Positions 1 through 64,000 of a stretch of DNA of 64,000 bases are shown one piece after another. A program made the translations under genes and the position numbers. Each line of letters starts with the position of its first letter. The first letter of the stretch is position 1. Below the pieces are notes generated by a model. The model saw only the letters and a list, made by a program, of their open reading frames with translations, searched no databases and was not told the DNA's origin. The stretch is from Variovorax paradoxus (GTDB lineage Bacteria > Pseudomonadota > Gammaproteobacteria > Burkholderiales > Burkholderiaceae_C). Location of the stretch: assembly GCF_029919115.1 (NCBI RefSeq), contig NZ_CP123990.1, positions 1,240,001 through 1,304,000 of the forward strand, read 5' to 3'.

Positions 1-14
1 TTGCATGCCGGCTG

Positions 15-845
15 TCATTGGTCGCCGAACGGGCCTTGCGCCGTGAAGGCGCCGCCCTGGTAGATGGCGTTGGGGTCGGTCGGCGCCACGGGCGGTTGAG
101 CCTCGACCTTGTCGCGGAACACTTCGGACGTGTCCTGCGGCACGAACCCCAGGTGCGCGGCTGCGCTGTTGTCCCACCACACATCGCGGTTGGCCGACAT
201 GCCGTAGACGACGGTGTGCTTCACCTCGGGTGTGAAGAGCGACTTTTCGATCAGCGTGGTGAGGTCGCGGTAGCTGAGCCAGGTGCTCATCATCCGCCGG
301 TTGAGCGGCTCGGGGAACGAGGAGCCGATGCGGATGCTCACGGTTTCGATGCCGTACCGGTCGAAGTAGAACTGCGCCACGTCTTCGCCGAACGACTTGG
401 AAAGGCCGTAGTAGCCATCGGGCCGGCGGGCAACGTTGGCGTCGAGGTGCTCGCTCTGCTTGTAGAAGCCGATCACGTGGTTGGAGCTTGCGAACACCAC
501 GCGCTTCACGCCGTGGCGGCGGGCGGCTTCATAGATGTGGAACACGCCCTTGATGTTGGCTTCGAGAATCTCTTCGAACGGACGCTCGACCGACACGCCG
601 CCAAGGTGCACGATGGCATCGCATCCTTCGACCAGTGCATGGACCGCGGCTTTGTCGGAAAGGTCGCAGGGCACCAGTTCTTCATGCGCACCCTCGGAGG
701 GCGCGACTGCGGCAATGTCGGAAAGGCGCAGGATCCCGGCATAGGGGCGCAGGCGTTCACGCAGTACCTTGCCCAGGCCGCCGGCCGCGCCGGTGAGCAG
801 GATCCGGGGGAGCTTGTTGTTCGAAACTTGTGAGGACGTCGACAT
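15..845 (-). CDS. udh: Uronate dehydrogenase (NAD-dependent SDR)
   Basis: Predicted to oxidise D-glucuronate or D-galacturonate to the aldaric acid lactone with NAD, the first step of oxidative uronate breakdown in the cytoplasm. The 276-residue protein has the nucleotide-binding motif TGAAGGLG near residue 18, a Ser-Ser-Asn stretch near residue 115 and a YGLSK (YxxxK) catalytic motif near residue 145, the extended-SDR layout and length of bacterial uronate dehydrogenases. It is divergent from a FadR-type regulator and the glucarate genes, which strengthens the assignment. Start is the ATG at 845; no strong ribosome site precedes it. A general NAD-dependent epimerase is the alternative. Confidence 0.85.
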   Translation of the reverse strand: MSTSSQVSNNKLPRILLTGAAGGLGKVLRERLRPYAGILRLSDIAAVAPSEGAHEELVPCDLSDKAAVHALVEGCDAIVHLGGVSVERPFEEILEANIKGVFHIYEAARRHGVKRVVFASSNHVIGFYKQSEHLDANVARRPDGYYGLSKSFGEDVAQFYFDRYGIETVSIRIGSSFPEPLNRRMMSTWLSYRDLTTLIEKSLFTPEVKHTVVYGMSANRDVWWDNSAAAHLGFVPQDTSEVFRDKVEAQPPVAPTDPNAIYQGGAFTAQGPFGDQ

Positions 846-992
846 GTTTGTTGGCGCTTGGAATGGGTTGGTTCTGTCGGTCAGGGATCCGGAGGCCGCT
901 GGGCTGAAACTTCAGCTGGATATCGGGTCAGTCCAAATAACCGGCCGATGGATAGAGCGGCGCTTTCGGAGGGCTGGAGTGATAAGTTATCT

Positions 993-1005
993 GTTGTCGT
1001 ACAAC
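993..1005. promoter_or_regulatory. Candidate operator for the FadR-type regulator (site 1)
   Basis: The 13-bp sequence GTTGTCGTACAAC has 5-bp arms around CGT and fits the TnGTnnnACnA pattern known for FCD-domain GntR proteins. It lies 18 bp before the regulator start, in the region shared with divergent udh. Read on the other strand it is GTTGTACGACAAC, and an 11-of-13 match occurs at 1886-1898 before the Bug receptor. Binding is inferred. Confidence 0.55.
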
Positions 1006-1023
1006 TAATAGGGGATTATTATC

Positions 1024-1845
1024 TTGACCATGGTCCAAACGGCTACGGGTAATCCCTCAATATCGACCGCGGCGGCGGAAGTCGCCGCCGGCGGCTCCTA
1101 TGCGGGGCGCGCGCGCCCGCGCGGCCTTGCCCATGGGCTGGTGGAAGACCTGGGCGAGAAAATCCGCAATCAGTCGCTGCGACCCGGCGACAAGCTGCCC
1201 ACCGAGTCGGCCATCATGAAGTCGTTCGGCGTGAGCCGCACCGTGGTGCGCGAAGCGCTGTCCAAGCTGCAGGCCGCCGGGCTGGTTGAAACGCATCACG
1301 GTGTCGGCACCTTTGTGCTGCAGCCGCGCGCGGCGGGCATGTTCCGGCTCGACTCGACCGACATCGCCAACTCCGTGGACGTGCTGGCGGTGCTTGAGCT
1401 CCGCATCAGCCTCGAGACCGAATCTGCCGGGTTGGCCGCCTCGCGCCGCACCGAGGAGCATCTGCTTGCCATGCGCCAGGCACTCGACGATTTCGAGCGC
1501 AACGTGGCGGTGGCAGGGGACACCGTGGCGCCCGATTTCCGCTTTCACCTGCAGATCGCCCAGGCCACCGGCAATCCGTATTTCGCGGACATCATGAGCC
1601 ACCTGGGCACCACGATCATTCCGCGCACGCGCATCACCGCCATTCGCAACTACGACCGGCGCGGCGAATACCTGAGCCGCGTGAACCGCGAGCACGAAGA
1701 GATCTACGCGGCCATTGCGCGGCGCGATCCCGAATCGGCCCGCGCGGCCATGCGCATTCATCTCACCAACAGCCGTGAGCGGCTGCGTGTTGCGCAAGAA
1801 GCGGCCCAGCAGACGGGCGCCACGCAGCCGCCGGCGGCTTCCTGA
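1024..1845 (+). CDS. FadR/GntR-family regulator of the uronate/glucarate cluster
   Basis: DNA-binding repressor or activator. A winged helix near residues 35-100 carries the GntR signature (SLRPGDKLPTESAIMKSFGVS, then RTVVREALSKLQAAGLV), followed by an all-helical FCD effector domain to about residue 260. Known FCD regulators in such clusters respond to sugar acids. A TTG start at 1024 is chosen because GGGGA lies 8 bp upstream; an ATG at 1030 is in frame. It reads towards the catabolic genes and away from udh, and two similar 13-bp sites flank the gene, suggesting autoregulation. The N-terminal 30 residues are Ala/Gly-rich and probably disordered. Confidence 0.85.
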   Translation: MTMVQTATGNPSISTAAAEVAAGGSYAGRARPRGLAHGLVEDLGEKIRNQSLRPGDKLPTESAIMKSFGVSRTVVREALSKLQAAGLVETHHGVGTFVLQPRAAGMFRLDSTDIANSVDVLAVLELRISLETESAGLAASRRTEEHLLAMRQALDDFERNVAVAGDTVAPDFRFHLQIAQATGNPYFADIMSHLGTTIIPRTRITAIRNYDRRGEYLSRVNREHEEIYAAIARRDPESARAAMRIHLTNSRERLRVAQEAAQQTGATQPPAAS

Positions 1846-1885
1846 ACGAAATTTCCGGCAATACGCTGGACAATCGTTGTTTGTG

Positions 1886-1898
1886 GTTGTACGATGAC
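1886..1898. promoter_or_regulatory. Candidate operator for the FadR-type regulator (site 2)
   Basis: GTTGTACGATGAC matches the reverse strand of the site at 993-1005 in 11 of 13 positions. It lies about 28 bp before the start of the Bug receptor gene, inside a wider imperfect inverted repeat (GTTTGTGGTTG at 1880-1890 against CAACACAAAC just downstream). The position suits control of the receptor-kdgD-gudD transcript. Inference from sequence similarity only. Confidence 0.5.
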
Positions 1899-1926
1899 TG
1901 ACAACACAAACCAGCTGGAGACTTGA

Positions 1927-2904
1927 ATGAGCTTGAAAAGACGTGATCTGGTGCTCGGTGCCCTCGGCGGCGGGGTGCTTGCAGCCAGCGGCGCTGCGCA
2001 TGCAGCCGACAACTGGCCATCGAAGCCGATTCGTATTGTGGTGCCTTACCCGCCCGGCGGTTCGTCCGACATCATTGCCCGCTCCATCAGCCAGCCGCTG
2101 TCGGAAGCACTCGGCCAGCCGGTCATCGTCGAGAACAAGCCCGGTGCCAACGGCAACCTCGGCGCCGACTACGTCGCCAAGTCCAGGCCCGATGGCTACA
2201 CGCTTCTGTTGTGCGACGTGGGCGCGCTCGCCATCAGCCCCTCTGTCTACACCAAGCTGTCGTTCGATCCGTCGAAGGACCTGCGCGGCGTGACCATGCT
2301 GGCCTATTCGCCCCACCTGCTGGTGGTGCACCCGTCGGTCCAGGCCAACAACCTGAAGGAACTGGTCGCACTGTCGAAGAAGTCGGAAGTCAATTTTGCG
2401 GTGACCGCCACCGGCAGCGCACCGCACCTTGCCGGCGTGGCGCTCGAGCGTGCCAGCGGCGCGCGTTGGCAATACGTGCCCTACAAGGGCGGCGTGCAGG
2501 CGGTGCAAGACACCGTTGCAGGCCAGACCCAGATACTGATGAACGGCATGCTTGCCACCTTGCCGCATGTTCAAAGCGGCAAGCTCAAGGTGCTCGGCGT
2601 TTCCAAGTCGACGCGCATGCCGCTCATCGGCGAAGTGCCCACCATTGCGGAGCAGGGCGTGGCCGGTTTCGAGTCGGGCACGTGGCAAGGGGTGCGGGTT
2701 GCCAAGGGCACGCCGGACGCCATCGTCCAGCGTCTCAACAAGGAACTGATCACCGTCATTCGCGCGGCCGACATCCGCTCGCGCCTTGCAGGGCAGGGCG
2801 CCGAGGTCGTGACCATGGCCCCGGCCGAAGAAGAGCAGTTCTTCGGCAAGGAACGCGCACGTTGGGCCAAGGTGGTTGCCGACGCCGGCATCAAGCTGGA
2901 CTGA
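1927..2904 (+). CDS. Bug-family tripartite tricarboxylate transporter receptor
   Basis: Periplasmic solute-binding protein of the TctC/Bug family, 325 residues, typical length. The N-terminus carries a twin-arginine-like signal (KRRDLVLGALGGG) with an AHA cleavage site near residue 27, then the family opening KPIRIVVPYPPGG and the GANGNLGADYVAKS loop. Its position between the regulator and kdgD suggests an aldarate or uronate ligand, but Bug ligands cannot be read from sequence. No TctA/TctB membrane subunits occur in the window, so it is an orphan receptor, which is common in Burkholderiales. GGAG lies 6-9 bp before the ATG. Confidence 0.9.
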   Translation: MSLKRRDLVLGALGGGVLAASGAAHAADNWPSKPIRIVVPYPPGGSSDIIARSISQPLSEALGQPVIVENKPGANGNLGADYVAKSRPDGYTLLLCDVGALAISPSVYTKLSFDPSKDLRGVTMLAYSPHLLVVHPSVQANNLKELVALSKKSEVNFAVTATGSAPHLAGVALERASGARWQYVPYKGGVQAVQDTVAGQTQILMNGMLATLPHVQSGKLKVLGVSKSTRMPLIGEVPTIAEQGVAGFESGTWQGVRVAKGTPDAIVQRLNKELITVIRAADIRSRLAGQGAEVVTMAPAEEEQFFGKERARWAKVVADAGIKLD

Positions 2905-2958
2905 CCGGCCCTCCCGATCCATTTTTTAACTCACTCTCATTGGTGTCTCGATGAATCC

Positions 2959-3092
2959 TCAAGAACTCAAATCCATCATGGGCTCCGGCCTGCTCTCGTT
3001 CCCGTTGACCGACTTCGACGCGAACTCAAGAACTCAAATCCATCATGGGCTCCGGCCTGCTCTCGTTCCCGTTGACCGACTTCGACGCGAAC
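2959..3092 (+). repeat. 67-bp tandem duplication in the 5' end of kdgD
   Basis: Bases 2959-3025 are repeated exactly at 3026-3092. The unit is 67 bp, so it shifts the reading frame by one. The native start at 2951 opens a frame encoding [17 protein letters not shown] that enters the duplicate out of frame and stops at 3184. Removing one copy restores one 303-residue frame from 2951 to 3929. The copies are identical, so the event is very recent or an assembly error. Confidence 0.95.
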
Positions 3093-3929
3093 GGGGACTT
3101 CAACAAGAGCAGCTACGAGAAGCGTCTCGAGTGGCTTGCTCCCTACGGCGCAAGCGCGCTGTTCGCGGCGGGCGGCACGGGTGAGTTCTTCTCGCTGACG
3201 GGCGACGAGTACCCCGGCATCATCAAGACCGCGGTCGACACCTGCCGCGGCGTGGTGCCGATCATCGCGGGCGCCGGCGGCCCCACGCGCTTTGCCATCC
3301 AGTGCGCGCAAGAGGCCGAGAAGGCCGGCGCCCACGGCATCTTGCTGCTGCCGCACTACTTGACCGAAGCCGGCCAGGAAGGCCTGGCCGCGCACGTCGA
3401 GGCCGTCTGCAAGAGCGTGAAGTTCGGCGTGATCGTCTACAACCGCGCCACCAGCCGCCTCAAGCCGGACACCCTGGCCGGCCTGGCCGAGCGCAACCCG
3501 AACCTCGTCGGCTTCAAGGACGGCATCGGCGACATCGAAGCCATGGTTGCCATCTACCAGAAGATGGGCGACCGTTTTGCCTACCTGGGCGGCCTGCCCA
3601 CGGCCGAGGTGTATGCAGCGGCCTACAAGGCCATGGGCACGCCGGTGTATTCGTCGGCCGTCTTCAACTTCATTCCCAAGACCGCGGTGCAGTTCTATGA
3701 GGCCGTGCGCGACGACGACATGGCCACCCAGCATCGCCTGCTGAAGAACTTCTTCATGCCGTACCTGGAACTGCGCAACCGCACGCCCGGCTACGCAGTG
3801 AGCATCGTCAAGGCCGGCGCCAAGATCGTCGGCCACGACGCAGGCCCGGTGCGCGCACCGCTCACCGACCTGAAGCCCGCGGAGATGGAGCAACTGAAGG
3901 CGCTCATCGACGCCCTCGGCCCGCAGTAA
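3045..3929 (+). CDS. kdgD: 5-dehydro-4-deoxyglucarate dehydratase, 5' end disrupted
   Basis: Dehydrates and decarboxylates 5-keto-4-deoxy-D-glucarate to 2,5-dioxopentanoate (2-oxoglutarate semialdehyde). It belongs to the DapA/NAL aldolase superfamily: GGTGEFF near residue 46, the Tyr of VIVYNR, and the Schiff-base Lys in VGFKDG. The intact gene would start at 2951, but a 67-bp tandem duplication puts that start out of frame. The only in-frame start left is the ATG at 3045, equal to native Met10, giving 294 residues without the first nine. No ribosome site precedes it, so expression may be poor. Upstream of 3045 the frame closes at a TGA at 3006. Function of the intact gene is secure. Confidence 0.85.
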
Positions 3930-3969
3930 ACAGCCAGTTCAGCAACAACAACAACGGAGACAACGACAC

Positions 3970-4419
3970 ATGTTCATCAAGAAGCTTTTTCTCGTGGCCG
4001 CTTCGGCGGTCGTGTTCACCGGCTGCGCCATGATGCCCGCGGGCGGCGGCGCATCGGCGGAGCCGGCGGTTGCCGCTGCCGCCGAGCGCCTGCGCGTTGC
4101 AATGATCGACCCGACCCCGGCCGCCCTTGGCGCGCTGGTGGCCGACGACCTGAGCTACGGCCATTCGGGCGGCAGGGTGGACACCAAGGACAGCTTCATC
4201 GGCGACCTGATCGCCGGCAAGTCCGACTTCGTCAGCATCGCCATCACCGAGCAGACCATCAAGGTGGTCGGCGGCGATACGGCCATCGTGCGCCATACAC
4301 TGGCGGCCGATACCTTGGATTCGGGCAAGCCCGGCAAGGTGGCGTTGAAGATCCTCGGCATCTGGAAGAAGCAGGGCAACGACTGGAAGTTGCTGGCCCG
4401 GCAAGCCGTGCGCATCTAG
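3970..4419 (+). CDS. NTF2-like (DUF4440-type) lipoprotein
   Basis: A 149-residue protein with a lipoprotein signal (FTGC lipobox, Cys near residue 19) followed by an NTF2-like/DUF4440 fold: a helical AAAERLRVAMIDPTPAAL stretch, DLSYGHSGGRVDTKDSFIGD, and strands ending LGIWKKQGNDWKLLARQ. Members are small cone-shaped proteins, often of unknown function, sometimes isomerase-like. It lies between kdgD and gudD with a GGAG ribosome site about 10 bp before the ATG, so it belongs to the same transcript. A role in handling sugar-acid intermediates is only a guess from context. Confidence 0.75.
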   Translation: MFIKKLFLVAASAVVFTGCAMMPAGGGASAEPAVAAAAERLRVAMIDPTPAALGALVADDLSYGHSGGRVDTKDSFIGDLIAGKSDFVSIAITEQTIKVVGGDTAIVRHTLAADTLDSGKPGKVALKILGIWKKQGNDWKLLARQAVRI

Positions 4420-4458
4420 CATCCAGCTTCCAGCAAGCATTCATCAGGTTTCGCGCAA

Positions 4459-5814
4459 ATGACAATCCCAGCCTCCGCTTCTTCCGTTTCTGGCGCGCCC
4501 GTGGTCACCGGCATGCGCGTGGTGCCCGTCGCGGGCCACGACAGCATGCTGATGAACCTGAGCGGTGCGCACGGCCCGTTCTTCACGCGCAACCTGCTGA
4601 TCCTGACCGACAGCGCCGGCAACACCGGCGTCGGCGAAGTGCCCGGCGGCGAGAAGATCCGCCAGACGCTCGAAGATGCACGCGGCCTCATCGTGGGCCA
4701 GCCCATCGGCAAGTACAACGCCGTGCTCAACAGCATGCGCAGCGCCTTCGCCAACCGCGACAGCGAAGGTCGAGGGCAGCAGACCTTCGACTTGCGCGTG
4801 ACCATTCATGCGGTCACCGCCGTCGAAGCGGCACTGCTCGACCTGCTGGGCCAGCATCTCGAAGTGCCGGTGGCCGCACTGCTCGGCGAAGGCCAGCAGC
4901 GCGACGCCGTGCAGATGCTCGGCTACCTGTTCTACGTGGGTGACCGCAACAAGACAGACCTGCCGTACGAGAGCGACCCCGGCGCCGACAACGACTGGTT
5001 CCGCCTGCGCCACGAAGAAGCGATGACGCCCGAGGCCATCGTGCGCCTGGCCGAAGCCACGCATGCGCGCTACGGCTTTACCGACTTCAAGCTCAAGGGC
5101 GGCGTGCTGCGCGGCGAAGAAGAGGTGGAAGCCATTCGTGCGCTGCACGAGCGCTTTCCGCAGGCGCGCGTCACGCTCGACCCGAACGGCGGCTGGCTGC
5201 TGCAAGACGCCATTCGCCTTTGCCGCGACCTGCACGGCGTCATGGCCTATGCCGAAGACCCGTGCGGTGCCGAAGGCGTGTTTTCAGGCCGCGAGGTCAT
5301 GGCCGAGTTCCGCCGTGCCACGGGCCTGCCGACCGCCACCAACATGGTGGCCACCGACTGGCGCGAGATGGTGCACAGCCTCTCGCTGCAGTCGGTCGAC
5401 ATTCCGCTGGCCGACCCGCATTTCTGGACCCTGCAGGGCTCCGTGCGCGTGGCGCAGCTGTGCCAGGCCTCGGGCCTGACCTGGGGCTCGCATTCGAACA
5501 ACCACTTCGATGTGTCGCTTGCCATGTTCACGCACGTGGCGGCGGCCGCCCCGGGCAAGGTCACGGCCATCGACACGCACTGGATCTGGCAGGATGGACA
5601 GCACCTGACCAAGGCGCCGCTGCAGATCGAGGGCGGCTTCGTGAAGGTGCCGACCCGCGGCGGGCTCGGCATCGAGCTCGACATGGACGAGGTCGAGAAG
5701 GCCCACCAGCTCTATCTGAAGCACGGGCTGGGTGCGCGCAACGATGCGCAGGCCATGCAATACCTGATCCCCGGGTGGACTTTCGACAATAAAAAACCAT
5801 GTCTGGTCCGCTGA
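4459..5814 (+). CDS. gudD: Glucarate dehydratase
   Basis: Dehydrates D-glucarate (and L-idarate) to 5-keto-4-deoxyglucarate, the substrate of KdgD. It is a 451-residue enolase-superfamily enzyme with all expected catalytic residues: the KxK pair K211/K213 in TDFKLKGG, metal ligands D241 (LDPNGGW), E266 (YAEDPCG) and N295 ([10 protein letters not shown]), and the D319/H345 dyad ([15 protein letters not shown]). Length matches characterised GudD proteins. It follows the small lipoprotein by 39 bp. A terminator-like hairpin sits after it, so expression of the downstream dehydrogenase may be lower. Confidence 0.95.
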
Positions 5815-5842
5815 AGGTTTAGTCTCCCGTTTCCATTTCCGC

Positions 5843-5875
5843 AGCCGGACACCCAGTGCCCGGCTTCTTTCTTTT
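5843..5875 (+). terminator. Hairpin with T-rich tail after gudD
   Basis: AGCCGG (5843-5848) pairs with CCGGCT (5860-5865), followed by the T-rich TTCTTTCTTTT. It lies between gudD and the dehydrogenase, 22 bp before that start codon. The short stem suggests a partial, read-through terminator that sets the ratio of the two transcripts. Confidence 0.5.
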
Positions 5876-5897
5876 CATCGAGCAGCAAGGAACACTC

Positions 5898-7334
5898 ATG
5901 CAAAACTTCGACAACCTGATTGGCGGCGAATGGCGTGCCGGCGCAAGCTACAGCCCCAACCTCAACCCCAGCAACCTGGCCGACGTGCTGGGCCAGTACA
6001 CGCAGGGTGATGCCTCGCACGTCGACGATGCCGTGGCTGCTGCCACCGCCGCCTTCCCGGCCTGGGCCACCGGCGGCATCCAGGCACGCTCCGATGCGCT
6101 CGACAAGATCGGCAGCGAAATCCTCGCCCGCAAGGAAGAACTCGGTACCCTGCTTGCGCGCGAAGAAGGCAAGACCCGCGCCGAAGGCATCGGCGAAGCC
6201 ACCCGCGCCGGCCACATCTTCAAGTTCTTCGCCGGCGAATGCCTGCGCCTCTCGGGCGAGATCGTGCCCTCGGTGCGCCCCAACATCGGCGTGGAAATCA
6301 CCCGCGAGCCGGTCGGCGTCGTCGGCCTCATCACCCCCTGGAACTTCCCCATTGCCATTCCGGCCTGGAAGATCGCACCCGCGCTGGCCTTCGGCAACTG
6401 CGTGGTGCTGAAGCCCGCCGACCTGGTGCCCGGCTGTGCCTGGGCGCTGGCCGAAATCATCAGCCGCTCGGGCATTCCGGCCGGCGTGTTCAACCTGGTG
6501 ATGGGCCGCGGCAGCGTGATTGGCAATGCACTGGTCAACCACCCCGGCATCCATGCCATCAGCTTCACCGGCTCGGTGGGCGTGGGCCGCAACATCGCCG
6601 TCCAGTGCGTGACCAACCACAAGAAGGTGCAGTTGGAGATGGGCGGCAAGAACCCGCAGGTCATCCTGGACGACGCCGACCTGGCCCAGGCCGTGGAACT
6701 GAGCGTGCAAAGCGCGTTCTATTCCACCGGCCAGCGCTGCACGGCCTCCAGCCGCCTGATCGTCACCGAAGGCATCTACCCCAAGTTCATCGACGCGATG
6801 AAGGCCCGCATGGCCAAGATCAAGGTGGGCGATGCACTGGCGCAGGGCACCGACATCGGCCCCGTCTCGTCCAAGTCGCAGCTCGACCAGGACATGGAAT
6901 ACGTGGCCATCGGCAAGGGCGAGGGTGCCACGCTGGCCGCGGGCGGCGAACTGCTCAAGCTGGAGACCGACGGCTACTACATGTCGCCGGCGCTCTTCAG
7001 CGAAACGGCGGCCGCCATGCGCATCAACAAGGAAGAGATCTTCGGCCCGGTGGCGAGCGTGATCCGCGTGAAGAACTACGAAGAAGCGCTGGCCACGGCC
7101 AACGACACGGAGTTCGGCCTTTCTGCCGGCATTGCAACCACGAGCCTGAAGTACGCCACGCACTTCAAGCGCCACAGCCAGGCCGGCATGGTGATGGTGA
7201 ACCTGCCGACGGCAGGCGTGGACTACCACGTGCCGTTCGGCGGCCGCAAGGGCTCGAGCTACGGCCCGCGCGAGCAGGGCAAGTACGCGCAGGAGTTTTT
7301 CACCACGGTGAAGACGGCCTACACGCTGGCTTGA
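5898..7334 (+). CDS. 2,5-dioxovalerate (2-oxoglutarate semialdehyde) dehydrogenase
   Basis: Oxidises 2,5-dioxopentanoate made by KdgD to 2-oxoglutarate with NAD(P), delivering carbon to the TCA cycle. This 478-residue ALDH-superfamily protein has the PWNFP motif, the cofactor-loop FTGSVGVGR, the general base Glu in LEMGGKNPQ and the nucleophilic Cys in STGQRCTASS. The start is the ATG at 5898, preceded by AAGGA; an upstream in-frame ATG at 5856 would add residues not typical of the family. As last gene of the cluster it completes the glucarate to 2-oxoglutarate route. A succinate semialdehyde dehydrogenase is the alternative by sequence alone; context argues against it. Confidence 0.9.
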   Translation: MQNFDNLIGGEWRAGASYSPNLNPSNLADVLGQYTQGDASHVDDAVAAATAAFPAWATGGIQARSDALDKIGSEILARKEELGTLLAREEGKTRAEGIGEATRAGHIFKFFAGECLRLSGEIVPSVRPNIGVEITREPVGVVGLITPWNFPIAIPAWKIAPALAFGNCVVLKPADLVPGCAWALAEIISRSGIPAGVFNLVMGRGSVIGNALVNHPGIHAISFTGSVGVGRNIAVQCVTNHKKVQLEMGGKNPQVILDDADLAQAVELSVQSAFYSTGQRCTASSRLIVTEGIYPKFIDAMKARMAKIKVGDALAQGTDIGPVSSKSQLDQDMEYVAIGKGEGATLAAGGELLKLETDGYYMSPALFSETAAAMRINKEEIFGPVASVIRVKNYEEALATANDTEFGLSAGIATTSLKYATHFKRHSQAGMVMVNLPTAGVDYHVPFGGRKGSSYGPREQGKYAQEFFTTVKTAYTLA

Positions 7335-7342
7335 TGTTCTCC

Positions 7343-7371
7343 CGGCCACCCGCCTTCAAAGCGGGTGGCCG
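7343..7371. terminator. Hairpin between convergent genes
   Basis: CGGCCACCCGC at 7343-7353 pairs perfectly with GCGGGTGGCCG at 7361-7371 around a 7-base loop. It sits between the stop of the dehydrogenase and the convergent MFS gene, overlapping the MFS 3' end. There is no long T tract on either strand, so termination strength is uncertain. Confidence 0.5.
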
Positions 7372-8597
7372 CTGCGCGCCATCGAGCGCCGGAGGCCCAG
7401 TGCGAGCAGTACACCCATCGCGCCCGCCACGGCGACGATGACGGCTGCCGCCGGCCAGCCCATCGAGTCCACCGCACCGCCCACGATCAACGGGCCGATC
7501 ATCTGGCCCAGATTGCTGCCCAGCATGAGCAGGCCCATCGACATGGGTACCAGCCGCGCATTCGGTGACACGATGGAAGAGGTGCCGATCAGGGTTGCAG
7601 GAAGCAGGCCGCCTGCACCCGAAAAAGCCAGGCACAGCAAGAACGCCGGCACCGCGCCGAGCACCGGCAGGAAGATGCCGATGGCCGAGAGGCCCATCAA
7701 TGCGCTGGCCACGGCCGCCAGCAGCCAGCGCGCAACGCCGCGCTTCAACAGCACGCCGGCCACGAGATTGCCCGCCACATTGACGCAGCAGGCCATCGCG
7801 CTCAGCGACCCGGCTGCGGCCATGCCCACGCCCATGCGCTCGATCAGCAGCACCGGCAGAAAGCTGAAGAGCGCGAAGAACTGCAGGCTGTAGATCACGA
7901 ACGAGGCCGCGATCAACGCAGGGGCACCCGCCTTTGCGGTGTCGGCTGCATCGCGCGCCATGCTGTGCCATGAAACCGCCGCGGCACTGCCGCCGGCGCT
8001 ACGCGGAACGCCGAGCAGCAGCAACAACGCGAGCAGGGCCGCGAGCGCGGCATTGCCCAGCCAGAAGCCGCGCCATCCATCGAGAAGCGACCCGCTGAAC
8101 AGCGCTATTGCAATGCCCGTCGGCATGAAGCAACTCCAGATTGCAAAGGCCAGGTCTTTGCCGCCGGGCGAAACCATGCGTTGCAGCACCGACGGACCGG
8201 CAATGGTGATCAGCACAAAACCCAGGCCCTCGACGATGCGGCCGGCCAGCAGCACTGCAACGCCGCCTGCCAGCGCACCCGCCGTGCTTCCCGCGGCAAT
8301 GGCCATCAGCCCCGCAAGCACCAGGCGCCGGTCGCCGGCACGCGCGACCCACGCGCCAACCGGCACCGCGCCGGCCACGCCCAGCAGCGAGAACATTGCC
8401 ATCAGCCAGCCGACCATCGAGAGGTCGAGCCCGAAATCGGCGCGCAACTGCGGCACTGCAATGGCGACCTTGCCGACCTGAAGGGAAGCCACCACGCCGG
8501 CGGCCACCACCAGCGCCACGCCGCGCCAGTGCGTTGAGGAAGACGAGAGGGGGAGGGCGGCGGGCGGTGCGCCGGCCATTTCGAATTGCTTCTGCAT
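7356..8597 (-). CDS. MFS transporter (CynX/NimT-like or drug-efflux type)
   Basis: Major facilitator protein of about 413 residues with twelve predicted membrane segments and the loop-2/3 motif GAWVARAGDRRLVLAG (motif A-like). Substrate is unknown. Start is ambiguous: ATG at 8597 (used here), ATG at 8621 or TTG at 8627 are in frame, and none has a good ribosome site. It is divergent from a LysR regulator starting at 8671, the usual arrangement when the regulator controls the transporter. It converges with the glucarate cluster and need not be part of it. Confidence 0.85.
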   Translation of the reverse strand: MQKQFEMAGAPPAALPLSSSSTHWRGVALVVAAGVVASLQVGKVAIAVPQLRADFGLDLSMVGWLMAMFSLLGVAGAVPVGAWVARAGDRRLVLAGLMAIAAGSTAGALAGGVAVLLAGRIVEGLGFVLITIAGPSVLQRMVSPGGKDLAFAIWSCFMPTGIAIALFSGSLLDGWRGFWLGNAALAALLALLLLLGVPRSAGGSAAAVSWHSMARDAADTAKAGAPALIAASFVIYSLQFFALFSFLPVLLIERMGVGMAAAGSLSAMACCVNVAGNLVAGVLLKRGVARWLLAAVASALMGLSAIGIFLPVLGAVPAFLLCLAFSGAGGLLPATLIGTSSIVSPNARLVPMSMGLLMLGSNLGQMIGPLIVGGAVDSMGWPAAAVIVAVAGAMGVLLALGLRRSMARSGHPL

Positions 8598-8651
8598 GCC
8601 GCCACTTTGCGGCGGATGCATGATCAATGAAAGCGAATAATATCGGCCAAG

Positions 8652-8663
8652 TCAATCGATTGA
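8652..8663. promoter_or_regulatory. Perfect 12-bp palindrome upstream of LysR
   Basis: TCAATCGATTGA lies 7 bp before the LysR start codon and about 54 bp before the chosen MFS start. Its position in the divergent region fits an autoregulatory operator, but it also overlaps the LysR leader. Inference only. Confidence 0.4.
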
Positions 8664-8670
8664 GAAGATC

Positions 8671-9696
8671 ATGCTGGACATCCTTACGCTCGGCCAGATG
8701 CAGATGTTCGTCGCCGTGGCGGATGCCGGGAGCTTTCGCGCCGGTGCCGCGCGGCTGCACCGCGTGCAGTCGGCGGTGAGCCATGCCATTGCCAATCTTG
8801 AAGAGCAACTGCAGGTGCGGCTCTTCGACCGTTCCGGACACAAGCCGGTGCTCACGCCCACGGGCAAGGCGCTGCTGGGCGACGTGCGGGTGATCCTGTC
8901 GAAGGTCGAGGCGCTGCGCTCGCGTGCGCAGGGGCTCGAGCAAGGCATCGAGCTCGGGCTGGCGATTGCGGTAGACACGCTCTTTCCGCCGGATCTCCTG
9001 GCCAGCGCGCTGCGCGGCATGCATGCGGTCTACCCGAGCATTGCCATCCGCGTGGAATACAGCTCGATGGGCGGCACCATCGATGCATTGAGTTCGGGCC
9101 GCTGCGACCTGGCCATTGCGGCCTTCGGCCATGCCGACGAAAAAATCAGCCGCGAATTCCTGATGGCGCTGCATACGCTGGCCGTTGCGGCGCCTTCCCA
9201 CGCGCTGGCCGTCCATGCGCGGCAACGCGGCGCCAAGGGCCTGGATACCGCGGCGGCAGAGCACGTGCAAATCGTGGTGGAAGACCCGAGCACGCTCAGC
9301 CAGGGCTACGACATCGACGTGCTCTCGCCTTCGACCTGGCGCGTGACCGACATGTACATCAAGCTCGCGCTGCTGCGCGCCGGCCTCGGATGGGGAAAGA
9401 TGCCTTCATGGCTTGTGGCGGGCGACCTGGCCGCGGGAACCCTGGTGCAACTGCCGGTGAGTCGCATCGGCCCTGAAGGCGCGGCAAGCCAGCAGTGCCA
9501 CTTTTGCCACCGCGCCGACAAGACACTCGGTGCAGGTGCCGAACTGCTGCGCGAATGCCTCAAGGCAGAGGCGAAAGCGGCGGCGCCTGGCGGCGGCGCC
9601 GCATCATCATTTCCACGAGTTCGAAGATCCCTTCGCTCAGCAGCGCCAGCGCCGCAGCCGGCAGCGCGCCCGCCAAAAGCAGTTCGCGGTCGTTGA
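8671..9696 (+). CDS. LysR-family transcriptional regulator with extended C-terminus
   Basis: The N-terminal winged helix (QMQMFVAVADAGSFRAGAAR, then VQSAVSHAIANLEEQL) is typical of LysR proteins, followed by a periplasmic-binding-like effector domain that looks complete by about residue 300. The frame continues for some 40 residues rich in Ala, Pro and Arg to residue 341, running antisense to the 3' end of the convergent OpuB gene over 137 bp. This tail is probably not functional and may reflect loss of an earlier stop. It likely regulates the divergent MFS gene. GAGAAG precedes the ATG. Confidence 0.88.
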   Translation: MLDILTLGQMQMFVAVADAGSFRAGAARLHRVQSAVSHAIANLEEQLQVRLFDRSGHKPVLTPTGKALLGDVRVILSKVEALRSRAQGLEQGIELGLAIAVDTLFPPDLLASALRGMHAVYPSIAIRVEYSSMGGTIDALSSGRCDLAIAAFGHADEKISREFLMALHTLAVAAPSHALAVHARQRGAKGLDTAAAEHVQIVVEDPSTLSQGYDIDVLSPSTWRVTDMYIKLALLRAGLGWGKMPSWLVAGDLAAGTLVQLPVSRIGPEGAASQQCHFCHRADKTLGAGAELLRECLKAEAKAAAPGGGAASSFPRVRRSLRSAAPAPQPAARPPKAVRGR

Positions 9697-11122
9697 GTGC
9701 AAGCCCGGTCACGATGCGCTCGCCGAAGCCGCCCGCGCCGATGAACGCCGCAATGGTCGCCGTGCCGATGGCAATGGCCGTGGCCGTTCGAATGCCCGCC
9801 AGCAGGGTAGGCAATGCAAGCGGCAGCAGCACCAGCCGCAGGCTCTGCGGCGGCGTCATGCCAAGTGCGGTGCCCGCCATGCGCAGGCCGTTCGGCACTT
9901 CGGCAAGGCCCGTGACCGTGTTGCGCATGATCGGCAGCAGCGAATAGAGCGTGAGCGCAATCAACGCGGGCAGCGCGCCGATGGCGCCGAGCAGCGAGAT
10001 GAGCACCGCAAGCAATGCGAGCGAGGGCACCGTCTGCAGAATGCTCGCGACACCGAGCACTGCTGCCCGCAGTCGCACATGCGAGAACACCAGGATCGCG
10101 AGCGGCACGCCAATCAGGATCGCGACGCCCACCGACACCGCCACCAGCACCAGGTGCTGCCGTGTGAGCTGCCAGAGGTCGGGTCCGAACAGCTTGGCGG
10201 TGAAACCGCGCCTGGTTTCCTTCTGCTGGGCCTTGCCGCTGTTGCCACTGTTGCCGGCACCGGCCAGGAAGTCGCGCGCAATCGCATCGAAGGGCACGCT
10301 CTGCAGTTCGGCGCGCGCGTTCATCGCAATCATCGCGCGCTCGTCGATGCGGCCTTCGAGCGCCTGCAGCGCGGCCCACGCCTTGGGCAGCCGCGTGGGC
10401 AGGTCGAGCCGGTACAGCAGCACGGCGTCGTAGCGCGGAAAGTAGCTCTTGTCGTCTTCGAGCACGCGCAGGCCGAGATGGTCGATCTTGGCATCGGTGG
10501 TGTAGATGTCGATCGCGTCGATCTGCTTCGCGGCCACCGCTTCGTAGGCCAGCCCATGGTCGAGGCCGGTCGGCGTCTGCGTGAAGCCGTAGCGTGCGGC
10601 AAGGCCCTTCCACCCGTCGGCGCGGCCGATGAACTCGTTCGACAGGCCGAGCTTGAGCTCGGGGTGGCGCGCCAGGTCGCTCAGTGTGCGCAGGCCCAGC
10701 CGTTCGGCGTCGGCTGCGCGCACCGCCAGCGCATAGCCGTCGTTGAAGCCCAGCGGAACGGCCACGCCAAGGCCCAGCGGCGCCAATGCCGCATTCATGG
10801 CCTCGCGTGTTTCGGTCGGCGAACCCTTGAGGATTTCGAGCGCAATGGTGCCGGTGTATTCGGCGTACACATCGATGGCACCCGAGCGCAGCGCCTCGTA
10901 GACGATGGCGGTGTTGCCCAGGCCCTGCCGCACCACGGGCGGCGATGCGCTGTGCGGCGCCGCCGTCTGCGCCAGCAGCTCGGCCAGGATGTACGACTCC
11001 GTGAAGCGCTTGGAACCGACGCGCAGCGGGCCTTCGCCGGGTTGCGCCGATGCAGCGGCGCCGAGCCCGGCAAGGGTGAGCAACAACAGGGCGGTGCGCA
11101 AGATGCGGTGAGGCAGGTGCAT
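9560..11122 (-). CDS. Fused osmoprotectant-type ABC receptor/permease (OpuB/OpuC-like)
   Basis: A 520-residue fusion. After a signal peptide (cut after AAASAQ, about residue 26) comes an OpuBC/OsmF-type substrate domain (RVGSKRFTESYILAELL, then GAIDVYAEYTGT) to about residue 285, then a permease domain with five or six helices and the EAA-like loop MAGTALGMTPPQSLRLVLLP. Known relatives import glycine betaine, choline or other quaternary amines. No ATPase subunit is adjacent on either side, so the partner must be encoded elsewhere. Its 3' end overlaps the convergent LysR frame by 137 bp. Substrate is not predictable. Confidence 0.88.
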   Translation of the reverse strand: MHLPHRILRTALLLLTLAGLGAAASAQPGEGPLRVGSKRFTESYILAELLAQTAAPHSASPPVVRQGLGNTAIVYEALRSGAIDVYAEYTGTIALEILKGSPTETREAMNAALAPLGLGVAVPLGFNDGYALAVRAADAERLGLRTLSDLARHPELKLGLSNEFIGRADGWKGLAARYGFTQTPTGLDHGLAYEAVAAKQIDAIDIYTTDAKIDHLGLRVLEDDKSYFPRYDAVLLYRLDLPTRLPKAWAALQALEGRIDERAMIAMNARAELQSVPFDAIARDFLAGAGNSGNSGKAQQKETRRGFTAKLFGPDLWQLTRQHLVLVAVSVGVAILIGVPLAILVFSHVRLRAAVLGVASILQTVPSLALLAVLISLLGAIGALPALIALTLYSLLPIMRNTVTGLAEVPNGLRMAGTALGMTPPQSLRLVLLPLALPTLLAGIRTATAIAIGTATIAAFIGAGGFGERIVTGLALNDRELLLAGALPAAALALLSEGIFELVEMMMRRRRQAPPLSPLP

Positions 11123-11235
11123 CGGGCGCCAGTGTATAGAGATCGAAGGGCTTCGGGGGCACCCGCCAATCTCCTACAAACCTTGGTGCGGGCTACCGAT
11201 GCGTTGAAGAAGCAGACTCATCCATAGTGCTTGCC

Positions 11236-12288
11236 ATGAACAAGAAAACCCATCTCCCGCCCGGCCCTGACGTTCACGGCCTGCGCGAACTCCCGGGGCT
11301 GCGGGTGGAGGGCTACAGCCTTCAGCTCCGCGACAAGGACGGCTTTGTGGGCGACCAGGCCAGCCAGACAGCGTTCAGGGAGCTGCTCGAGCGCTGGCGC
11401 AAGCGCCGCCGCAAGACCGGTACCGACCCGCTGGGCAAGGAACACTCGCGTGACCTCAGCAAGAAGCAGCTCGACCGCGTGCTGAAAAAGACCTCGGCAG
11501 CCGGCGACCTGATGCACGGCGCCATCGAGGAATTTGCCGAAGAGCTGGCCTTCGTGATCCAGCGCTTCACGCGGCAGCCCTCATGGAAGAAGGTGGAGCG
11601 CATCGTGGTGGGCGGCGGCTTCATCGAGAGCGACGTGGGCGAACGCGCCATTCTGCAGACGGCCGCAATCATCGAAGACATGGGCCTGCACGTTCAGCTC
11701 GGCCGCCTGTCGCACGACGTCGACGACGGCGGCCTGATCGGCTGGGTGCACCTGACGCCGCCCGCCATGCTGAAGAAGCACGACGCCATCCTGGCGGTGG
11801 ACATTGGCGGCACCAATGTGCGCTGCGGCATCGTGAAGACGCGCCGGAACAAGGCACGCGACCTGTCGATGGCCAAGGTCGTGCGGAGGGAGAAGTGGCG
11901 CCACGCCGACGAAGAGCCCAACCGCACCGACATGGTCGAGCGCATCGCGCTCATGCTCGAGGACATGGTTCGCTACTGCGAGCGCAAGGACATCAGCCTG
12001 GCGCCTTTCATCGGCATTGCGTGCCCTGGCCTCATCCGCAAGGACGGCTCGATAGAACGCGGCACGCAGAACCTGCCCGGCGACTGGGAAAGCCGCGCGT
12101 TTCACCTGCCCAGTGCGCTGTGGCGGCGAATGCCGATGATCGGCTCCGGCCCTACGCTCATCCTCATGCACAACGACGCGGTGGTGCAGGGATTGAGCGA
12201 GTTGCCGTTCATGCGCGACGTCTGCCACTGGGGCGTGCTGACGATCGGCACCGGCCTGGGCAACGCGAGCTTCACGAATACCTTCTAG
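11236..12288 (+). CDS. ROK-like kinase-fold protein with permuted half order
   Basis: A 350-residue protein of the sugar-kinase/ROK superfamily with a swapped domain order. In ROK kinases the ATP-site motif DIGGTN comes first and the motifs IVVGGG and GLIG come last. Here residues 70-170 hold the C-terminal-type motifs (VERIVVGGGF at 120-129, DDGGLIGW near 163-170), and residues 185-350 hold the N-terminal-type motifs: DIGGTN at 189, GIACPGL, a HNDAVVQG stretch, and GTGLGN at 338-343, after which the protein ends. That is a circular permutation of the fold. The Zn-finger CxCGxxGC of true ROK repressors is absent. Substrate unknown. A GTG at 11227 is an alternative start. Confidence 0.75.
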   Translation: MNKKTHLPPGPDVHGLRELPGLRVEGYSLQLRDKDGFVGDQASQTAFRELLERWRKRRRKTGTDPLGKEHSRDLSKKQLDRVLKKTSAAGDLMHGAIEEFAEELAFVIQRFTRQPSWKKVERIVVGGGFIESDVGERAILQTAAIIEDMGLHVQLGRLSHDVDDGGLIGWVHLTPPAMLKKHDAILAVDIGGTNVRCGIVKTRRNKARDLSMAKVVRREKWRHADEEPNRTDMVERIALMLEDMVRYCERKDISLAPFIGIACPGLIRKDGSIERGTQNLPGDWESRAFHLPSALWRRMPMIGSGPTLILMHNDAVVQGLSELPFMRDVCHWGVLTIGTGLGNASFTNTF

Positions 12289-13826
12289 CCAGGGGCTGCG
12301 GACGCCGGCGGAACATTGCCGCCGAGGGCCTTGTAGACGGCCACCAACCCCACCGCCAGACGGCTCGTGCTTTGCGCCTGGTCGCGCCGTGCCTGCAGCA
12401 GCGTGCGGCGGGCGTCGAGCTCGACACCGAAATCCGTAAGCCCGTTGGCATAGCGCGCATGCGCCAGCGTGAGCGCGTCGCGGCTGTGGCGTTCGCGCTC
12501 GGCCAGCTCGGCGTGGCGCTGGCGTTCTGCGGCATAGGCATTCAGCGCGGAATCGATTTCGTGCCACGCCTTGAGCACGGTCTGCTGAAAGGCCACGGCG
12601 GCCTCCTGCTGCTGCAGTTCGCGCAGGGTGACCGTGCTCCGGCGCCGGCCATTGTCGAAGATGGGCAGGCTGATGGAGGGGCCGACATGCCACTGCCGGC
12701 TGCCCCATTCGCCGAAACGTTCGCTGCCCACCGATTCGAAACCGAAGCCCGCGCCCAGTGTCACGCGCGGATAGAGATCCGCCACAGCCACGCCGATGCG
12801 CGCAGTGGCGGCATGCAGCTGCGCCTCCGCCGCGGCAATGTCGGGCCGGCGGCGCGCCACGTCCGACGGCAGGCCGAGGGCGAGCTCGGGCAGCGGCGGT
12901 ACCTGCAGTGTCTCGGGCGCTTCGCGCGCGAGTTCGGCTGGCGGTCCGGCAAGCTCGGCGTTCAGCGTACCGGGCGTGGAGCCGGTCAGCAGCGTGATCT
13001 GGTTCATCGCCTGCGCCTCCTGCTGCAGCAGCGCCGGAATGCGTGCCTTCAGTTCGGCCAGTTGCGTGCGCTGGCGCGTCGGGTCCAGATCGGTGACCAG
13101 GCCGCCATTGGCGCGCGCCTGCACCAGTTCGAGAGATTCGGCCGCGGCTTCGATGTCGGCGCGCGCCAAGCGCAACTCGCGCTGTGCGCCGCGCAATTCG
13201 AAGTAGTTGCGCGCCACCTCGGCCTGCACGCTCAGCTGCACCTGGCGCAACAGCGCTGCCGATGCACCCGTGTCTGCATCGGCGGCCTCGATGCTGCGGC
13301 GCACGCGGCCCCACAGGTCGATTTCCCAGGATGCGTCGAAGCCGGCCTGGTAGAGGTTGTAGGGTTCGCTGAGCGTGCGGATCAGCTGGTCGCGGTTGGA
13401 CGCCGGCGAACCCAGCGCATCGATCATTCGCGTCGCTGTACCGCTCTCGCTTTGCCGTTGCCGGCTGATGCCTGCGCTGGCATTGAGTTGCGGGCCTTGC
13501 TGCGCGGCCGTCGCCGTGCGTTGCACGCGGCTTTGTGCGAAGCGCAGGGCGGCGGTCTGCAGTTCGTGGTTGGCCGTGAGCGCAAGCGCCTGCAGGCGGT
13601 CGAGCAGCGGATCATTGAAGGCTTTCCAGTCGCCGGACGCAACGGCCGTGTGCGCCGCAGTTCGCTCAGCTCCCAGGAGCCCCGGCGAGCCGCCGTGCCA
13701 TGCGGACCAATCCGCCGGCGCCTGCGCCTGTGCGGGCCGGTGGTCGGGCCCCACAGCACACCCCGCAAGAAGTAGCGCGAGGGCGGAACAGGAGAAGGAC
13801 AAGAGGAGGGTTCGTGGTGCGGACAT
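12285..13826 (-). CDS. NodT/OprM-family outer-membrane efflux lipoprotein
   Basis: Outer-membrane channel of tripartite pumps, 513 residues. The lipoprotein signal ends in a LLAGCAVGPD lipobox, followed by two repeats of the TolC/OEP domain with long coiled-coil helices (for example LEALVQ-like region near residues 200-230 and the C-terminal YANGLTDFGVELDARRTLLQ). It starts 15 bp after the permease stop and is the last gene of the five-gene ABC efflux operon, so it supplies the outer-membrane exit. Its stop overlaps the convergent ROK-like gene by 4 bp. Confidence 0.92.
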   Translation of the reverse strand: MSAPRTLLLSFSCSALALLLAGCAVGPDHRPAQAQAPADWSAWHGGSPGLLGAERTAAHTAVASGDWKAFNDPLLDRLQALALTANHELQTAALRFAQSRVQRTATAAQQGPQLNASAGISRQRQSESGTATRMIDALGSPASNRDQLIRTLSEPYNLYQAGFDASWEIDLWGRVRRSIEAADADTGASAALLRQVQLSVQAEVARNYFELRGAQRELRLARADIEAAAESLELVQARANGGLVTDLDPTRQRTQLAELKARIPALLQQEAQAMNQITLLTGSTPGTLNAELAGPPAELAREAPETLQVPPLPELALGLPSDVARRRPDIAAAEAQLHAATARIGVAVADLYPRVTLGAGFGFESVGSERFGEWGSRQWHVGPSISLPIFDNGRRRSTVTLRELQQQEAAVAFQQTVLKAWHEIDSALNAYAAERQRHAELAERERHSRDALTLAHARYANGLTDFGVELDARRTLLQARRDQAQSTSRLAVGLVAVYKALGGNVPPASAAPG

Positions 13827-13841
13827 ACGAGGCTCCCGGGT

Positions 13842-14960
13842 TCAGGTCAGGCGATGGCGAAAAAGCCAGGCCGCCAGCGGCAGCGTGACAAGGGCAATGA
13901 CAGAAAGCGGAATCAGGTTGTGCCACACCGTTGCCAGCCCCACGCCCTCCAGGTACACACGCTGCACCAGGTCGATCGCAAAGCGCAGCGGGTTGGCCAT
14001 GGTGATGACCTGCAGTACGTGCGGCATGTTGCGCACCGGCGTGGTCAGGCCTGACAGCAGCATCATCGGCATCAGCAGCACGAAGGTGTAGAGCATGGCC
14101 TGCTGCATGTTGGCCGACACCGCCGAGATCGACAGGCCGATGCCCACGCTGGCCACGGTGAAGAAGACCAGCCCGGTATAGAGCGTGGCCAGCGAGCCCG
14201 CCATCGGAATGCCGAACCAGAGCAGCGCCACCAGCAGAATGAGTGTCGACTGTGCAAGGCCGACCAGCACCGGCGGCAGCGCCTTGCCGATCATGATTTC
14301 GAGCGGCGACATCGGCGTGACCAGCAATTGGTCGAAGGTGCCTTGCTCGCGCTCGCGTGCCACCGAAAGCGCGGTGAGCAGCAGCGTCTGCAGCATGCTG
14401 AGCGCGGCGATCAGGCCGGGCAGCAGGTTCCACCGCGTCTCGAGGTTCGGGTTGAACCAAGCGCGCGATTCGATGGTGAGCGGGGCCATTGGCGCCCCGG
14501 CGCGCGTGCGCAGTTCGGCGTTGTAGCGTTCGACCACCGAGCCCACGTAGCCGGCCGCCGAGCCCGCCGTGTTCGAGTTGCGGGCATCCAGGATCAGCTG
14601 GATGGCCGCGGGCTGGCCGGCGCTGAGCAACTGCTCGAAGTTGGGCGCAATCTGTATCACCATCAGCGCCTTCTCGGTGTCGATCACCTCGCGGATATCG
14701 GCCTGCGTGCGCAGCGTGGCCACCCGATGAAAGACGCCGGTGCTGTCCAGGTGCGCAATCAGCTCCGTCGACGCACCCGTGCGGCTCTGGTCGAGCAGGG
14801 CATAGGGCACGTTCGAAAGGTCGTACGTGGCGCCGTACCCGAAGATGAGGCTTTGCATGATGGCCGGAACGAACAGGATCACGCGGCTTGCCGGGTCCTT
14901 GAGAATGGCAAGCAGCTCCTTGCGGCAGAGGTTGGCGATGCGCAGCAGAAAATCGGTCAT
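13842..14960 (-). CDS. ABC-2 type permease (YbhR-like)
   Basis: Inner-membrane subunit of an ABC exporter, 372 residues. One N-terminal helix (PASRVILFVPAIMQSLIFGYG), a large periplasmic loop of about 140 residues, then five C-terminal helices with the ABC-2 signature REREQGTFDQLLVTPM. The start is the ATG at 14960, 13 bp after the stop of the first permease and behind a GGAAGG ribosome site; a longer upstream frame is not family-like. With the adjacent permease it forms the heterodimeric membrane part. Confidence 0.9.
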   Translation of the reverse strand: MTDFLLRIANLCRKELLAILKDPASRVILFVPAIMQSLIFGYGATYDLSNVPYALLDQSRTGASTELIAHLDSTGVFHRVATLRTQADIREVIDTEKALMVIQIAPNFEQLLSAGQPAAIQLILDARNSNTAGSAAGYVGSVVERYNAELRTRAGAPMAPLTIESRAWFNPNLETRWNLLPGLIAALSMLQTLLLTALSVAREREQGTFDQLLVTPMSPLEIMIGKALPPVLVGLAQSTLILLVALLWFGIPMAGSLATLYTGLVFFTVASVGIGLSISAVSANMQQAMLYTFVLLMPMMLLSGLTTPVRNMPHVLQVITMANPLRFAIDLVQRVYLEGVGLATVWHNLIPLSVIALVTLPLAAWLFRHRLT

Positions 14961-14973
14961 GGGGCGCCTTCCG

Positions 14974-16110
14974 TCAGTCGAGGCTCTTGCGCGTGACGGC
15001 GCGGGCAAGCAGCAGCAGCCCGACCGCATAGGCCGCGAGGATTGCGCAGTTGCGCAAGATCAGAGGCCAGACGTCGCCGGCGAGAAACAGTGTCTTGATC
15101 AGGTCCATGAAGTAGGTGGCCGGCAGCACATGGCCGATGGCGCGCACCACGGCAGGCACATTGCGCAGGTCGAACAAAAAGCCCGACAGCATCATCGAAG
15201 GCATGAAGGTTGCGATCAGCGCCACCTGGCTCGCGAGAAACTGATTGCGCGTGACGGACGAGATCACGAGGCCAAGGCTCACCGCCACGATCAGGTAGAG
15301 CATCGAACTGAGCACCACCGCGAACGGCGAGCCGACCATGGGCACCGCGAACAGAAAGCGAGCGGCCAGCAGGCACAGGGCCAGGCCCAGCATGCCCACC
15401 GCAAAGTACGGAATGATCTTGGCCAGCAGTATTTCTACCGGGCGCACGGGCGTGACGAACAGCGCCTCGAGCGTGCCGCGCTCCCATTCGCGTGCCATGA
15501 CCAGTGCGGTGAGAAACGCGCCGACCAGCGTCATGATGAGCACGATGAGCCCGGGTACCAGGTACCAGGTGCTGGTGTTCGCGGTGTTGAACCACATGCG
15601 CTGCTCCACCGTCACCCGGCCGATGACGGGGGCGTCTGCGCCGGTGGTGCGCCCGCCGCGGTCGGCCTGCCGCACGGCCGTTTGCGCGAGAGCGCCGCTT
15701 ACGTAGGCCAGGATGATGGTCGCGCGCCCGGCGTCCGCGCCGTGCACGATGAGCTGCACGCGCGCGTTGCCCGCGGCCAGCGAGCGCGAAAAGTCCGCCG
15801 GCACGCGCACGATGCCGTCGATCTTGCGCTCGCGCATCAACGCCTCGGCGTCGTGCATGGAGCCGAGCAGCACGGGCGCGATGGTGGGCGAGAGCTGCAG
15901 GCCGGCAATGGCTTCATGCGCCGTGGGCGACGAGTCTTCGAGCACCACGCCCACCGGTGCGTTCTTCACGTCGAGCGACATACCGTAGCCGAAGATCAGG
16001 ATCAGCACCATCGGCAGCAGGATGCCGATGGCCAGGTTGCTTCGGTCGCGCAGCAACTGGCGAAACTCCTTGCGCGTGAGCGAGATGAGCCGGGTCCAGA
16101 AGCCGCTCAT
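14974..16110 (-). CDS. ABC-2 type permease (YbhS-like)
   Basis: Second membrane subunit of the exporter, 378 residues, same topology as its neighbour: one N-terminal helix (NLAIGILLPMVLILIFGYGM), a long periplasmic domain and five C-terminal helices with REWERGTLEALFVTPV. Its ATG overlaps the ATPase stop by 4 bp (ATGA), indicating translational coupling. Two paralogous permeases and one double ATPase match the YbhFSR arrangement. Confidence 0.9.
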   Translation of the reverse strand: MSGFWTRLISLTRKEFRQLLRDRSNLAIGILLPMVLILIFGYGMSLDVKNAPVGVVLEDSSPTAHEAIAGLQLSPTIAPVLLGSMHDAEALMRERKIDGIVRVPADFSRSLAAGNARVQLIVHGADAGRATIILAYVSGALAQTAVRQADRGGRTTGADAPVIGRVTVEQRMWFNTANTSTWYLVPGLIVLIMTLVGAFLTALVMAREWERGTLEALFVTPVRPVEILLAKIIPYFAVGMLGLALCLLAARFLFAVPMVGSPFAVVLSSMLYLIVAVSLGLVISSVTRNQFLASQVALIATFMPSMMLSGFLFDLRNVPAVVRAIGHVLPATYFMDLIKTLFLAGDVWPLILRNCAILAAYAVGLLLLARAVTRKSLD

Positions 16111-17915
16111 GCCGCCACCTTCTCGCTTTCCTTCTCGCTTTTTATATGGCGCTCTTGCCGACGCGCTTTCTCGACGATTCCGATGAAGGCCTGTTCCATG
16201 TCGATGCGCTGTTCTTCCCGCTCACCGTCGAGCGCCTGCGCCCGCACTTCGAGCGGGGTGCCGATGGCCAGCACCTTGCCCGCGTCCTGGATCACGATGC
16301 GGTCGCAGTATTCCGCCTCTTCCATGAAGTGGGTCGTGATGACGACGGTGGTGCCGCCTTCGGCCAGCGCCGTGATGCGGCGCCAGAACTCGCGGCGCGC
16401 GAGCGGGTCGGCGCCGCTGGTGGGTTCGTCCAGAAAGAGAATCTCGGGTTCGTGCAGCAGGCCCGTCGCCATGGCAAGGCGCTGCTTGTAGCCGCCGGGC
16501 AGCTGTCCGCTGGGCGCGTCGAGTTCCCGCTCCAGGTCGAACTGGCGCAGCACGGTGTCCATGCGCGCCTGCAGCTTCTGTCCGCGCAGGCCGTAGGCGC
16601 CGCCGAAGAACGAAAGGTTCTCGCGCACGGTAAGGTTGCCGTAGAGCGCGAATTTCTGCGACACGTAGCCGATGCGCTGCCGGGCCTGCGCGCGCGCATG
16701 GCGCAAGTCGACGCCGGCCACGCGCAACTGGCCGCCGCTGGCGGGCAGCAGGCCGCAGAGCATGCGAAAGGTGGTGGTCTTGCCCGCGCCGTTGGGCCCG
16801 AGCAGGCCGAAGATTTCGCCGCGCCGCACGGAGAAGCTGGTGCTCGCCACGGCCACGAAGTCGCCGAAGCGGCGCACCAGGTCTTTCACTTCGATGACCA
16901 CTTCGCCGGGCTCGCCCGCGGCCGGGGCAAGGCTATCGGCCACCGCTGGTTGCGCTACTGCAGCGGGTGCCTGCTGCGTGCGCAGCAGCGTCATGAAGCC
17001 GTCTTCAAGCCGGGGCGGCACCGGTTCGGCACGGGCGCCGGCCAGCAGCGCCGCAAGCGCCGCATCGCCGGTGCCGGGCCGGCGGATGAAGCGCACCTCG
17101 CCGCCGTGCGGAACGGCATCGACGATGTCTTGCTGCGCATCGAGCAGGCGGGCCTGCATCAGGCGCGGTGCCTCGCCCGGCGGCGGCGTGGCGACGAAGC
17201 ACAGGCCCTCGGCGCGGTCGCGGATCTCGGCCGGCGTGCCTTCTGCAATCAGCTGGCCTTCGCGCAGCACGAACACATGGCTGCAGCGCTCGGCCTCGTC
17301 GAGGTAAGCGGTGCTCACGATGACGGAAAGTTTTTCTTCGTCGACCAGCTGCTGAACGATCTGCCAGAGCTCGCGCCGCGAGAGCGGGTCAACACCCACG
17401 GTGGGCTCGTCGAGCAGCAGCAGGTCGGGCGAGCGCACCAGCGTGCAGGCCAGGCCGAGCTTCTGCTTCATGCCGCCTGACAATTTGCCCGCGGGGCGGT
17501 CGGTAAAGCGGCCGAGGTCGGTCATTTCCATCAGCCGCGCATAGCGGTCGCGCCGCTGCGTAGGCGGCACGCCGTGCAAGTCGGCGTAGAGGTCGAGGTT
17601 CTCCTGCACGCTCAGGTCTTCGTAGAGGCCGAAGCGCTGGGGCATGTAGCTGATGCGGTCCTGCACCGCCTGCGGGTCGGCGGATACATCGATGCCCAGC
17701 ACGCGCAGTTCGCCTTCGTCGGCGCGCATCAGGCCGGCCATGAGCCGCAGCAGCGTCGTCTTGCCCGCGCCGTCGGGCCCGACCAGCGCGGTGAGCGTGC
17801 CGGCAGGAATTTCGAGCGACACGCCGTCGAGCGCGTGCACGGCTGTCTTCGACGCCTTGACCGTGAAGCGCTTGTGCAGCGAGCGTCCGCTGACGGCCGG
17901 CTCAGCGCGCAGCAT
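16107..17915 (-). CDS. ABC exporter ATPase with two fused nucleotide-binding domains (YbhF-like)
   Basis: 602 residues with two complete ABC domains. Domain 1: Walker A VGPDGAGKTT at residues 45-54, signature LSGGMKQ near 145, Walker B LLLLDEP at 165-171. Domain 2: Walker A LGPNGAGKTT near residue 373, a modified signature LPGGYKQR, and Walker B ILFLDEP. The Ser-to-Pro change in the second signature is seen in other YbhF-type ATPases. A linker of about 100 residues separates the halves. It powers export of hydrophobic or cationic compounds through the adjacent permeases. Confidence 0.92.
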   Translation of the reverse strand: MLRAEPAVSGRSLHKRFTVKASKTAVHALDGVSLEIPAGTLTALVGPDGAGKTTLLRLMAGLMRADEGELRVLGIDVSADPQAVQDRISYMPQRFGLYEDLSVQENLDLYADLHGVPPTQRRDRYARLMEMTDLGRFTDRPAGKLSGGMKQKLGLACTLVRSPDLLLLDEPTVGVDPLSRRELWQIVQQLVDEEKLSVIVSTAYLDEAERCSHVFVLREGQLIAEGTPAEIRDRAEGLCFVATPPPGEAPRLMQARLLDAQQDIVDAVPHGGEVRFIRRPGTGDAALAALLAGARAEPVPPRLEDGFMTLLRTQQAPAAVAQPAVADSLAPAAGEPGEVVIEVKDLVRRFGDFVAVASTSFSVRRGEIFGLLGPNGAGKTTTFRMLCGLLPASGGQLRVAGVDLRHARAQARQRIGYVSQKFALYGNLTVRENLSFFGGAYGLRGQKLQARMDTVLRQFDLERELDAPSGQLPGGYKQRLAMATGLLHEPEILFLDEPTSGADPLARREFWRRITALAEGGTTVVITTHFMEEAEYCDRIVIQDAGKVLAIGTPLEVRAQALDGEREEQRIDMEQAFIGIVEKARRQERHIKSEKESEKVAA

Positions 17916-17940
17916 TCAACGTCCCTCCTGGCATGCGGCC

Positions 17941-18048
17941 TTGCTCCTTCCCCTCTCGGGGGAAGGTTGGGATGGGGGCAGGGCAGAGCGCCCGATGGAC
18001 ACGCTGCTTGCCCCCACCCCAGCCCTCCCCCGGAAGGGGAGGGAGCAA
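17941..18048. repeat. Large intergenic palindrome inside the efflux operon
   Basis: Arm 17941-17980 and arm 18009-18048 are 40-nt near-perfect reverse complements, with a 28-nt loop. The arms are rich in CCCCT/GGGGA runs, resembling the repeated intergenic palindromes scattered through many proteobacterial genomes. It separates the adaptor gene from the ATPase gene, so it would form a long hairpin in the operon mRNA. Confidence 0.75.
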
Positions 18049-18077
18049 TGCGCGACGACGAGCGATGAGGTTCGTCA

Positions 18078-19088
18078 TCACGGCCTGCCGTTCGAAGTCA
18101 GCTGCAGCCGCACGGTCGCCGGCATGCCGAGCCGCAGCCGGTCTTCCTTGTCGTCGACCATCACGCGTATTTCATACACGAGGCTGCTTCGCAGCTCTTC
18201 GGTCTGCACCGTCTTGGGCGTGAACTCGGCCACCGACGAGATGTAGCCCACCTTGCCAGCCACCGGCTGGTCGGGTTGGCTGTCTGTGGTCACGCTTGCC
18301 TGCTGCCCGGGGCGCACGCGGCCCAGGTTGGGTTCGGCCACATAGGCGCGCACCCACTTGGGATCGGTGATGGCCAGCGTGAAGGCCGGGCGCTGCGGCG
18401 AGGCCATATCGCCGGGTTCGAGCAGGCGGGCGCGCACCACGGCATCGATGGGCGACTTGAGCTCGGCTTCTGCCAGCTGGTGATTCATGAGCGCGAGGTC
18501 GGCGCGGGCCGATTCGAGCTGCGCCTGCGCCTGCGCGATGTCTTCCTTGCGCGGGCCGGCCACCGCGAGCTGCTGTGCCTTGCGGGCGTTGTCCAGCTGC
18601 GCCAGCGCCACCTTGCGGCGGGCCTGAGCGCTGTCGAGGTCTTGCTGGCTCACGGCGCGGCCGGCCGTGGTCTGGCCGATGGCCTGCAGGCGCGCGAGCT
18701 GCTGCTGCGCCAGGTCGGCATCGGCCTGCGCGGCGGCCACCTGGGCGCCGGCCTGCGCCAGTTCTTCGGGGCGGCTGCCGGTCTTCAGGCGCAGAAGGGC
18801 CTGCTCCTGCACGCCGATGCGCGCCTGCGACTGCGCCACGCGCAGCGCGAGCGAGCGGGTGTCGAGCTTGCCGAGCAACTGCCCGGCGCGCACACGGTCG
18901 CCTTCGCGTACGGCGAGTTCCGCCACGCGCTCATTCGCGTTGAAAGCCAGCGAGACCTGGCGCACATCGACATTGCCGTACAGCACGAGCGTGTCGGATG
19001 GCGGAGCCGAGCGATGGACGTACCACCAGCCGCCCGCCGCGGAAGCGAGCGCCACGAGGGCAACGGCGATGAGAGGTTTCTTGTTCAT
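18078..19088 (-). CDS. HlyD-family membrane fusion protein (YbhG-like)
   Basis: Periplasmic adaptor joining the inner-membrane ABC exporter to the outer-membrane channel. 336 residues: N-terminal signal anchor (PLIAVALVALASAAGGWWYV), a lipoyl/barrel-sandwich half near residue 60, a long alpha-hairpin with coiled-coil heptads (residues 85-205, for example AQAQLESARADLALMNHQL) and a C-terminal beta-barrel. The ATG at 19088 is used because the signal anchor follows it directly. It is the first gene of the operon, divergent from the TetR repressor. Confidence 0.9.
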   Translation of the reverse strand: MNKKPLIAVALVALASAAGGWWYVHRSAPPSDTLVLYGNVDVRQVSLAFNANERVAELAVREGDRVRAGQLLGKLDTRSLALRVAQSQARIGVQEQALLRLKTGSRPEELAQAGAQVAAAQADADLAQQQLARLQAIGQTTAGRAVSQQDLDSAQARRKVALAQLDNARKAQQLAVAGPRKEDIAQAQAQLESARADLALMNHQLAEAELKSPIDAVVRARLLEPGDMASPQRPAFTLAITDPKWVRAYVAEPNLGRVRPGQQASVTTDSQPDQPVAGKVGYISSVAEFTPKTVQTEELRSSLVYEIRVMVDDKEDRLRLGMPATVRLQLTSNGRP

Positions 19089-19132
19089 GAGCGGTTCCTG
19101 CCGGGTTCCAGACTTGGAGTAGCCGCATGTTA

Positions 19133-19154
19133 TCAAATTGAAATTTGAATTTGA
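19133..19154. promoter_or_regulatory. Candidate CecR-type operator between TetR gene and efflux operon
   Basis: TCAAATT-GA-AATTTGA at 19133-19148 is a perfect inverted repeat, and AATTTGA occurs again at 19148-19154. The 97-bp divergent region is strikingly AT-rich against its GC-rich surroundings. The position, 45 bp before the HlyD start and 32 bp before the TetR start, suits repression of both genes. Confidence 0.55.
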
Positions 19155-19185
19155 AGTATTTTTTCATTTCGTTTAACCTTGGGCT

Positions 19186-19908
19186 ATGGCTTCCCGCTCT
19201 TCCAGCACCCGTTCTCCCGCTCCACGCTCCACTGCCGCGCGCACCCCCCGCACCGACGGAAACGCCACCCGACTGCACATCCTCGAGACGGCAGGCCAGC
19301 TGTTCGCGGAGCGCGGCTTTGCCGAAAGCACCAGCAAAGAGATCTGCACCCGCGCCGGCACCAACATGGCCGCCGTCAACTACCACTTCGGCAGCAGGGA
19401 CGGGTTGTACGAAGCCGTGCTCATCGAGGCGCACCGCCAGCTCGTGAGCATGGACGAGCTGGTCAGCCTGGCCAGCGTGCAGGCCGACCCCCGGCTCAAG
19501 CTGCGCACCTTTCTCACGCACCTGATGGAGATGGGCAGCCAGCCCAAGGCGCCCTGGGGATTCCGCGTGGTGCTGCGCGAGGCGCTGTCGCCTTCACCGG
19601 CGCTGCCGGTGATGGTGCGCCAGGCGGTGCTTCCCAAGGCCAAGCTGATCCGCGGCCTGATCGGCGGCATCATGGGCCTGCCGGACGATCATCCCTCGGT
19701 GCAGCGGGCCATGCTTTTCGTGGTGCTGCCCTGCATCGTGATGACGGTCGCCCCGAAGGACTTGCGCAACGAAGTGCTGCCGGCGCTGAAGAACGCCGAA
19801 GGCCTGGCGGACGACCTGATGCGATACGTTTTCGCCGGCCTCGATGCCGTCGCGAAGGAAGCGAAGGCCGCAACGCCCGCCGCTGCTACAGCTGGAAAGC
19901 GACGGTAA
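19186..19908 (+). CDS. TetR-family repressor (CecR/YbiH-like)
   Basis: 240 residues. An Arg/Ser/Pro-rich tail of about 22 residues precedes a TetR helix-turn-helix (GFAESTSKEICTRAGTNMAA then VNYHFGSRDGLYEAV), followed by an all-helical ligand domain like the CecR (DUF1956) C-terminus. In Escherichia coli CecR is linked to the ybhGFSR exporter and affects drug sensitivity; here the same exporter genes lie divergently, with an AT-rich palindrome between. The 3' end overlaps the convergent cardiolipin synthase by 23 bp. Confidence 0.88.
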   Translation: MASRSSSTRSPAPRSTAARTPRTDGNATRLHILETAGQLFAERGFAESTSKEICTRAGTNMAAVNYHFGSRDGLYEAVLIEAHRQLVSMDELVSLASVQADPRLKLRTFLTHLMEMGSQPKAPWGFRVVLREALSPSPALPVMVRQAVLPKAKLIRGLIGGIMGLPDDHPSVQRAMLFVVLPCIVMTVAPKDLRNEVLPALKNAEGLADDLMRYVFAGLDAVAKEAKAATPAAATAGKRR

Positions 19909-21265
19909 GCAGCAGCCCCTCGGCCACGTCGCGCAAGAGGCCCGGCCGCCGCGCGCGATAGGGTTCGCCGGCGGAAGCCGTGGTTTCGATCCACTCGGCC
20001 AGCCAGTCGATTTCATGCGGGCCGTAGAACACCACGGCCGCCTCGTGGTTGAGCAGCAGGCTGCGCAGGTCGAGGTTGATCGATCCGCACATGGCCAGTT
20101 CGTTGTCGACCACCACTGCCTTGGCATGCGCCATGAAGGGCAGCATGCGAAAGCTCACGCCCGCGCGGGCCAGGTCGCGCATGGCGCGTGCGCGCACGAA
20201 ATCCGCCAGGCGGTGATTCGACTGCGCGGGCATGGCGATGGTGACCTGCACGCCGCGCCGCGCGGCAAGCCGCAGCGCATCGCGCAGCCCGTCGCCGGGC
20301 ACGAAGTAGGGCGTGATGGCAAGCACGCGGTGCTCGGCCCGAAAGCACGCATCGATCAGCAGCGCATGGGCGGTGTCTTCGGTCTGGTCCGGGCCGCTCG
20401 GCAGGAACTGCGCCATGGCGCAGCCTGGACCTTCCTCCACATCTTCGGCCGTGATGGCGCGTGCCTTGCGGCCACGCACCGAGCTCCAGTCATGGTCGAA
20501 CTGACGGGCCGCCGCGGCAGCCACGCTGCCGCGCAGGTCGAACGAAAGATCGTGCCAGGCCTGGGGGTGCCTTTCGTTGCCGGTGAAGTATTCGCCCGCC
20601 AGGTTGCGCCCGCCCGACCACAGCCAGCCGTCGTCGGCAATGGTGCACTTGCGGTGGTTGCGCAGGTTGCGCGGGCCGATGCGGCGCAGGCTGAAGAAGG
20701 GGCGAAACACCGCAATCTCGCCGCCCGCCGACCGCAGCATTTCGAAGTGGCGGCGCGGCAGCGTGAGCGCGCCAAAACCGTCGAGCAGTACGCGCACCTT
20801 GATGCCTTCGCGCGCGCGCTGCGCCAACCGCTCGATGACAGCGCGGCCCATGGCGTCGTCGCCGATGATGAAGGTGCACACATCGATCCGCTCGCGCGCA
20901 CCGTCGATCACCTGCCAGAGCGCCTCGCGCGCGGCCTCGCCGTCGGCATGCAGGCGGATTGCGCAGCGCCCGGGCGGCGCAAGGCCGAAGCTCTCGATCA
21001 GGTCGGCCGCCCAGTGCCCCGGCGGCACCGAGCGCGGCGGCCGCGGCGAGCCCGCCGGGCGCAGCTTGCGCTGACCGAACAGCAGGTAGGCCGGCAGGAT
21101 CAGGTAGGGCATGAGCACCAGCCCCATGACCCAGGCAATGGCGGTGGTGGGCGCGCGTTGTTCGCGGCGCGCGCGGGTGGTCAGTATGTAGACCAGCAGC
21201 GCGAAGGTGACGACAAGAAAATGCTGTGACGGTGAAGGCAGCCAGTCGAAGCTCGTGTTCGGCAT
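19886..21265 (-). CDS. cls: Cardiolipin synthase (phospholipase D family)
   Basis: Condenses two phosphatidylglycerols into cardiolipin and glycerol at the inner membrane. 459 residues with two N-terminal membrane helices (HFLVVTFALLVYILTT and AIAWVMGLVLMPYLILPAYL) and two HKD phosphodiesterase motifs: NHRKCTIADDGWLWSGGRN and AHAKAVVVDNELAMCGSINL, both complete (HxKx4D). Length fits ClsA-type enzymes. Stands alone; the downstream end overlaps the TetR gene by 23 bp. Confidence 0.92.
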   Translation of the reverse strand: MPNTSFDWLPSPSQHFLVVTFALLVYILTTRARREQRAPTTAIAWVMGLVLMPYLILPAYLLFGQRKLRPAGSPRPPRSVPPGHWAADLIESFGLAPPGRCAIRLHADGEAAREALWQVIDGARERIDVCTFIIGDDAMGRAVIERLAQRAREGIKVRVLLDGFGALTLPRRHFEMLRSAGGEIAVFRPFFSLRRIGPRNLRNHRKCTIADDGWLWSGGRNLAGEYFTGNERHPQAWHDLSFDLRGSVAAAAARQFDHDWSSVRGRKARAITAEDVEEGPGCAMAQFLPSGPDQTEDTAHALLIDACFRAEHRVLAITPYFVPGDGLRDALRLAARRGVQVTIAMPAQSNHRLADFVRARAMRDLARAGVSFRMLPFMAHAKAVVVDNELAMCGSINLDLRSLLLNHEAAVVFYGPHEIDWLAEWIETTASAGEPYRARRPGLLRDVAEGLLLTVAFQL

Positions 21266-21305
21266 GCGGCAATGATGCCTGAGGACCGGGTGCCGCCGCC
21301 AGCGA

Positions 21306-21980
21306 TCAGCGGGGCATCAAAAACGAGGCCACGTCGCGCCCCTCCGAGGCGAGAAAGCGCATCATCGGCTCGACCACCGTCCGCACCGCGGGCCGCTCGC
21401 CCATGCGGCTGCGCCAGGCCAGCAGCCGCGGTGTGGCCCCGGTCATGCGGGCACCCTTGCGGTCGGCAAAGATGCAGGCCATGTAGAAGGCGATGTCGGC
21501 AAAGGAATACGGGCCGGCGAGGTATTCGCGAGTGGCCAGCAGGCCTTCCATCTCGTCGTAGAAGCGCGTGCAGGCGGCGCAGGCTGCAACGGCCGGGGCG
21601 CTCTGCATGTCGTGCTGCAGGCCGAAGAGCCTGATCACGTTGGGGAAGAAGACCTCGTCGGACTTCTGCTCCAGTTGCCGCGCGCGGGCCCGGTCGGCAA
21701 TGCCCTGGGGCCACAGCGCGAGGTGCGCGGGGCCCGGGTAGCGGTCTTCGAGGTATTCGAAGATCTGCGTCGAGTCGAACAGCTCGACTTGGTCGTCGAT
21801 GAGCACCGGCACCTGCTGCTTGACGGGGTTCACGCGCAGCACCTCGGGGTGCTTGGGCTCGTAGGCGTCGTCCTTGGTGAACGGCACCATCACCAGTTCG
21901 AATTCGATGCCTTTTTCGAGCGCGGCGATCTGCACCTTCGCGCCGAACATGCTGAGGGGGCCTGAGTAGATGGTCGTCAT
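21306..21980 (-). CDS. Glutathione S-transferase family protein
   Basis: 224 residues. The N-terminal thioredoxin-like half shows SGPLSMFGAKVQIAALEKG, the cis-Pro motif KQQVPVLID and the glutathione-binding FDSTQIFEYLEDRYP; a helical C-terminal domain follows with the AGPYSFADIAFYMA capping-box motif. The start is the ATG at 21980; a long upstream frame runs antisense-free into the MetE gene and is not family-like. It lies downstream of the core-MetE gene on the same strand with a hairpin between them. Substrate not predictable. Confidence 0.9.
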   Translation of the reverse strand: MTTIYSGPLSMFGAKVQIAALEKGIEFELVMVPFTKDDAYEPKHPEVLRVNPVKQQVPVLIDDQVELFDSTQIFEYLEDRYPGPAHLALWPQGIADRARARQLEQKSDEVFFPNVIRLFGLQHDMQSAPAVAACAACTRFYDEMEGLLATREYLAGPYSFADIAFYMACIFADRKGARMTGATPRLLAWRSRMGERPAVRTVVEPMMRFLASEGRDVASFLMPR

Positions 21981-22009
21981 GTTGCCAATTTGACCAGAAG
22001 AGGCGCTCG

Positions 22010-22028
22010 GGCCCCCGCCAAGGGGGCC
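22010..22028. terminator. GC-rich hairpin after core-MetE gene
   Basis: GGCCCCC at 22010-22016 pairs with GGGGGCC at 22022-22028 around a 5-nt loop, just downstream of the core-MetE stop on the minus strand. No T tract follows, so it may only slow transcription into the GST gene. Confidence 0.4.
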
Positions 22029-22036
22029 GCGTTGTT

Positions 22037-23158
22037 TCAGGTCGAGCCCCACACCTCTTGCGCCGTCTCGACCACCAGGCGCAGCTTGTTGCGTTGCGCT
22101 TCCACCGCAATGTTGTTGCCGTGCACCGTGCTCGAGAAGCCGCACTGCGGCGACAGTGCGAGCTGTTCGAGCGGCGCGTACTTGGCGGCGTCCTCGATGC
22201 GGCGCTTGAGCTCGTCCTTGTCTTCCATCTCGCCGAACTTGGTGGTCACGAGGCCCAGCACCACGGTCTTGCCCTTGGGCAGGTAGCGCAGTGGCTTGAA
22301 GTCGCCCGAACGCGCGTCGTCGTATTCCATGAAGTAGGCGTCCAGGTCCATCTCCTTCAAGAGCGCCTCGGCCACGGGCTCGTAGTTGCCCGCCGCGGCG
22401 TGCGTGCTCTTGAAGTTGCCGCGGCACAGGTGCATGGCCAGCAGCATGCCCGGCGGCTTCTGCGCCACCACCTTGTTGATGAAGGCCGCGTAGCGGTGCG
22501 GCAGCTCGTTCGGGTCGTCGCCGCGCTTGCGTGCGGCTTCGCGCATGTGCTCATCGCACAGGTACGCCAGGTTGGTGTCGTCCATCTGCACGTAGGTGCA
22601 GCCGGCAGCGGCCAGCGAGCGCAGTTCGTCGCCATAGGCCTTGGCCACGTCGTCGTAGAACACGGGGTCGAGCTCTGGATACGCGTCCTTGCTGATGCCG
22701 GCACGCCCGCCGCGAAAGTGCAGCATCGTCGGCGAGGGAATGGTCACCTTCGGCGTGCGGCCCGCGGACACCTGGCTCTTCAGGTATTGGAAGTCGGCCA
22801 GCTGGATGTCCTTGACGTGGCGCACCTTGTCGATCACGCGCATTGCGGGCGGCGCGAGTTCCTCGGTGCCGTCGGGCTTGCGGATGGTGACCGGAATGTC
22901 GGTCTTCACGCCACCGAGCTGGTCGAGAAAGTCGATGTGGAAATACGTGCGGCGGAACTCGCCGTCGGTGATGCTCTTCAGGCCGATGTCTTCCTGGAAC
23001 TTGACGATCTCGGTGATGGCCTTGTCTTCGACCTTGCGCAGTTGCTCGGGCGTGATCTCGCCCTTGGCGTTTTGCTCGCGTGCTTCGAGCAGGTATTTGG
23101 GACGCAGAAAACTGCCGACGTGGTCATAGCGGGCGGGCAGGGCGGCGTGCTGGGACAT
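22037..23158 (-). CDS. Core-MetE (cobalamin-independent methionine synthase-like) methyltransferase
   Basis: 373 residues equal to the catalytic C-terminal barrel of MetE only, as in YxjG/YxjH-type proteins. Zinc ligands are present: H243 and C245 (MHLCRGNF), E279 (FMEYDD) and C339 (SPQCGFSS), plus the DGEFRR loop at residues 65-70. Such proteins move a methyl group to a thiol, usually homocysteine; the methyl donor of the short forms varies and is often unknown. The ATG at 23158 is used. It is divergent from a Rieske demethylase, with two TGTATACA sites in the shared region, so the two may be co-regulated. Confidence 0.85.
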   Translation of the reverse strand: MSQHAALPARYDHVGSFLRPKYLLEAREQNAKGEITPEQLRKVEDKAITEIVKFQEDIGLKSITDGEFRRTYFHIDFLDQLGGVKTDIPVTIRKPDGTEELAPPAMRVIDKVRHVKDIQLADFQYLKSQVSAGRTPKVTIPSPTMLHFRGGRAGISKDAYPELDPVFYDDVAKAYGDELRSLAAAGCTYVQMDDTNLAYLCDEHMREAARKRGDDPNELPHRYAAFINKVVAQKPPGMLLAMHLCRGNFKSTHAAAGNYEPVAEALLKEMDLDAYFMEYDDARSGDFKPLRYLPKGKTVVLGLVTTKFGEMEDKDELKRRIEDAAKYAPLEQLALSPQCGFSSTVHGNNIAVEAQRNKLRLVVETAQEVWGST

Positions 23159-23221
23159 TGAATATCTCCGTCGTGGCTGTAAACGAATCGAGCATCGTAT
23201 CGCCTTGGAAACTTGGACGCC

Positions 23222-23293
23222 TGTATACATCAATCTACGTGTTTACCCTGAATTTGCTGATTTTCAGTGGAATTTTTCTATTTTCTGTATACA
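23222..23293. promoter_or_regulatory. AT-rich divergent control region with two TGTATACA sites
   Basis: TGTATACA occurs at 23222-23229 and 23286-23293, both inside the longer shared string CTGTATACAT. The sites are 64 bp apart, one facing each gene; the second is 10 bp before the Rieske start. The palindrome suits a GntR/FCD dimer, and such a regulator is encoded directly after the Rieske gene. Surrounding DNA is AT-rich compared with neighbouring genes. Binding is inferred. Confidence 0.6.
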
Positions 23294-23303
23294 TTGAGTA
23301 TTC

Positions 23304-24410
23304 ATGAAGACGCCAAAGCCCACTTTCCCGCTGAACGCCTGGTATGCCGCCGCTTACGACGTCGAAGTGCGTCACGCGCTGCTGCCGCGCACCATCTGCA
23401 ATGAAAAACTGGTGATGTTCCGCCGCACCGACGGCCAGGTCGCCGCGCTCGAAGATGCCTGCTGGCACCGGCTGATGCCGCTGTCGCTCGGCAAGCTCGA
23501 AGGCGACGAGGTGGTGTGCGGCTATCACGGCCTGGTCTACAACAGCCAAGGCCGCTGCACCCACATGCCCAGCCAGGAAACGCTCAATCCCTCGGCCTGC
23601 GTGCGCAGCTTTCCGGTGGTGGAGAAGCACCGCTTCGTCTGGATCTGGCCCGGCGATCCGGCCAAGGCCGATCCGGCGTTGGTGCCCGACATGCACTGGA
23701 ACGACGACCCGGCCTGGGCCGGCGACGGCAAGATGATTCGCGTGGCGTGCGACTACCGCCTGGTGGTCGACAACCTCATGGACCTGACGCATGAGACTTT
23801 CGTGCACGGCTCTTCCATCGGCAACCGCGAAGTGGCCGAGGCCCCCTTCGTTGCCACGCACGGCGACCGTTCGGCCACAGTGACGCGCTGGATGGAAAAC
23901 ATCGACCCGCCGCCGTTCTGGGGCGGCCAGATCCGCCATGCACGCAGCTACTTCGGCAAGGTGGACCGCTGGCAGATCATCCGCTTCGAAGGGCCATGCA
24001 CCGTGAACATCGACGTCGGTGTGGCCGAGGCGGGCAGCGGCGCGGTGCCGAAGGACGGCAACCCCGGCGACCGCAGCAGGGGCGTGAACGGCTATGTGCT
24101 GAACACCATCACGCCCGAGACGGACAAGACCTGCCTCTACTTCTGGGCCTTTGCGCGCAACTATTGCCTGGGCGAACAGCGGCTCACGCACGAGCTGCGC
24201 GAAGGCGTGGCCGGCATCTTCCGCGAGGACGAGATCGTGCTCGAGGCGCAGCAGAAGGCGATGGACGAGCGGCCGGACCACCAGTTCTACAACCTCAACA
24301 TCGACGCCGGTTCGATGTGGGCGCGGCGCCTGATCGACCGGATGATCGACAAGGAAAAGCCCGCGCGCGCCGCGATTCCGATCCGCCCCGCCGAGAAGCA
24401 GGCCGCATGA
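23304..24410 (+). CDS. Rieske oxygenase, vanillate O-demethylase-like (VanA type)
   Basis: Catalytic subunit of a two-component Rieske non-heme iron oxygenase. 368 residues: Rieske cluster ligands C53, H55, C72, H75 (CWH and CGYH) and mononuclear iron-site motif N157, D160, H163, H168 ([13 protein letters not shown]). This layout and length match VanA-type O-demethylases, which release formaldehyde from aryl methyl ethers, and related N-demethylases. Next genes are a GntR regulator (4-bp ATGA overlap) and a VanB-like reductase. The exact substrate is open. Confidence 0.9.
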
Positions 24411-25189
24411 AGGCCGCGGCCACTTCCCCTGTATCGCCTATCGAAGCCGGCGACGGCGGCAGCTCGCAGGCCGTGAAGGCGCAGCTGCGCTTGCGCGAAA
24501 TGATTTTGGCCGGCGAACTGCCGGGCGGTGCGCGCATTGCAGAGGTGGCCATCTCCGAGCAGCTCGGCGTTTCGCGCACGCCGGTGCGCAGCGCGCTCAT
24601 GCGGCTGGAGCAAGAAGGCCTGCTCGAGGCGCTGCCCAACGGCGGCTATGCGGTGCGTACGTTTTCCGAACGCGACGTGGCCGATGCCATCGAGCTGCGC
24701 GGCACGCTCGAAGGCCTGGTGGCGCGGCTTGCGGCCGAGCGCGGCGCGGCGCCGGTGGTGCTGCGCGAGGCGCGTGCCTGCCTGGCACGCATCGACGAAC
24801 TGCTGCGCGAACCCGCGCTCGACGATGCGGCGTTTTCGCGCTACGTCACGCACAACGAGAAGTTTCATTCGCTGCTGTGCGAAATGGCGGCAAGCCCGGT
24901 CATTGCGCAGCAGCTCGACCGCGTGATCAACCTGCCCTTCGCATCGCCTTCGGGCTTTGTCGTCGTGCAGGCCAATTCGCCCGCCGCGCGCGACATGCTC
25001 GTCATTGCGCAAGACCAGCACTTGCAGGTGCTCGACGCCATCGAGGCCGGCGAGGGCTCGCGCGCCGAGGCGCTGATGCGCGAGCACAGCCGCATTGCGC
25101 GCCGCAACCTGCGCGAGGCGCTGCACGGCACCCCCGGCGCCGAGCGGCGTGCGCTGCCCGGCGTGCAGTTGATCCGCCGGCGCGGCTGA
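24407..25189 (+). CDS. GntR/FCD-family regulator (VanR-like)
   Basis: 260 residues: GntR winged helix (residues 25-90, with [20 protein letters not shown] then [11 protein letters not shown]) and an FCD helical domain with the His/Asp metal-site residues expected ([25 protein letters not shown]). The ATG at 24407 overlaps the Rieske stop. Related VanR proteins repress vanAB until vanillate binds. Likely sites are the two TGTATACA palindromes upstream of the operon, giving feedback on its own transcript. Confidence 0.88.
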
Positions 25190-25230
25190 GCGAGCGGCTT
25201 TCTCTTCCTTTTTCCTGTTGGTGTCCCCCG

Positions 25231-26217
25231 ATGAAAAGCGATCTTCAATGGATGCAGGCGCAGGTCGTTGCGCTGCGCGACGTCACGCCCACGGTGCGCG
25301 AGTTCGAACTTCGGCCGGAGCCGGGCTTTGCCGCCACCTACGACCCCGGTTCGCACCTGCAGGTGCAGGTGATGACGGCACAGGGCAAGCTGCAGACACG
25401 CTCTTACTCGCTGGTGGGCGAGGGCGACGGCCAGTGCTGGCGCATTGCCGTGAAGCGGCTCGACGACGGCCGGGGCGGCTCGCTCGCGATGTGGCGCCTC
25501 GCCGTGGGCGACCGGCTGCAGGTGAGCGCCCCGCAGAATCACTTTCCCCTGGCCACCAGCGCACCGGGCTACCTGCTGGTGGCCGGCGGCATCGGCATTA
25601 CGCCTCTGGTGCTGATGGCCGAGCGCCTGGGCGACCATGCGCGGCGCACCGGTGTGCCCGTGAAGATGCTCTATGGCGCGCGCCATGCCGGAGAGTTCGC
25701 TTACCTCGACCGGTTGCGCCAAGCGTTGGGCGATGGCGTTGCGGCGCATGAAGGCGCCGCACCCATCGACTTTGCAGCGGCCATCGCCGAGTTGCCGCAA
25801 GGCGGCCAGCTCTACACCTGCGGCCCGGTGCCCATGCTCGAAGCCGTCAAGCGCGCCTGGCAAGCCGCGGGCCGCGCCCCGGCGGACCTGCGCTTCGAAA
25901 CCTTCGGCAGCAGCGGGCGCCTTGCGACGCAGGCTTTTACGGTGCGCATTCCGCGGCACGACCTGGCGATTACCGTGCCGGCCGATTGCACCTTGCTCGA
26001 AGCGCTGGACGCCGCCGGCGTGGAAACCCTCTCGGACTGCAAGCGCGGCGAGTGCGGCTTGTGCGCCATGGACGTGCTCGCCGTCGACGGAGAGGTCGAC
26101 CACCGCGACGTGTTCCTGAGCGAACACGAGAAGCAGGCGGCCACTCGCATTTGCGCCTGCGTGTCGCGTGCCGTGGGCACCCTCACGCTCGACTCTTCGT
26201 ACCGGCCCGACAGCTGA
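25231..26217 (+). CDS. VanB-like oxygenase reductase (FMN/NAD and [2Fe-2S])
   Basis: Electron-transfer partner of the Rieske oxygenase. 328 residues in class IA order: flavin-binding barrel (QTRSYSLVGEG, residues about 50-60), NAD domain (LLVAGGIGITPL near 115) and C-terminal plant-type ferredoxin with cluster Cys C270, C275, C278 (CKRGECGLC) and a fourth in ICACV. It follows the regulator by 41 bp. The ATG at 25231 is chosen because the family N-terminus begins there. NADH to FMN to [2Fe-2S] to the Rieske centre is the expected path. Confidence 0.92.
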   Translation: MKSDLQWMQAQVVALRDVTPTVREFELRPEPGFAATYDPGSHLQVQVMTAQGKLQTRSYSLVGEGDGQCWRIAVKRLDDGRGGSLAMWRLAVGDRLQVSAPQNHFPLATSAPGYLLVAGGIGITPLVLMAERLGDHARRTGVPVKMLYGARHAGEFAYLDRLRQALGDGVAAHEGAAPIDFAAAIAELPQGGQLYTCGPVPMLEAVKRAWQAAGRAPADLRFETFGSSGRLATQAFTVRIPRHDLAITVPADCTLLEALDAAGVETLSDCKRGECGLCAMDVLAVDGEVDHRDVFLSEHEKQAATRICACVSRAVGTLTLDSSYRPDS

Positions 26218-26224
26218 AAACCCG

Positions 26225-26243
26225 CTGCGCGATCATCGCGCAG
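26225..26243. repeat. 19-bp perfect palindrome after the reductase gene
   Basis: CTGCGCGATCATCGCGCAG starts 8 bp after the reductase stop, followed by TTCATTTGTTC. TCATCGCGCA recurs at 26253. It could be a weak terminator or an operator for the following ABC transporter genes. Confidence 0.5.
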
Positions 26244-26372
26244 TTCATTTGTTCATCGCGCAACAAAGCCCCGCGTCCGAGGCGGAGTAGGTGATTGCCT
26301 GCTCCGCCGCATGTTGCAAAGTGTTGAAAAATAGCCCGGTATTTCGCATTCGTCCTTCAAGGAAAAAACTTC

Positions 26373-27548
26373 ATGCAAAGACGCCACCTCATCCAGACCG
26401 CAGGCCTCACGGCGCTTGCGCTTTCCATGTCGCTTGCCAACGCGCAAGACAGCAACAAGTTCAAGATCGGCCTCATCCTGCCCATGACCGGGCAGCAGGC
26501 CTCCACCGGCCGGCAGATCGAAGCGGCCGCCCGGCTGTACATGGCGCAGAACGGCGACACCGTTGCGGGCAAGAAGATCGAGCTGATCGTCAAGGACGAC
26601 GTGGCCACGCCGGACGTGACCAAGCGCCTTGCGCAGGAACTCATCGTCAACGACAAGGTGAACGTGATCGCCGGCTTCGGCGTCACGCCGGCCGCGCTGG
26701 CCGCCGCGCCGCTGGCCACGCAATCGAAGACGCCGCAGGTCGTGATGGCCGCGGCCACATCGAGCATCACCGAAGCCTCGCCCTACATCGTGCGCAGCAG
26801 CTTCACGCTGCCGCAGGTTTCGGTGGCCATGGGCGACTGGGCGCCGAAGAACGGCGTGAAGTCGGTCGTGACGCTGGTGGCCGACTACGGCCCGGGCAAC
26901 GATGCCGAGAAGTTCTTCACCGAGCGATTCCAGCTCAATGGCGGCAAGGTGGTCGAGAAGCTGCGCGTGCCGCTGCGCAACCCCGACTTCGCGCCGTTCC
27001 TGCAGAAGGTGCGCGACCTGAAGCCCGATGCGCTGTTCGTCTTTGTGCCTTCGGGCGCGGGCGCGGCGGTGATGAAGCAGTTTATCGAGCGCGGCATGGA
27101 CAAGGCCGGCATCCGCATGATTGCCACCGGCGACGTGACCGATGACGATCAGCTCAACGACATGGGCGATGGCGCGCTGGGCGTGGTCACCTCGCACCAC
27201 TACTCGACCGCGCATCCTTCGCCCGCCAACAAGAAGTTTGTCGAGGCTTTCCAGAAGGCCAACCCGAAAATGCGCCCCAACTTCATGGCCGTGGGCGGCT
27301 ATGACGGCATGCGCGTGATCTACGAAGCCCTGAAGGCGACCAAGGGGCAGGGCGGCGGCGACGCGCTGCTCGCAGCCATGAAGGGCCAGATCTTCGAGAG
27401 CCCGCGCGGTCCGGTGTACATCGATGCGCAGACGCGCGACATCGTGCAGGACGTGTACCTGCGCAAGGTCGAGAAGAAGGACGGGCAGCTCTACAACGTC
27501 GAGTTCGATGTGATCAAGGGTGTGAAGGATCCGGGCAAGGCGAAGTAA
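26373..27548 (+). CDS. Branched-chain-type ABC substrate-binding protein (LivK-like)
   Basis: Periplasmic type I receptor of 391 residues. Signal peptide with RR (QRRHLIQTAGLTALALSM) cut near residue 25 (ANAQ), then IGLILPMTGQQASTGRQIEAA and the two-lobe fold. In Burkholderiales such receptors next to aromatic genes often bind aromatic acids rather than amino acids. It heads a receptor-permease-permease-ATPase-ATPase set and shares the direction of the demethylase genes. Ligand inferred from context. Confidence 0.9.
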   Translation: MQRRHLIQTAGLTALALSMSLANAQDSNKFKIGLILPMTGQQASTGRQIEAAARLYMAQNGDTVAGKKIELIVKDDVATPDVTKRLAQELIVNDKVNVIAGFGVTPAALAAAPLATQSKTPQVVMAAATSSITEASPYIVRSSFTLPQVSVAMGDWAPKNGVKSVVTLVADYGPGNDAEKFFTERFQLNGGKVVEKLRVPLRNPDFAPFLQKVRDLKPDALFVFVPSGAGAAVMKQFIERGMDKAGIRMIATGDVTDDDQLNDMGDGALGVVTSHHYSTAHPSPANKKFVEAFQKANPKMRPNFMAVGGYDGMRVIYEALKATKGQGGGDALLAAMKGQIFESPRGPVYIDAQTRDIVQDVYLRKVEKKDGQLYNVEFDVIKGVKDPGKAK

Positions 27549-27562
27549 TTGCCTTCAGGGCG

Positions 27563-27660
27563 CGCACCCGCCGACGGGGTACCTTTCTCCGCGAATGTCC
27601 CCCGGGGCTGCGCCCCTCCTCCTTTATTTCGCTGCGCAAGGCACCCCATCGACGGGTGCG
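27563..27660. repeat. Imperfect palindromic intergenic element
   Basis: The 217-bp gap between the receptor and LivH genes holds a stem of 21-nt arms at 27563-27583 and 27640-27660 (CGCACCCG...GGGGT against ACCCC...CGGGTGCG, a few mismatches), with an inner hairpin GGGG-ctgcg-CCCC at 27604-27616. The rest of the gap shows no gene. It resembles multicopy palindromes between genes of this group. Confidence 0.6.
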
Positions 27661-27765
27661 TGATTCAGAGCGGTGGTTGATCAGCGGTGCACCCAGAGCG
27701 TGCACAGGCCCTGAACAACAGCGCCCAGAAAGCCAGCCGCGCAAAAACGTGGCGGAAAAAATGAC

Positions 27766-28638
27766 ATGTTGACCATTCTTTTCGACGGTATCGCCTACGG
27801 CATGCTGCTCTTCGTGCTCGCAGTAGGCTTGGCTGTGACGCTCGGGTTGATGAACTTCATCAACCTGGCCCACGGTGCATTCGCCATGGCCGGCGGGTAC
27901 CTCACCGTGTTTGCGATGCAGAAACTCGGCGTGCCGTTCCTGGCCTGCCTGCCGCTTGCGTTCATCGTCGTGGCCCTGGCCGGCGCGCTGCTCGAGCGCA
28001 CGCTCTACCGGCCCATGTACGGCAAGCCGCACCTCGACCAGGTGCTGTTCTCCATCGGCCTTGCCTTCATGGCCGTGGCGGCCATCGATTACTTCGTCGG
28101 CTCGTCGCAGCAGAACATCCAGCTGCCCGAATGGCTGCGCGGCCGCACCGAGGTGGGCGACGGCGCGCTGCTGCTTGGCATGGGGCACTACCGGCTTTTC
28201 ATCATCGCCGTCTGCGCCGTGCTCACCGTGGTGCTTCAGCTCATTCTCTCGAAGACCCGCTTCGGCAGCCGCCTGCGCGCGGCCGTGGATGACCCGCGCG
28301 TGGCGTCGGGGCTGGGCATCAACGTCAATGTCGTGTTCCTGCTGACCTTTGCGGTTGGCTCGGGCCTTGCGGGGCTCGGTGGTGCATTGGGCGCGGAAAT
28401 CCTCGGTCTCGATCCGACGTTTCCGCTCAAGTACATGATCTATTTTCTGATCGTGGTGTCGGTCGGTGGCACCTCGTCGATCACCGGGCCTCTCGCGGCT
28501 GCGCTGTTGCTCGGCATTGCCGACGTGGCGGGCAAGTATTTCATTCCCAAGATGGGCGCGTTCACCGTCTACCTGCTCATGATCCTGATATTGATGTGGC
28601 GGCCCCAGGGCTTGTTCACGCGCAAGGGAGGCCGCTGA
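27766..28638 (+). CDS. Branched-chain-type ABC permease (LivH-like)
   Basis: 290 residues, about eight membrane helices, with family motifs [20 protein letters not shown] near residue 20 and VASGLGINVNVVFLLTFAVGSG near 185. One half of the membrane channel. It follows the receptor after a 217-bp gap with a palindromic element and adjoins LivM directly (stop TGA precedes the ATG at 28639). The ATG at 27766 is used; GGCGGAAAAA upstream is a weak ribosome site. Confidence 0.92.
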   Translation: MLTILFDGIAYGMLLFVLAVGLAVTLGLMNFINLAHGAFAMAGGYLTVFAMQKLGVPFLACLPLAFIVVALAGALLERTLYRPMYGKPHLDQVLFSIGLAFMAVAAIDYFVGSSQQNIQLPEWLRGRTEVGDGALLLGMGHYRLFIIAVCAVLTVVLQLILSKTRFGSRLRAAVDDPRVASGLGINVNVVFLLTFAVGSGLAGLGGALGAEILGLDPTFPLKYMIYFLIVVSVGGTSSITGPLAAALLLGIADVAGKYFIPKMGAFTVYLLMILILMWRPQGLFTRKGGR

Positions 28639-29618
28639 ATGAACGAGCCTTCGACCTACCAGTCGGCCCTGCTGCACAAGGCGCGCTGGCGCCCACTCGA
28701 ATTCGTGGTGTGGGCCGTGGCGTTTGCGCTGCCGTTTCTCATGCCTTCGCACTCGCTGCTGGTCAACGAGATTGCCATCGTCGCCCTGTTCGCGATGTCG
28801 CTTGATTTGATCCTCGGCTACACCGGCATCGTGTCGCTCGGCCACGCGGCCTTCTTCGGCTTTGGCGCGTATACGGCGGCGCTGTTCGCCAAGCTTGTGA
28901 TGCCGGATCCGACCGTGGGCTTGTTGGTGGCGACTGTGCTCTCGGCCGTGCTCGGCCTCGTCGCGAGCGTCACCATCCTGCGCGGCAGCGACCTCACGCG
29001 GTTGATGGTCACGCTGGGCACAGCTCTGCTGCTGCTCGAGCTTGCCAACAAGCTCGACTGGCTCACCGGCGGGGCCGACGGGCTGCAGGGCGTGGTGATG
29101 GGGCCGGTGCTCGGGCTGTTCGAGTTCGACCTGTACGGCCGCACGGCGGCCTGGTATTCGCTGGCTGTGATGCTTCTGCTGTTCCTGGTGATGCGCCGCA
29201 TCGTGCATTCGCCCTTCGGCGCCACGCTCAAGGCGATTCGCGACAACCGCCTGCGTGCCATGGCCATCGGCATTCCGGTGGTGTCGCGGGTGGTGGTCAT
29301 CTACACCGTGGCGGCCGGCATTGCCGGTGCCGCGGGCGCGTTGCTGGCGCAGACCACCGGCTTTGCCTCGCTCGACGTGCTGGCCTTCGACCGCTCGGCC
29401 GACGTGCTGCTCATGCTGGTGATCGGCGGCGTGGGTTGGCTCTACGGCGGCGTGGCGGGTGCCATCGTCTTCAAGCTGCTGCAGAACTGGCTCTCGGCCG
29501 TGACGCCGCAGTACTGGATGTTCTGGATCGGATTGCTGCTGGTGCTGCTGGTGCTGGTCGGGCGCGACCGCGTGCTCAAGCCCTGGACATGGCTCGGCAA
29601 GAGAAAGGGGAGCGGCGC

Positions 29619-29622
<4 letters not shown>
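28639..29622 (+). CDS. Branched-chain-type ABC permease (LivM-like)
   Basis: 327 residues, about ten membrane helices, with LDLILGYTGIVSLGHAAFFGFGA-type motif (starting at residue 55) and KAIRDNRLRAMAIGIPV, the ATPase-contact loop, near residue 200. Second half of the channel. Start immediately follows the LivH stop; end overlaps the LivG start by 4 bp. Ligand shared with the upstream receptor. Confidence 0.92.
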
Positions 29623-30375
<753 letters not shown>

Positions 30376-30383
<8 letters not shown>

Positions 30384-31080
30384 ACTGCTCCGCATCGAGA
30401 ACCTGAGCGCCGGCTACGGCGAGGCCGTGGTGCTGCACGACGTGGCCTTTTCGCTCGGCGAAGGCCAGACGCTGGCGCTGCTGGGGCGCAACGGCACAGG
30501 AAAGACCACGCTCATCAACACGCTGGCGGGCGCCACCCGGCAGCATGGCGGAACCATCACGCTCGGCGGGCAAGCCCTGCACAAGCTGGCGCCGCATCAG
30601 CGCGCGGCGGCCGGCATCGGCTGGGTGCCGCAAGAGCGCAACATCTTCAAGTCGCTCACGGTGCATGAAAACCTCACCGCGGTGGAGCGCCCCGGAAAGT
30701 GGAACCCGCAGCGCGTCTACGAGATGTTCCCGCGCTTGGCCGAGCGCAAGACCAACCTCGGCACGCAGCTTTCGGGCGGCGAGCAGCAGATGCTGGCGGT
30801 GGGCCGCGCGCTGGTGCTGAACCCCCGGCTGCTGCTGCTCGACGAACCGCTCGAAGGCCTCGCGCCGATCATCGTGGAAGAACTGTTGCGCGCCATCCGC
30901 CGCATCACGCAGGACGAAGGGCTGGCGGCCATCATCGTGGAACAGCACCCACAGGCGATCCTCGCGATTTCCGACCACGCGGTGGTGCTCGACCACGGCA
31001 CCATCGTGCACACCGACAGCGCAGCGGCATTGCGCAGCCAGCCGCAGGTGCTTGAAAGATTGCTGGGCGTGGCCCGGTAA
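30376..31080 (+). CDS. Branched-chain-type ABC ATPase (LivF-like)
   Basis: 234 residues: Walker A GRNGTGKTTLINTLAG, signature QLSGGEQQMLAVGRAL, Walker B LLLLDEPLEGLAP and IIVEQH. Typical LivF length. The ATG at 30376 overlaps LivG by 8 bp; an in-frame ATG at 30361 would add five residues. Last transport gene of the operon, followed 32 bp later by the esterase. Confidence 0.92.
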
Positions 31081-31112
31081 CTGTCCTGGCAAACAAGAAG
31101 GAGACACACAGC

Positions 31113-32813
31113 ATGGCGATCCCGAAAACAGTGTTTTACGGGGGCGCCATGCTGGCGTCCGCCGTATTGCTGGGTGCTTGCAGCACCACCACAGCGCCGC
31201 AGAACCTCACGCTCGGCGCCAATCCTGCGGCGTCTTGTGCGGCGCTGCTTGCGCCGGTCGCGCCCGCGGCCATCGGCCTGCCGAGCGGTGCGGCAACAAT
31301 CGACTCGGCCACGCTTGTTCCGGCCGCCGCACTTGCCGTGGCCGAACGCGCGGGCACCCCCGCGTCGCGCATCACGCCGCCTACACCTGCGCACTGCAGG
31401 GTGCTCGGACGCATCGCGCCGCTCGATGCAGCCGCGCCGCCCATCCTGTTTCAAGTCAACCTGCCGCTGGCCTGGAACGGGCGCAGCGTGCAGTACGGCG
31501 GCGGCGGTTTCAACGGCGTGCTGATCACCGGCCTCGCGCTGGTGCCGGGCGCGCGGTTCGAGCAGCCCACGCCGCTCGCGCAAGGCTATGTGACCTATGG
31601 CACCGACTCCGGCCACCAGAATGTGCAGGGCCAACCGCCGCAGGCCTTTGCGCTCAACGACGAGGCGCTGGTCAATTTTGCGCACGCCTCGTACAAGAAG
31701 GTGCGCGACGTGGCGGTGGCGCTGATGCAGCGCGCCTACGGACAGGCGCCGCAGAAGCTGTACTTCGTGGGCAGTTCCGAAGGCGGCCGCGAGGGGCTCA
31801 CCATGGCACAGCGCCATCCGCAGGATTTCGACGGCATCTTCAGCCGCGTGCCGGTCATCAACTGGACGGGGCTGCAGCATGCGGGCACGCGCAACGGCAT
31901 CGCCACCATGGGCGAAGGATGGCTGCGGCCCGCGCAGGTGCAGCTGGTGCACAGCGCGGTGCTCGCGTCATGCGACGCCACCGACGGCGCTGCGGACGGC
32001 ATTGTGTCGAACCCGGTGGCCTGCCTGCAGCGCTTCGATCCCGCCGGCCTGCGCTGCGCCGCCGGCACCAGCGGCGACAACTGCCTGAACGATGCGCAGG
32101 TGCAGGCGGTGCGCACGCTGCGCTCGCCATGGCGCTCACCCGTGCCGCTCGCGCATGGCGTCACCGAGTACCCGGGCTGGGGCATCGGCGGCGAAGGCAC
32201 GCCGGCCTTTGCAGCCACGGGCGGCTGGAACGCGTGGTGGACGGGTACCGCCGCGCCCACCGTGCCGCCGCAACAGAGCAACGGCATTGCATGGTTCTAC
32301 GGCAGCGGGGCGCTGCAGTATTTCTATGCGCGCAATCCGTCGCTCGACGTGCGCAACTACCGCGCGGAAGATTTCGCCGGGCGCATCGCCACGGTGTCGC
32401 AGCTGATGGATTCGACCAACCCCGATCTCGGCGCGTTCCAGGCTCGCGGCGGCAAGCTGCTGATGCTCGAGCACATGGCCGACTATGCCCAGAGCCCGTT
32501 CGCCGGCATCCGCTATTACGAATCGGTGGTGGCCCGCATGGGGCGCGACAACGTCGATCGCTTCATGCGCCTTTACACCGCGCCGGGCGTGGACCACGTG
32601 GGCGCCGGCGCGCCCGCCAATGTCGACATGCTCGGCGCGCTGGCCGACTGGGTCGAACGCGGCCGCGCGCCCGGCGGCCTGCAGTTGGCCGAGCAGGAAG
32701 TGCAGCCGCCGTTCAGGGTGGTTCGTTCCCGCCCGCTGTGCGAATGGCCGCTGTGGCCTCGCTACACGGGTGGCGACGCGTCGCAGGCGGGCAGCTTCCA
32801 GTGCAGCAGGTAG
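31113..32813 (+). CDS. Tannase/feruloyl esterase-family lipoprotein
   Basis: Predicted secreted esterase for aryl or feruloyl/galloyl esters, 566 residues. A lipoprotein signal ends LLGAC (Cys near 22). The alpha/beta-hydrolase nucleophile is in VGSSEGGREG and the catalytic His in GVDHVGAG, with Asp expected between. Characterised tannases join nucleophile and His loops by a Cys-Cys bond; here both Cys are absent together. Being 32 bp behind LivF and with a GGAG site, it is probably co-transcribed: the esterase would free aromatic acids that the ABC importer takes up for demethylation. Confidence 0.85.
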   Translation: MAIPKTVFYGGAMLASAVLLGACSTTTAPQNLTLGANPAASCAALLAPVAPAAIGLPSGAATIDSATLVPAAALAVAERAGTPASRITPPTPAHCRVLGRIAPLDAAAPPILFQVNLPLAWNGRSVQYGGGGFNGVLITGLALVPGARFEQPTPLAQGYVTYGTDSGHQNVQGQPPQAFALNDEALVNFAHASYKKVRDVAVALMQRAYGQAPQKLYFVGSSEGGREGLTMAQRHPQDFDGIFSRVPVINWTGLQHAGTRNGIATMGEGWLRPAQVQLVHSAVLASCDATDGAADGIVSNPVACLQRFDPAGLRCAAGTSGDNCLNDAQVQAVRTLRSPWRSPVPLAHGVTEYPGWGIGGEGTPAFAATGGWNAWWTGTAAPTVPPQQSNGIAWFYGSGALQYFYARNPSLDVRNYRAEDFAGRIATVSQLMDSTNPDLGAFQARGGKLLMLEHMADYAQSPFAGIRYYESVVARMGRDNVDRFMRLYTAPGVDHVGAGAPANVDMLGALADWVERGRAPGGLQLAEQEVQPPFRVVRSRPLCEWPLWPRYTGGDASQAGSFQCSR

Positions 32814-32834
32814 CAGTGCGAAGGCTGTGATGGC

Positions 32835-33569
32835 CTAGATTGCGCAGCCGTCAGGGCCGCACGCTGCCTGGCCGGCGCCAGCGCCCGCTGCAGTGCCGGA
32901 AGGTGCCGCAAGCGCGGCCAGTTGATCCTTCCACTCATCGGCGCGCCCGAGCCACGGACCGATGTCGATGCGGCTCGCAGAGCCGTCGGCCTGTGCCAGC
33001 ACGAAGGTCGGAAAGCCCTGGCCGCCGGCGCGCTGAAGCAGTTGCCGGCTGGCGGCAATGTGCTGCGCAGTCGCCTCGCCGGACAGGCGCGCGTAGGCCG
33101 ATGCAAAGGCCTCGGCATCGAAGCCAAGCTCCGCGGCCACGGCGTCGAGCACGTCCACGTCGGCAATGCGCCGGCCTTCGACATAGTGCGCGCGCTGCAG
33201 CCGATGGATCATGTCCAGGCCGCCGCCCGTGCGCAACTCTTCGGCCGCGAGCACCGCGGTGGTCGGCGGCTCGGAATCCATGACCGCGCCCGTGTCGCGC
33301 AGCAGCCCTTCGAAGTAGCCTTCGCCGAAGGGCTGGCCTGTGAGTTCGGCAATGCGCCGGTCGTGCGGCATCACATAGTCGCGCCACTGCGCGGTGATGG
33401 GGCGCCGGTTGGGGCCGGTCATCATGCCGCCGCCGTGGAACTCGACCTTCAGCCCCGGCACGCTGCGCGCCGCATCGACCAGCGGTGCGGCCGCGTAGCA
33501 CCAGCCACACATCGGATCGAAGATGTAGTGCAGCGTGGTGCTGGCCGGCGTGGTGTTGCTGTCGTTCAC
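32835..33569 (-). CDS. DsbA/FrnE-like thioredoxin-fold protein
   Basis: 244 residues. Thioredoxin fold with a DsbA-type insert; active site FDPMCGWCYAAAPL carries CGWC near residues 20-23, and a C-terminal CGPDGC pair follows. No signal peptide, so it is probably cytoplasmic like FrnE. It starts with GTG at 33569, overlapping the stop of the MBL gene (GTGA), so the two are translationally coupled. 2-hydroxychromene-2-carboxylate isomerase is a distant alternative, though the CxxC favours a redox role. Confidence 0.8.
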   Translation of the reverse strand: MNDSNTTPASTTLHYIFDPMCGWCYAAAPLVDAARSVPGLKVEFHGGGMMTGPNRRPITAQWRDYVMPHDRRIAELTGQPFGEGYFEGLLRDTGAVMDSEPPTTAVLAAEELRTGGGLDMIHRLQRAHYVEGRRIADVDVLDAVAAELGFDAEAFASAYARLSGEATAQHIAASRQLLQRAGGQGFPTFVLAQADGSASRIDIGPWLGRADEWKDQLAALAAPSGTAAGAGAGQAACGPDGCAI

Positions 33570-34465
33570 TGCGGCCACTTCATTTCTCCCTTGATCACCT
33601 TGGCGCTCAGTTCGAGCGACGAAGCGTGCTGCAGCTTGGGGTAGCGCTTCTTCATGGCGGCGACGAGCGCGGCCGAGTCCTTGGCCTTGGCAGCTTCGGT
33701 TTCGAAGGCCTGCAGGTAGCTGCGCGTGAACTTCACCGAAGCCACCGAGTAGGGCATCGATCCATCGGCGTTGGGTTCGAAGTGGCCGGGCACCACCGTC
33801 TTGGGACGCAGTGCCTCGATGCGGCCGAGCGTCTTGAGCCAGTCGCGGCGCGATTCGGGCGTTTGCGTGTCGGCCACCCACAGGTGGATGTTGGCCGACA
33901 CGGGCACGCCGCCGACCACGGCCTTAATGGAGGGAATCCACGCGAAGGTGCGCGCCGGCGTCGGGCCGTCGAGGCCCACCACCTGGATCTTGCGGCCTTC
34001 GAGCTCGATGCTGTCGCCGGCCAGCGGTTCGGGCACGACCAGCGCCTTGGGCGCGTTCTCCTTCAGGATCGGGCCCCAGTGCGCGAGCTTGCCGTCCTTC
34101 GACGCCTGGATGGCAGCCACGGTCTGCGGCGTGGCGACGATCTTCGCGTCGGGGAAGGCGGCCTGGATCACGTCGAGGCCGAAGTAGTAGTCGGGATCGC
34201 TGTGGCTGATGTAGACCGTGGTCAGCTTCTTGCCGCTGGCCTTGATTTTCTGCACCAGCGCCTCGGCGTCGTTGCGCTGGAACTGCGCGTCGATCAGCAC
34301 GGCGTCGGCCTGGCCCATGACCAGTTCGGAAGACACCGGGAACATCGACTTGGCGCCGGGGTTGTACACGTCCAGCTTCAGCGGCTCGGCCGCATGGGCT
34401 GCGAGCGAGGCGAGGGACAGCGTGGCGGAAAGGGCTGCGGTGGAAAGAAGGGTTCTGCGGAACAT
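33566..34465 (-). CDS. Exported MBL-fold protein with altered metal motif
   Basis: 299 residues. Sec signal (LLSTAALSATLSLASLAAHA, cut near 26). The metallo-beta-lactamase HxHxDH motif is replaced by H88-S-D90-P-D92-Y93, so two of the usual zinc ligands differ; a His remains in VVPGHFEP. Relatives with this HSDPDY pattern exist, so zinc geometry or function may differ from classic hydrolases. It is first in a two-gene unit with the DsbA-like protein. The ATG at 34465 is used because the signal peptide follows. Confidence 0.78.
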   Translation of the reverse strand: MFRRTLLSTAALSATLSLASLAAHAAEPLKLDVYNPGAKSMFPVSSELVMGQADAVLIDAQFQRNDAEALVQKIKASGKKLTTVYISHSDPDYYFGLDVIQAAFPDAKIVATPQTVAAIQASKDGKLAHWGPILKENAPKALVVPEPLAGDSIELEGRKIQVVGLDGPTPARTFAWIPSIKAVVGGVPVSANIHLWVADTQTPESRRDWLKTLGRIEALRPKTVVPGHFEPNADGSMPYSVASVKFTRSYLQAFETEAAKAKDSAALVAAMKKRYPKLQHASSLELSAKVIKGEMKWPQ

Positions 34466-34524
34466 GTCGGGTCTTTCGGTTGAAGGATTCTTGATGGGTG
34501 ACAACGTGACAGGCCCGATGGTAG

Positions 34525-34541
34525 GTTTCTATAAAAGAAAC
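34525..34541. promoter_or_regulatory. Inverted repeat upstream of the MBL gene
   Basis: GTTTCT-ATAAA-AGAAAC is a perfect 6-bp inverted repeat in the 136-bp gap between the MBL start and the LysR stop. GTTTCT appears again about 25 bp further on. Candidate operator or promoter element of the MBL-DsbA pair; no regulator is identified. Confidence 0.4.
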
Positions 34542-34601
34542 AAAAATCCCGGTTCGGCCAATGAATAGTTTCTGTTTTCGGACGAATTGGATGCCTGACG
34601 T

Positions 34602-35504
34602 TCAGTCCGTCGCGCATTTCTCGAGGTGTGCCACCAGCAACTGCGCCGCCAGCGACAGCGTCTCTTCGCCGCGAAAGCAGATGGCAAAGCGGCGGCGCGC
34701 CCAGGCGTCGGTCAGCGGCATGAGCCTGAGGCCGTAGGCGTCGGCAAAGGGCTGCGCCACTTCCGTAGGCACCACGCTGATCGCCAACCCCGCGCGCACC
34801 ACGCGCAGCGCGGCGTCGAAGTTGCTCACCAGCACGCGATAGGCCAGCGGCTTGCCGGCCACGGCGGCTTCGCGCGCGAGCATCAATTGCACGGCGCTCA
34901 GCGCCGGCATGCCGACGAACTCGTGCTCGAGCACGTCCTCGAAGCGCACCTTGCCGCGGCGCGCCGCCGGGTGCGAAGGGTGCGCGACCACCGCCAGGTG
35001 GTCGGTGCGGTAGCTGCGCCGCTGCAGGCCTTCCAAGTCGGCCGCGTCCCAGCACAGGCCGATCGAGGCGCTGCCCTCGCGAATGCCGCGCACGATCTCG
35101 GGGCTCACGCGCTCTTCCATGTCGACCCGGATGTCCCGGTGCGCCGGGTTCTGCAGAAAGTTGGCCACGTCTTCGGCCAGCGATTCGGCCATGACCGAGG
35201 CCGAGGCGAGGATGCGCACGTGCCCCCGCGCTCCGCTTGCATATGCGGCCATGTCGCGCTCGATGCGCTGCGCGCTGCCGAGCATCGCGCGCGCATGCTC
35301 CAGCAGTGTTTCGCCGGCCGGCGTGGGCACCACGCCGCGGCGCTTGCGCAGCAGCAGGGGCGTGCCGACGGCATCTTCGAGCTGCGCCAGGCGTTTGCTG
35401 ATGGCCGAACCGACGATGCTGGCCTGCTCGCCGGCGCGCGCGATGCTGCGGGTTTCGCAAACGGACACGAAGAGGCGGAGGGTGGTGAGGTCGAGGTCTC
35501 GCAT
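34602..35504 (-). CDS. LysR-family regulator of the lyase/CoA-transferase cluster
   Basis: 300 residues from the ATG at 35504. The N-terminal helix-turn-helix (TLRLFVSVCETRSIARAGEQ, then SIVGSAISKRLAQLEDAVG) and effector domain are typical. A longer frame from an ATG at 35537 overlaps a perfect 27-bp inverted repeat, which more likely is the operator. Divergent from the HMG-CoA-lyase-like gene, which it likely controls, sensing an organic acid substrate or intermediate. Confidence 0.88.
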   Translation of the reverse strand: MRDLDLTTLRLFVSVCETRSIARAGEQASIVGSAISKRLAQLEDAVGTPLLLRKRRGVVPTPAGETLLEHARAMLGSAQRIERDMAAYASGARGHVRILASASVMAESLAEDVANFLQNPAHRDIRVDMEERVSPEIVRGIREGSASIGLCWDAADLEGLQRRSYRTDHLAVVAHPSHPAARRGKVRFEDVLEHEFVGMPALSAVQLMLAREAAVAGKPLAYRVLVSNFDAALRVVRAGLAISVVPTEVAQPFADAYGLRLMPLTDAWARRRFAICFRGEETLSLAAQLLVAHLEKCATD

Positions 35505-35535
35505 GTGGTTGCCGGCCTGGAAGATGTGGTGTTCC

Positions 35536-35562
35536 ATTTTGGAACGAATCGGCTTCCAAAAT
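35536..35562. promoter_or_regulatory. Perfect inverted repeat in LysR/lyase divergent region
   Basis: ATTTTGGAA and TTCCAAAAT (9-bp arms) flank a 9-bp spacer. It lies 32 bp before the LysR start and 61 bp before the lyase start. Arms and spacing fit a LysR dimer site. Confidence 0.55.
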
Positions 35563-35622
35563 CTATTTTCTGATTCGAATAGGAACTCCTAACATCGGCG
35601 CCAGACCACGAAGGAGATACCT

Positions 35623-36597
35623 TTGAACGATGTATCGGTAGTAGCGCCCGCCGCTCACGCCTTTTTGCCGCCCAGCGCGGTCGTCCGCGAAGTGGGGCTG
35701 CGCGACGGCCTGCAGAGCATCGCGAGAACGCTGCCCACGGCGCAGAAGCTCGAGTGGATTCGCAACGCGCATGCCGCCGGGCAGCGCGAGATCGAAGTCG
35801 GCTCCTTCGTGCCCGCTCGCCTGCTGCCGCAACTGGCGGACACGGCCGAACTGCTGGCCTACGCGAAGACGCTGCCGGGGCTTTTCACTTCGGTGCTGGT
35901 GCCCAACCTGCGGGGCGCGGAACTCGCCATAGCGGGCGAAGCTGATCTCATGATGGTGCCGCTGTCGGCCAGCCATGCCCACAGCCTGGCCAACCTGCGC
36001 AAGACGCCCGACGAAGTGGTGGCCGAGGTCGCACGCATCCGCGCCGCGCGCGACGCCGCAGGCTCCAAGACGATGATCGAGGGCGGCGTGGGCACCGCCT
36101 TCGGCTGCACCATCCAGGGCCACGTGGATACTGAAGAGGTGCTGCGCCTGATGCAGGCGCTGCTCGACGCGGGCGCCGACCGGGTAAGCCTGGCGGACAC
36201 CGTCGGCTATGCCGATCCCGCCATGGTTCGCAGCCTGTTCGAGCGCGCGAAACGCATTGCGGGCGACCGCCTCTGGTGCGGCCACTTTCACGACACGCGC
36301 GGCCTCGGGCTTGCCAACGTGTATGCCACGCTGGAAGTCGGCATTTCCCGCTTCGACGCCTGCCTGGCCGGCATCGGCGGCTGCCCGCATGCGCCGGGCG
36401 CCAGCGGCAACGTCGACACCGAAGACCTCGTGTTCATGCTCGAAAGCATGGGCGTGCGCACCGGCGTCGATCTGCCGAAGCTGCTCGACCTGCGCGAGCG
36501 CGTGGCCGGCTGGCTCGAAGGCGAAACGCTGCAGGGCACGGTGTGGCGCGCCGGCTTTCCGAAGACCTTTGCGGCGGGCGCGGGAGTCGCGGCATGA
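35623..36597 (+). CDS. Hydroxymethylglutaryl-CoA lyase family enzyme
   Basis: 324-residue DRE-TIM barrel lyase. Motifs: REVGLRDGLQ near residue 20 (catalytic Arg and metal Asp), FGCTIQGHVDTEEV, metal ligands in GHFHDTRGLG and the catalytic Cys in GIGGCPHAPGASGN. It cleaves HMG-CoA to acetyl-CoA and acetoacetate, or a similar 3-hydroxyacyl-CoA such as citramalyl-CoA. Start is a TTG at 35623 with AAGGAG 7 bp upstream, a good reason to accept the rare codon. It overlaps the CoA-transferase by 4 bp, giving activation then cleavage. Confidence 0.88.
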   Translation: MNDVSVVAPAAHAFLPPSAVVREVGLRDGLQSIARTLPTAQKLEWIRNAHAAGQREIEVGSFVPARLLPQLADTAELLAYAKTLPGLFTSVLVPNLRGAELAIAGEADLMMVPLSASHAHSLANLRKTPDEVVAEVARIRAARDAAGSKTMIEGGVGTAFGCTIQGHVDTEEVLRLMQALLDAGADRVSLADTVGYADPAMVRSLFERAKRIAGDRLWCGHFHDTRGLGLANVYATLEVGISRFDACLAGIGGCPHAPGASGNVDTEDLVFMLESMGVRTGVDLPKLLDLRERVAGWLEGETLQGTVWRAGFPKTFAAGAGVAA

Positions 36598-37808
36598 ACG
36601 ACACCACGACGAAGCCCGAGGAAAAGCGCCTGCCGCTCACCGGCATTCGCGTGGTCGAGTTCACGCACATGGTCATGGGCCCGACCTGCGGCATGGTGCT
36701 GGCCGACCTGGGCGCGGAAGTCATCAAGGTCGAGCCCATCGAGGGCGACCGCACGCGGCAGCTGCTGGGCGCGGGCGCTGGCTTCTTCCCGATGTTCAAC
36801 CGCAACAAGAAGAGCATTGCGCTCGACTTGCGCCACCCGCAAGGGCTCGAGGCGGCACTGCGCCTGTGCGCCACGGCCGACGTGGTGGCGCAGAACTTCA
36901 GGCCCGGCACCATGGACAAGTACGGCCTTGGCTACGCTGCGCTCGGCAAGCTCAACCCGCGGCTGGTGTATGTGAACCACACCGGCTTTCTACCCGGGCC
37001 CTACGAGCACCGCACCGCGCTCGACGAGGTGGTGCAGATGATGGGCGGCTTGGCCTACATGACGGGCCGGCCCGGCGACCCGCTGCGCGCAGGCACCAGC
37101 GTGAACGACATCATGGGCGGCATGTTCGGCGCCATCGGCGCCATGGCCGCGCTGATGCAGCGCATACAGACCGGCAAGGGCCAGGAGGTGCAGTCCGCGC
37201 TGTTCGAGAACAACGTGTTCCTGGTCGGCCAGCACATGCTGCAGTACGCCATCACCGGCCAAGCCGCGGCGCCGATGCCCGAGCGCATCTCGGCCTGGGC
37301 GCTGTACGACGTGTTCACCGTGAAGGACGGCGAGCAGATCTTCCTGGCCGCGGTGAGCGACGCGCAATGGCGGGTGTTCTGCGATGCGCTCGGCTTCGAC
37401 GACCTGAAGGCCGACCCTGCGCTCCGCACCAACAACGACCGGGTTCGCGTGCGGCCGACGCTGCTCGCGGACTTGCGCGGCCGCCTGGCCGACCGGTCGG
37501 CCGCCGAGCTGTCGGCGATCTTCGAGGCGCGCGGCCTGCCTTTTGCGCCCATCGTGCGGCCAGAAGACCTCTACGAGGATCCGCACCTGAAGGCCACCGG
37601 CGGCCTCGCCGACATCCGCCTGCCCGACGGCGAGCGCGCAGGAGAAACCGCGCAGACCACGCTGTTCCCGATCACGCTGGGCGGCGAGCGACTGGGCGTG
37701 CGGCTCGATCCGCCGATGCTCGGTGAACACACGCGTGAGCTGTTGGCCGAACTCGGCTATGCCGAGGCGCAGGTGGCGGCCATGCAGGCCGAATTGGCCA
37801 TCGCCTGA
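36594..37808 (+). CDS. CaiB/BaiF family III CoA-transferase
   Basis: Moves CoA between organic acids. 404 residues with the family opening LPLTGIRVVEFTHMVMGP, LADLGAEVIKVEP, QNFRPGTMDKYGLGY and the interlocked-dimer fold. Start ATG at 36594 overlaps the lyase stop (ATGA). Together with the lyase and the Bug receptor it suggests import of a branched dicarboxylate (for example 3-hydroxy-3-methylglutarate or citramalate), activation by CoA transfer and cleavage. Substrate is inferred, not shown. Confidence 0.88.
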   Translation: MNDTTTKPEEKRLPLTGIRVVEFTHMVMGPTCGMVLADLGAEVIKVEPIEGDRTRQLLGAGAGFFPMFNRNKKSIALDLRHPQGLEAALRLCATADVVAQNFRPGTMDKYGLGYAALGKLNPRLVYVNHTGFLPGPYEHRTALDEVVQMMGGLAYMTGRPGDPLRAGTSVNDIMGGMFGAIGAMAALMQRIQTGKGQEVQSALFENNVFLVGQHMLQYAITGQAAAPMPERISAWALYDVFTVKDGEQIFLAAVSDAQWRVFCDALGFDDLKADPALRTNNDRVRVRPTLLADLRGRLADRSAAELSAIFEARGLPFAPIVRPEDLYEDPHLKATGGLADIRLPDGERAGETAQTTLFPITLGGERLGVRLDPPMLGEHTRELLAELGYAEAQVAAMQAELAIA

Positions 37809-37848
37809 GCGCGATTTTTCTTCGAAAACCATAAAGAGAGACAAGACC

Positions 37849-38835
37849 ATGCACACGATGCTTCCCCCGATGACCCGCCGCGCCGTACTGGGTTTTGGCG
37901 CTTCCGCCGCCGTACTGGCCGCGTGCCCCGCACTCGCGCAGGGCTCCGACAAGCCCATTCGCTTCATCCTGCCGATCAGTGCCGGTTCGGGCGTGGACGC
38001 CATCGCGCGCGCGGCATCGGTTGCGCTCGGCAAGGCCTTCGGCCAGCCGGTGGTGATAGAAAACCTGCCCGGTGCGGGCGGCATCACCGGCACTTCTGTG
38101 GTGGTCAAGGCCGCGCCCGACGGGCTCACGCTCGGCATGGTGTCGAACAACCACGTCATCAACCCGGCCGTGTACAAGAAGATGCCCTTCGACGCCATCG
38201 CGGACGTGACGCCGATCAGCATCGTGGGCGCGACGCCGCTGGTGCTGGTGGTCAACCCGAAGCTCCCCGCCAAGAATGTGAAGGAGCTGGTGGCACTGCT
38301 GCGCGCCAAGCCCGACACCTACAACTACGCTTCGTCGGGCAACGGCACAATCATCCACCTGGCCGGCGAGATGTTCATGGAAGAGGCCGGCGTGAAGGCG
38401 CGGCACATTCCCTACAAGGGCACCGGCCCGATGGTCACCGACATGATCGCGGGCCAGGTCGAGATGGGCGTGGTGGCATTGCCCGCGGTGCAGCCGCACC
38501 TCAAGAGCGGTGCGCTGCGGGCCATAGGCCTGTGCAGCGCGCAGCGCTCGCCGGCCACGCCCGACATGCCGACCATTGCGGAGCAAGGGCTACCCAACTA
38601 CGCCGTCGAAGGCTGGTTCGCGGTGATCGGCCCGCCCAAGATGCAGCCCGCCGACATCCAGCGCGTGCACGACGCAGTGGCCGCGGCCTTTACGAGCGCC
38701 GAGGTGCGCGACGCCATGGACAAGCAGGGCAATGTCATCAAGCCCACATCGCCCGAGCAGGCCGCGAGCTACTTCCGCAGCGAAGCCGCGCGCTATGCCG
38801 CGCTGGTGAAGAAGGCGAACGTCGTATTGGAATGA
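37849..38835 (+). CDS. Bug-family tripartite tricarboxylate transporter receptor
   Basis: 328 residues with a twin-arginine-like signal (TRRAVLGFGASAAVLAAC) cut near 31 (ALAQ), then KPIRFILPISAGSGVD and the family loop NLPGAGGITGTSVV. ATG at 37849; Met10 is an alternative start. It lies 40 bp after the CoA-transferase, so it is likely the receptor for that pathway's substrate. No TctAB subunits in the window. Confidence 0.88.
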   Translation: MHTMLPPMTRRAVLGFGASAAVLAACPALAQGSDKPIRFILPISAGSGVDAIARAASVALGKAFGQPVVIENLPGAGGITGTSVVVKAAPDGLTLGMVSNNHVINPAVYKKMPFDAIADVTPISIVGATPLVLVVNPKLPAKNVKELVALLRAKPDTYNYASSGNGTIIHLAGEMFMEEAGVKARHIPYKGTGPMVTDMIAGQVEMGVVALPAVQPHLKSGALRAIGLCSAQRSPATPDMPTIAEQGLPNYAVEGWFAVIGPPKMQPADIQRVHDAVAAAFTSAEVRDAMDKQGNVIKPTSPEQAASYFRSEAARYAALVKKANVVLE

Positions 38836-38844
38836 AGCGCGGGC

Positions 38845-39165
38845 TCAGGCCGGGCTCGTGATCTTGAGCCCGAGAATGCCCGCGACGATCAGGCCGACGC
38901 AGATGAGCCGCGCCGCGTTGGCGGGCTCATGGAACAGCACGATGCCCAAAATGACCGTGCCCACCGCGCCGATGCCGGTCCATACGGCATAGGCCGTGCC
39001 CACGGGCAGCGAGCGCATGGCCCAGCCCAGCAGCACCACGCTCAGCACCATCGAAAGGGCGGTGCCGATCGAAGGCCACAGCCGGGTAAATCCCTCGGTG
39101 TATTTAAGACCGATGGCCCAGCCCATTTCGAGCAGGCCCGCCACCAACAACACAACCCACGCCAT
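38845..39165 (-). CDS. gdx: Guanidinium exporter Gdx (SugE-like SMR protein)
   Basis: 106 residues, four membrane helices, with the SMR glutamate E13 in [18 protein letters not shown] and the Gdx-like [15 protein letters not shown] loop. Gdx proteins exchange guanidinium for protons as antiparallel dimers. An AAGGAG site precedes the ATG. It is 20 bp behind the HPP-CBS gene, so no room exists for a guanidine riboswitch; it is probably the last gene of a three-gene membrane-protein operon starting at 41675. Confidence 0.85.
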
Positions 39166-39185
39166 GCACGCTCCTTGAGAAGGTT

Positions 39186-40435
39186 TCAGTTCCCGGGCCG
39201 TACGGCGCTGTAGAGCGCGCGCACGAAGTCCGACTGCGTGATCATGCCGGTGAGCCGCCTTTCGTGGTCGATGATGGGGATATGGTGGTGGCCGCCTTCG
39301 GAGAACAGCGGCACCAGGTCGACCACCGGGCGGTCTGCGCTGGCCACGCGCACCGTGGTGTCGAACAAGCCCGAAGTGGTCGGCCAGATCATGACGCGCC
39401 AGGGTGGCCGCCTTCGGAGAACAGCGGCACCAGGTCGACCACCGGGCGGTCTGCGCTGGCCACGCGCACCTGGCGCGTCATGATCTGGCCGACCACTTCG
39501 GGCTTGTTCGACACCACGGTGCGCGTGGCGCGGATCAGGTCGCGCAGCCGCCCCGCAATCCCTTCGTGATGTTCCAGGTCGAGCATGCGAAAGAAGTCGG
39601 CCTGCGTCACGATGCCCACCACGCGGCGCGTACGGTCGATAACGGGCAATGCCTTGATGCGGCGCTGGTTCATCAGCATCCACGCCTCCTGCAGCGGCGT
39701 GCCGAACTCCACCGACACCGGCTCGCGCGACATGATGTCGGCGCAGTGCAGGGTGCCGAGGCGCCGCTTGTACGACTCGAGCTCGGTCTGCTGGATGAGC
39801 GATTCGAGATCGTCGCGGCTGATGTCCAGCACCTGGTTGTAGCGGGCCAGCACCGCGTCGATGTCGGCCTGGCTGAAGCGCGCATCCGCCGATGGCGGCC
39901 GCACCACCTGCACGTGCGGATAGCGCCTGCCGGTGAACGTGTTGTAGGCCACGCCGGCCAGCACCAGCAGCAGCGAGTTCACAAGCGTGGGGAACAACGC
40001 CGCTGAAAAGTCGGTGGTGTGCGTCAGCACCGCGAGCAACGCCGCGGCGCCGCCCGGCGGGTGCAGGCTGCGCGTGGCAAACATCAGCCCGATGGCGGCG
40101 CCGACGGCCAACGCGGCAGCCCAGGCCGCGTCGGGTATCCAGTGGACGCAGGCAATGCCCACCACGGTCGACAGCGTATTGCCGACCATGACCGACCAGG
40201 GCTGTGCGAGCGGACTCGCGGGCACGGCAAACACCAGCACCGCGCTCGCGCCCATCGGCGCAATGAGCCAGATGCTGATGCCCGCTGCTTCGGCCATCCA
40301 TCGGCACAGCAGTGCGGTGATGACCAGGCCGATTGCGGCGCCGGCCACGGCGCGCATGCGCTCGCGAATGTCGACGGTGTTGCGGCCCGGCAGCCAGGCG
40401 CGCGCATGGGTGAGCAGGGCGGAAAGCTGCAGCAT
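39186..40435 (-). pseudogene. HPP-family membrane protein with CBS domains, frame broken by insertion
   Basis: HPP integral membrane protein (four helices, SLHPPGGAAALLA motif near residue 125) followed by a linker and two CBS domains ([39 protein letters not shown]). A 116-bp insertion at 39287-39402 shifts the frame inside the second CBS domain: translation from 40435 gives 348 residues ending SEGGHPGAS at 39389, while the true end ([20 protein letters not shown]) lies in another frame. Removing 116 bp gives one frame of 377 residues. The membrane part and first CBS domain could still be made. CBS domains usually bind adenine nucleotides. Confidence 0.85.
39287..39529. repeat. Direct-plus-inverted duplication (quasipalindrome) in the HPP-CBS gene
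   Basis: Bases 39287-39354 recur exactly at 39403-39470 (68 bp, offset 116). The stretch 39355-39402 is the reverse complement of 39471-39518. In the repaired sequence GCCACGCGCACC (39459-39470) and GGTGCGCGTGGC (39518-39529) form 12-bp inverted arms. This is the pattern left by fold-back template switching at a quasipalindrome: copy forward, jump, copy backward, return. Confidence 0.9.
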
Positions 40436-40439
40436 GGCG

Positions 40440-41675
40440 TCAGACCTCCGCCGCCACGCGGCGGCCGATTTCGGGCCACTGCCCGTGCAGCCACACCCAG
40501 GCGACGAGGCCGATGCCGAGCATCAGCATCGACGTGACCGCCAGTGCCAGCGTGGAATGCATGACCAGCGGCGCCACCACGCCGGCAACAATGCCGTTGG
40601 CAGTGGAGCCGATCACCGCCTGCAGCGACGAGGCCATGCCGCGCCGCTCCGGATGAAGGTCGAGCACCAGCAGCGTGACCACCGGCACCATCAGCGCCCA
40701 GCCGAAGGCGAACACCGCGAGCGGCCACAGGGCCCACGCAGCGTGCGCGGTGAACAGCCAATTGGCCGCAACGTTGACGAGCGAAGTCACCAGCATGATC
40801 AAAAAGCCGTCGCGGATCTGCCGCTTGGGCGCCACCTTGCCCGCCATGCGGCCGCTGGCCCAGGCGCCCGACATGATGCCGCCGATGGTCAGCAGGAAGA
40901 ACCAGAAGAACTGCGTCGGCGCCAGGGCGAGGTGGTCGCCCAGAAAGGCGGGCGCCGCCAGCACGTACAGGAACATGCCGTTGAACGGAACACCGCTTGC
41001 AAAGGCGAGCAGCAGAAAGCGCGGGTCGGAGCACAGGTCCCAGTAGCCGCGCATCAGGTGGCGCACCTGGAACGGCTGGCGCTGGCTCTGGTGCAGGGTT
41101 TCGGGCAGCAGCTTGTAGTTGGCCACGAACAGGATCACGCCGACCGCCACCAGGAACCAGAAGATCGCATGCCAGCCGGCATGCACGAAAAGAAAGCCGC
41201 CCACGATAGGCGCAATGGCCGGCGCCACGCCGAAGTAGATGGTCACCTGGCTCATGACCCGCTGCGCATCGGCCGGCGGGAACATGTCGCGGATGACCGC
41301 GCGCGAAACCACGATGCCCGCACCGGTCGACAGGCCCTGCAGCCCACGGAACAGCACCAACTGCGCAATGTTCTGCGACAGCGCGCAGCCCAGCGAGGCA
41401 ATGGTGAACACCGCAAGGCCCCACAGCACCACGGGCCGGCGGCCGAAGCTGTCCGACAGCGCGCCGTGGAACAGGTTCATGAACGCAAAGCCGAACAGGT
41501 AGGCCGAAAGTGTCTGCTGCATTTCGGCCGGCGTGGCGCCAATGGAGCGCGCAATGCCCGAGAAGGCCGGAATGTAGGTGTCGATGGAAAAGGGACCGAG
41601 CATGCCCAGCACGGCCAGCAGCACGGCGAGCGCCCAGCGCGGCGCCAGCCAGAGCTTTTCTGCATCGGGATTCAT
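40440..41675 (-). CDS. Bcr/CflA-family MFS drug exporter
   Basis: 411 residues, twelve membrane helices, MFS motif GALSDSFGRRPVVLWG and motif C-like FRGLQGLSTGAGIVVSRAVI (antiporter signature). Relatives export bicyclomycin, chloramphenicol or sulfonamides. The start at 41675 has GGAGC 8 bp upstream. It lies 4 bp before the HPP gene and begins 31 bp after the rpoD terminator, leaving little room for a promoter; read-through from rpoD is possible. Confidence 0.9.
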   Translation of the reverse strand: MNPDAEKLWLAPRWALAVLLAVLGMLGPFSIDTYIPAFSGIARSIGATPAEMQQTLSAYLFGFAFMNLFHGALSDSFGRRPVVLWGLAVFTIASLGCALSQNIAQLVLFRGLQGLSTGAGIVVSRAVIRDMFPPADAQRVMSQVTIYFGVAPAIAPIVGGFLFVHAGWHAIFWFLVAVGVILFVANYKLLPETLHQSQRQPFQVRHLMRGYWDLCSDPRFLLLAFASGVPFNGMFLYVLAAPAFLGDHLALAPTQFFWFFLLTIGGIMSGAWASGRMAGKVAPKRQIRDGFLIMLVTSLVNVAANWLFTAHAAWALWPLAVFAFGWALMVPVVTLLVLDLHPERRGMASSLQAVIGSTANGIVAGVVAPLVMHSTLALAVTSMLMLGIGLVAWVWLHGQWPEIGRRVAAEV

Positions 41676-41705
41676 GAGGTTTGCTCCATTTTTCTTATCC
41701 GAAGG

Positions 41706-41735
41706 CCAAAAAAGAAAGCGCCCTTGCGGGCGCCT
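41706..41735 (-). terminator. Intrinsic terminator of rpoD
   Basis: On the minus strand GGCGCCC-gcaa-GGGCGC is followed by TTTCTTTTTT. It lies 30 bp after the rpoD stop and before the Bcr/CflA gene. Confidence 0.85.
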
Positions 41736-41764
41736 CCTCGTCAGAGAAATACCGGGAGACCGGC

Positions 41765-44119
41765 TTAGAGCGTATCAATAAAGCTGCGCAGCTTGTCCGA
41801 ACGCGAAGGATGCTTGAGCTTGCGCAGGGCCTTGGCTTCGATCTGGCGGATGCGCTCGCGGGTTACGTCGAACTGCTTGCCGACTTCTTCCAGCGTGTGG
41901 TCCGTGCTCATTTCAATGCCGAAGCGCATGCGCAGCACCTTGGCTTCGCGCGGCGTGAGGCTGTCCAGGATGTCCTTGACCACGTCGCGCAGGCCCGCCT
42001 GCATTGCGGCCTCGATGGGGGCCGTGTTGCTGCTGTCCTCGATGAAGTCGCCCAGGTGCGAATCGTCGTCGTCGCCGATGGGGGTTTCCATCGAGATCGG
42101 CTCCTTCGCAATCTTCATGATCTTGCGGATCTTGTCTTCCGGGATCTCCATCTTCGCGGCCAAGATGCTGGCGTCCGGCTCGAAGCCGAACTCCTGCAGA
42201 TGCTGGCGCGAGATGCGGTTCATCTTGTTGATCGTCTCGATCATGTGCACCGGAATGCGGATGGTTCGAGCTTGATCCGCGATGGACCGGGTAATCGCCT
42301 GGCGGATCCACCACGTGGCGTAGGTCGAGAACTTGTAGCCGCGGCGGTATTCGAACTTGTCCACCGCCTTCATCAGGCCGATGTTGCCTTCCTGGATCAG
42401 GTCGAGGAACTGCAGGCCGCGGTTGGTGTACTTCTTGGCAATGGAGATCACGAGGCGCAGGTTGGCCTCGATCATTTCCTTCTTGGCGTCGCGCGAGGAC
42501 GATTCGCCCTCGTTCATGCGCTTGTTGATTTCCTTCAGCTGGGTGAGCGGCACCACCACGCGCGACTGGATGTCGGCGAGCTTTTGCTGCAGCTCTTGCA
42601 CCGGCGGAATATTGCGTGCGAGCACGGCGCTCCAGGGCTTGCCGGAGGCAGCCTGCTTCTCGACCCACTTCAGGTTGAGCAGGTTCGACGGCACGCGGTT
42701 GCCGTTCTTGTCGTAGCCGGAGAAGTCGCGAATGAACTCGTCCTGCGGAAAGCCGCACTTGTCCACGATGATGCGGCGCAGTTCGCGCTCCTTCTTGCGC
42801 ACGTCGTCCACCTGCGTGCGAACCAGGTCGCACAGCTTCTCGATGGTCTTGGCCGTGAAGCGGATGGTCATGAGCTCGTCCGACAGGGCCTGCTGGGCCT
42901 TCTGGTAGGCCGGCGTGCCGTAGCCTTCCTTGTCGTAGATCTTGTGGACCTTCTCGAACATGACGGCAATGCGGTCGAAACGCTCGAGCGCGTCGCGCTT
43001 GAGTTCTTCGAGCTTCTTGGTGAGGGCCTTGGAGCCGCCCTTGCCGTCGTCGTCGTCTTCCTCGTCGAACTCGTCGAAGTCTTCTTCGGCCACGTAGTCG
43101 TCGGCCTCGTTGGGGTTCGAGAAGCCGTCCACCACGGTGGAGATGACGACCTTGCCTTCACGGATGTCGGCGGCTAGGCGCAGGATTTCGGCGATGGTGG
43201 CGGGGGAGGCCGAAATGGCTTCCATCATGGCCATCAGGCCGCCTTCGATGCGCTTGGCGATTTCGATTTCGCCTTCGCGCGTCAAGAGCTCGACCGTGCC
43301 CATTTCGCGCATGTACATGCGCACGGGGTCGGTGGTGCGGCCGAATTCGCTGTCCACCGTGGAGAGCGCGGCTTCGGCTTCTTCTTCGGCTTCTTCCACC
43401 GTGGTGGCGGTGGGCGCGGTGTTGTTCAGCAGCAGGGTTTCGGCGTCGGGCGTTTGCTCGTACACCGCCACGCCCATGTCGTTGAGCATGGTGACCACGA
43501 CTTCCATGGTCTCGGCGTCGACCAGCTTGTCGGGCAGGTGGTCGGAGATTTCGCCGTGCGTGAGGTAGCCGCGGGTCTTGCCCAGCGTAATGAGGGTCTT
43601 CAGGCGCGAGCGGCGCTTGGCCAGGTCTTCCTCGGAGAGCACGGTCTCGTCGAGGCCGAATTCCTTCATCAAGGCGCGTTCCTTCGCCTTGCTGATCTTC
43701 ATGCGCAGCGGCTTGACCTTTTCTTCGGTCGTCGTCGCGGTTGCCGGTTCGTCGCCGACCAGATCCTCTTCGATATCCGACAGGTCGATGTCGCTCTCGG
43801 GCGCGTCATTTCCGGCCTTGGGCTTGCGGCCGCGCTTGGCACCGGTGGCGGGCGCGGCAGCGCCGGCGGCCTTGGGCGGGCGGCCGACTTTCTTGGCGGC
43901 AGGGGCGGCGGCAACCGTCTTGGCGGCGGCTTTTTTCGGATCGTCGATGGAGGTCGATTTCGTGGGCACGGTTTTCACTTTCGTTGCGGCTGCCGATTTG
44001 GACGCGGCGGCACCCGACTTAGTTGCCGGCATAACGCCAGCTTTCAACGGTTTTTCTGCGACAGACTTTGGGGCGACGCCTTTGGCGAGTGAAGGAGCAG
44101 GCTTCTTTGAACTGGGCAT
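41765..44119 (-). CDS. rpoD: RNA polymerase primary sigma factor RpoD
   Basis: Housekeeping sigma-70. 784 residues, longer than the about 613 of Escherichia coli. Residues 1-130 are an added Lys/Ala/Pro-rich head with AT-hook-like cores VGRPPK (78-83) and KRGRKPK (95-101), then an acidic patch. Region 1.1 follows near 165-240, an acidic insert ([14 protein letters not shown]) near 340, regions 2.1-2.4 ([32 protein letters not shown]), 3 and 4.2 ([20 protein letters not shown]). Downstream of dnaG, as in the macromolecular synthesis operon, with its own promoter in the gap. Confidence 0.97.
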
Positions 44120-44455
44120 ACGACCTCGTTACAGCAAGATGGACCAAGCGAAATCACAGGCGCACCGCCACATGGGCAGCGCCGCCACAGCCCGTGCACA
44201 GGCACGGACGAGACACAAAGCCCGCGCACAGGCACGGACAGGACAAATGGGAAAGAGGAAGAAATTCCTCGTCAGGCAAGATGTCGGGCGAACATTTGGT
44301 GTGCAGTCCTTGCGGTTATTGACCCTTTCCGACGGATGTTTTCCGTTGGAGTGCGTTGCGCTAGGGGTCGGCCCGGAGGTGCTGCTGTCGCTCTTGCCTA
44401 ATTTCGCCAGTTGCGAAGCCTTACATTATAGCCTATTGCGCAAATTTCAAGCACT
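44120..44455 (-). other. 336-bp rpoD leader region
   Basis: No gene is seen here. It holds two copies of a 19-bp repeat, CCCGTGCACAGGCACGGAC at 44191-44209 and CCCGCGCACAGGCACGGAC at 44221-44239, 30 bp apart; the first contains perfect CCGTGC/GCACGG arms. A promoter-like TATAAT lies at the dnaG-proximal end, giving a leader of about 300 nt before the rpoD ATG. Confidence 0.7.
44425..44450 (-). promoter_or_regulatory. Candidate rpoD promoter
   Basis: On the minus strand a perfect TATAAT (44425-44430) lies 14 bp after TTGAAA (44445-44450). The spacer is shorter than the usual 17, so strength or exact -35 is uncertain. It starts 6 bp after the dnaG stop. Confidence 0.5.
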
Positions 44456-46438
44456 TTATGCACCGGAGGGTTTCAGCCGGTTGCGCAATTCGAGCCTTCG
44501 CGCCTCCAGGGCCTTGTAGCGCTCCAGGGCCTTCGGGTCTTTGCCCACGGCCGCAATGGCATCGCTCTGCTGGGCTTTCAGGCGGTCGTCGAGCATGAAA
44601 TCGAGCACGCTCGAAAGCTCCTTGACCGCATCGGCCAAGTGCTGGTCTTCTTCACCCTCGGGCACCGGCGCCGCTTCGGACACGCTCATGAGCCGCTCCG
44701 CCAGGGGCTCGAAGTCGAGCCCGCGCATGCCTTCGCGCAGCGCCGCCCAGGGCTGCACGCCGTGCTCATGCAGCTGGCTGTCGAGCCAGGTAAAAAGCGC
44801 GCCGTGCTGGCCCGGCAGGTCGCACAGCATCACGTGGAGTTCATGCGACAGCGCTTCCCACTGCGCCATGTTCGACAGCAGCAGCCGCACCGCTACGTCC
44901 GGCCGGCTTGGCGGCTTGCCGCGGCCGCGCAGGGGCTCGATGGGGGCCTCGAACTTGCCGCCCCAGCGCTTGCCCTTGGTGAATTTGCCGCGGGGCTTGC
45001 TGCCGCTATCGCTTTCGTAGCGGGGCGGCTCGTACTCGGCCGGGGGCGGCATGTCGGCGTAGTCGAACGGATCACCGGGCTCGCCGGAGTGGCGCGGCGC
45101 GGGTGCCGCAGCCGCCTTGCGTGGGCCCGGCGTGGCGGCCCAGAGCTCCGACAGTGCATTGGCGTCCAGCTGCACCAGCGTGGCGATCTCGCTCAGCATC
45201 TGCCGCTTGAGCGCACCGTCCGGCATGGCGCTCCAGAGCGGCCTTGCATTGCTGCTCATGTGGGCGCGGCCTTCGGCAGTGGTGAGGTCGCAGCCCTCGC
45301 GCGCCGCCTCGATCATGAAGCGCGAGAGCGGCGTGGCCTCTTGCACGAAGCGCGCGAACGCGTCGGCGCCGAATTCGCGGATGAAGCTGTCGGGGTCGTG
45401 CTCGGCCGGCAGAAACAGGAACTTGATGCTGCGCACGTCGGTGGCATAGGGCAGGGCGCCGTCGAGCGCCTTGCGCGCGGCACGCCGGCCGGCCGCATCG
45501 CCGTCGAAGCTGAACACCACCGATTCTGTGAACCGGAAGAGCTTTTGCACATGCTCCGTGGTGCAGGCCGTGCCCAGCGTGGCCACCGCGTTCGGAAAAC
45601 CGAGCTGGGCCAGGGCGACCACGTCCATGTAGCCCTCGGTCACCAGCGCATAGCCGCGCTCGCGGAAGGCGGCACGCGCCTCGTACAGGCCGTAGAGCTC
45701 CCGGCCCTTGCTGAAGACCGGCGTTTCGGGGGAGTTCAGGTATTTGGGCTTCTCGTCGCCGAGCACCCGCCCGCCGAAGCCGATGCATTCGCCCTTGACG
45801 TTGCGGATGGGAAACATCACGCGGTCGCGGAAGCGGTCGTAGCGCTTGGCGTCCTCGGCGCCGTCCTCGGTGTTGACGATGACCAGGCCGCTCTCGGCGA
45901 GCAGCGGGTCGTCGTAGTCCGGAAACACGCTGGCAAGGGCGCGCCAGCCGGCCGGCGCGTAGCCGATGCCGAATTGCTTGGCCACTTCGCCCGAGACGCC
46001 GCGCCCCTTCAGGTATTCGATGGCGCCAGGCGCCTGCCGCAACGCCTTGCGATAGGCCTCGCCGGCCTTTTCGAGCACGTCGCTCAGGGTGGCCTGCTTC
46101 TGGCGCTGGTTTGCGGCGCGGGCACGTTCGGCGGGTGAGGCGTCGTCCTCGGGCACCTGCAGGCCGTATTGGCCGGCCAGGTCGTGCACCGCCTCGACAA
46201 AGCCCATGCCCGCATGCTCCATGAGAAAGCCGATGGCGTTGCCGTGCACCCCGCACCCGAAGCAGTGATAGAACTGCTTGGTGGGGCTGACCGAGAAGGA
46301 GGGCGATTTCTCGCCGTGGAACGGGCACAGCCCCATGAAGTTGGCGCCGGCCTTCTTCAGCTGCACATAGCGCCCGACGATCTCCACCACGTCGGCACGC
46401 GCGATGAGTTCCTGGATGAAAGAAGCGGGGATGGTCAT
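44456..46438 (-). CDS. dnaG: DNA primase
   Basis: Makes RNA primers at the replication fork. 660 residues: CHC2 zinc finger (CPFHGEKSPSFSVSP, then HCFGCGVHGNAIGF, residues 38-62), TOPRIM catalytic core (LVTEGYMDVVALAQLGF; SFDGDAAGRRAARKAL) and a C-terminal DnaB-interaction domain. The ATG at 46438 is used; a frame extension upstream to 46609 is antisense to the YihY gene and not family-like. Neither rpsU nor yqeY precedes it, unlike the usual rpsU-dnaG-rpoD order; the divergent YihY gene stands there instead. Confidence 0.96.
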   Translation of the reverse strand: MTIPASFIQELIARADVVEIVGRYVQLKKAGANFMGLCPFHGEKSPSFSVSPTKQFYHCFGCGVHGNAIGFLMEHAGMGFVEAVHDLAGQYGLQVPEDDASPAERARAANQRQKQATLSDVLEKAGEAYRKALRQAPGAIEYLKGRGVSGEVAKQFGIGYAPAGWRALASVFPDYDDPLLAESGLVIVNTEDGAEDAKRYDRFRDRVMFPIRNVKGECIGFGGRVLGDEKPKYLNSPETPVFSKGRELYGLYEARAAFRERGYALVTEGYMDVVALAQLGFPNAVATLGTACTTEHVQKLFRFTESVVFSFDGDAAGRRAARKALDGALPYATDVRSIKFLFLPAEHDPDSFIREFGADAFARFVQEATPLSRFMIEAAREGCDLTTAEGRAHMSSNARPLWSAMPDGALKRQMLSEIATLVQLDANALSELWAATPGPRKAAAAPAPRHSGEPGDPFDYADMPPPAEYEPPRYESDSGSKPRGKFTKGKRWGGKFEAPIEPLRGRGKPPSRPDVAVRLLLSNMAQWEALSHELHVMLCDLPGQHGALFTWLDSQLHEHGVQPWAALREGMRGLDFEPLAERLMSVSEAAPVPEGEEDQHLADAVKELSSVLDFMLDDRLKAQQSDAIAAVGKDPKALERYKALEARRLELRNRLKPSGA

Positions 46439-46532
46439 GTAGGCGAAGAGCGGCAAATCATACGCAAGCGGCAGAACGCCCGCGCCCGGGCGGCATACTG
46501 CCCGCACCGGAAGAACGCCCCGGATTCCACGC

Positions 46533-47474
46533 ATGAAGACGCCCAAGCCATTGCACCACGTCGCGCCGCTGCTGCGCCACCCCCTCCGGTTCGTATGGGA
46601 CGCGCTCAAGGCGTTTCGCGCGAACCAGGGCCTGCTGCTTGCGGGTGCGGTGGCGTATTACGCGCTGCTTTCCATCGTGCCGCTGCTCATCGTGAGCGTG
46701 ATCGCGATGTCGCATGTGATCGAACAGGCCGAGTTGCTGCGCACCATCGGCCGGTATCTCGAGTGGCTGCTGCCCGGGCAGTCCAAGGCGATTGTCGGTG
46801 AGCTGTCGAACTTTCTCGACCACCGGGACGTGATGGGGCCGGTGCTGCTGGTCACGATGATCTTCTTCAGCTCGCTCGCCTTCAGCATTCTCGAAAGCGC
46901 CATGGCGGTGATCTTTCATCACCGCAAGGCGGACCACAAGCGCCACTTCCTGGTGTCGGCCGTCATGCCCTACATCTACATCCTGTGCCTGTGCGTGGGA
47001 CTGCTGCTGGTCACGCTGGTTTCGGGCGCGCTTCAACTGGTGGGGCAGGAGAGCGTCGACCTGTTCGGGCGCAACTGGTCGCTCTCGGGCGTGTCGGGGC
47101 TGCTGCTCTACCTGCTTGGGCTGGGCGGCGAAATCTTCATGCTGACTTCGCTCTACCTGGTGATGCCGGCCGGCCGCATGTCGCTGCGCCACGCGCTGCT
47201 GGGCGGCGTGACGGCCGCGCTCCTGTGGGAGGCCACGCGGCACGTGCTGATCTGGTACTTCTCGACGCTCTCGCAGGTCAACGTGGTCTACGGCTCGCTC
47301 ACCACGGCCATCGTGGTGCTGCTGAGCCTGGAGATTGCCGCCACGCTGGTGCTGCTGGGGGCCCAGGTCATCGCCCAATACGAGCGCCTGGACCGTACCG
47401 GCAGCACGGCGGTGCCGCCGCTTACCGGGGCGGAAGTCGAATCGCTCCGTCGAGACGAATCACCTCGCCGTTGA
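46533..47474 (+). CDS. YihY/BrkB-family membrane protein
   Basis: 313 residues, six membrane helices, with family motifs [19 protein letters not shown] near residue 35 and the later [13 protein letters not shown]. Once called ribonuclease BN, the family's role is unsettled; BrkB is linked to serum resistance. Divergent from dnaG. Its last 53 bp overlap the convergent SDR gene. Confidence 0.9.
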
Positions 47475-48180
47475 GCATGTCGTTCTCGATGATGTGCTTG
47501 GCAAGCTTGGCGTAGTCTTCCGGCGTGCCCAGGCGGGAAGGGAAGGGCACGCTTGCGGCCAGCGCGTCCTGCACCTCTTGCGGCATGCCGAAGAGCATGG
47601 GCGTGCCGAAGATGCCGGGGGCAATGGTCATGTTGCGAATGCCGTTGCGGGCCAGGTCGCGCGCAATGGGCAGCGTCATGCCGACCACGCCGCCCTTCGA
47701 GGCGCTGTAGGCCGCCTGGCCCATCTGCCCGTCGTAGGCCGCGACCGAGGCGGTCGAGATCAGCACGCCGCGTTCGCCAGTGGCTTCGGGCTCGTTCTTG
47801 CTCATGGCCTCGGCCGCGAGGCGAATCATGTTGAAGCTGCCGATCAGGTTGACGGTGACGGTCTTGCTGAACACGGCCAGCGCGTGCGCGCCGTTCTTGC
47901 CCACCGTCTTCTCGGCCGGCGCAATGCCCGCGCAGTTGACCAGGCCGACGAGCTTGCCGAGCTTTTGCGCCGCGGCAACCGCCGCCTGGCCGTCGGCTTC
48001 CTGGCTCACGTCGCATTTCACGAATACCCCGCCGATGTCCTTTGCGACGGCTTCGCCTTTTTCAGCCTGCATGTCGGCAATGACCACCTTGCCGCCATTG
48101 GCGGCCAGCATGCGCGCCGTGCCTTCGCCGAGGCCCGAAGCGCCACCTGTGACGATAAAAACCTTGCCGTCGATCTGCAT
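47422..48180 (-). CDS. SDR oxidoreductase, 3-hydroxyacyl-CoA dehydrogenase type-2-like
   Basis: 252 residues: NAD motif [10 protein letters not shown] at 12-21, Ser in [12 protein letters not shown], and YSASK catalytic pair near 160. The sequence is HSD10-like, a group acting on 2-methyl-3-hydroxybutyryl-CoA and other 3-hydroxyacyl-CoAs with NAD. Lies beside the phasin gene; a link with acyl-CoA or PHA metabolism is plausible. It overlaps YihY by 53 bp at the 3' end. Confidence 0.9.
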
Positions 48181-48231
48181 TGAGAGTCTCCTGAAATAAG
48201 ACCTGCATTATCGAAGAGGGCTTGGCCGGCC

Positions 48232-48262
48232 AAAAAAAAAGGCCTCATCCGAAGATGAGGCC
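48232..48262 (-). terminator. Intrinsic terminator of phaP
   Basis: On the minus strand GGCCTCATC-ttcg-GATGAGGCC is followed by nine T. Strong hairpin, between the phasin stop and the SDR start. Confidence 0.92.
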
Positions 48263-48317
48263 CTGAATTGGATCCGTGAGGACCCAAGGAGACAACTGGT
48301 GGCGGTCGGCCGGCGGC

Positions 48318-48869
48318 TTAGCGCTTGCGGGCGGTGGTCGCGGTCTTCGCGGCGGCGACGGCTTGCGACGACACGGCGTTGAAGTTGGCTTCGGCAACGT
48401 CCGACGCTTGCTTGACGGCCTTCTGGACCGATTCGAAAGCGTTGTTGGCGGCAGCCACGGCGCTCTTCAGCACGGCAACGGCCGTTTCCGAGCCGGCGGG
48501 TGCATTCTTGGAAGCGCTGTCGACCAGGCCGACAAAGGTTTGCTGGGCTTCAGCAGCCTTGGCTTCGAAAGCCTTGGTGAACTCGGCGCCGGTGCCTTGG
48601 GCGATGTCATACAGGTGACGGCTGTAGGCGGCGGTCTTTTCGGCCAGGGGCTGGAACAGGCTGGCTTGCAGCGTCAGCAGTTCTTGCGCGTCCTTGACAT
48701 TCAGGGCGGCTTGGGCGGTGCCGGCGGCTTCGGCCAGGGCAGCCTTGGAAGCGGTCACGTTCAGTTCGACGAGCTTCTCGACGCCTTCGAAAGCCTTGGT
48801 GGTCAGGCCGAACAGGGTTTCGAGGTTTGCTTTTTGGGCGGCGAGGATTTGGTCAGCGGTCAGGGCCAT
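48318..48869 (-). CDS. phaP: Phasin (PHA granule-associated protein)
   Basis: Coats polyhydroxyalkanoate granules. 183 residues, nearly all amphipathic helix: [20 protein letters not shown] opening, the Phasin_2-type [17 protein letters not shown] and [18 protein letters not shown], then an Ala/Lys-rich tail. ATG at 48869 with GGAG 8 bp upstream; the longer frame to 48965 crosses the promoter. A sigma-70-like promoter flanked by two PhaR-type sites lies upstream, and a strong terminator follows. phaC, phaA and phaR are not in the window. Confidence 0.93.
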
Positions 48870-48927
48870 GTGGGATCTCCAGAAAGGATGGTGGTCGGTG
48901 TTCACGTTGCGCTGCCCCTCGTCGTCT

Positions 48928-48944
48928 ATGTTGCGGTGCAGCAT
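48928..48944. promoter_or_regulatory. PhaR-type operator downstream of the phaP -10
   Basis: ATGTTGC-ggt-GCAGCAT: 7-bp arms with one mismatch; core TTGC-N3-GCAG against the known PhaR pattern CTGC-N3/4-GCAG. It covers the expected transcription start. Confidence 0.55.
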
Positions 48945-48951
48945 GGCCTCA

Positions 48952-48978
48952 AGTATAGGCAGCACAGCTTTGCGATCA
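48952..48978 (-). promoter_or_regulatory. Candidate phaP promoter
   Basis: On the minus strand TTGATC (48973-48978), 15-bp spacer, TATACT (48952-48957). Expected start near 48945, leaving a leader of about 75 nt. Confidence 0.6.
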
Positions 48979-48985
48979 AGGGGTT

Positions 48986-49002
48986 TTTGCTGCTTTGCAG
49001 CA
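48986..49002. promoter_or_regulatory. PhaR-type operator upstream of the phaP -35
   Basis: TTGCTGC-ttt-GCAGCAA is a perfect 7-bp inverted repeat with core CTGC-N3-GCAG, the recognition pattern described for Paracoccus denitrificans PhaR. It ends 8 bp before the -35 hexamer. Confidence 0.65.
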
Positions 49003-49024
49003 ATTTAGAACGCGCTTTCTAAAT
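49001..49024. promoter_or_regulatory. Inverted repeat before the HDAC-like gene
   Basis: AATTTAGAA-cgcgct-TTCTAAATT is a perfect 9-bp inverted repeat ending 17 bp before the ATG at 49042. It touches the PhaR-type site on one side. Regulator unknown. Confidence 0.5.
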
Positions 49025-49041
49025 TCGGCCCGCGCCCCAGA

Positions 49042-49977
49042 ATGCAGCCCATGCGTGCCTTCTATTCCGGCCAGTTCGTCTTGCCCCTTCCGCCTGGCCA
49101 CCGCTTTCCGATGTCCCGCTACGCGCTGCTGCGCGACCGGTTGCTGGAGCACCTGCCAAAGGTGGAAATGGACCAGGCGCCGCGTGCCACCGATGGCGAA
49201 CTGGCGCTGGCCCACACCCCGCAGTGGATTGCGGCCATCAGCGACGGAACCGTGAGCCCGCAGGCCATGCGGGAGATCGGCTTTCCCTGGAGCGAGGCGA
49301 TGGTCGAGCGCTCGCGCCGATCTACCGGGGCAACCATCGCCGCCTGCCGCGCGGCATTCTCGGGCGGAGTGGCGGCCAACATGGCGGGCGGCACGCACCA
49401 CGCCTACGCAGACAAGGGCGGCGGCTTTTGCGTCTTCAACGACGCTGCGGTGGCCGCCCGGCTCATGCAGGCGGAGCATGGCCGCAGCGGCCGGCAGCTC
49501 AAGGTCGCCGTCATCGATCTCGACGTGCACCAGGGCAACGGCACGGCAAGCATCTTTCGCAACGACCCGAGCGTTTTCACGCTCTCCATGCACGGGCAGA
49601 AGAACTTTCCGTTCCGCAAGGAGGCGAGCGACCTGGATGTCGAGCTGCCCGACGGCTGCGGCGATGCCGACTACCTGACCGCACTGGAGCATGCGCTCGA
49701 CGAACTCGACCGGCGCTTCTCCCCCGGGCTGGTGATCTACCTGGCGGGCGCCGATCCCTTCGAGCGCGATCGGCTCGGCCGGCTCAAGCTGAGCTTCGAC
49801 GGCCTGGAGGCGCGAGACCGGCGGGTGTTCGACTGGGCCTGGCAGCGCCGCGTTCCGCTGGCTTTTGCAATGGCCGGTGGTTACGCGACCGACATCGCCG
49901 AGACCGTGCAGGTGCAGTTGGGCACGTTCAGGGTGGCTTTCGATTACTGGCGCCGCTGGCAAAATGCCGCGCGATGA
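49042..49977 (+). CDS. Histone deacetylase-family (class II-like) hydrolase
   Basis: 311 residues. Zinc-dependent deacetylase fold: catalytic HH in [19 protein letters not shown], zinc ligands Asp and His in [11 protein letters not shown] and Asp in [13 protein letters not shown]. Bacterial members act on acetylated polyamines, acetoin-utilisation proteins or protein lysines. ATG at 49042 or 49051. Its stop overlaps the thioesterase start by 4 bp, so the two are coupled. Substrate unknown. Confidence 0.9.
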
Positions 49978-50417
49978 GCTCCGTCACCAAACCCACGCCG
50001 AATTCCCGTAGCGGCTACCGCGCGTTTCGCAGCATCCCGACGCGCTGGGCCGACAACGACATGTACGGCCATGTCAACAACGTCGTCTACTACAGCTGGT
50101 TCGACACGGCGGTGAATGCGCTGCTGATCGAGCGCGGCGCGCTCGACATCCACCAGGGCCAGACCATCGGCTTCGTGGTCGAGACGCAATGCAACTACTT
50201 CGCGCCGATCGCGTTTCCGCAAACGGTGGAAGCCGGCATCCGCGTGGCCCAGGCGGGTCGGTCGAGCGTGCGCTATGAGATTGCGCTCTTTGCGGAGGGC
50301 TCGGACACGGCGGCAGCGCAGGGCCACTTCGTGCATGTGTATGTCGACCGCGCGACGCAGCGGCCGGTACCGTTGCCTGATGCGCTGCAGCGCGTCGTCG
50401 ACTCCTTGAAAGCCTGA
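49974..50417 (+). CDS. Acyl-CoA thioesterase (YbgC/FadM 4HBT type)
   Basis: 147-residue hot-dog fold with the 4HBT motif [20 protein letters not shown] (residues about 23-42), catalytic Asp in DNDMYGH. Hydrolyses acyl-CoA esters. ATG at 49974 overlaps the HDAC-like stop (ATGA). Coupling with a deacetylase and nearness to the phasin suggest a role in acyl-CoA balance. A strong terminator follows. Confidence 0.9.
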
Positions 50418-50424
50418 CCTCATG

Positions 50425-50456
50425 AAAAGCGGCGCCCGAGGGCGCCGCTTTTTTTA
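50425..50456. terminator. Bidirectional terminator
   Basis: GCGGCGCCC-ga-GGGCGCCGC with T-run on the plus strand (TTTTTTT) and AAAA before it, serving the thioesterase and the convergent Lys-rich protein gene. Confidence 0.9.
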
Positions 50457-50487
50457 AGCCATGCGGCCCGTCAGGACCGCAGCGGTC

Positions 50488-50895
50488 TTACATCGTCTTC
50501 TTCATGGCCTTGATGTCGGCCTTGCCCTGAGCTTCGTCGGCCTTTGCCTGCTTCTCGCATGCAGACTTGGCGTCGCCCGTCTGGTCGTCGCACTTTTCCT
50601 TGGCGACTTCGTACTTGGCCTTCACCTTTTCTTCAGCAACCTTGCGTGCATGCGCGTCGCTTGGCTTGTACTGCTGCTCGAGTTCGGCCTTGGCCACGTT
50701 TTCGGTGCCCTTGGCTTCCTTCTGGCAAACGTCCTTCGCGTTGTCCTTCATCGCGTCGCACTGGGCCTTGGCGGACTTGTAGTCGGCTTCGATCTTGTCC
50801 TTGGCAGCCTTGTATTCGTCCTTGGTCATCGCGCTGGCGTGCGTGGCCATGAAACAGGTCGAGGCGAGTGCGAGCATGAGCAGATGTTTTTTCAT
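50488..50895 (-). CDS. Exported Lys/Ala-rich Cys-repeat protein of unknown function
   Basis: 135 residues, not recognised as a named protein. Signal peptide (LLMLALASTCFMATHASA, cut near 22). The mature part is highly charged and helical, with repeated units KAQCDAMKDNAKDVCQKEAK and KEKCDDQTGDAKSACEKQAK: four Cys in two C-x8-9-C pairs that could form helical-hairpin disulfides. It lies 77 bp behind csbD on the same strand and is probably co-transcribed. Envelope stress role is a guess. Confidence 0.8.
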   Translation of the reverse strand: MKKHLLMLALASTCFMATHASAMTKDEYKAAKDKIEADYKSAKAQCDAMKDNAKDVCQKEAKGTENVAKAELEQQYKPSDAHARKVAEEKVKAKYEVAKEKCDDQTGDAKSACEKQAKADEAQGKADIKAMKKTM

Positions 50896-50972
50896 TTTGG
50901 TGTTCTTTCTTTTGCAGTTGAGAAGTTGAAAGGGAAGCAGGGTGCGGGGCAGCCTTCAGGCGACCGCAGGTG

Positions 50973-51206
50973 TCAGTACTTTTCGTACCAGAGGGTGTCC
51001 GGCGTGCGGCCGTCGCGCGACTCCCACTCCTTGACCTGCTTTTCGGCCTCATCGCGGCTGATGCCGTGGCGCTCCTGGATACGGCCAAGCAGTTGATCGC
51101 GCTTGCCGGCAATGACGTCGAAGTCATCGTCGGTCAGCTTGCCCCATTGCTCCTTGACCTTGCCCTTGAGCTGTTTCCAGTTGCCTTCGATGGTGTCCTT
51201 GTTCAT
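50973..51206 (-). CDS. CsbD-family stress protein
   Basis: 77 residues, full CsbD domain: MNKDTIEGNWKQLKGKVKEQ and WGKLTDDDFDVIAGKRDQL, then a family-atypical extra helix to EYW-like KY end. CsbD-like proteins are abundant in stationary phase and general stress; mechanism unknown. ATG at 51206 with AAGGAG 7 bp upstream. First gene of a two-gene unit with the exported Lys-rich protein. Confidence 0.92.
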   Translation of the reverse strand: MNKDTIEGNWKQLKGKVKEQWGKLTDDDFDVIAGKRDQLLGRIQERHGISRDEAEKQVKEWESRDGRTPDTLWYEKY

Positions 51207-51381
51207 GCGAATCTCCTTGTACGGTTGATTCGGCGGGCTCGTTGGCCGCCGTGGACACAATGTCGCGGGACCGATTCACCCTTGCGGTAGGACGTGCAGT
51301 GCAGGCCCCGTAGGCACAAGCCGACGCTGCCCGTGATAATCGAACGCACGCCGAAAAGCTTGGGACAACGCGCGCCGCACC

Positions 51382-52602
51382 ATGATCATTCACAGCCTGC
51401 TCGACACCGACCTCTACAAGTTCACCATGATGCAGGTCGTCCTGCATCACTTTCCGGGCGCACAAGTCGAATACCGGTTCAAGTGCCGCAACCCGGGTGT
51501 CGACCTGGCGCAGTTCGCCGGGCAAATCAGGGAAGAGGTACGAAGCCTCTGCTCGCTGCAGTTCCGGGACGCCGAACTGGCCTACCTGCGGTCGATGCGT
51601 TTCATCAAGAGCGACTTCGTCGACTTCCTGGGCCTGTTCCGGCTCAACGAGAAATACATCAGCATCACGCCGCAGCCTTCGGGCGAGCTTGAAATCCGCA
51701 TCAAGGGCCCGTGGCTGCACACCATCCTGTTCGAGATTCCGGTGCTTGCGATCGTGAACGAGGTCTACTTTCGCAACACGCAGAAGAAGCCCGATCTGGA
51801 CGAAGGCCGAAGGCGCCTCGAAACCAAGATCGGGCAGCTGCAGGATGCCGGCCTTGCCGACCTCAAGATTGCCGACTACGGCACCCGCCGCCGCTTTTCG
51901 AAGGACTGGCATGAAGAGGTCTTGCGCACGCTGAACGCAAGGCTCGGCGCCGTGACCTCGCCGCCGGTGCAGGCCAAGCCCGCCGCCCGGTTGCCACAGC
52001 TTGCGGGTACCAGCAACGTGCTCTACGCCATGAAGCTCGGCCTGATTCCGCTCGGCACCATGGCCCACGAATACCTGCAGGCCTGCCAGGGGCTCGGGCC
52101 GCGGCTGCGCGACAGCCAGATCTTCGGCTTTGAGAACTGGGCCCGCGAGTACCGCGGCGACCTGGGCATTGCGCTGTCGGACGTCTACGGCATGAGTGCC
52201 TTCTTGCGCGACTTCGACCTGTACTTCTGCAAGCTCTTCGATGGCGCGCGCCACGACAGCGGAGACCCCTTCCAGTGGGGCGAGCGCATGCTGGCGCACT
52301 ATGCGGCCAACCGTGTCGACCCACTCACCAAGACGCTGATCTTCAGCGACAGCCTCACCGTGCCGCGCACCATCGAGCTCTACCAGCAGTTCCGCGGCCG
52401 CTGCCAGCTGGCGTTCGGTATTGGAACCAACCTCACCAACGACCTCGGCTACGAGCCGCTGCAGATCGTCATCAAGATGATCAATTGCAACGGCCAGCCC
52501 GTGGCCAAGCTGTCGGACACGCCTTCCAAGAACATGTGCGAGGACGAAAAATACCTGGCCTACCTGCGCCAGGTGTTCGAGATCGAGCAGCCGCCGGCCT
52601 GA
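51382..52602 (+). CDS. pncB: Nicotinate phosphoribosyltransferase
   Basis: Makes nicotinate mononucleotide from nicotinate and PRPP with ATP, feeding NAD salvage. 406 residues, PncB type: [20 protein letters not shown] opening, [16 protein letters not shown] with substrate Arg, [20 protein letters not shown] with the His near the phosphorylation site, and [17 protein letters not shown] 175-bp gap lies upstream with no gene. Confidence 0.96.
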
Positions 52603-52627
52603 CCCCCGTCTGGTACGGTACGGCCCC

Positions 52628-54040
52628 ATGAAAAAAACAGTTCGCCTCGCGGCAGCCGCAGTGCTGCCGATGATGTTTCCCGCGCTTGCCATGGCTGCCG
52701 AGCTCGATGGCAGCAAGCTGTCTGCCCTTTGGGGCGTTCCGTTTGCGGGCATTCTCCTGTCGATTGCGCTGATGCCGCTGCTCGCGCCTTCGTTCTGGCA
52801 CCACCACTACGGCAAGGTATCTGCCGCCTGGGCGCTGGCCTTCCTGCTGCCATTTGCAGCCATTCATGGCGCACCGCTGGCTGGGGGGCAACTGGTGCAT
52901 GCCCTGGTGGAGGAATACATTCCCTTCATCATCCTGCTCACCGCACTGTTCACGGTGGCAGGCGGCATCCATATCCGCGGCAATCTGCACGGGGCGCCGG
53001 GGCTCAACACGGCCATTCTTGCCATTGGTGCGGTGCTTGCGAGCTTCATGGGAACCACGGGCGCCTCGATGCTCCTCATCCGGCCCCTGATTCGCGCCAA
53101 CGACAACCGCGTGAGCAAGGCGCACGTGGTGGTGTTCTTCATTTTCATCGTGTCGAACGCAGGCGGCTCGCTCACGCCGCTGGGCGACCCGCCGCTGTTC
53201 CTCGGCTTCCTGAAGGGCGTCGACTTCTTCTGGACGGCGAAAAACATCTTTCCCGAAACACTGTTTCTCGTCGGCACGTTGCTCGCGCTCTTCTACTTGA
53301 TCGACCGCCATCACTACCAGAAGGAAGGCGTGCTTCCGGTCGACCCCACACCGGACACCCCGCGTATCGGTTTCGACGGTGCGGCCAATTTCTGGCTGCT
53401 GGGCGGCATCATCTTCTTCGTGCTGCTCTCGGGTGTCTGGAAATCGTCCGTGAGCTTCGACGTGTTCGGCACGCAGGTCGGCCTGCCGGGGCTCGTGCGC
53501 GACATCGGCCTCATCGCCATCACGCTGCTGTCGTTCAAGACGACCTCGGCCAAGGTACATGCCGACAACCAGTTCGAATGGGGTCCGATGGCCGAGGTTG
53601 CCAAGCTGTTTGCAGGCATTTTCCTGACCATCATCCCGGTGATCGCCATGCTCAAGGCCGGCTCGCACGGCCCCTTTGCGGCAGTGATAGCGGCGGTGAC
53701 AAGGCCGGACGGGCAGCCCGACCCGGCGATGTATTTCTGGGCCTCGGGCATCCTGAGCTCGTTTCTCGACAATGCGCCGACCTACCTGGTGTTCTTCAAC
53801 ACCGCAGGCGGCGACCCGGCCGCGCTCATGACCACCTACGCCACCACGCTGGCCGCCATTTCGGCCGGCTCCGTGTTCATGGGCGCCAACAGCTACATCG
53901 GCAATGCGCCCAACCTCATGGTCAAGGCCATTGCCGAGAGCCGCGGCGTGCGCATGCCCAGCTTCTTCGGCTACATGGCATGGTCGGTGGCCGTGCTGAT
54001 CCCGCTGTTCGTTCTCTCCACCTTCATCTTCTTCCGCTAG
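52628..54040 (+). CDS. NhaD-type sodium/proton antiporter
   Basis: 470 residues with a cleavable-type signal (PALAMA) then about twelve helices. NhaD-family motifs: TTGASMLLIRPLIRAND, NAGGSLTPLGDPPLFLGFL and SSFLDNAPTYLVFFN. The IT superfamily also holds citrate and arsenite carriers, but these motifs favour NhaD. Start 26 bp after pncB stop; TACGGTACGG upstream, weak ribosome site. Confidence 0.85.
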   Translation: MKKTVRLAAAAVLPMMFPALAMAAELDGSKLSALWGVPFAGILLSIALMPLLAPSFWHHHYGKVSAAWALAFLLPFAAIHGAPLAGGQLVHALVEEYIPFIILLTALFTVAGGIHIRGNLHGAPGLNTAILAIGAVLASFMGTTGASMLLIRPLIRANDNRVSKAHVVVFFIFIVSNAGGSLTPLGDPPLFLGFLKGVDFFWTAKNIFPETLFLVGTLLALFYLIDRHHYQKEGVLPVDPTPDTPRIGFDGAANFWLLGGIIFFVLLSGVWKSSVSFDVFGTQVGLPGLVRDIGLIAITLLSFKTTSAKVHADNQFEWGPMAEVAKLFAGIFLTIIPVIAMLKAGSHGPFAAVIAAVTRPDGQPDPAMYFWASGILSSFLDNAPTYLVFFNTAGGDPAALMTTYATTLAAISAGSVFMGANSYIGNAPNLMVKAIAESRGVRMPSFFGYMAWSVAVLIPLFVLSTFIFFR

Positions 54041-54054
54041 GCGCAGACATCATC

Positions 54055-55041
54055 ATGAGCAAGCCCAAGATCCTGGTCGCACGCGCGATCTTTCCCGAAA
54101 CCATCGAACGCCTCTCGCAGCATTTCGAGGTCGAGTCGAACCAGTCCGACGAGAGCTGGAGCAAGGAACAGCTGATCGCCAGGCTCAAAGGCAAAGAGGG
54201 CGCCTTCACCACCGGCAGCGAGCGCATCGACGCCGCCGTGCTCGACGCCTGCCCCGACCTGAAAATCTGCGCCAACATGGCCGTGGGCTACAACAACTTC
54301 GATGTCGACGCGATGGCCGCGCACGGCGTGCTGGGCACCAACGCGCCCGACGTGCTCACCGAAACCACGGCCGACTTCGGCTTTGCGCTGCTGATGGCCA
54401 CGGCGCGCCGCATCACTGAAAGCGAACACTTCCTGCGCGCGGGCAAGTGGCAGAAGTGGAGCTTCGACATGTTCGCCGGCTCCGACATCCATGGCTCGAC
54501 GCTGGGCATCATCGGCATGGGCCGCATCGGGCAGGGCATTGCCAAGCGCGGTGCGCACGGCTTTGGCATGAAGGTGGTCTATCACAACCGCTCGCGTCTG
54601 GACGCCTCCCTTGAGGCGGAGTGCAAGGCCAGCTACGTGAGCAAGGAAGATCTGCTCAAGACGGCCGACCACGTGGTGCTGGTGGTGCCGTATTCGCCGG
54701 CATCGCACCACACCATCGGCGCTGCCGAAATTGCGTTGATGAAGCCGACCGCCACGCTGGTGAACATTGCGCGGGGCGGCATCGTCGACGATGCGGCGCT
54801 GGCGGTGGCGCTGCGCGAAAAGCGCATTGCGGCGGCGGGGCTCGATGTGTTCGAAGGCGAGCCCAAGGTTCACGCCGACCTGCTGACCGTGCCCAACGTG
54901 GTGCTCACGCCGCACATTGCGAGCGCGACCGTGCCCACGCGCCGCGCCATGGCCGAGCTTGCAGCCGACAACCTCATCGCCTGGTTCAGCGGCAAAGGGC
55001 CTCTGACGCCAGTCACGCCCGTTCCTGCCGCCGGCAAGTAA
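54055..55041 (+). CDS. 2-hydroxyacid dehydrogenase (D-glycerate/glyoxylate-hydroxypyruvate type)
   Basis: 328 residues, D-isomer-specific dehydrogenase: NAD motif LGIIGMGRIGQGIAKRG near 150, NIARGGIVDDAAL with Arg near 238, Glu in LDVFEGEP and His in TPHIASAT. Likely reduces glyoxylate or hydroxypyruvate with NAD(P)H. ATG at 54055, 14 bp after the antiporter stop, so co-transcription is likely. No decisive substrate residue could be read. Confidence 0.92.
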   Translation: MSKPKILVARAIFPETIERLSQHFEVESNQSDESWSKEQLIARLKGKEGAFTTGSERIDAAVLDACPDLKICANMAVGYNNFDVDAMAAHGVLGTNAPDVLTETTADFGFALLMATARRITESEHFLRAGKWQKWSFDMFAGSDIHGSTLGIIGMGRIGQGIAKRGAHGFGMKVVYHNRSRLDASLEAECKASYVSKEDLLKTADHVVLVVPYSPASHHTIGAAEIALMKPTATLVNIARGGIVDDAALAVALREKRIAAAGLDVFEGEPKVHADLLTVPNVVLTPHIASATVPTRRAMAELAADNLIAWFSGKGPLTPVTPVPAAGK

Positions 55042-55084
55042 CCAATACAGCAAGCATTACAGCAAGGCAACGCAGCGTTCGATT

Positions 55085-56455
55085 TTGCAATCCACCGACT
55101 TGATTCTTCTCCTATTGGCTGCATTCGCCCTGGTGCAGCTCGTGCTGGTGATCTGGCTGCTCGCGCGCCGGCAGCCAAAGCCCGACCACAGTGAAATGCT
55201 CGCCGTGCTGGCCACCATGGGGGCGGCCAACGAGCGCACCGAGCGTGAGCTGCGCCACGAGATCGGCGAGAGCTCGCGCGGCGCGCGGCAGGAAACCGCG
55301 CAAGCCTTTGCCACCTTTCAGCAGGCACTGGTGCAGCAGGGCGCCGAAGCCACGCGCACGCAAAACGCGCAGCTCGATGCTTTTTCGCTGCAGCTCGCAT
55401 CCTTGCAGAAGAGCCTGGCCGACACGCTCAACACGCAGTTGCAGGGGCTGAGCGAATCGAACGCGCGCCGCCTTGCAGAGGTGCGCGAAACCATGGAAGC
55501 GCAACTGGCCCAGCTGCAGCATTCCAACACCGCCAAGCTCGACGAAATGCGCAAGACAGTCGACGAGAAGCTGCAGAGCACGCTCGAGGCGCGGCTGGGA
55601 GAAAGCTTCAAGCAGGTGGCCGACCGGCTGGAGCAGGTGCACAAGGGCCTTGGCGAAATGCAGACGCTGGCCGTCGGTGTCGGCAGCCTGCAGCGCGTGC
55701 TGACCAACGTGAAGACGCGCGGCGTGTTCGGCGAAGTACAGCTCGAGGCGCTGCTCGAGCAGGTGCTTACCCCGGACCAGTACGCCAAGCAGATCGAGAC
55801 CAAGCCGCGCAGCGGCCAGCGGGTGGACTTTGCCATCCGCTTTCCGGGCCGCGGCGATGATGGTGCTCCGGTGTGGCTGCCGATCGACGCCAAGTTTCCG
55901 CGCGACGACTACGAGCGCCTCATCGATGCGCACGAGCGCGCCGACGCGGCCGGTGCCGAGCTTGCGGCCAAGGCGCTCGAGGCGCGAATCCGCAGCGAGG
56001 CGCGCTCGATTGCGGAGAACTACCTCGCCGCGCCGCACACCACCGATTTCGCCATCCTGTTCCTGCCGGTCGAAAGCCTCTACGCCGAGGTGCTTCGCCG
56101 CCCGGGGCTGATGGATGCCATCCAGCGGCAGCACCGGGTGACGCTGGCCGGCCCGACCACTTTGCTTGCCATGCTCAACAGCTTGCACATGGGCTTTCGC
56201 ACGTTGGCGCTGGAGCAGCAGGCTTCGGAAGTGTGGAAGGTTCTAGGCGCGGTCAAGACCGAGTTCGAGCGCTATGGTGAATGGGTATCGCGCATCAAGG
56301 AGCAGGTGGCCAAGGCCTCCGACACGCTCGACAAGGCCGACACGCGCGCCAAGCAGATGCGCCTCGCCCTCCGCAAGGTAGAGGCACTGCCCGAGGCCCA
56401 GTCTCAGGTGCTGCTGCCCCCCACAGCCGACACCGAGGGCGACGACATTCCGTGA
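55085..56455 (+). CDS. rmuC: DNA recombination protein RmuC
   Basis: 456 residues. N-terminal anchor LILLLLAAFALVQLVLVIWL, a long coiled coil (residues 60-200) and the RmuC nuclease-like domain (GVFGEVQLEALLEQVLTPDQ, LPIDAKFPRDDYERL). Limits inversions at short repeats in Escherichia coli. TTG start at 55085 accepted because the membrane anchor follows it; the next Met is at residue 38 and would lose it. End overlaps an MFS gene (GTGA). Confidence 0.9.
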   Translation: MQSTDLILLLLAAFALVQLVLVIWLLARRQPKPDHSEMLAVLATMGAANERTERELRHEIGESSRGARQETAQAFATFQQALVQQGAEATRTQNAQLDAFSLQLASLQKSLADTLNTQLQGLSESNARRLAEVRETMEAQLAQLQHSNTAKLDEMRKTVDEKLQSTLEARLGESFKQVADRLEQVHKGLGEMQTLAVGVGSLQRVLTNVKTRGVFGEVQLEALLEQVLTPDQYAKQIETKPRSGQRVDFAIRFPGRGDDGAPVWLPIDAKFPRDDYERLIDAHERADAAGAELAAKALEARIRSEARSIAENYLAAPHTTDFAILFLPVESLYAEVLRRPGLMDAIQRQHRVTLAGPTTLLAMLNSLHMGFRTLALEQQASEVWKVLGAVKTEFERYGEWVSRIKEQVAKASDTLDKADTRAKQMRLALRKVEALPEAQSQVLLPPTADTEGDDIP

Positions 56456-57615
56456 AAGGTTCTGAACTGCTGCGCGTGATCGGGGCCCAGGTGTGCCTGC
56501 ACGCCACCATGGCCGGCATGCGGCTCGCAACGCCGCTCCTGGCGCTCCAGCAGGGGTACAGCGCCGCGGCTGTCGGCTTGCTGATTGCGCTGTTCGCCCT
56601 GACTCAGGTATTTCTTGCGTTGCCCGCAGGGCGCTTTGCCGACCGGCACGGCTTCAAGCGGCCGTTGTGGCTTTCGGTGCTGGCGGCTTCCGCCGGTGCG
56701 GGGCTTGCAGTGGTCTTTCCGATTTTTCCGGTGATGTGCCTTGCCGCGTTGCTGACGGGCGGCGCCACCGGCGCGACGGTCATTGCGCTGCAGCGTCACG
56801 TGGGCCGTTCGGCCACCAACGCCACCCAGCTCAAGCGCGTGTTCAGCTGGCTCGCGATTGCGCCCGCGGTCGCCAATTTTGTCGGCCCGTTCCTCGCCGG
56901 CTTGCTCATCGACCATGCCGGCCGGGCACCTGCGGACATGCTGGCGTTTCGGGTCTGCTTTGCTGCAATGGCCGTGCTGCCCATGGTGTGCTGGCTGCTT
57001 GCACGCGGCGCGCACGAGCCGCAGCGCACTGCGCCCGCGGCGGGGGCAACGCCCACGCGCGCCTGGGACCTGCTGCGCGAGCCGATGTTCCGGCGCCTGC
57101 TGTTCGTGAACTGGCTGCAGTCGTCGAGTTGGGACGTGCATGCCTTCGTGCTGCCCGTGCTGGGGCACGACCGGGGCATCAGCGCATCGGTCATCGGCTC
57201 CATTCTTGGCGCCTTTGCCATTGCGGCCGCCGTCATCCGCGTCGTGCTGCCCCTCATCGCCTCGCGTGCGTCAGAACGCAGCGTGATCCTGAGTTCGACC
57301 CTTGTCACGGCGGCGGTGTTCGCGGTCTACCCGCTGCTCGATTCGGCCCTGACCATGGGCCTGTGTTCCGTGGTGCTGGGGTTTGCGTTGGGAGCTGTGC
57401 AGCCGATGGTGATGAGCATGCTGCACCAGATCACGCCGCACGAGCGTCACGGCGAGGCGCTGGGCCTGCGGCTCATGACCATCAATGCCTCGAGCGTGGC
57501 CATGCCGATGCTGTTCGGATCGATCGGTGCGCTGATCGGCATTGCCGGCGTCTTCTGGGTGGTGGGCGGCGTTGTCGTGCTGGGCGCCCGCGCCACGTGG
57601 GGCTTGAAAGTCTGA
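56452..57615 (+). CDS. MFS transporter
   Basis: 387 residues, twelve helices, GRFADRHGFKRPLWLSVL motif A. Start GTG at 56452 overlaps the rmuC stop (GTGA). Sugar-phosphate or drug efflux group cannot be decided. Converges with the LOG-family gene after 25 bp. Confidence 0.85.
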   Translation: MKGSELLRVIGAQVCLHATMAGMRLATPLLALQQGYSAAAVGLLIALFALTQVFLALPAGRFADRHGFKRPLWLSVLAASAGAGLAVVFPIFPVMCLAALLTGGATGATVIALQRHVGRSATNATQLKRVFSWLAIAPAVANFVGPFLAGLLIDHAGRAPADMLAFRVCFAAMAVLPMVCWLLARGAHEPQRTAPAAGATPTRAWDLLREPMFRRLLFVNWLQSSSWDVHAFVLPVLGHDRGISASVIGSILGAFAIAAAVIRVVLPLIASRASERSVILSSTLVTAAVFAVYPLLDSALTMGLCSVVLGFALGAVQPMVMSMLHQITPHERHGEALGLRLMTINASSVAMPMLFGSIGALIGIAGVFWVVGGVVVLGARATWGLKV

Positions 57616-57640
57616 CGGCGCCCGGCGTACCCTGCAATGG

Positions 57641-58504
57641 CTACAGCTTGTAGAAACGCTTGATTGCGTCCCACGCGTCTTCGGGCGCGTCGACATATTC
57701 GAAGAGCTTCACGTCCGTGGGCGAGATCACGCCCTCCTCGACCAGAAAGTCGAAATCGATCAGCTTCTTCCAGTAGGCCGAGCCGAACAGCACGATCGGC
57801 ACCGGCTTCGACTTCCTGGTCTGCACCAGCGTGATCACTTCGAACAGCTCGTCGAGCGTGCCAAAGCCGCCCGGAAAAGCCACCAGCGCCTTCGCACGCA
57901 TCATGAAGTGCATCTTGCGGATGGCGAAGTAGTGGAACTTGAAGCTCAGCGCCGGCGTGACGTACGGGTTGGCTTCTTCTTCCATCGGCAGCGCGATTGC
58001 AAGGCCGACCGAAATGCCGCCGCCTTCGTGTGCGCCGCGGTTGGCCGCCTGCATGATGCCGGGGCCGCCGCCGGTGCAGACGAACAGCTTGTCTTCGGGC
58101 TCTTTGCCGTCGCTGTATTGCGCAACCAGCTTGCCGAAAGCACGCGCCTTCTCGTAGTAGTGCGAGCTGCGCGCCAGGCGGCGCCAGCGCTCGGCCGCCA
58201 CGGCATCGCCGTTGGCTTCGGCCTGCGCGACCAGCGCGGCGGCTTCTTCTTCGCTGCGAAAGCGGGCGCTGCCGAACACCACCACGGTGTTTTCGATGCC
58301 ATGGGCGCGCTGCTCCAGGTCAGGCTTCATCAGTTCGAGCTGCATGCGGATGCCGCGGGTTTCGCGGCGCAGCAGGAACTCGGGGTCGGCGAAGGCGATG
58401 CGCGAGGGATCGGGGTCGAGCGGAAGGCCTTTTTCCGAATGCGTCTTGAGCGTGGCCCAGGCATCGGCGAGGCGTTTGTCGTGAAGGTCGTGCGTGTTGT
58501 TCAT
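57641..58504 (-). CDS. LOG-family protein (TIGR00730), nucleotide phosphoribohydrolase-like
   Basis: 287 residues. Rossmann-like fold with CTGGGPGIMQAANRGAHEGGG and the PGGFGTLDELFE signature, the motifs of lysine-decarboxylase-like LOG proteins that cleave nucleoside monophosphates to base and ribose-5-phosphate. It has a 70-residue N-terminal extension before the core, as in the longer bacterial PpnN-like/LOG group. ATG at 58504. Confidence 0.85.
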   Translation of the reverse strand: MNNTHDLHDKRLADAWATLKTHSEKGLPLDPDPSRIAFADPEFLLRRETRGIRMQLELMKPDLEQRAHGIENTVVVFGSARFRSEEEAAALVAQAEANGDAVAAERWRRLARSSHYYEKARAFGKLVAQYSDGKEPEDKLFVCTGGGPGIMQAANRGAHEGGGISVGLAIALPMEEEANPYVTPALSFKFHYFAIRKMHFMMRAKALVAFPGGFGTLDELFEVITLVQTRKSKPVPIVLFGSAYWKKLIDFDFLVEEGVISPTDVKLFEYVDAPEDAWDAIKRFYKL

Positions 58505-58565
58505 GAAGGAATCAGACAGGAAGACGGGTGCATTGTGCAGCCTTGCAACCCGCGTGCCCGCCGGT

Positions 58566-59345
58566 TCAGAAAGTGCCGTGCCGCCCCGCGCCCTGAACAA
58601 AGCGCTCGGCGCCGGCCGCGCCTTCGGCCGCGACGATCGGAACGCCCAGGCGTCCTTCTTGCCGGAGTGCCTCGGCCAACGGCAGGTCCCACTGCGCGTA
58701 GGCGGAATGGCGGTCCGCCAGCATGCATTGCTGCGGAAAGGCGGCGATCTCGTATGCAAGGGCTTCGGCGGTTTCGCGGGCCTTGCTGCCGGGCACCACC
58801 CGGTTCACCAACCCCATTGCAAAGGCCTCCTGGGCGCGCACCGGCCGTCCGGTCAGGATCAGGTCGAGCGCGCGGCCCATGCCGACGATGCGCGGCAGCC
58901 GCACGGTGCCGCCGTCGATCAGCGGCACGCCCCAGCGGCGGCACAACACACCCAGCACCGCATCTTCTTCGGCCACCCGAAGGTCGGCCAGCAGTGCCAG
59001 TTCGAGCCCGCCGGCCACCGCATGGCCGCTGATGGCGGCAATCAGTGGCTTGTTCAAAGCCATGCGAGTCGGCCCCATGGGCGCGGAGCCGCCACCCTCG
59101 GGGTCGAGCTCATTGCGCCGGGCCGGGTCGCTGACCGCGCCCAGGTCGGCGCCCGCGCAGAAGGTGCCGTGCTCGCCCCACAGCACGGCCACCCGTTGGC
59201 TTTGATCGGCCTCGAAACGTTCGAAGGCGGCGCGCAGCGCGTCGGCCATGGGCCGGTCGACCGCGTTGCGCTGCTTCGGGCGGCTCATGACGATGGTGCT
59301 GATCGGCCCATCGATTTCGGTACGAACGCTGGCGGACGTATTCAT
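58566..59345 (-). CDS. Crotonase-fold protein lacking the classic Glu pair
   Basis: 259 residues: oxyanion-hole motifs TFCAGADLGAV and SGHAVAGGLELALLADLRVA, so enoyl-CoA hydratase/isomerase fold. Aligning on GGT of IDGGTVRLPRI, the positions of the two catalytic Glu of rat hydratase are Cys (VLCRRWG) and Asp (RALDLIL). Hydration is therefore uncertain; another CoA-ester reaction or no catalysis is possible. ATG at 59345. Lies upstream of the LOG gene on the same strand. Confidence 0.82.
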   Translation of the reverse strand: MNTSASVRTEIDGPISTIVMSRPKQRNAVDRPMADALRAAFERFEADQSQRVAVLWGEHGTFCAGADLGAVSDPARRNELDPEGGGSAPMGPTRMALNKPLIAAISGHAVAGGLELALLADLRVAEEDAVLGVLCRRWGVPLIDGGTVRLPRIVGMGRALDLILTGRPVRAQEAFAMGLVNRVVPGSKARETAEALAYEIAAFPQQCMLADRHSAYAQWDLPLAEALRQEGRLGVPIVAAEGAAGAERFVQGAGRHGTF

Positions 59346-59371
59346 GAGGGCAAAGGGTACGCCCATCGACG

Positions 59372-59396
59372 AAAAAAGGCTCCTTTCGGAGCCTTT
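59372..59396. terminator. Terminator of efp, likely bidirectional
   Basis: AAGGCTCC-gaaa-GGAGCCTT followed by T on the minus strand, with A-run on the other side. Lies between efp stop and the crotonase start. Confidence 0.88.
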
Positions 59397-59429
59397 GTCG
59401 GGATGGCGGTTGAGCCAGCCAGGAAGCGC

Positions 59430-59984
59430 TTAGACGCGCTTGCGGTATTCGCCGGTGCGGGTGTCGATTTCGATCTTGTCGCCTTGCGAGACGAAGAGCG
59501 GAACCGGCACTTCGAAGCCGGTTGCGATCTTGGCGGGCTTGAGCACCTTGCCCGAGGTGTCGCCCTTGACGGCCGGCTCGGTCCAGGTGATTTCGCGCTC
59601 GACGCTGGTGGGCAGTTCGACCGAAATGGCCTTGCCGTCGTAGAACACCACTTCGACCGGCATGCCGTCTTCGAGGTAGTTGAGGGCGTCGCCCATGTTC
59701 TCGGCTTCGACTTCGTACTGGTTGTACTCGGTGTCCATGCAGACGTACATCGGGTCGGCAAAGTAGGAGTAGGTGCACTCCTTCTTGTCGAGCACGATCT
59801 GGTCGATCTTGTCGTCGGCCTTGAAGACCACTTCGGTGTTGAAGTTGGCGATCAGGCTCTTGAGCTTCATGCGCACGGTGGCGGAGTTGCGGCCGCCGCG
59901 GCTGTATTCGGTCTTGAGGACGACCATCGGGTCCTTGCCGTGCATGATGACGTTGCCGGCGCGGATTTCTTGAGCGATTTTCAT
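59430..59984 (-). CDS. efp: Elongation factor P (arginine type)
   Basis: Relieves ribosome stalling at polyproline. 184 residues, three barrels. The tip of domain I is [15 protein letters not shown] with Arg32, the residue rhamnosylated by EarP, in place of the Lys34 modified by EpmA. The earP gene is next upstream on the same strand. ATG at 59984. Confidence 0.96.
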
Positions 59985-60160
59985 ATCAGGTTCTCTGGAT
60001 GTTGGCCGCTCGGTGCACGGGGCCATGGGCGACGTTTGCAATGTTGCAGTGCAACGTCTTGCCGGCGTTCTTGGCCCCGCGGTACATGTCCCGCGGCAGG
60101 TTTGGCGGACAGCATCTCGGATCTGTGTAATCCGGGCCGAAATCCGCAAAGCCCGCTATT

Positions 60161-61258
60161 TTAGCTTTTTCCGGCGGCCAGATGCCGCAGTTGCGTGACC
60201 AAGTCCTCTTGCGCGCACAGCTTTTCGCGGGCGGCCTGCACCGTTTCACGCCACGGGCCCAGCGTTTCCAGAGGGGGCAGGGGGCCAGCGCCAAAGCCGT
60301 TCCAGGCGTGGTGAAACTGCCGCAGTGACGGTGGCGCGCCCAGCCAGTCGAGCCAGGCGCCGAGCTTGACGTGGTGCGCGTCGTCGTCCTGCGGGTAGAT
60401 TTGCCACACGAGGGGGGCGCCGGCCCAGAGGGCGCGCACCAGCGAGTCTTCGCCTCGCACGAAGTTCAGGTCGCAGGCCCACAGAAGATGGTCGAAATCC
60501 GGCTGGGTCAGGTACGGCAGATATGAAATTGATAGCGCCCCCCACCCGGAAAGCCCGTGCTCCGGCCGTTCCCGGCCGGAAAAGAATGCCCTGACCGCAT
60601 GCGCGGCGCGGCCTGAAGTCACGAGGAGCCGCGTCGGCTGGGAACCTGCTGCCAGTTGCTCGAGCAGGCTTGCCAGCGCCGGAGGTTCGTAGCAGAAGAG
60701 CGACATGAGCCGCTCGCCTTCGCGCCAGGGGATTTCCTGCGCCGCCAGCCATTGCCCGCGGTCGAAATGCGCCCGCCGTTCCAGGAGCCCGGGCTCCCGC
60801 AGCAGTCCCCCGGTGGGCGGCGTGAAGCCGGGATAGAAAAAGCGCTTGGTCAGCCCCGCACCAGGTCCCCTGAACACCGGCGAGGGCAGCCCGTGCAGCC
60901 GTTCCACATAGGGCTCCGCCGACAGGTATTCGAGATTGATCCATGCACGGTCCGGCGCCCCAGCGGCCGGCGGCTCGGCGAAGCGGGCGATCAGCTCGGG
61001 CGCCGGCTCGCAGCCGAAGGCTTCGATCAGCACGTCGGGCGGCGGGGCCGCGGCAGCCTGCCGGATGGCCGCGGGGTCGAGCCAATCGACCACGCTCACG
61101 CCCTCGCAGCCGGCGGGCGCCATCCAGTGCAGGGCGGTGGCGTCGTCGATCCACAGCCGCACCCGCTCATCGAGCGCTGCCAGCTGGCTGGCCAGCCGCC
61201 AGCACACACCCAGGTCGCCGTGGTTGTCGATGACCTTGCAGAAGATGTCCCATTGCAT
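60161..61258 (-). CDS. earP: EF-P arginine rhamnosyltransferase EarP
   Basis: Transfers rhamnose from TDP-rhamnose to Arg32 of EF-P, an inverting GT-B enzyme. 365 residues: N-terminus WDIFCKVIDNHGDLGVCWRL (includes catalytic Asp) and the C-terminal nucleotide-sugar site NFVRGEDSLVRALWAGAPLVW with Glu. Followed by efp after a 176-bp gap in which no gene is seen. Enzyme-substrate pairing by neighbourhood is established for this family. Confidence 0.95.
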   Translation of the reverse strand: MQWDIFCKVIDNHGDLGVCWRLASQLAALDERVRLWIDDATALHWMAPAGCEGVSVVDWLDPAAIRQAAAAPPPDVLIEAFGCEPAPELIARFAEPPAAGAPDRAWINLEYLSAEPYVERLHGLPSPVFRGPGAGLTKRFFYPGFTPPTGGLLREPGLLERRAHFDRGQWLAAQEIPWREGERLMSLFCYEPPALASLLEQLAAGSQPTRLLVTSGRAAHAVRAFFSGRERPEHGLSGWGALSISYLPYLTQPDFDHLLWACDLNFVRGEDSLVRALWAGAPLVWQIYPQDDDAHHVKLGAWLDWLGAPPSLRQFHHAWNGFGAGPLPPLETLGPWRETVQAAREKLCAQEDLVTQLRHLAAGKS

Positions 61259-61347
61259 GGCGCCAGTGTGCCTGTCTTCGGCAGGCCGGCGCAGTGGTGG
61301 CTGCTTGGTATGCTGGCCGGCACCACAACATCCCGGAGCGAGAAACC

Positions 61348-62793
61348 ATGCGCATGAAGACCCGCCGTTCGCCGTTGTTCCCTGGTTGCCTTCGCACGGC
61401 GAGAACCGTGCTCGCCCTTTCCTTGGCCTTGGGCGGCATGGTGGGTGCCTCGGCGCAGACCACGCCGTCGCTCACGCCGCAACAGCAGCGGTTTCATGGC
61501 ATATACAAGGAGTTGATCGAGATCAACACCAGCCATTCGGTGGGCGACAACACGCTGGCGGCCCGTGCCATGGAAAAGCGTCTGGTCGAGGCGGGTTTTG
61601 CGCCGGGCGACATCCAGATCTTCGAGCCGTTCCCCAAGAAGGGCAACCTGGTGCTGCGCTTCAAGGGCAACGGCAGCAAGAAGCCGTTGCTGTTGCTGGC
61701 CCATATCGACGTGGTCGAGGCCAAGCGCGAAGACTGGAAGAGCGACCCCTTCAAGCTGCAGGAAACCGGCGGCTATTTCACGGCGCGCGGTTCCATCGAC
61801 GACAAGGCCATGGCCGCGGCGCTGGTGTCGGTGCTGGGGCAGCTCAAACAGGAAGGATTCAAGCCCAGCCGCGACATCATCCTGGCGCTGACGGCGGACG
61901 AGGAGCGCGGCGATGCGCTCAGCAACGGCGCCTTCTGGCTCATCAACAACAAACCCGAACTGCTGCAGGCGGAATTCGGCATCAATGAAGGCGGCGGCGG
62001 CGAGCTGCGCGGCGGCAAGCCCAACCTGCACCGCATGCAGGTGGCCGAGAAGATGTACACCACCTACATGCTCGAAGCGCGCGACGTGGGCGGCCACAGC
62101 TCGGTGCCGACAAAGAGCAACCCGATCTATGCGCTGTCGGCGGGCCTGGAGCGGCTGGGCAACTACGCGTTCCCGGTCAAGCTGGCCGATGTCACGAAGA
62201 CCTATTTCGCACGCAGCGCGCCGTTTGCCACCGGCCAGCTGGCCGACGACATGCGCGCCATCGGCGGCGGCAACCCCGATGCCGCGGTGATCGAGCGGCT
62301 TTCGGCGAACCCGGCCTACAACGCGCAACTGCGCACCACCTGCGTGGCAACCATGGTGCAGGCGGGGCATGCCGAAAATGCGCTGCCGCAGTCGGCCAAG
62401 GCCACGGTCAATTGCCGCATCCTGCCGCACGACGACCCCGAGGAAATCGAGCGCCTGCTGACCCAGGCCATCGGCAACGACAAGATCGTGGTACGCAATG
62501 TCGGCAAGCCGCTGCGCAGCCCGGCCTCTCCGCTGAACGGCGATCTTGTGAAGACTGTCGAATCGGTGACGCAGGCCATGTGGCCAGGCGTGCCCGTGGT
62601 GCCGGCAATGAGCACGGGTGCCACCGACAGCCGCTTCATGCGCAACGCCGGCATTCCGATGTACGGTGTGACGGGCATGTTCCTCGACCCGGCGGACGCG
62701 CGCGCCCACGGCCTGGACGAGCGCATCGAGATCCAGCGGCTGTATGACGGCCGCGAGTTCCTGTACCGGCTGGTGAGCGAACTCGCCAAGTAG
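61348..62793 (+). CDS. M20/M28-type metallopeptidase (exported, carboxypeptidase-like)
   Basis: 481 residues. Signal peptide ([18 protein letters not shown]). Two-zinc M20 layout: His/Asp in [12 protein letters not shown], bridging Asp in [12 protein letters not shown], Glu pair in TADEERGD, and a C-terminal His in [11 protein letters not shown] dimerisation insert spans about residues 230-350. Acts in the periplasm on peptides or acyl-amino acids; exact substrate open. ATG at 61348 with GGAG upstream rather than the earlier in-frame start at 61294. Confidence 0.9.
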
Positions 62794-62808
62794 CTCCGGG
62801 TCATAAGG

Positions 62809-62839
62809 AAACGCGGCGGCCGAGCTGGTCGCCGCGTTT
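62809..62839 (+). terminator. Hairpin before uvrC
   Basis: AAACGCGGCG and CGCCGCGTTT (10-bp arms) around an 11-nt loop, followed by CAGCTTTCTTC. Probable intrinsic terminator of the peptidase gene. Confidence 0.75.
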
Positions 62840-62870
62840 CAGCTTTCTTCAGCGCGCCACAATAGCCGCC

Positions 62871-64000
62871 ATGTCAGACGTGCATTCCGATCAATTGCTC
62901 AGCGAAGTTGCGGCGTTGCCGCAGCTGCCGGGCGTGTACCGCTATTTCGACGCCGCGGGCGCGGTGCTCTATGTGGGCAAGGCGCGCAACCTGAAGAAGC
63001 GGGTTGCCAACTACTTCCAGAAGAGCCATGGCGGCACGCGCATCGGCCACATGATCTCGAAGATCGCGCGCATGGAGACCACCGTGGTGCGCTCCGAGGC
63101 CGAGGCGCTGCTGCTCGAGAACAACCTCATCAAGACGCTCAAGCCGCGCTACAACATCCTGTTCCGCGACGACAAGAGCTATCCGTACCTCAAGATCGCG
63201 TCGCACGAGTTTCCGCGGCTGGCCTACTACCGCGGCGCGGTCGACAAGAAGCACCGCTACTTCGGGCCGTACCCCAGCGCCTGGGCGGTGAAGGAATCTA
63301 TCCAGCTGCTGCAGAAAGTTTTCAAGCTGCGCACCTGCGAAGACACGGTGTACGCCAACCGCACGCGACCCTGCCTGCTGTACCAGATCAAGCGGTGCAC
63401 CGGGCCGTGCGTGGGCTACATCACGCCCGAGGCTTATGCGCAGGATGTGGCCAGCGCCGAAGCCTTTCTGATGGGCGACACGCAACTCGTGCTGTCCAAG
63501 CTCGAGGCGCGCATGACCGAACACGCCGAGAAGCTCGAATTCGAGCAGGCGGCCGAGTTGCGCAACCAGATGTCCGCAATCTCGCGCGTGCTGCACCAGC
63601 AGTCGATCGAAATTGCTTCCGACAAGGACGTGGACATCCTCGCCGTGAAGGTGCAGGGCGGCAAGGCCTGCGTTAATTTGGCAATGGTGCGCGGCGGCCG
63701 CCACCTGGGCGACCGCGCCTACTTTCCCGTGCATGTGGAAGACGCCGCGCAAATCCATCATGGCGAGCTCGACGCGGAGGAGGGCGTGGTGCCCGCGCCG
63801 GCCGATTCGATCGAAGTGCAGGTGCTCGAGGCCTTCATTGCCCAGCACTACATCGACGTGCCCGTGCCCGCCACCCTGGTGCTGAGCCACCTGGTGGGCC
63901 GCGAGCTGATCGAGGCCATTTCGCAGCAGGCCGGCTCGCGCGTGACGGCCGTGTTCCAGCCGCGCGAGCAGCGCCGCCACTGGCTTGAAATGGCCGAGAC
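62871..64000 (+). CDS. uvrC: Excinuclease ABC subunit C (3' end beyond window)
   Basis: Makes the dual incisions of nucleotide-excision repair. The 376 visible codons hold the GIY-YIG nuclease ([20 protein letters not shown], residues 17-36, with Arg and Glu of the active site in LLLENNLIK), the Cys-rich linker ([15 protein letters not shown]) and the UVR motif ([14 protein letters not shown] near 222). The RNase H-like and HhH domains lie outside the window. ATG at 62871. Confidence 0.96.

Follow-up and report, generated by a model that had tools for sequence, protein, structure and literature searches.

A ROK-type kinase fold that is probably circularly permuted, found in Variovorax paradoxus and other soil and root bacteria

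The gene described here is located on the forward strand of the window (the whole 64,000-nucleotide stretch of Variovorax paradoxus contig NZ_CP123990.1 that was analysed). According to the list of open reading frames it encodes 350 amino acids followed by a stop codon when counted from ATG; an alternative GTG start at 11227 would give a protein longer by 3 residues. The genome carries one copy. Comparison of the window gene with the homologous locus L001 yields 62 synonymous and 16 non-synonymous codon differences, which is consistent with purifying selection. The features of the gene and of its divergent neighbour are as follows.

9560..11122, minus strand: divergent neighbour, fused substrate-binding/permease protein of the glycine-betaine/osmoprotectant ABC type (NCBIfam matches below cut-offs)
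11236..12288, plus strand: entire gene of the probable circularly permuted ROK-type protein (open reading frame, homologues, AlphaFold model)
11269..11763, plus strand: N-terminal half, residues 12–176, corresponding to the canonical ROK C-terminal half
11275..11277, plus strand: H14, on the new N-terminal edge and close to the expected ExGH site (conservation)
11602..11619, plus strand: IVVGGG (123–128), adenosine-side motif of the C-terminal ROK half (motif match, conservation)
11731..11742, plus strand: GLIG (166–169), last ROK motif, with D163 immediately ahead (motif match, conservation)
11752..11784, plus strand: linker, residues 173–183, with a short helix 176–181 (secondary structure of the model)
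11770..12285, plus strand: C-terminal half, residues 179–350, corresponding to the canonical ROK N-terminal half
11800..11817, plus strand: DIGGTN (189–194), phosphate-1 motif (motif match, conservation)
12067..12081, plus strand: QNLPG (278–282), includes N279 (motif match, conservation)
12169..12180, plus strand: HNDA (312–315), catalytic Asp motif with D314 (motif match, conservation)
12247..12264, plus strand: GTGLGN (338–343), phosphate-2 motif, now C-terminal (motif match, conservation)

The protein contains the motifs of ROK kinases (PF00480; glucokinase 3vgk and N-acetylmannosamine kinases 2yhy and 5nck). In these enzymes the linear order is DxGGT, NDA, GTGxG, GGG, GLIG; the protein under study departs from it and reads GGG, GLIG, DIGGTN, HNDA, GTGLG, so that the order of the halves is reversed and the chain stops after GTGxG. 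The measured starts of IVVGGG (123), GLIG (166), DIGGTN (189) and GTGLGN (338) coincide with those given by an earlier sequence-only reading, and the chain continues for only 7 residues beyond GTGLGN. IACPG is found at residue 261, and N279 of QNLPG presumably has a role at the substrate, as in ROK enzymes. The DIGGTNxR stretch resembles the DxGGTNxR of the hexokinase (PF00349) and bacterial glucokinase (PF02685) families, but the Pfam matches to PF00349/PF02685 are weak, partial and below the cut-offs (18.5 bits; 13.1 for the C-half alone). The Pfam ROK model PF00480 scores 24.0 bits against a gathering score of 22.9 and recognises only half of the protein (profile positions 2–96 of 294). No Pfam family was matched by the N-half alone, and rejoining the halves as a single sequence gained 1.4 bits only, which was not used as proof.

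The AlphaFold model of the protein has a pLDDT of 89.5 and a pTM of 0.88, with residues 1–11 forming a short tail of low confidence. In the predicted models both halves show the ROK fold and match the ROK structures 3vgk, 2yhy and 5nck half by half. The match to the polyphosphate/ATP-glucomannokinase 1woq, which is not permuted, covers residues 11–162, its N-terminal half. When the N-terminal half is modelled by itself, its best superpositions are with the C-terminal halves of ROK enzymes. Linker 173–183 would be the joint between the old C-terminus and the old N-terminus. Some native-order alignments are present among the structure matches, and the contrary results also include the hexokinase rows and a reversed control. 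The native-order alignments would agree with a protein that is not permuted at all, being either a truncated ROK domain in the C-terminal half joined to an unrelated N-terminal half with glycine-rich motifs, or another actin-fold protein in its native order. The superposition of the isolated N-half argues against such an arrangement, as does the behaviour of the rejoined profile described below, and we consider it very improbable. Two outcomes that had been named as refuting the permutation were not seen: the early GGG and GLIG region does not look like an unrelated domain, and instead of being lost by truncation the ROK C-terminal half sits at the N-terminus.

The permuted alignment was made with a broad canonical ROK alignment of 34 proteins, taken from the same genome and from the loci of other genomes. 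In global mode the profile of the family scores 68.1 over 155 columns in its native order, the C-half alone 71.5, and the N-half by itself, placed at ROK columns 172–317, 27.4. When the halves are rejoined, C then N, the score rises to 90.2 over 290 columns (ROK 11–317, P 1.2e-16). In local mode the native order and the C-half both reach 76.4, the N-half 33.0 and the rejoined halves 89.2. Shuffling the N-half columns 100 times gave rejoined scores no higher than 73.0 in global and 80.3 in local mode; for the shuffled N-half by itself the maximum was 26.5 in local mode. A narrower ROK profile of 21 sequences gave 47.8 for the rejoined order versus 32.0 and 24.1 for the halves in global mode, and no gain from rejoining in local mode, although the N-half by itself reached 32.9 and its shuffled versions no more than 22.7. 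Searched against PDB sequences, the N-half profile found nothing significant (2aa4 had E 0.43 and was outranked by an unrelated chain at 0.11). Truncation and an unrelated N-terminal domain were set aside on the two-half structure match together with the profile and shuffle tests. The predicted structure and the profile test together give good support to a circularly permuted ROK fold whose new termini follow directly on the GTG loop; this reading, first proposed from the letters alone, is highly probable.

The permuted layout is not confined to the window. Two homologue searches at E ≤ 1e-3 gave at least 8000 scored hits each, so the family may comprise thousands of proteins. Among the best 120 rows of each, 239/240 listed homologues are colinear with the query in one domain over residues 25–340, and so are 87/88 locus entries (the window plus 87 others, which represent 77 distinct genes). 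These counts mean that the layout is not a matter of chance, and they supply the homologues of like order that the sequence-only reading had proposed to look for. Order was judged by colinear alignment; a motif-order regular expression proved too strict and missed 100 of the 240 proteins. One exception, P0112, lacks query residues about 96–139. In the other, L029 from Variovorax sp. J22R193 (L029:6001-7014), the open frame covers query residues 55–348 only and the tblastn match reaches 13–348; there is a frame break or a sequencing problem near the N-terminus.

Relatives of the permuted order number in the hundreds and are found in soil and root bacteria. At E ≤ 1e-20, 22 of 398 Pseudomonadota genomes match, the source genome of the window included, with 46–100% identity; in the order around genome G253, itself included, 27 of 199 genomes match at E ≤ 1e-40. 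Matches were found in 206 of 72,556 plasmid records and in none of the phage records searched. By organism the 206 belong to Rhizobium (111), Sinorhizobium (79), Shinella (9), Bradyrhizobium (3) and four further names with one record each; 200 of them span at least 80% of the query. Where database labels are given they read 'ROK family protein', 'glucokinase', 'predicted NBD/HSP70 family sugar kinase' or 'hypothetical protein'. The members share one order, which suggests one founding event. No unpermuted close relative was found by the C-half profile at E ≤ 0.01 in ten genomes with canonical ROKs, and no canonical ROK of the window's own genome was found by it. The Pfam ROK search of that genome gave five matches, the window gene not being among them; they are read as four canonical genes, two of the matches adjoining within one 413-codon frame. 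Genomes G031 and G035 have the permuted gene and no canonical ROK at E ≤ 1e-10.

Residue conservation was counted in 328 sequences including the query, representing 307 distinct cores. Invariant in 327/327 are D163, L167, G169, D189, G191, G192, N194, R196, W221, G265, N279, W284, H312, N313, D314, G338, T339, G340, G342 and N343; G126–128 are glycine in all 326 entries with a residue there, and position 193 is T or S in 324/327. We take these residues to include the phosphate-1, catalytic, phosphate-2, adenosine and connect motifs of ASKHA/ROK proteins. The ATP and catalytic residues of the ROK type (D189, G191, G192, N194, N313, D314, G338, T339, G340, G342) are thus kept. The substrate site differs. 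Unlike canonical ROK kinases, the family has neither the ROK substrate motif ExGH in its N-terminal region (0/328 versus ExGH in 31/34 canonical ROKs) nor the zinc motif CxCGxxGC, which is not universal in ROKs (0/328 versus 29/34). ExGH occurs anywhere in 6/328 entries, always at string offset 120 or later. The chain ends after GTGxG, and the new termini therefore adjoin the region in which ordinary ROKs carry ExGH. H14 is histidine in 322 of the 323 member entries with a residue there, and D40, near the expected ExGH region, is conserved in 324/326 entries and otherwise glutamate; conceivably these two could replace the lost contacts.

The kept motifs for ATP and catalysis, together with the absence of ExGH and the zinc motif, favour a kinase that is active but altered at its substrate site; activity as a small-molecule kinase is likely. 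The same absence, together with a stress-type promoter in part of the family (see below) and the existence of non-enzymatic repressors among ROK proteins, would also suit a permuted non-kinase, that is an ATP-binding sensor or regulator whose ROK cleft senses a metabolite. The near invariance of N313, D314 and the other ATP and catalytic residues speaks against this, and the tail of residues 1–11 is too short for a helix-turn-helix ahead of the ROK halves; we find a sensor doubtful, with a minor but real chance of being correct. In the favoured permuted kinase, the ancestral ROK C-terminal half with GGG and GLIG would now come first, a linker of about ten residues would join it to the ancestral N-terminal half with DxGGT and NDA, and the chain would end just after the GTGxG strand. 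The two-lobed architecture would be kept, ATP would be held in the cleft by the intact motifs, and D314 would serve phosphate transfer to a small sugar-like substrate. With ExGH and the zinc motif gone, this substrate would be unlike that of ordinary ROK kinases.

To our knowledge, no kinase of the ROK type, or of the actin fold in general, has been described that is circularly permuted as a whole in nature. A literature search on permuted ROK, glucokinase, hexokinase, sugar kinase, actin-like and ASKHA proteins, mostly of open-access coverage in which absence is not proof, returned no permuted ROK; in passages of PMC1976428, PMC7701253, PMC10326533 and PMC7824862 permutation and ROK or sugar-kinase terms stand in unrelated places. 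The existing labels, where there are any, conceal the rearrangement as well as the missing substrate motifs, and the family provides a natural test of the tolerance of the ROK fold for new termini at the substrate loop.

The regions upstream of the genes (up to 250 nt before codon 14) were searched with a looser promoter pattern first and then with the strict one, GGAAC-N16/17-CGTT; regions at least 80% identical to one already kept were dropped (87 to 64). Loci absent from the list of betaproteobacterial loci were treated as non-betaproteobacterial ("alpha"). Among the latter, 13/41 dereplicated regions contain the strict pattern, several being from related genomes and not independent (16/52 before dereplication). 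The remaining sequence of these loci gives an expectation of 0.33, and shuffling a mean of 0.065 (maximum 2 in 200). Betaproteobacterial regions, the window's included, have it in 0/23 dereplicated and 0/35 of all cases. RpoE2-regulated promoters of S. meliloti of this form are printed in PMC6180224. By promoter motif the non-betaproteobacterial members would fit the EcfG/RpoE2 regulon, whereas the betaproteobacterial members, the window gene among them, do not. On the reverse strand the pattern occurs in 7/41 regions (L121, L122, L123, L132, L133, L134, L140), where it may be the promoter of the divergent neighbour; in L121–L123 it is on both strands, suggesting divergent stress promoters. 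A stress role in alphaproteobacteria is somewhat more probable than its absence, and the link makes the gene a concrete candidate for osmolyte metabolism in rhizobia.

Neighbouring genes were called by a GC3 rule, which may miss or misplace genes and overlooked the permuted gene in L109. A trehalose-phosphatase gene (otsB) is divergent from the permuted gene in 6/11 plasmid regions (R. leguminosarum, R. phaseoli, Shinella); the loci with this arrangement are L110, L116, L117, L148, L149, L150 and L152. In the other plasmid regions its place is taken by a NAGGN osmoprotectant-system peptidase (S. meliloti) or a hypothetical gene (Sinorhizobium sp. B11), an aldolase lies upstream on the strand of the permuted gene (Phyllobacterium), or the record is unannotated (one S. 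meliloti) or the hit fragmentary (one Bradyrhizobium). Elsewhere the neighbours include rplU, KaiC-like, DUF892, OpuAC (L029), a sulphur transporter and others. As neighbours differ between clades, no fixed operon was seen around the gene. For rhizobia only, promoters and neighbours suggest that the gene belongs to the general stress response and may act in osmolyte- or trehalose-related metabolism. In Variovorax only the neighbour at 9560..11122 would point toward a stress role; its NCBIfam matches to choline permease, OsmF and ProW are all below cut-offs, and its counterpart in L029 matches Pfam OpuAC at 5.5e-54.

The permuted kinase might in particular be a polyphosphate- or ATP-dependent glucokinase that provides glucose-6-phosphate for trehalose synthesis under stress. 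This seems unlikely: otsB is adjacent in some clades only, ExGH is absent, and the top rank of the family profile is human ManNAc kinase. As a broader and still tentative proposal, which we hold possible rather than probable, a single natural permutation in Pseudomonadota broke open the loop by which a ROK kinase recognises its sugar and eliminated ExGH. A new class of enzyme, acting on a new substrate, would have resulted, been drawn into general stress and osmoprotection, and spread via chromosomes and plasmids among soil and root bacteria.

Several minor observations concern the surroundings of the gene. SMb20472, suggested by gene numbering as the permuted gene of S. meliloti, was rejected, this locus tag being arcB2. 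In L116, L149 and L152 the pair of the permuted gene and otsB is close to plasmid rep genes. In L111 a phage tail tube (T4 gp19) family protein is encoded directly 3' of the permuted gene (L111:9093-9773). Downstream in the window, positions 12285-19908 appear from the list of open reading frames to hold an efflux-like run consisting of an outer-membrane lipoprotein, two ABC-2 permeases, a double ABC ATPase, a membrane-fusion protein and a TetR-like regulator.
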